From: Paracoccaceae bacterium
GTDB taxonomy: Bacteria > Pseudomonadota > Alphaproteobacteria > Rhodobacterales > Rhodobacteraceae
Assembly: GCA_007131945.1 (NCBI GenBank)
Contig: SLPP01000101.1
Coordinates: 1 to 15,321, forward strand
Length of the DNA stretch: 15,321 nt
Direction: 5' to 3'
Program-made: the position numbers and the translations under genes
Notes under the pieces: generated by a model
Database searches by the model: none
Told to the model about the DNA's origin: nothing
What the model saw: the letters and a program-made list of their open reading frames with translations, nothing else
Shown: piece after piece, positions 1 through 15,321 of the stretch
How positions within the stretch are numbered: the first letter of the stretch is position 1
How the letters are laid out: every line of letters starts with the position of its first letter

Positions 1-1
1 C

Positions 2-118
2 CTCCGGCTCGATGCCGATGGCGGCAAGGCCGGCCTCGGTGATACGCAGCAGGATCGCCCGGCCCTCGGCGTCGTTGCGCCAGATGCGGTTGAGCGCCGC
101 GTCGGCTTTGGTCTGGCT
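2..118 (-). pseudogene. DUF3489-like protein fragment
   Basis: On the minus strand an open frame reads ...ALNRIWRNDAEGRAILL followed by RITEAGLAAIGIEPE and runs off the left edge. This resembles the middle of DUF3489 proteins, small alphaproteobacterial proteins of unknown function with a winged-helix-like C-terminal half. The C-terminal half would lie outside the window. Upstream of about position 118 the frame stays open, but I see no convincing start codon, ribosome binding site or family-like residues. The N-terminus therefore looks truncated or rearranged, and I call it a fragment. The family match is from memory of the motif and is moderately sure. Confidence 0.45.
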
Positions 119-242
119 GTCAGTTGCCGTCTCCGTGCGAGCGAACGGTGTTGTAGTGGCGGCGCCAACCCAATACGGTTGAAGAGGTTGATCCAATGGT
201 GGGCTTCCTGAGCCGAAAAGGCGAAACGTTTGGGAGGGAAAT

Positions 243-599
243 ATGGCCGTCGCCACTCGCTTTCTAAGGCGCATCATCTTGGTGATGCTAGGTTCATCGA
301 TGGTGGCCGGCGCTGCGTTTGCGGCTGAAGGCTATCCGACCGTGGCACGGGTAGACTACGTTCTCGCCTGCATGGCCGCGAATGGCCAAGACTTCCTTAC
401 TATGCAGCGTTGCTCGTGCAGCATCGACAGTATCGCTGAGGCGATCCCGTTCGAGATTTACGAGCAGATCGAGACGATCCAGCGGATGCGCCAAGGCCGG
501 GGTGAGCTTGCGCTTCTGTTCCGAACCTCACCGCGACTCGAGGAGAAGATGCAGGTGTTCGGGCAGGCCCAGATCGAGGCTGACCTCAAGTGTTTCTGA
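243..599 (+). CDS. Exported four-cysteine protein of unknown function
   Basis: A 118-aa protein with a clear Sec signal peptide: basic start, hydrophobic stretch at about residues 10-26, likely cleavage after AFA at 27. The mature part (about 91 aa) is mostly helical and carries four cysteines: C43, the C57-S-C59 pair, and C117 next to the C-terminal Phe. That suggests disulfides or metal binding in the periplasm. The start is supported by GGGAGGG at 232-238, four bases before the ATG. Its stop overlaps the following cytochrome c gene by 10 bp, so the two are almost certainly co-translated and may work together, for example in cytochrome maturation or electron transfer. I do not recognise a named family. 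I recall similar small proteins beside cytochrome c genes in methylotroph clusters but cannot confirm it. Confidence 0.8.
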   Translation: MAVATRFLRRIILVMLGSSMVAGAAFAAEGYPTVARVDYVLACMAANGQDFLTMQRCSCSIDSIAEAIPFEIYEQIETIQRMRQGRGELALLFRTSPRLEEKMQVFGQAQIEADLKCF

Positions 600-967
600 G
601 GCGCCTCTCGGGATTCGGGGCTGCTGTGTTCGCGATAGCGCAGGCGGCCGCGGCATCGGAGCGCGACCTTGCGAGCGGCGAACGGGTGTTCCGGAACCAG
701 TGCATGGGGTGCCACTCGATCGAACAGGGGCGGAATCGGGCTGGACCGACACTTCATGGGCTGTTCGGCCGGGTATCGGGGACGCTTGTTGGTTTCAACT
801 TTTCCGAGCCGATGCGTGAGGCGGCGATCGAGTGGGATCAAGAGACGCTAGACGCCTTCCTTGCGGACCCTGAAACCTTGGTGCCCGGCACCAGGATGGT
901 GTTCTGGGGGCTGCGCCCGGACGATCGGCGGCGGGTGGTCGCCTACCTGAAGGCGGTGGCGGAGTAG
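590..967 (+). CDS. Class I c-type cytochrome, exported
   Basis: A 125-aa periplasmic electron carrier with one covalent heme. The signal peptide covers about residues 1-22 (cleavage near AAA-SER). The heme attachment motif is CMGCH at 38-42, followed by the class I feature GPTLHGLFGR (52-61), and the axial methionine is probably M103 in PGTRM. Size and layout match the mitochondrial c / bacterial c2-c550 type. The start is GTG at 590, inside the last codons of the upstream gene (10-bp overlap), which implies translational coupling. Given the XoxF cluster in the same window it may accept electrons from XoxG or pass them to an oxidase, but it is now separated from that operon by a transposon patch. 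The partner is therefore an inference. Confidence 0.9.
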   Translation: MFLRRLSGFGAAVFAIAQAAAASERDLASGERVFRNQCMGCHSIEQGRNRAGPTLHGLFGRVSGTLVGFNFSEPMREAAIEWDQETLDAFLADPETLVPGTRMVFWGLRPDDRRRVVAYLKAVAE

Positions 968-1051
968 ACTGCGCATGGACTCGAGTTTGAGAGCCGCTTG
1001 ACTGATCGCTGTGAGCCCATTGGATACGCGGCCGCATTGCGGCCACGGTCC

Positions 1052-1060
1052 GCCCTCACC
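1052..1060. repeat. Left target-site duplication of IS256-family element
   Basis: The 9-mer GCCCTCACC lies immediately outside the left inverted repeat. It is repeated exactly at 2437-2445 outside the right one. IS256-family elements usually duplicate 8-9 bp of target, so this fixes the ends of the insertion. Confidence 0.9.
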
Positions 1061-2436
1061 GAGATATGCGCAGAAGTTGGTGACGCCTGATCAGGCGGCG
1101 TTTTGAAGGTGGCGGAGGCCGTCGCGGAACTCAACCCCTGCGATGACCTCTGGAAGGCGGTTCTGGCCGTCGAGTCTGCGCCATTTCTTCTGCGCCGACA
1201 TCATCAGCTTGAACGCCATGGCCAGGCCGGTCTTGCGGCTGAGGCACCCCTTGGTGCGTTTCGTGCGATGCCGGACGGTGGCGAAGGTGCTTTCGATCGG
1301 ATTCGACGTCCGGATGTGTTTCCAATGTTCAGGGGGGAAATCGTAGAAGGTCAGCAGCACGTCCCGGTCCTTGACCAGCTTGGCGACCGCCTTTTCCCAT
1401 TTCACGCCATAGGTTGCGACGAAGTAATCGAAGGCGACGTTTGCTTCGGCTTTCGTCTCGGCCTGCCAGATGTCGTGCAGATGGCCCTTCGCCTTGGCCT
1501 GCACCGATTTCGGCATCGCGTTGAGCACGTTCATGGTCTTGTGAACCCAGCACCGCTGCTCCCGCGTCGTCGCGAAGACCTCGCGCAGGGCAGCCCAGAA
1601 CCCCAGGGCGCCATCGCCGATCGCCAGCTTCGGATCGTGTTTCAAGCCGCGGCGCTTGAGATCAAGGAGCACCTCGCGCCAGCTCTGCGTGCTTTCGCGG
1701 AAGCCGTCAGTCATGGCCAGAAGCTCCTTGCGGCCGTATTCATCGGCACCCACGATTACCAGAACACATTGCTTTTCCTCAGCCATTCGCGGCTTGAAGT
1801 AGACGCCATCGGCCCAGATGTAGAGAAATCGCCGCGTGCCGAGATCGCGTTTCTGCCAGGTTTCATAGTCGGTCCACCAATCGGCCTTCAGCCGCGTGAC
1901 GGCCTTCGCCGACAGGCCCTTGGCATTCGGGCCCAGCAGCGCCTCCAGCGCCTCGGTGAAGTCGCCCGTGGACACGCCCTTGAGATAGAGCCACGGCAGC
2001 AACTCCTCAACCGATCTCGCCTTGCGCAGATACCTCGGCAGGATGCTGGGTGTGAAGGTGATCTTGTCTTCGCCCGGCTTACGATCCCGCACCCGCGGCA
2101 CCTTCACGGGCACCGGCCCAATGCCGGTCATCACCTCGCGTTCCGGCAGGTGACCATGACGGACCAAGCGCGCCCGCCCGTCTTCGAGCCGTTCCCCGGA
2201 AAACGCGGCCATGAGCGCGGCCAGCTCGGCGTGGATCGCCTGTTCAATCAGCTTGCGTGCGCCATTGCGCAGGACGTCAGTGAACGCGTCGGAGCTAAAT
2301 CCCGATGGATCGGGCAGTTGAGTGATGGTAGTCTCTGGCATGTGGCATATCCTTTTCTCGGCAGAGAATTGACGGCGACTCGACACCGCCTTGATATGCC
2401 GCCCCTCTGGGCATCACCAACTTTCGCGCGTTTCTC
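1061..2436 (-). mobile_element. Complete IS256-family insertion sequence, 1376 bp
   Basis: The element is bounded by imperfect terminal inverted repeats of about 27 bp. The left one (1061-1087) starts GAGATATGCGCAGAAGTTGG. The right one (2410-2436), read on the minus strand, starts GAGAAACGCGCGAAAGTTGG. About 22 of 27 positions agree. Both ends are flanked by the identical 9-bp repeat GCCCTCACC. The single transposase gene fills the interior on the minus strand. A perfect 14-bp palindrome, CGCCTGATCAGGCG (1084-1097), sits at the inner edge of the left repeat and contains the transposase stop codon; it could end transcription. Intact ends, intact target duplication and an intact gene suggest a fairly recent insertion. 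Confidence 0.92.
1091..2341 (-). CDS. IS256-family (mutator-type) transposase
   Basis: A 416-aa cut-and-paste DDE transposase, full length for the family. The catalytic acids are visible in their usual settings: D in IWADGVYF, D in AIGDGALGFW, and E in SNPIESTFATVRHR, in the last quarter. The start is taken at MPETTITQ (2341) because an AGAAAAGGA-type ribosome binding site lies about 10 nt upstream; a start 15 codons earlier is possible but lacks such a site. There is no frameshift or internal stop, so the enzyme is probably active. It is the only gene of the flanking insertion sequence. Confidence 0.95.
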   Translation of the reverse strand: MPETTITQLPDPSGFSSDAFTDVLRNGARKLIEQAIHAELAALMAAFSGERLEDGRARLVRHGHLPEREVMTGIGPVPVKVPRVRDRKPGEDKITFTPSILPRYLRKARSVEELLPWLYLKGVSTGDFTEALEALLGPNAKGLSAKAVTRLKADWWTDYETWQKRDLGTRRFLYIWADGVYFKPRMAEEKQCVLVIVGADEYGRKELLAMTDGFRESTQSWREVLLDLKRRGLKHDPKLAIGDGALGFWAALREVFATTREQRCWVHKTMNVLNAMPKSVQAKAKGHLHDIWQAETKAEANVAFDYFVATYGVKWEKAVAKLVKDRDVLLTFYDFPPEHWKHIRTSNPIESTFATVRHRTKRTKGCLSRKTGLAMAFKLMMSAQKKWRRLDGQNRLPEVIAGVEFRDGLRHLQNAA

Positions 2437-2445
2437 GCCCTCACC
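2437..2445. repeat. Right target-site duplication of IS256-family element
   Basis: GCCCTCACC, identical to the 9-mer at 1052-1060, directly outside the right inverted repeat. Confidence 0.9.
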
Positions 2446-2669
2446 TCGACGATCTTTATGCGCGTGGCCTGAAACGGCCCAAATCCTCGCGAACGACCAA
2501 CGCGATCGAGCGGCTCAACGACGAGTTCCGGCGCCGGATCAAGACCCAGACCTTGCTGCCCTGCGCCGAGACCGTGCCAATGCTGTTCTGGGCGCAGCTC
2601 GCTTCCGGCCAGATCCAGATGCGAATGGTCGACGGCTGGGAAACGCTCTCTCATACGTCTTCCGGTTGA
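2446..2669 (+). pseudogene. C-terminal remnant of a second IS256-type transposase
   Basis: The plus strand encodes SRTTNAIERLNDEFRRRIKT followed by TLLPCAETVPMLFWAQLASG and QIQMRMVDGWETL. This is the C-terminus of a transposase subgroup different from the neighbouring intact element, whose own matching segment reads TSNPIESTFATVRHRTKRTK. It keeps the catalytic Glu (in NAIER), but the N-terminal three quarters are missing. The residues before SRTTNAIER (LDDLYARGLKRPK) do not look like the expected transposase sequence, so the left break is probably near 2490. The family-like sequence stops after DGWETL near 2650 and the frame ends at 2669, where the IS630 remnant begins. It is a dead fragment. 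Confidence 0.75.
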
Positions 2670-3743
2670 TCAGTTTGCTGCGACAGGGTTTGGCCACCAG
2701 CGGAAGCCGGTCTGGCTGCGGACGAGTTCTCGATCGTTGCCGAGAGTTATGCAGCGCTCGGCGACGACGGCATCGAGTTCGGCCAGGCTGTCGAAGTGGC
2801 GGTTGACGATCGGCGCGTCGACATGGACCCAGAGGGTCTCGGCCGGCTGAAGCTCGGGGGTGTAGGGTGGGAGGTGAACGAGGCGGATGCCCTCGGGCAC
2901 GGCGAGCGGCGCGGTGTGCCAGCCGGCGCCGTCGAGAACGAGGATGATGATCCGGTCGCGCCCTGCGCCAGCCTCGCGGGCGAAGAGCGCGAGGGTGCTC
3001 TCGAACAGGTCCTTGTCGACCCCGGTCCCGAGATGACCTGCAGCTCTCGCCCGTTGCCGGCGAGACGAAGGCGGTGACGTAGAGCCATTCGAAGCGGTGG
3101 TGGACGCGGGCGACGGGGCGCTGGCCGCGCGGCGCCCAGACCCGCCGCAGGATCGGCTTCAGTCCGATGCGGTGCTCGTCGGTGGCCCAGGATCGAACGG
3201 GGACCTCGATGACTGCGCCGGGATGGCGCGCCGTCTCCTCGGCGACGATTTCGGCGCGTTCTTTTTGAACGCCTCCCGCTCTTCAGGCGTCGCTGCCCTT
3301 GCATGTTGCGGCCGCGGCCGCTGGGTGGTCCAGCCGATGGCACGCAGCGCCTCCCAGCCGCGCTGCGCGGCCACCGAGGCCAGTCCGAGTTCGCCGGCCA
3401 TGACCGCCGCCGCCATCTTCGCCGTCCACACCCCACCGTCGTCGGGCGGGGTCTTCACCCGCGCGCGCAGCATCGCAAGCACCTCGGGCGTCAGGAGGGT
3501 CGGCCGGGCACCGCTGCCGCAGCGCCGGTCGCCCAGGCTCGACGGACCGAAGTGGTTGTAGCGCTCGACAAGTTCCTCGACCCAATGCCGCTTGAGGCCG
3601 GCCAGCCGCGCCACCTCGGCGCAGCTCCGCCCCTCTGCCAGCAGCCAGATCACCTGGAAATGCCGCGCCAGCGTCGCATCCTGGTTCGCTCGCCAGCCCG
3701 CCTGAAGCTCGCCGACGCCGAGATGATCCACAACCTGCACCAT
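2670..3743 (-). pseudogene. IS630-family transposase, broken by frame changes
   Basis: Three pieces together cover a full IS630 transposase of about 355 aa. The N-terminal part (3743 down to about 3262, from MVQVVDHLGVGELQ) has the helix-turn-helix region (CAEVARLAGLKRHWVEELVE). The middle part, one frame back, reads ERAEIVAEETARHP, then SWATDEHRIGLKPILRRVWA with the first Asp in DEHRIG. The C-terminal part reads LDGAGWHTAPLAVPEGIRLV and then PPYTPELQPAETLW, supplying the second Asp and the final Glu. The first shift is at 5'-TTC AAA AAG (3261-3269) and is a -1 shift. The second is a net one-base insertion somewhere in about 3020-3050, where the usual GESFWYLS-type segment is scrambled. The first could be programmed slippage; the second looks like real damage. 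I could not identify convincing ends or a TA duplication. Confidence 0.85.
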
Positions 3744-3982
3744 GCCTGCCCCCTGCGGTGTCGTTGGGCAGAACACTATAGCATTCGATTCCCGCCGGGA
3801 ATCCTCACCGCCGCGAGTCAATCAGCCGGAAGCCGTATCAGCCCATCGAACCCATGCCCTTTGACCTCGCAGCCTGAGAAACCGATCATCCTTCACGTGC
3901 CCGGAGCACGCCGTCAGGAATTACCACAGCATTCGCGACACGACCCGGCGCAGTGCGTCTCGCTGTTTCTTCCTCGGGTTCT
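3744..3982. other. Intergenic stretch between IS630 remnant and ABC operon end
   Basis: I see no credible gene here. The stretch includes ACACTATAGC (3773-3782), which could be near the IS630 right end (these elements target TA), but I found no matching left end. A short hairpin CGTGC-CCGGA-GCACG (3896-3910) lies 75-90 bp downstream of the ABC permease stop and has no T-run, so it is a weak candidate for the operon terminator. Confidence 0.4.
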
Positions 3983-4783
3983 TCATTCTTGTGTTGCGGT
4001 CTTGCGGGCCATCATGCCGCGGGCGGGATTGTACCCGAGGATTGCAAGCGCCAGCAGCACCGCACTGGTGGCGACGACGATGCCGGTGGCCTCCCAGTTG
4101 AACTGGCTGTAAAGCGCAAAGCGGATCATCTCCACGGCATGGGTGAAGGGGTTCAGCTCGGCGACTCGGGCGATCAGCGGGCTCGCCTCTCGCAGGCGCC
4201 AGATCGGATAGAGCGCCGAGGACAGGAAGAACATCGGGAAGATCACGAAGTTCATCACCCCCGCGAAATTCTCAAGCTGTTTGATGAAGGACGACAGCAA
4301 CAGGCCCAGCGAACCGACCATGAGCCCGGTCAGGAACAGTGCCGGTAGGATCATCAGAAAGCCGTTTGTCGGCAGACGGATGCCATAGAGCGAGGCGATC
4401 AGAAGAAAGGCATAGACCTGCACGATGGAGACAAGCGTGCCCGCGACCAGCTTGGCCACCAGCAGGAAGCCCCGCGGCAGGGGGCTGACGAGCAGCACCC
4501 GCATCGAACCCATCTCGCGGTCGTAGACCATCGACAGCGAGCTCTGCATGCCGTTGAACAGCTGCACCATCCCGATCAGGCCGGGGATGATGTAGACCTC
4601 GTAGAGGATGTAGGTCTGGTACGGCGGCGAGATCGCGACGCCCAGCGCCATGCGGAAGCCCGCGGCAAAGACGATCAGCCAGACCAGCGGCCGCACGAGC
4701 GCTGCAACGAAGCGCCCGCGTTGCTGCACGAAGCGCAGAAGCTCGCGCCACACCACGCCCCAGAAGCAGCGCAGGTAGATCAT
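3983..4783 (-). CDS. ABC-2 type permease of PQQ-dehydrogenase-linked transporter
   Basis: A 266-aa inner-membrane protein with about six hydrophobic segments: around residues 28-45, 60-80, 110-132, 140-165, 172-195 and 230-250. It has the ABC-2/NodJ-like layout and conserved features such as MVYDREMGSMRVLLVSPLPR (the cytoplasmic coupling region) and FFLSSALYPIWRL. It overlaps the upstream ATPase gene by 4 bp (ATGA), so the pair is translationally coupled and forms one transporter. It belongs to the permease type found beside PQQ-dependent alcohol dehydrogenases. The substrate is not visible from sequence. Placement downstream of xoxFGJ and resemblance to the lut set of Methylorubrum extorquens suggest lanthanide transport (inference). 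It appears to be the last gene of the operon. A decayed relative lies at 13421-13842. Confidence 0.92.
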   Translation of the reverse strand: MIYLRCFWGVVWRELLRFVQQRGRFVAALVRPLVWLIVFAAGFRMALGVAISPPYQTYILYEVYIIPGLIGMVQLFNGMQSSLSMVYDREMGSMRVLLVSPLPRGFLLVAKLVAGTLVSIVQVYAFLLIASLYGIRLPTNGFLMILPALFLTGLMVGSLGLLLSSFIKQLENFAGVMNFVIFPMFFLSSALYPIWRLREASPLIARVAELNPFTHAVEMIRFALYSQFNWEATGIVVATSAVLLALAILGYNPARGMMARKTATQE

Positions 4784-5565
4784 GCCGCCATGCCCGTGAG
4801 CGCCTCAAAGGCGGCGGCGATGGAGGCGACGCGCGCCTCGGCGGTGACGGCGGCGACACTGCCATGGGCCTTGATCCGGCCGCGGTCCAGCACGACGACG
4901 GTGTCGCCGTCATGGACCTCGTCGATCAGGTGGGTGGCCCAAAGCACCGCGACGCCATCCTCGGCCGCAAGCCGGTGCACATGGGTCACAAGGTCCCGGC
5001 GGCTCCGGATGTCCAGTCCGACCGTGGGCTCGTCGAGCAGCAGCAGGCGCGGGGCGTGGATCAGCGCCCGGGCGATCTCGACCCGCCGGCGCTGCCCGCC
5101 CGACAGGGTACGGACCCGGTCGCGCAGACGCCCGGCCATGCCGACGCGGTCGAGCTTCTCTGCAATGCGCTCGTTCGCGAGGCGACCGGGCATCCCGTGC
5201 AGCGCCGCGTGATAGGCGAGGTTCTGACCCACGGTGAGGTCGAGGTCCAGCGTCGGCTGCTGGAACACGACGCCGAGCCGGGCAAGCGCCGCGCGCGGCT
5301 CGGATCGCACGTCGTGGCCGTCGATCGCGATGCTACCCACCCGGCGGTCGTACAAGCGCGTGACGAGGGAAAAGAGCGTGGTCTTGCCCGCGCCATTGGG
5401 CCCGAGCAACACAACGAACTCGCCCCGCGCGATGGCAAGGCCGATGCCATCGAGCACCGGTCTGCCCGAGTAGCTGAAGCTAAGGCCAGCGATCTCGAGG
5501 GCGGCGGGTGCCGGCCGGTGCCCTTCGGCGCACACGCTGCGCGGATCGTCCACCGGCCCGGCCAT
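4780..5565 (-). CDS. ABC transporter ATP-binding protein, PQQ-dehydrogenase-linked family
   Basis: A 261-aa cytoplasmic ATPase with all nucleotide-binding motifs: Walker A GPNGAGKT (55-62), Q-loop Q102-Q103, signature LSGGQ (154-158), Walker B LLLLDEP (174-180) and switch His H212. About 20 residues precede the usual ABC domain start (ALEIAGLSFSYSG). The start codon ATG at 5565 shares one base with the stop of the beta-propeller gene (TGATG), and the 3' end overlaps the permease by 4 bp. It therefore sits firmly inside the operon and energises that permease. It fits the ATP-binding family named for PQQ-dependent alcohol dehydrogenase systems. The substrate is unproven; lanthanide or cofactor handling is the best guess from context. 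Confidence 0.94.
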   Translation of the reverse strand: MAGPVDDPRSVCAEGHRPAPAALEIAGLSFSYSGRPVLDGIGLAIARGEFVVLLGPNGAGKTTLFSLVTRLYDRRVGSIAIDGHDVRSEPRAALARLGVVFQQPTLDLDLTVGQNLAYHAALHGMPGRLANERIAEKLDRVGMAGRLRDRVRTLSGGQRRRVEIARALIHAPRLLLLDEPTVGLDIRSRRDLVTHVHRLAAEDGVAVLWATHLIDEVHDGDTVVVLDRGRIKAHGSVAAVTAEARVASIAAAFEALTGMAA

Positions 5566-6536
5566 CAGTCAACCACGATCACACCCCACGGGAACCGGCC
5601 CACCGGGATCGAGCGCACCGGCTCCAGCCTCTCGACATCGATCATGGTGACGTCTCCGCTCACGCCATTGGTGGTAAACAGGCGGGTCTCGTCGCGGCTG
5701 AGCGCCAAGTGCCAAGGCCGCTGCCCGACGAGAAGGTAGTCCAGCACTTCGAAGCTGCCCTGATCGACTACGGCAATGCGGTTCGAGGGACCGAGGGCGA
5801 CGAAGCCATAGCGGCCGTCCGATGTCAACTCCACGCCCACCGCCTGCACCGCCTCGCGCGGCACGCCCGGCACGTCGAAGATGATCGTGTGGATGATCTC
5901 GAACTCGTCCATGTCGATCACCGACACCGTGGCGCCGATCTCGGACGAGACCCAGACCTGCGCGCCGTCCTTGGTGAACTCGGCGTGGCGGGGCCGGGCG
6001 TCCACCAGGATGTTGTGCTCAATCTGCATGGTCTCGGTATTGATGAAATGCGCGAAGTTCGAGGTCTCTGTGGTGCTAACCACCCAAGCGCCGTCGGGGC
6101 TTACGGCGATGCCCTCGGGTTCGACTCCCACGGGGATCTCGGTCACGCGGGTGCGGGCCTCATAGTCGAGGACGGTGACGATGTTGTCGTCCTCGTTCGA
6201 GATATAGATATAGGGCCGGTTGGGGTCGACGCGGATCACCTCCGGGTCGGGGCCCGAAGCGAGACTGGCGGTGACTTGGTGGGTTTCCACATCGATCACA
6301 TCCAGTACTCCATCGTCGCCGGCGGCGACGAACAGCATGGTGCCATCGTTGCTCAGCGCCATGGCGCGGGGGCGCCGGCTGACCTCGATGGTGTCGATGA
6401 CCTCGAGGGTTTCGCCATCGATCACCGACAGCGTGTTGTCGACCTCGTTAGAGATGAAGATCTTTTCGGCCAGCGCGGGCGGGGCGACGACGAAGGCAGC
6501 GGTGACGGCTGCGATCAGGGTCCGGGGTTCGGGCAT
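5565..6536 (-). CDS. Periplasmic YVTN beta-propeller protein, PQQ-linked family
   Basis: A 323-aa exported protein: signal peptide about residues 1-23 (cleavage near ALA-EKI), then seven or so repeats of the YVTN type, such as KIFISNEVDNTLSVIDGETL, YIYISNEDDNIVTVLDY, VWVSSEIGATVSVIDMDEF and LFTTNGVSGDVTMIDVERLE. Each strand pattern ends in a V-x-D motif. This matches the beta-propeller family associated with PQQ-dependent catabolism. It is rich in Asp and Glu, as expected for a metal-handling periplasmic protein, but no binding site can be assigned by eye. The start at 6536 has AGAGAGGA 9-10 nt upstream. The stop touches the ATPase start. In the lut cluster of methylotrophs a similar protein accompanies the ABC transporter. 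Confidence 0.92.
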   Translation of the reverse strand: MPEPRTLIAAVTAAFVVAPPALAEKIFISNEVDNTLSVIDGETLEVIDTIEVSRRPRAMALSNDGTMLFVAAGDDGVLDVIDVETHQVTASLASGPDPEVIRVDPNRPYIYISNEDDNIVTVLDYEARTRVTEIPVGVEPEGIAVSPDGAWVVSTTETSNFAHFINTETMQIEHNILVDARPRHAEFTKDGAQVWVSSEIGATVSVIDMDEFEIIHTIIFDVPGVPREAVQAVGVELTSDGRYGFVALGPSNRIAVVDQGSFEVLDYLLVGQRPWHLALSRDETRLFTTNGVSGDVTMIDVERLEPVRSIPVGRFPWGVIVVD

Positions 6537-6561
6537 GTCTGTCCTCTCTGGGTTTGCGGTG

Positions 6562-6585
6562 GCGCGGCGATCCCCGCCGCCGCGC
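6562..6585 (-). other. Intercistronic hairpin downstream of substrate-binding protein gene
   Basis: The arms GCGCGGCG and CGCCGCGC form a perfect 8-bp stem with an 8-nt loop. It begins 7 nt after the substrate-binding gene stop, inside a 56-nt gap. No U-run follows on the minus-strand RNA, so it is more likely an mRNA-stabilising or partial-termination element than a full terminator. Confidence 0.6.
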
Positions 6586-6592
6586 GAATGGG

Positions 6593-7807
6593 TCAGCGGG
6601 CGCAGCCGGTCTCGGGCGCGTCGTGGCCAAGCGTGTCGAGCGGGCTGGACGGATGCAGGAAGCCTTCCTGCGGCGAGACCGAGGCGACCATGCGCGGGCC
6701 GGTGACGAGGATCGGCTGGCGCAGCTGGCGGTCCCAGGATCGGAAGCTGACGGGGTCGCCCATATAGACCCCAAGTTCGAAGCGGTCGCTCATGATGTAG
6801 TCCACCACCTCGTTCAGCATGGCTGACCTGGTGCGGGTGGCACCTTCGCCGATGGCCCGCACCGCGACCCAGGCGGCGAAATCGGTGGGGGTCATCCAGC
6901 GCCCGGCCAGCGCCTCGAAACGGCGGTGCAACTGCACGGCGCCCCAGCTTTCATGAGCGCGGTGCCATGCGGTTGGGATCAGCCCCTGGGTGCCCGCCAC
7001 CGGCCGCGGCCGCCAGGTCTGATAGGGAAAATACTCGCCGAAATAGTCGGTCTCGTCGATCACGATCAGGATGTCGTGGTCGGGCAGATCCTGCAGGAAA
7101 ACCGGCACCTCGCGCTGGATGGCGTGGAAACCGCCCTCGGCCCGGCGGGCGAGCGCGGTGTGCGGCCATTGCAACTCGCCGGAGATCCGGCCGCCGAACC
7201 GCACGGCCGCGCGGCGGAAGGCGTCGGCGAGGAGACGGTCCTCGTCGGAATTGCCGACCACGAGCGCCCAGGTCTGCCAGCGCTTGAAGACGAAGAACTG
7301 GGCGAGCGCGTCGGCCAGCATCGCCCGGCTGGGCGTGGTATGGTAGAGGTTGGCGTGGCACTCCTCGTTGCGTAGGGAGTCGTCGGGGCTGCCGGCATTG
7401 AAGATCACCACGCCGCCCGCCGCGTCGGTCGCCAGGATGTCGCGCAGGCGGTCTGCGGGCAAGGCCGAGACGATCCAATTCGCGCCGTCGTCCACGAGGC
7501 CCCGGAAGGCCTCGGCCGCGTCACCGTCGCGCGCGACGATCACCTCCTCCAGCAGGAACTCCTGGTTCATGAACTGGCCGGTGGCATTGTTGTCCGCGAC
7601 CGCCAGCCGCGCGCCCTGCACGCCGTCGTCGTCGATGACCGGATCGAGCAGCGAGACCGGCTCCTGCATGCCCCGTTCAAGACCGATGAAGCCGATGCGG
7701 ATCTGGTCGGCCGCACTGACCGGCGCTGCGATCAGGCCCAGCCAAAGCGTGGCCGCCAGCGTCGCGCCGCCAAGGCGTGCCCTTTCGGGTCGAAAAACCC
7801 CGAACAT
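6593..7807 (-). CDS. ABC substrate-binding protein, PQQ-dehydrogenase-linked family
   Basis: A 404-aa periplasmic protein with a signal peptide (hydrophobic about 17-34, cleavage near VSA-ADQ) and a type I periplasmic-binding fold like the branched-chain amino acid binders. The mature start is QIRIGFIGLERGMQEP. Acidic patches stand out, such as DPVIDDDG and DETDYFGEYF, and could hold a metal ion. It matches the substrate-binding family named for PQQ-dependent alcohol dehydrogenase systems. I chose the start at 7807 over an upstream ATG at 7834 because GGGGAGGGGAT lies directly before it and the signal peptide then has normal length. The gene is flanked on both sides by 56-nt gaps, each with a strong hairpin. 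The ligand is unknown; a lanthanide or a lanthanide chelate is inferred from context. Confidence 0.9.
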   Translation of the reverse strand: MFGVFRPERARLGGATLAATLWLGLIAAPVSAADQIRIGFIGLERGMQEPVSLLDPVIDDDGVQGARLAVADNNATGQFMNQEFLLEEVIVARDGDAAEAFRGLVDDGANWIVSALPADRLRDILATDAAGGVVIFNAGSPDDSLRNEECHANLYHTTPSRAMLADALAQFFVFKRWQTWALVVGNSDEDRLLADAFRRAAVRFGGRISGELQWPHTALARRAEGGFHAIQREVPVFLQDLPDHDILIVIDETDYFGEYFPYQTWRPRPVAGTQGLIPTAWHRAHESWGAVQLHRRFEALAGRWMTPTDFAAWVAVRAIGEGATRTRSAMLNEVVDYIMSDRFELGVYMGDPVSFRSWDRQLRQPILVTGPRMVASVSPQEGFLHPSSPLDTLGHDAPETGCAR

Positions 7808-7838
7808 ATCCCCTCCCCTGGTTCGTCCGGTCATGGTA

Positions 7839-7860
7839 GCGCGGGCCGAAAGGCCCGCGC
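7839..7860 (-). other. Intercistronic hairpin before substrate-binding protein gene
   Basis: A perfect 9-bp stem GCGCGGGCC / GGCCCGCGC with a 4-nt loop (UUUC on the minus-strand RNA) starts 3 nt after the stop of the cupredoxin-like gene. No U-run follows. It may cut read-through in part or protect the upstream mRNA end. Confidence 0.65.
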
Positions 7861-7863
7861 GAG

Positions 7864-8322
7864 TCAGTTTCTGGATTCCACAATGATCGTGCCGACCATG
7901 CCGCGTTCGCGCATGCCGCGCACCCCGAACTCGTATGTGCCGGGCCGGATCGCGACGAAGAACAGTTCGGCCTCGCCGGCGGCCTCGAACTCGATCTCGT
8001 CCAGCGTGGCGGTCTTGATCTCAATGTCGCCAACCTCGACCTTGCGGATCCAGATGTTGCGGAAGAACTCTGGTGCGACGAGCCCATATTCGAAATCCGT
8101 GTCGGCGCGGATCACCCAGCGATAGCCCTGCCCCACCGCCAGCCGGTATTCCCGCGGCTCCATGAAGAAGTCGTTGTCTGCGCTGCCGAGAACCAGGGGC
8201 TCGAGCCGTTCGAGGCTGTGGATCGCCGGGTCGAAGAACTGGGCCTGCGCCCCCGTCACCGACAGCGCCAGCCCTAGGGCCGCCCCGGCTGCCGCACCGA
8301 ATATCCTTGTACGTAGTTGCAT
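7864..8322 (-). CDS. Exported cupredoxin-fold protein lacking copper ligands
   Basis: A 152-aa periplasmic protein with a signal peptide (cleavage near AQA-QFF at 27-28) and a C-terminal pattern typical of cupredoxins: AIRPGTYEFGVRGMRERGMV then GTIIVE (125-149). In copper-binding relatives this region carries Cys, His at +3 and Met at +8. Here the matching residues are V134, M137 and M142, so only the Met remains. The N-terminal His position appears to be Glu (about E78). It has no cysteine at all. It is therefore probably a structural or binding domain rather than a blue-copper electron carrier. A strong AGGAGG ribosome site lies just before ATG 8322, and it sits 28 nt after the upstream gene in the xox operon. 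The function is unknown; a role in metal or XoxF maturation is a guess. Confidence 0.88.
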   Translation of the reverse strand: MQLRTRIFGAAAGAALGLALSVTGAQAQFFDPAIHSLERLEPLVLGSADNDFFMEPREYRLAVGQGYRWVIRADTDFEYGLVAPEFFRNIWIRKVEVGDIEIKTATLDEIEFEAAGEAELFFVAIRPGTYEFGVRGMRERGMVGTIIVESRN

Positions 8323-8350
8323 TCTCTCCTCCTCCCGTGGGTGTTTATGT

Positions 8351-8998
8351 TCAAAGTTCAGCCTGAATTGCCCGCACGATGCGGCTCAGCCGCTCCTCCA
8401 GCAGATAAGGCTGCAGGCAGAGCGTCCGCAGCGCCCCCTGCCGGTCCTCGAACACGCGGCGTTCCCAGTGCAGTTCGTTTTCCAGCCGCTCGACCATCGC
8501 GGAGTCGGTGTCCGGGTCGCGACGGGCCTGTTCGAGCTGGTCGACGATGGCGCCCACCCGTTCCAGCCGGCCGACTTGCCCGCGCGAGTAGCGCAGGATC
8601 GCGTCGATGGTCTGGGTCCGCTCGCGCGAGATGACCTCGAATATCCCGGCGAAGAGCAGCGTCAGCTTGTGCTCCCGGTCACCCTCGACATTCTCCAGAT
8701 AGCTCCTGATCGCCTCGACGGCTTCATCCGTCGACGTTTCGCGCGCGGCGGCGACCCGCACGATACGGCTGATCTCGGGATCGCTCCACCAGGTCTCTTC
8801 GAGTTCGTCGATCGATGGCCCGGTCCAGATCGTGCCCCAGGCGAGTTCAGGTACCAGGCGCTGGACGCAGGGCCAGTCGGGTGGCCCGCCTGCGGCGCGC
8901 TGAGCCTCGGCTGTTGTTCCCGCCAAGGTTATTGCGGCGAGTGCCAGCCCGGCGGCAGCGGCGGCGGAGCGAATGCGGGCGCGGGTCCATTCAATCAT
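8351..8998 (-). CDS. Exported helical protein of unknown function in xox operon
   Basis: A 215-aa protein with a signal peptide (hydrophobic about 12-30, cleavage near AEA-QRA at 32). The mature part starts with the Trp- and Pro-rich segment PPDWPCVQRLVPELAWGTIW (39-58) and then looks almost entirely alpha-helical and highly charged, for example RLERVGAIVDQLEQARRD and VERLENELHWERRVFEDR. Two cysteines, C44 and C194, lie near the two ends of the mature chain and could pair. The start at 8998 overlaps the xoxJ stop by 4 bp (ATGA), which excludes an upstream start at 9244 lying inside xoxJ. I do not recognise a named domain. Tight coupling to xoxJ suggests a role in assembly or function of the XoxF-XoxG system. 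Confidence 0.88.
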   Translation of the reverse strand: MIEWTRARIRSAAAAAGLALAAITLAGTTAEAQRAAGGPPDWPCVQRLVPELAWGTIWTGPSIDELEETWWSDPEISRIVRVAAARETSTDEAVEAIRSYLENVEGDREHKLTLLFAGIFEVISRERTQTIDAILRYSRGQVGRLERVGAIVDQLEQARRDPDTDSAMVERLENELHWERRVFEDRQGALRTLCLQPYLLEERLSRIVRAIQAEL

Positions 8999-9888
8999 TC
9001 GGCGCCTCCTTCCGCGAGGACGAGCGGAGCGCCGCGGGCATCGAGCAGCGGCACGCCGTATTCTGCGAGGATCTGGTTTATCTCGTTCTGGCGGCGATCG
9101 ATGAAGTCGTTGATCCAGTCCTTCCACAGCGGTTCGTTGCGCCGGATTCCCATGGTGATCCTGAAGTCGAGCCGGGCGCCCGAGGGGTCCGGCACGGCGA
9201 GGGGCGCGACCTTGAGCGGCGGGTCGTACTGCTGGGCGAACCAACCGGCGATCGGACCCCAGAGAACCGCCGCCTCGGTTACGCCTTCCGCCACATCCTC
9301 GATCGCCTCGCGCACCGGGTTGATGGCGCGCGTATCGACCATGAGCTGGTAGCTTTTCACCTGCGCGCCCGCCTGGCGCAGAGGCACGACTGGCGGCGTG
9401 TCGGTGACCACACCGATCCGACGCCCGCGGAGTGCCTCATCGACCAGGTTTGCGACCTCAAGGTCGGACTCCGCCGACATCACAACGGTGTAGGTCGAGC
9501 GGAAATAGGCGTTGGTGTTCTGCACGAGTTCGTAGCCGGCGGCGACCCCGATGATGACGTCGCAGACCCGAAGCTGTAGTGTGTTCCGGACGAAGCCCAT
9601 GATCTGGGGAGCGAAGACGTAGCGCAACTCCACGCCGAGATCCTCGGCCATCAACTCGGCGATCCGGTTCTCGAAGCCTTCTCCCGCATCGTTCGAGAAC
9701 GGCATGTTGTTGCCGTCGGCGCATACCCGAACCGACCCGCGCTCGATGAGTTCCGGCGGCCCTGCCAGCGCCGGTACAGCGAGCCACGACAACAACGCGG
9801 CCACCACGGCCCTCATGCTAAGCGGCGAGATGGCGCGGCTGCTCGAACCCGGTGGTAGAAGCGCCTCTCTCCCTTTCCGGCGACTCAT
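8995..9888 (-). CDS. xoxJ: XoxJ, periplasmic binding-type partner of XoxF
   Basis: A 297-aa exported protein of the family described as quinoprotein dehydrogenase-associated substrate-binding proteins (XoxJ/MxaJ). The diagnostic start of the mature chain is VRVCADGNNMPFSND then GEGFENRIAELMAEDLG, with cysteines C56 and C109. XoxJ is thought to help convert apo-XoxF to its active form rather than to import a solute. I place the start at 9888, four bases after the xoxG stop. This leaves a long N-terminus before the hydrophobic signal segment MRAVVAALLSWLAVPALA. ATG 9918 (overlapping xoxG) or ATG 9816 (directly at the signal segment) are alternatives, and none has a strong ribosome site. The 3' end overlaps the next gene by 4 bp. 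Confidence 0.92.
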   Translation of the reverse strand: MSRRKGREALLPPGSSSRAISPLSMRAVVAALLSWLAVPALAGPPELIERGSVRVCADGNNMPFSNDAGEGFENRIAELMAEDLGVELRYVFAPQIMGFVRNTLQLRVCDVIIGVAAGYELVQNTNAYFRSTYTVVMSAESDLEVANLVDEALRGRRIGVVTDTPPVVPLRQAGAQVKSYQLMVDTRAINPVREAIEDVAEGVTEAAVLWGPIAGWFAQQYDPPLKVAPLAVPDPSGARLDFRITMGIRRNEPLWKDWINDFIDRRQNEINQILAEYGVPLLDARGAPLVLAEGGAE

Positions 9889-9892
9889 GGCG

Positions 9893-10351
9893 TCATTCGG
9901 ACCCTTGCGTGTCACCATTCTCCTCGAGCAGCCGGGGCCGGCCGCGCGGCAGTCCGCCTTCGACGCGGGCGCCGAGATAGTTCCAAATGTCTACCACATG
10001 CGACATCACCCGGGGGTCGTCTGCAAAGGACGGCATGACCATTCCCGGCCTGAAGCTGAGTCCCTCGGCAATCGAAATCGCGAAATCTTCGAAGGAACGC
10101 CGCTCCGCCGCCCGCAGCAAGCTCGGCGCAAAGGACGAACCAAGGCCGTCGGGCCCGTGGCAGGCCATGCATGAACCGGTGTAGACTTCCCAACCCCTCA
10201 TCGTGCTGGCATCGACCCGACCGTTCTCCACCACGAATTCGAACTTTCCGCTGGCTTCCGCCTCCTCAGCAAGTCCCGCCTGGCCCCAGGCGAGCGCCAA
10301 TGCCAGAGCGCCCACCAACGTCGCCACGTTTGCCTTCGTTATTCCAATCAT
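9893..10351 (-). CDS. xoxG: XoxG, c-type cytochrome electron acceptor of XoxF
   Basis: A 152-aa exported cytochrome c with one heme. The signal peptide covers about 1-28, the heme motif is CMACH (61-65), and the axial Met is M104 or M106 in RPGMVMPSFADDP. The segments EVYTGSCMACHGPDGLGSSF and DIWNYLGAR fit the c553i/XoxG type that takes electrons from lanthanide methanol dehydrogenase. The start at 10351 gives a normal signal peptide and has AGGGGAA just upstream; an in-frame start at 10402 would put 17 charged residues in front. It is separated from xoxF by a terminator-like hairpin and 172 nt, so it may be transcribed at a lower level. xoxJ follows immediately. Confidence 0.93.
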   Translation of the reverse strand: MIGITKANVATLVGALALALAWGQAGLAEEAEASGKFEFVVENGRVDASTMRGWEVYTGSCMACHGPDGLGSSFAPSLLRAAERRSFEDFAISIAEGLSFRPGMVMPSFADDPRVMSHVVDIWNYLGARVEGGLPRGRPRLLEENGDTQGSE

Positions 10352-10419
10352 TGCTTCCCCTGGCCATTCTTCCGACGATCTTCGCCGTCCCTGCACCCAC
10401 ATTTGTTCGAGTTTGTCGC

Positions 10420-10430
10420 GATGCTAGCGA
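10420..10430 (-). promoter_or_regulatory. Possible -10 element upstream of xoxG
   Basis: On the minus strand, TCGCTAGCATC resembles TTGCTAGCGTC, the end of the promoter-like element of xoxF (12426-12467). It lies between the xoxF terminator and xoxG, about 70 nt before the xoxG start. No good -35 is visible. It may mark a second promoter for xoxG onwards, but the case is weak. Confidence 0.25.
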
Positions 10431-10490
10431 AGGCAACGGCCACAGGCCATCTCTCGCGCCACTTGCATGAATCACATCACCGACAGAAGA

Positions 10491-10520
10491 ACGGGGCGGC
10501 CTCGCTGCCGCCCCGTTTTT
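10491..10520 (-). terminator. Rho-independent terminator after xoxF
   Basis: A perfect 10-bp stem ACGGGGCGGC / GCCGCCCCGT with a 6-nt loop begins 7 nt past the xoxF stop. On the minus strand it is preceded by an A-run and followed by TCTTCTG. On the plus strand it is followed by TTTT, so it could work in both directions. It probably trims xoxF transcripts and limits read-through into xoxG. Confidence 0.85.
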
Positions 10521-10523
10521 CGC

Positions 10524-12335
10524 TCAGTTATCAGGAAGTTCGAATACGGTCAGCACACCGCCGAGGTTGGTGTAGTCCGACAGAGCGGCGAATACACCGA
10601 CGGCGCCGAGACCCTCTTCCGGATCGGTGAGCCCGGCTGCGAGGCCGATGCCTGCCCAGCCCCCGACGCCCGACAGAATGGCGACGTACTGCTTGCCTTC
10701 ATGCATGAAGGTATTGACGTTGCCGATGATCCCGGACGGGGTCTTGAAGCTCCACAGTTCCTCGCCGGTCTCGATGTCGACCGCCCGCACCCAGCCCTCG
10801 AGCGTGCCGTAGAAGGCCAGATCGCCCGCCGTGGCCAGCGCGCCCGACCAGACCGCGAAGGTCTCGTCGATCTCCCAGACCATCTCCATGCTGACCGGGT
10901 CCCAGGCGATGAAGCTGCCAAGCCCGCCATGGCTGTGCTCGAGGGGCGAGGGCATCATGGTCAGCGTCGCGCCGACATACGGCTGCCCGGCGATATATTC
11001 GACCTGGTAGGGCTCGTAGTTCATGCAGATCCGGTTGATGCCGGAGACGATGATCCCGCGCCCCGGATGCCAGGCCGAGGGCTGCATGTTCTTCGCGCCC
11101 ATCGCGGTGGGGCAGATGTCGGTCGTGTTGACGTTCACGCCCTGCGCAAAGGTGCTGAACTCGGGGTCGACCACCGGCCGCCAGGTGTCGGTGTCGTAAT
11201 GGGTCGCCCAGTTGGTCTCTGACGCGAACTTCTCGATCTTGATCGGCACGCCGGTCTCGCGGTCGATCAGCATGGCAAAGCCGGTGCGGTCGATGATGTG
11301 CAGCGCCTTGCGCATCTCGCCGTCGACCTCGACATCGATCAGCACGTTCTCGTTGACGCCGTCATAGTCCCATTCGTCGAACGGAACCTTCTGGTAGACC
11401 CAGGCGACCTCGCCGGTATCGGCGTCGCGCGCGAAGACCGAGATGGAGTACTTGTTGTCTGCGGGCTCGCCGTCGATGGTGCGCTGGTCGGGGTTCCAGG
11501 TGCCGGGGTTGCCGGTGCCGTAGTAGATCAGGTTCAGCTCGGGGTCATAGGTAATCCAGCCCCAGACCGTCCCACCGCCGATCTCCCATTCGCCCTCGGG
11601 ATAGGTGTTGATCCCGAGATCCTCGGCAATCGGTTCGCCCAGCATGCGCGAGTTCGACGTGATCAGCACCTCGTTGTCCGGGCCGGTGGAATAGCCGCGC
11701 CAGACCCGTTCGCCGGTCTCGATGTCATAAGCGGTGACATGGCCGCGGACGCCGAACTCGCCGCCCGAATTGCCCACGATGACCTTGTTGCCGACCACCA
11801 GCGGCGACATCGTCATGGTCTCACCCATGGTGTGGTCGCCGTTCTGCGCCTCCCACAGCAGATCGCCCGACTCCGCGTCCAGCGCGATCACGGTGTTGTC
11901 GGCCTGAGCCAGGAACAGCTTGCCATCGGCATAGGCAAGGCCGCGGTTGACCGTGTCGCAGCACATTACCGGAATCACGCGCGGATCCTGGTCCGGCTCA
12001 TAAGACCACAGCATCCGCCCGTTGTCGTTCATGTCGAGGGCGAAGACCTTGTTCGGAAAAGGCGTGTGGACATAGAGCCGGCCGTCGCCGACATAGAGCG
12101 GCCCGCCCTCGTGACCGCGCAAGACGCCGGTCGAGAACTGCCACGCCACCCGCAGGTTGCCGACATTGTCCCGGTTGATCTGGTCGAGTTCGCTGAAGCG
12201 ATGACCGTGGTAGTTGCCGAGCGCGACCGCCCAGAGTTCCGGCTGCTCCTGCATTTCAAGCACATTCTCGTTGGCGTATGCGGCGCCCGCCAACATGACG
12301 GCGGCAGACGCCATCAATGCATTCCGGAGATTCAT
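10524..12335 (-). CDS. xoxF: XoxF, lanthanide-dependent PQQ methanol dehydrogenase
   Basis: A 603-aa periplasmic quinoprotein oxidising methanol to formaldehyde or formate. The signal peptide is cleaved near AYA-NEN (21-22). The eight-bladed PQQ propeller shows the vicinal disulfide C125-C126 (VIPVMCCDTVNRGLAY), metal ligands E193 in GGEFGVRGH and N276 in GTGNPGTWNP, catalytic D323, and the extra Asp D325 in DEWDYDGVN. D325 is the hallmark of lanthanide enzymes; calcium-type MxaF has a smaller residue there. The C-terminus SGVGGWAGIGLAAGLTDP is also XoxF-like, most like the XoxF5 clade. An insertion (about TIDGEPAD, 286-293) lies between N276 and the catalytic loop. GGGAGGACAACCGAG precedes the ATG at 12335. 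No mxaF or mxaI is present. Confidence 0.96.
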   Translation of the reverse strand: MNLRNALMASAAVMLAGAAYANENVLEMQEQPELWAVALGNYHGHRFSELDQINRDNVGNLRVAWQFSTGVLRGHEGGPLYVGDGRLYVHTPFPNKVFALDMNDNGRMLWSYEPDQDPRVIPVMCCDTVNRGLAYADGKLFLAQADNTVIALDAESGDLLWEAQNGDHTMGETMTMSPLVVGNKVIVGNSGGEFGVRGHVTAYDIETGERVWRGYSTGPDNEVLITSNSRMLGEPIAEDLGINTYPEGEWEIGGGTVWGWITYDPELNLIYYGTGNPGTWNPDQRTIDGEPADNKYSISVFARDADTGEVAWVYQKVPFDEWDYDGVNENVLIDVEVDGEMRKALHIIDRTGFAMLIDRETGVPIKIEKFASETNWATHYDTDTWRPVVDPEFSTFAQGVNVNTTDICPTAMGAKNMQPSAWHPGRGIIVSGINRICMNYEPYQVEYIAGQPYVGATLTMMPSPLEHSHGGLGSFIAWDPVSMEMVWEIDETFAVWSGALATAGDLAFYGTLEGWVRAVDIETGEELWSFKTPSGIIGNVNTFMHEGKQYVAILSGVGGWAGIGLAAGLTDPEEGLGAVGVFAALSDYTNLGGVLTVFELPDN

Positions 12336-12390
12336 CTCGGTTGTCCTCCCATGTGAGATGCTCGCAGGTTCCAGGCCATGTCTTCTCCCG

Positions 12391-12415
12391 AAAAATCAGC
12401 CACGGCCTCCGTGAC
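12391..12415 (-). promoter_or_regulatory. Hairpin with U-run in xoxF leader
   Basis: The minus-strand RNA can form GUCACGG-AGG-CCGUGGC (12399-12415, one G-U pair), followed by UGAUUUUU (to 12391). It lies between the promoter-like element and xoxF, about 55-80 nt before the start codon. It looks like a small intrinsic terminator and could be an attenuator or just a 5' stabilising stem. Confidence 0.4.
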
Positions 12416-12425
12416 CCGACCCCAG

Positions 12426-12467
12426 GACGCTAGCAAATCGCGCGACCTGCAACAATGCAACCAAGGT
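12426..12467 (-). promoter_or_regulatory. xoxF promoter-like element, repeated at window end
   Basis: Read on the minus strand, this 42-bp stretch runs ACCTTGGTTGCATTGTTGCA... to ...GCGATTTGCTAGCGTC. It contains a possible -35 TTGTTG and -10 TAGCGT 17 bp apart, with a TTGCA direct repeat overlapping the -35. The start of transcription would fall near 12420, giving a leader of about 85 nt. The same 42 bases recur exactly at 15280-15321 in the other orientation, which shows the element is conserved as a unit. The promoter reading is inferred. Confidence 0.65.
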
Positions 12468-13165
12468 TCTATGCCGGCGCCGCGCCATTCGCAGGATAGC
12501 CAGGGCCAGAGTCGGACGGTCCGTCTCTGACACCGTGAGAGGTTGCCATTGCCCCTACGACGCCGCCCAACTATCCAGCTTCATCCTGGGTCCGAACCCG
12601 GGCGTGGCGCGAGGCCCTCAACTCGGTTGTCGGCGGGAAGAAGCATGTCAGGGTAGTCGCATGGCCCTGGCGAACCGCGCAGCGTCCCTTGCGGCTGAGG
12701 GCGGGATGGATTCCCAGGGGAGGACCCATCCCTCGGAGCCGATCGCCGCCCTGCGGCTGTTTTTTCCGCCTTCGAAGACTTCTCCGGTCCCCGCGCCGGG
12801 AACACCCGGCACGACCTTGGCGAGCTGCGCGTCATCGTCTTCGTGTCCGTGCCATGCAGCGCGACGTGCCTCACGCTGAGTTGACGGCCTTCGGCCGCGT
12901 GCTGGCCGATGTCCCAGCCCTGCCTCGCGCGAGGTTGATGTCATCGCCGTCATGGAAAAGAACCGGGACCGTGGCCGCAGTGGGGCCGCGCAAGCCCGAC
13001 GAACGCTGCGCGGCGCCCGCGACGCGGGCGAAACCGCGCCAACGCGGATGATCGTCTCGGCCCTCAGCGGCGCGGCTGATCGAGCGGACCCTCGCATGGC
13101 CGGGACGCTGCCGGCGCCTTTCGAAGAACTCGGAAAACCCATCGTCAGCGCCAGGGCCTAGGTGC
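12468..13165. other. Stretch with no recognisable gene upstream of xoxF
   Basis: About 700 bp of GC-rich DNA with several open frames on both strands (for example 12535-12879 plus and 12648-13142 minus). None has a recognisable domain, a good ribosome site or coherent protein character; compositions are Arg/Pro/Ser/Ala-rich as in shadow frames. In related bacteria regulators often sit beside xoxF, so this may be a decayed gene region. I see no remnant that I can name. Confidence 0.5.
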
Positions 13166-13240
13166 TTGCCTCCCACATCCGACACGTCACGTGCCACCTT
13201 GCAAGAACCTGAAAACATGACAATAGTTGTTCGATCCCAC

Positions 13241-13420
13241 GGCTTGATGGTGCGATCCTTTCGCAGGAATGGAAGGAAGCATTACGTGACGACGACGCAC
13301 GCCGTCAGAGCCGCGATACAGCGATCGCAAGCTTCGCTCGCGCGGTTGAGCCGGGAGCTGGGCATCAACCTCAGGACAGTCGCGAAGTGGCGCAAGCGAG
13401 CGACGGTTGAGGACCTGCAA
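13241..13420 (+). pseudogene. N-terminal fragment of IS481-type transposase
   Basis: The plus-strand frame contains TTTHAVRAAIQRSQASLARL then SRELGINLRTVAKWRKRATVED (from about 13289). This is the helix-turn-helix N-terminus of IS481-family transposases, which commonly begin MGQVLHGSATTTxAVR. Here the residues before TTTHAV are altered and the usual start is lost. After VEDLQ the frame runs straight into sequence of an ABC permease near 13420 instead of the transposase catalytic domain. No catalytic residues remain. It is a scar of an insertion or deletion. Confidence 0.7.
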
Positions 13421-13842
13421 GTCTGTTCATTCCTGCCGATCGCCCGGGCCTGGGGCATCCGGCCGCCGATCGGTTTTCTGAACGTGCTGCCGGCGCCTTT
13501 CCTCAGCGGCATGATCCCGGGCGCTATCGGGTTGCGGCTTGCCTCGGCAATCAGGCAGATGGAGAACACGACGGCGTCATGAACTTTCTGTTCTTTCCGG
13601 TTTTCCTCGCTTCGTTCGCGCTGTATCCGCTCTGGCGCCTGCGCGGGTTAAGCGTGCTTCCGTACGACTTCGCCGCCTCCAACCCCTTCATCCATTGCGT
13701 GGAGCTGATCCGCTCCGCGCTCTATGGCCAGATAATTCGACTCGCTTTCGCGATGGTTCTGGCATGCCTGGCGGCGTTCCTGAGCGCGGCGGTCCATGCC
13801 TTCGAACCCTGCAAGGGGCTGATCGGGCGGCGGCGCGGCTGA
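13421..13842 (+). pseudogene. Decayed second ABC-2 permease (C-terminal part)
   Basis: Two adjacent frames match the C-terminal half of the permease at 3983-4783. The first (13421-13582) reads VCSFLPIARAWGIRPP...FLNVLPAPFLSGMI...IRQMEN against VYAFLLIASLYGIRLP...FLMILPALFLTGLM...IKQLEN. A one-base deletion near 13565 moves the reading to the frame starting MNFLFFPVF (13579-13842), which continues SFALYPLWRLRG, SNPFIHCVELIRSALYGQ and ends FEPCKGLIGRRRG. The similarity is partial, so this is an old paralog and not a recent copy. The N-terminal half is gone, replaced by a transposase fragment. A short product from the ATG at 13579 is conceivable but unlikely to be functional. Confidence 0.75.
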
Positions 13843-13919
13843 ACGGTCATACCTTTTGCCGAGTTGTCGCTTTTCTGCAAGGCTGACAGCCTCGGCGAGG
13901 AGGCCGGCACGGCTATGCG

Positions 13920-13957
13920 TTGCTCCACCGGGCTGACGCGTCAGTCCGGTGGAGCAA
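13920..13957. promoter_or_regulatory. 38-bp near-perfect palindrome upstream of frmA
   Basis: The arms TTGCTCCACCGGGCTGACG and CGTCAGTCCGGTGGAGCAA are complementary except for one pair (G-T, a wobble in RNA), with no loop. It ends 26 bp before the frmA start codon. There is no T-run on either side, so it is not a typical terminator. It could be an operator for a dimeric regulator of formaldehyde oxidation, a leader hairpin, or paired ends left by a lost mobile element. Confidence 0.6.
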
Positions 13958-13983
13958 GTTCGGCGCAACAAGGAGGAAGGGAC

Positions 13984-15114
13984 ATGCGGACACGGGCAGC
14001 GGTAGCTTTGGCGGCGGGCAAGCCGCTGGAAATCATGGAGGTCAATCTCGAAGGCCCTCGCGCGGGCGAGGTCTTGGTCGAGATCAAGGCGACAGGGCTG
14101 TGCCATACCGATGACTTCACGCTTTCCGGCGCCGATCCCGAGGGGCTCTTTCCCGCGATCCTCGGACATGAAGGCGCCGGCGTGGTTGTCGAGGTCGGCG
14201 ACAGCGTGACCAGCGTCAAGCCGGGCGACCATGTGATCCCGCTCTACACTCCCGAGTGCCGGCAGTGTGCGTCGTGCCTCAGCCAGAAGACCAACCTCTG
14301 CACCTCGATCCGCGGCACTCAAGGCCAGGGACTGATGCCGGACGGCACCTCGCGTTTCTCCACGCTCGATGGTGACCCGATCCTGCATTACATGGGCTGT
14401 TCGACCTTCTCGAACTTCACCGTGCTTCCTGAGATTGCCGTGGCGAAAGTGCGCGAGGACGCGCCCTTCGACAAGATCTGCTACATTGGCTGCGGCGTGA
14501 CCACCGGCATCGGCGCGGTCGTCAACACCGCCAAGGTCGAGATCGGTGCCAAGGCCGTGGTCTTCGGCCTGGGCGGGATCGGCCTCAACGTGATTCAGGG
14601 GCTGCAGCTTGCCGGCGCCGACATGATCATCGGCGTCGACATCAACAACAACCGCAAGGAATGGGGCGAGCGTTTCGGGATGACGCATTTCGTCAACCCG
14701 CGCGAGTTGGACCTGCCTGTGGCGCAGCATATCGTGAACATGACCAAGACGCCTTTCGACCAGATCGGTGGGGCGGATTACAGCTTCGACTGCACGGGCA
14801 ATGTGCAGGTGATGCGCGATGCGCTCGAATGCACGCATCGCGGCTGGGGCGTGTCTGTGGTGATCGGGGTCGCCCCCGCCGGGGCCGAGATCTCGACCCG
14901 CCCTTTCCAGCTGGTCACAGGGCGCGTCTGGAAGGGCACGGCATTTGGCGGTGCGCGGGGGCGCACGGATGTGCCGAAGATCGTCGACTGGTACATGGAG
15001 GGAAAGATCCAGATCGACCCGATGATCACGCATCTGCTCAAGCTCGAGGAGATCAACAAGGGCTTCGAGATGATGCACCGAGGCGAGTCAATCCGTTCGG
15101 TGGTGGTCTTCTGA
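13984..15114 (+). CDS. frmA: S-(hydroxymethyl)glutathione dehydrogenase, class III ADH
   Basis: A 376-aa cytosolic zinc, NAD-dependent dehydrogenase, full length for glutathione-dependent formaldehyde dehydrogenase (called flhA in Paracoccus, adhI in Rhodobacter). Catalytic zinc ligands are C40 (GLCHTDD), H62-E63 (GHEGAG) and C170 (GCGVTTG). Structural zinc is held by C92, C95, C98 and C106. The NAD site is GLGGIG (195-200) with D219 at the end of the second strand. FSTLDGDPILHYMGCSTFSN is typical of class III. The start at 13984 has a strong AGGAGG 7 nt upstream; an in-frame ATG 40 codons earlier runs across the palindrome and adds no family sequence. The enzyme oxidises the glutathione adduct of formaldehyde from XoxF. 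It is transcribed away from the xox operon. Confidence 0.96.
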   Translation: MRTRAAVALAAGKPLEIMEVNLEGPRAGEVLVEIKATGLCHTDDFTLSGADPEGLFPAILGHEGAGVVVEVGDSVTSVKPGDHVIPLYTPECRQCASCLSQKTNLCTSIRGTQGQGLMPDGTSRFSTLDGDPILHYMGCSTFSNFTVLPEIAVAKVREDAPFDKICYIGCGVTTGIGAVVNTAKVEIGAKAVVFGLGGIGLNVIQGLQLAGADMIIGVDINNNRKEWGERFGMTHFVNPRELDLPVAQHIVNMTKTPFDQIGGADYSFDCTGNVQVMRDALECTHRGWGVSVVIGVAPAGAEISTRPFQLVTGRVWKGTAFGGARGRTDVPKIVDWYMEGKIQIDPMITHLLKLEEINKGFEMMHRGESIRSVVVF

Positions 15115-15279
15115 TCAGGGCGCCGGCTTTGTCGCGCCAGGCCGGGGTTCGGGCCAAGGTTGCATCGGCGTGGAGCGGCGGCGGCGCCATCAGGGCGATG
15201 TCAGTCCCTCGTGGCGTCGGCTCCGAATCGCCTGTTGCGGCCGATCCCCATCCTGTGAAGGGCGCGGAGGCGATATCGT
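15115..15279. other. Intergenic stretch after frmA
   Basis: I see no gene here. A weak stem GGCGC...GCGCC (about 15119-15138) without a T-run follows the frmA stop. The stretch leads into the promoter-like repeat at the right edge. Confidence 0.5.
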
Positions 15280-15321
15280 ACCTTGGTTGCATTGTTGCAG
15301 GTCGCGCGATTTGCTAGCGTC
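15280..15321 (+). promoter_or_regulatory. Second copy of xoxF promoter-like element
   Basis: All 42 bases to the window end match the xoxF upstream element (12426-12467) exactly, here in plus orientation: ACCTTGGTTGCATTGTTGCA... to ...GCGATTTGCTAGCGTC. The match may continue past the edge. The possible -35 TTGTTG and -10 TAGCGT are both present, so transcription would begin just outside the window and read rightwards into an unseen gene, probably one co-regulated with xoxF. Confidence 0.65.

Follow-up and report, generated by a model that had tools for sequence, protein, structure and literature searches.

A possible duplicated xoxF-type promoter region at both ends of a frmA segment in a Paracoccaceae contig

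C1 regulons and methanol clusters in related bacteria

As described in excerpts of two papers, FlhRS of Paracoccus denitrificans and AfdRS/RfdRS of Rhodobacter sphaeroides provide a response regulator for several promoters, with frmA-type, fghA and methanol-dehydrogenase genes among the targets (PMC8879981, PMC4776306); the same excerpts hold no binding-site consensus for FlhR/AfdR regulators. A literature search returned no paper joining FlhSR, xoxF and Paracoccus. The succession frmA-fghA-cytochrome c-xoxF is found on three of four Rhodobacterales plasmids inspected, the stretch shown of the fourth (Paracoccus alcaliphilus) having no frmA, and on the Mameliella plasmid genes for a response regulator and for FIST-domain and PAS-domain proteins lie upstream of it.

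The DNA considered here (the window) is the whole of contig G000:C30, 15321 bp, from a Paracoccaceae genome bin. It shares with the plasmid clusters of Salipiger, Paroceanicella and Mameliella the placement of frmA beside xoxF genes. In contrast to those clusters, its xoxF is divergent from frmA and belongs to another lineage (~60% identical), and insertion-sequence and permease remnants separate the two genes. The features of the right-hand part of the window are as follows.

10524-12335, minus strand: gene for an xoxF-type methanol dehydrogenase (best solved match XoxF 6oc5; D-Y-D at residues 323-325)
12336-12425, minus strand: xoxF leader, the 90 bp between copy 1 and the start, with a hairpin and T-run at 12416-12398
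12426-12467, minus strand: copy 1 of the 42-bp core, preceding xoxF (GTTGCA at 12461-12456 and 12453-12448; GCTAG at 12434-12430)
12475-12612, minus strand: diverged flank upstream of copy 1, related to 15132-15272
12765-12899, no strand assigned: ISAs1-family transposase-like remnant between the two copies, from DNA matches
13224-13290, plus strand: 67-bp stretch, 87-91% identical to Rhodobacterales plasmids among the matches listed
13414-13842, plus strand: C-terminal part of the native gene abcM for a PedC-like ABC permease, now in two different frames; neither piece reaches the whole-protein cut-off
13984-15114, plus strand: frmA, S-(hydroxymethyl)glutathione dehydrogenase, with 95% identity to the gene of locus L076 and 92% to an incomplete copy in L078
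15132-15272, plus strand: diverged flank upstream of copy 2, past the frmA stop
15280-15321, plus strand: copy 2 of the 42-bp core, truncated at the contig end (GTTGCA at 15286-15291 and 15294-15299; GCTAG at 15313-15317)

An identical core with related flanks

The bases of 12426-12467 (minus strand) match those of 15280-15321 (plus strand) at all 42 positions, and both copies face outward. A first-pass annotation had drawn attention to this identity and had placed the core outside coding DNA, as an inverted pair around frmA and the permease scar. All of this is borne out: base composition predicts ~2e-16 such pairs in the window, where the runner-up exact repeat, direct or inverted, is 17 bp long; copy 1 is overlapped by no open frame of at least 80 aa; and the pair is a perfect inverted one with a 2.8-kb segment between its members. 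Copy 2 overlaps a single mechanical frame (14661-15317), which is out of frame with frmA and is taken for spurious.

Many genomic copies unrelated to methylotrophy, named in the first-pass annotation as the mark of a mobile repeat, are not seen. A search of the 3.29-Mb bin with a 41-base pattern at up to three mismatches yields two occurrences, and a 34-base core pattern, again at up to three mismatches, is present in one of 194 genomes, its own, with no match in the 193 relatives. The best core match among the fetched loci of other genomes, 25/41, is at background level. An exact 23-base piece of the core has no match in viral contigs, nor has 15100-15321 any in the plasmid collection. A candidate third copy in contig C147, with three mismatches to a 20-base piece, was dismissed, lying as it does inside a 588-aa coding frame read as an ABC exporter. 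The insertion-sequence remnants between the copies would suit a mobile or REP-like repeat, but the count of two, the lack of the core in the relatives and of viral and plasmid matches, and the ~2e-16 expectation speak against repeat and chance alike; both are largely refuted, and we give them next to no credence.

The flanks of the core had been described as different. They have indeed diverged, but they can be compared on the upstream side only, and there they are related. The adjacent 100 bp are 62% identical without gaps, against a mean of 29% and a maximum of 45% in 2000 dinucleotide shuffles; a gapped alignment of 12475-12612 with 15132-15272 has 95 identical columns out of 143, a figure that 2000 shuffles never come near; and BLAST returns core plus flank as a single 72% match of ~190 bp. 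The finding is thus two paralogous, diverged versions of one upstream region, in which the core is conserved to an unusual degree. With the identity of the flank, 42 straight matches have a probability of ~2e-9 (0.62 to the power 42), so that their explanation calls for selection, gene conversion or an assembly effect. The proposal of a shared regulatory site or a duplication survives in part: the element is promoter-like and the related flank marks a duplicated upstream region, but the second copy has no visible gene, the core being seen at two sites and a gene (xoxF) at one.

Core motifs and xoxF promoters

The core contains two GTTGCA words 8 bases apart, which include the TTGCA direct repeat noted earlier, and a GCTAG box located 99 bases before the xoxF ATG. 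The -35 and -10 boxes suggested with that repeat fared less well: a simple sigma-70 scan of 12300-15321 finds no promoter, and so they are not consensus boxes. The leader between core and start codon has no structural stability beyond that of shuffled sequence (z 0.60), and terminator-like sites in 12300-15321, the xoxF-leader hairpin included, number 2 against a mean of 2.6 in shuffles.

Related upstream regions were taken from 80 xoxF loci, the best 80 of 176 confirmed. Identity is at least 74% in 36 of the 80, and 35 upstreams were used, L037 dropping out because its start could not be assigned by the rule applied. That rule for start codons is simple, and in a few loci (e.g. L030, L031, L048, L049) the start it assigns is displaced by some codons. 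The word TGTGCTA occurs 60-130 bases before the start in 31 of the 35, although these 31 come from close relatives and are not independent. In place of this Halomonadaceae-type box the window carries TTTGCTAGC, with GCTAG at -99; GCTAG within 60-125 bases before the start is met in 6.6% of shuffled upstreams. The upstreams without TGTGCTA (L029, L032, L039 and L058) are by their titles not from Halomonadaceae, and thus the box may be a feature of a single family.

The window resembles the Halomonadaceae xoxF promoters in that the XoxF proteins are 74-78% identical and GCTAG is placed similarly relative to the start. It differs in that TTGTTGC, where present in Halomonadaceae, lies 150-196 bases before the assumed start, whereas in the window it lies at 120, and in that no Halomonadaceae xoxF upstream has two GTTGCA words 8 apart. 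In an Aquisalimonas MAG (L032) two GTTGCA words precede the start by 44 and 28 bases, a spacing of 16. In Halomonadaceae xoxF upstreams (e.g. L028, L031) TTGTTGC...GCAATAGTC stands ~80 bases upstream of TGTGCTAGAC, possibly as a regulator site. The native Rhodobacterales xoxF box, GTCATACTT, seen here in three of eight native loci, has no exact copy on either strand of the window, a weak test given that the other five native loci lack the box as well. A near form of it, GTCATACCTT, is located at 13846, upstream of frmA rather than xoxF.

An acquired operon beside a native remnant

The leftward operon consists of xoxF, a cytochrome gene, a gene for a MoxJ-like protein and a PQQ-associated ABC system. 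The second aspartate of the D-Y-D in XoxF is a mark of lanthanide use. The nearest relatives of XoxF in the species collection (74-78%) come from Halomonadaceae, an Ectothiorhodospiraceae MAG, two Aquisalimonas MAGs, a Rhodovibrio MAG and Aquamicrobium, and their gene order is similar where the contig is long enough. Within its own genus such an xoxF was detected in one of 18 genomes at E 1e-100, namely its own, and in a family sample drawn evenly from a larger group it was detected in three of 394 at E 1e-250, again its own and two others at 64%. The xoxF genes of L076 and L078, the loci with the closest frmA genes, are 59-60% identical to that of the window. On sequence comparison, then, the xoxF operon looks acquired.

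The other arm of the locus has the opposite affinity. In the Rhodobacteraceae MAG of L076 a homologous abcM precedes frmA, and 13414-15116 of the window aligns with that stretch at 80% over 1718 columns. With xoxF nearest to genes outside the family and frmA nearest to Rhodobacteraceae, an acquired operon would lie beside the remnant of a native cluster, and the whole (3983-12335 plus 13414-15114) forms a chimeric methanol cluster, xoxF matching Halomonadaceae and a few others and frmA matching Rhodobacteraceae at 95%. To the left of the ABC genes are an IS256-family transposase gene (1091-2386) and a piece of an IS630-family transposase (3159-3821).

What may lie to the right of frmA

A C1 gene to the right of copy 2, beyond the contig end, is plausible from comparative gene order. 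An xoxF directly after frmA is present in L029 and L032; in the other 78 of the best 80 of 176 loci this is not so, or frmA is absent or farther away. Among 20 fetched frmA loci of the family, xoxF stands beside frmA in three (L131, L134, L143), the intervening gene being for cytochrome c in L134 and L143 and a frame read as S-formylglutathione hydrolase in L131; no xoxF was detected in the stretch fetched for the other 17. The closest relative gives little further extent, its contig (L076) ending 7 bases past the last frmA codon. In the related bin G486 the contig with frmA continues past it into frames that were read, without family search, as encoding a rhodanese-like protein and enzymes of nicotinamide metabolism; since two frmA contexts are collapsed in that assembly, however, it does not settle the native gene to the right of frmA. 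Within the bin of the window no second xoxF, complete or partial, was found at E values up to 0.001 (five candidates scored); accordingly, the gene on the right is not an xoxF, or it is lacking from the bin, or the assembly has merged it with the known copy.

The contig end

Position 15321 is the end of the contig. The contig end cuts copy 2, so that 42 bp is a lower limit and the flanks are comparable on one side. The bin (3,292,963 bases, 417 contigs, 92% complete) is fragmented, and the G+C content of C30, 65.0%, is lower than the 66-72% of five small samples from other contigs; its membership of the bin is therefore not certain.

The main rival of a duplicated promoter is an assembly effect, in which the contig stops on entering a longer or collapsed repeat and the length of 42 bp is set by the assembler rather than by a regulatory unit. 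We regard this as possible, though somewhat unlikely. In one variant the 42 bases of copy 2 would be the beginning of a longer sequence that is also present on the xoxF side, either a second, nearly identical xoxF region or a variant within the population that has frmA directly before xoxF, an arrangement that does exist (L029, L032); in another, the last bases of copy 2 would be borrowed from the xoxF copy. That a contig end falls exactly within the shared stretch would be a coincidence of well under 1% were ends random, which suggests that the stretch caused the end. Neighbouring assemblies offer parallels. In G486 the frmA-bearing contig C354 shares exactly 121 bases with the end of C129 and with that of C251, two contigs with different upstream contexts (L153, L154, L156), the picture of collapsed frmA copies; in the own bin C343 and C8 have an exact 115-base common start; and the start of C30 (1-58) resembles the end of C399, with three mismatches in 58 bases, so that these two may be neighbouring contigs. 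These clean overlaps of 121 bases in G486 and 115 in the own bin (one example) are nevertheless not 42 bases long; 42 is thus an unusual overlap length here, which argues against the plainest form of the assembly effect. The related but diverged flank, moreover, indicates that the right-hand region is a genuine paralogue and not only a chimeric tip, and a long shared stretch would predict a break on the xoxF side too, where there is none.

Paralogous promoters or an invertible segment

We are evenly balanced on the reading that the window holds a duplicated xoxF-type promoter region, whose second copy would most likely serve a second, rightward C1 gene beyond the contig. The two copies would be paralogous promoter regions of C1 (methanol) genes. 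Copy 1 would drive the xoxF operon leftward and copy 2, behind frmA, a predicted rightward gene, for which the best candidates are fghA, a cytochrome c gene and xoxF. The GTTGCA words would form the putative site of a shared activator, perhaps a response regulator of the FlhR/AfdR type, and the GCTAG box would lie near the transcription start. The core would thus comprise activator site and start region, and selection or gene conversion may have kept its 42 bases identical while the flank diverged.

Several lines of evidence point to paralogous promoters: a 42/42 core adjoins a flank of 62-66% identity; the copies lie between genes, face outward and are the only two in the bin; GCTAG precedes the xoxF ATG by a distance similar to that of TGTGCTA in the relatives; and frmA is followed by fghA, cytochrome c and xoxF on plasmids and by xoxF in the two loci already named. 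Against this reading stand the halt of the contig in copy 2, the lack of a consensus sigma-70 promoter, the absence of the core from 193 relatives, the possible restriction of the TGTGCTA box to one family, the rarity of xoxF beside frmA in the family loci (3/20) and the lack of a second xoxF in the bin.

The cores could also act as inverted repeats for recombination, by which the 2.8-kb frmA segment would flip and the flipped frmA would read into xoxF. A perfect inverted pair does surround frmA, and the flipped order would be that of L029 and L032. No recombinase was recognised, however, in the frames of the segment examined (those in 12468-13166 being compared by DNA only), no second orientation was seen, and since both promoters would face outward whichever way the segment lay, inversion would affect frmA alone. 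We consider such inversion very unlikely. Slightly less probable still is an elaboration of it, an outward-facing unit in which the acquired xoxF operon and the native frmA remnant share identical promoters flanking an invertible 2.8-kb segment, recombination toggling frmA between a unit of its own and an operon that runs on into xoxF, with the two outward C1 operons co-regulated throughout.

If the duplicated promoter region is real, it would provide a natural promoter pair for mapping the site of the xoxF regulator and predicts a C1 gene just outside the contig; it would also show how a methanol operon gained from elsewhere can become established next to a native formaldehyde gene and come to have control elements in common with its surroundings. 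If the assembly effect holds instead, the lesson is one of caution: where a seemingly conserved element lies at the end of a contig, it is the assembler that sets its length.

The segment between the copies

Between the cores, the 67-bp stretch at 13224-13290 is a probable insertion-sequence remnant, to judge from its plasmid matches, and a sub-cut-off HTH match follows just after it. Upstream of frmA, 13846-13889 reads GTCATACC, then GAGTTGTCG and GCTGACAG. The latter two also occur in L076 and in contig C129 of G486 (L154), and GAGTTGT also in L078; by this sequence conservation the words likely belong to a conserved frmA promoter. A known-RNA search gave only an RsmY match, far below the cut-off, at the frmA start. 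A near-perfect 38-bp palindrome at 13920-13957 ends 26 bp before frmA and was not seen in the matching stretch of L076. The same bin has a second frmA (L026; G000:C35:3954-5060), 77% identical to that of the window.
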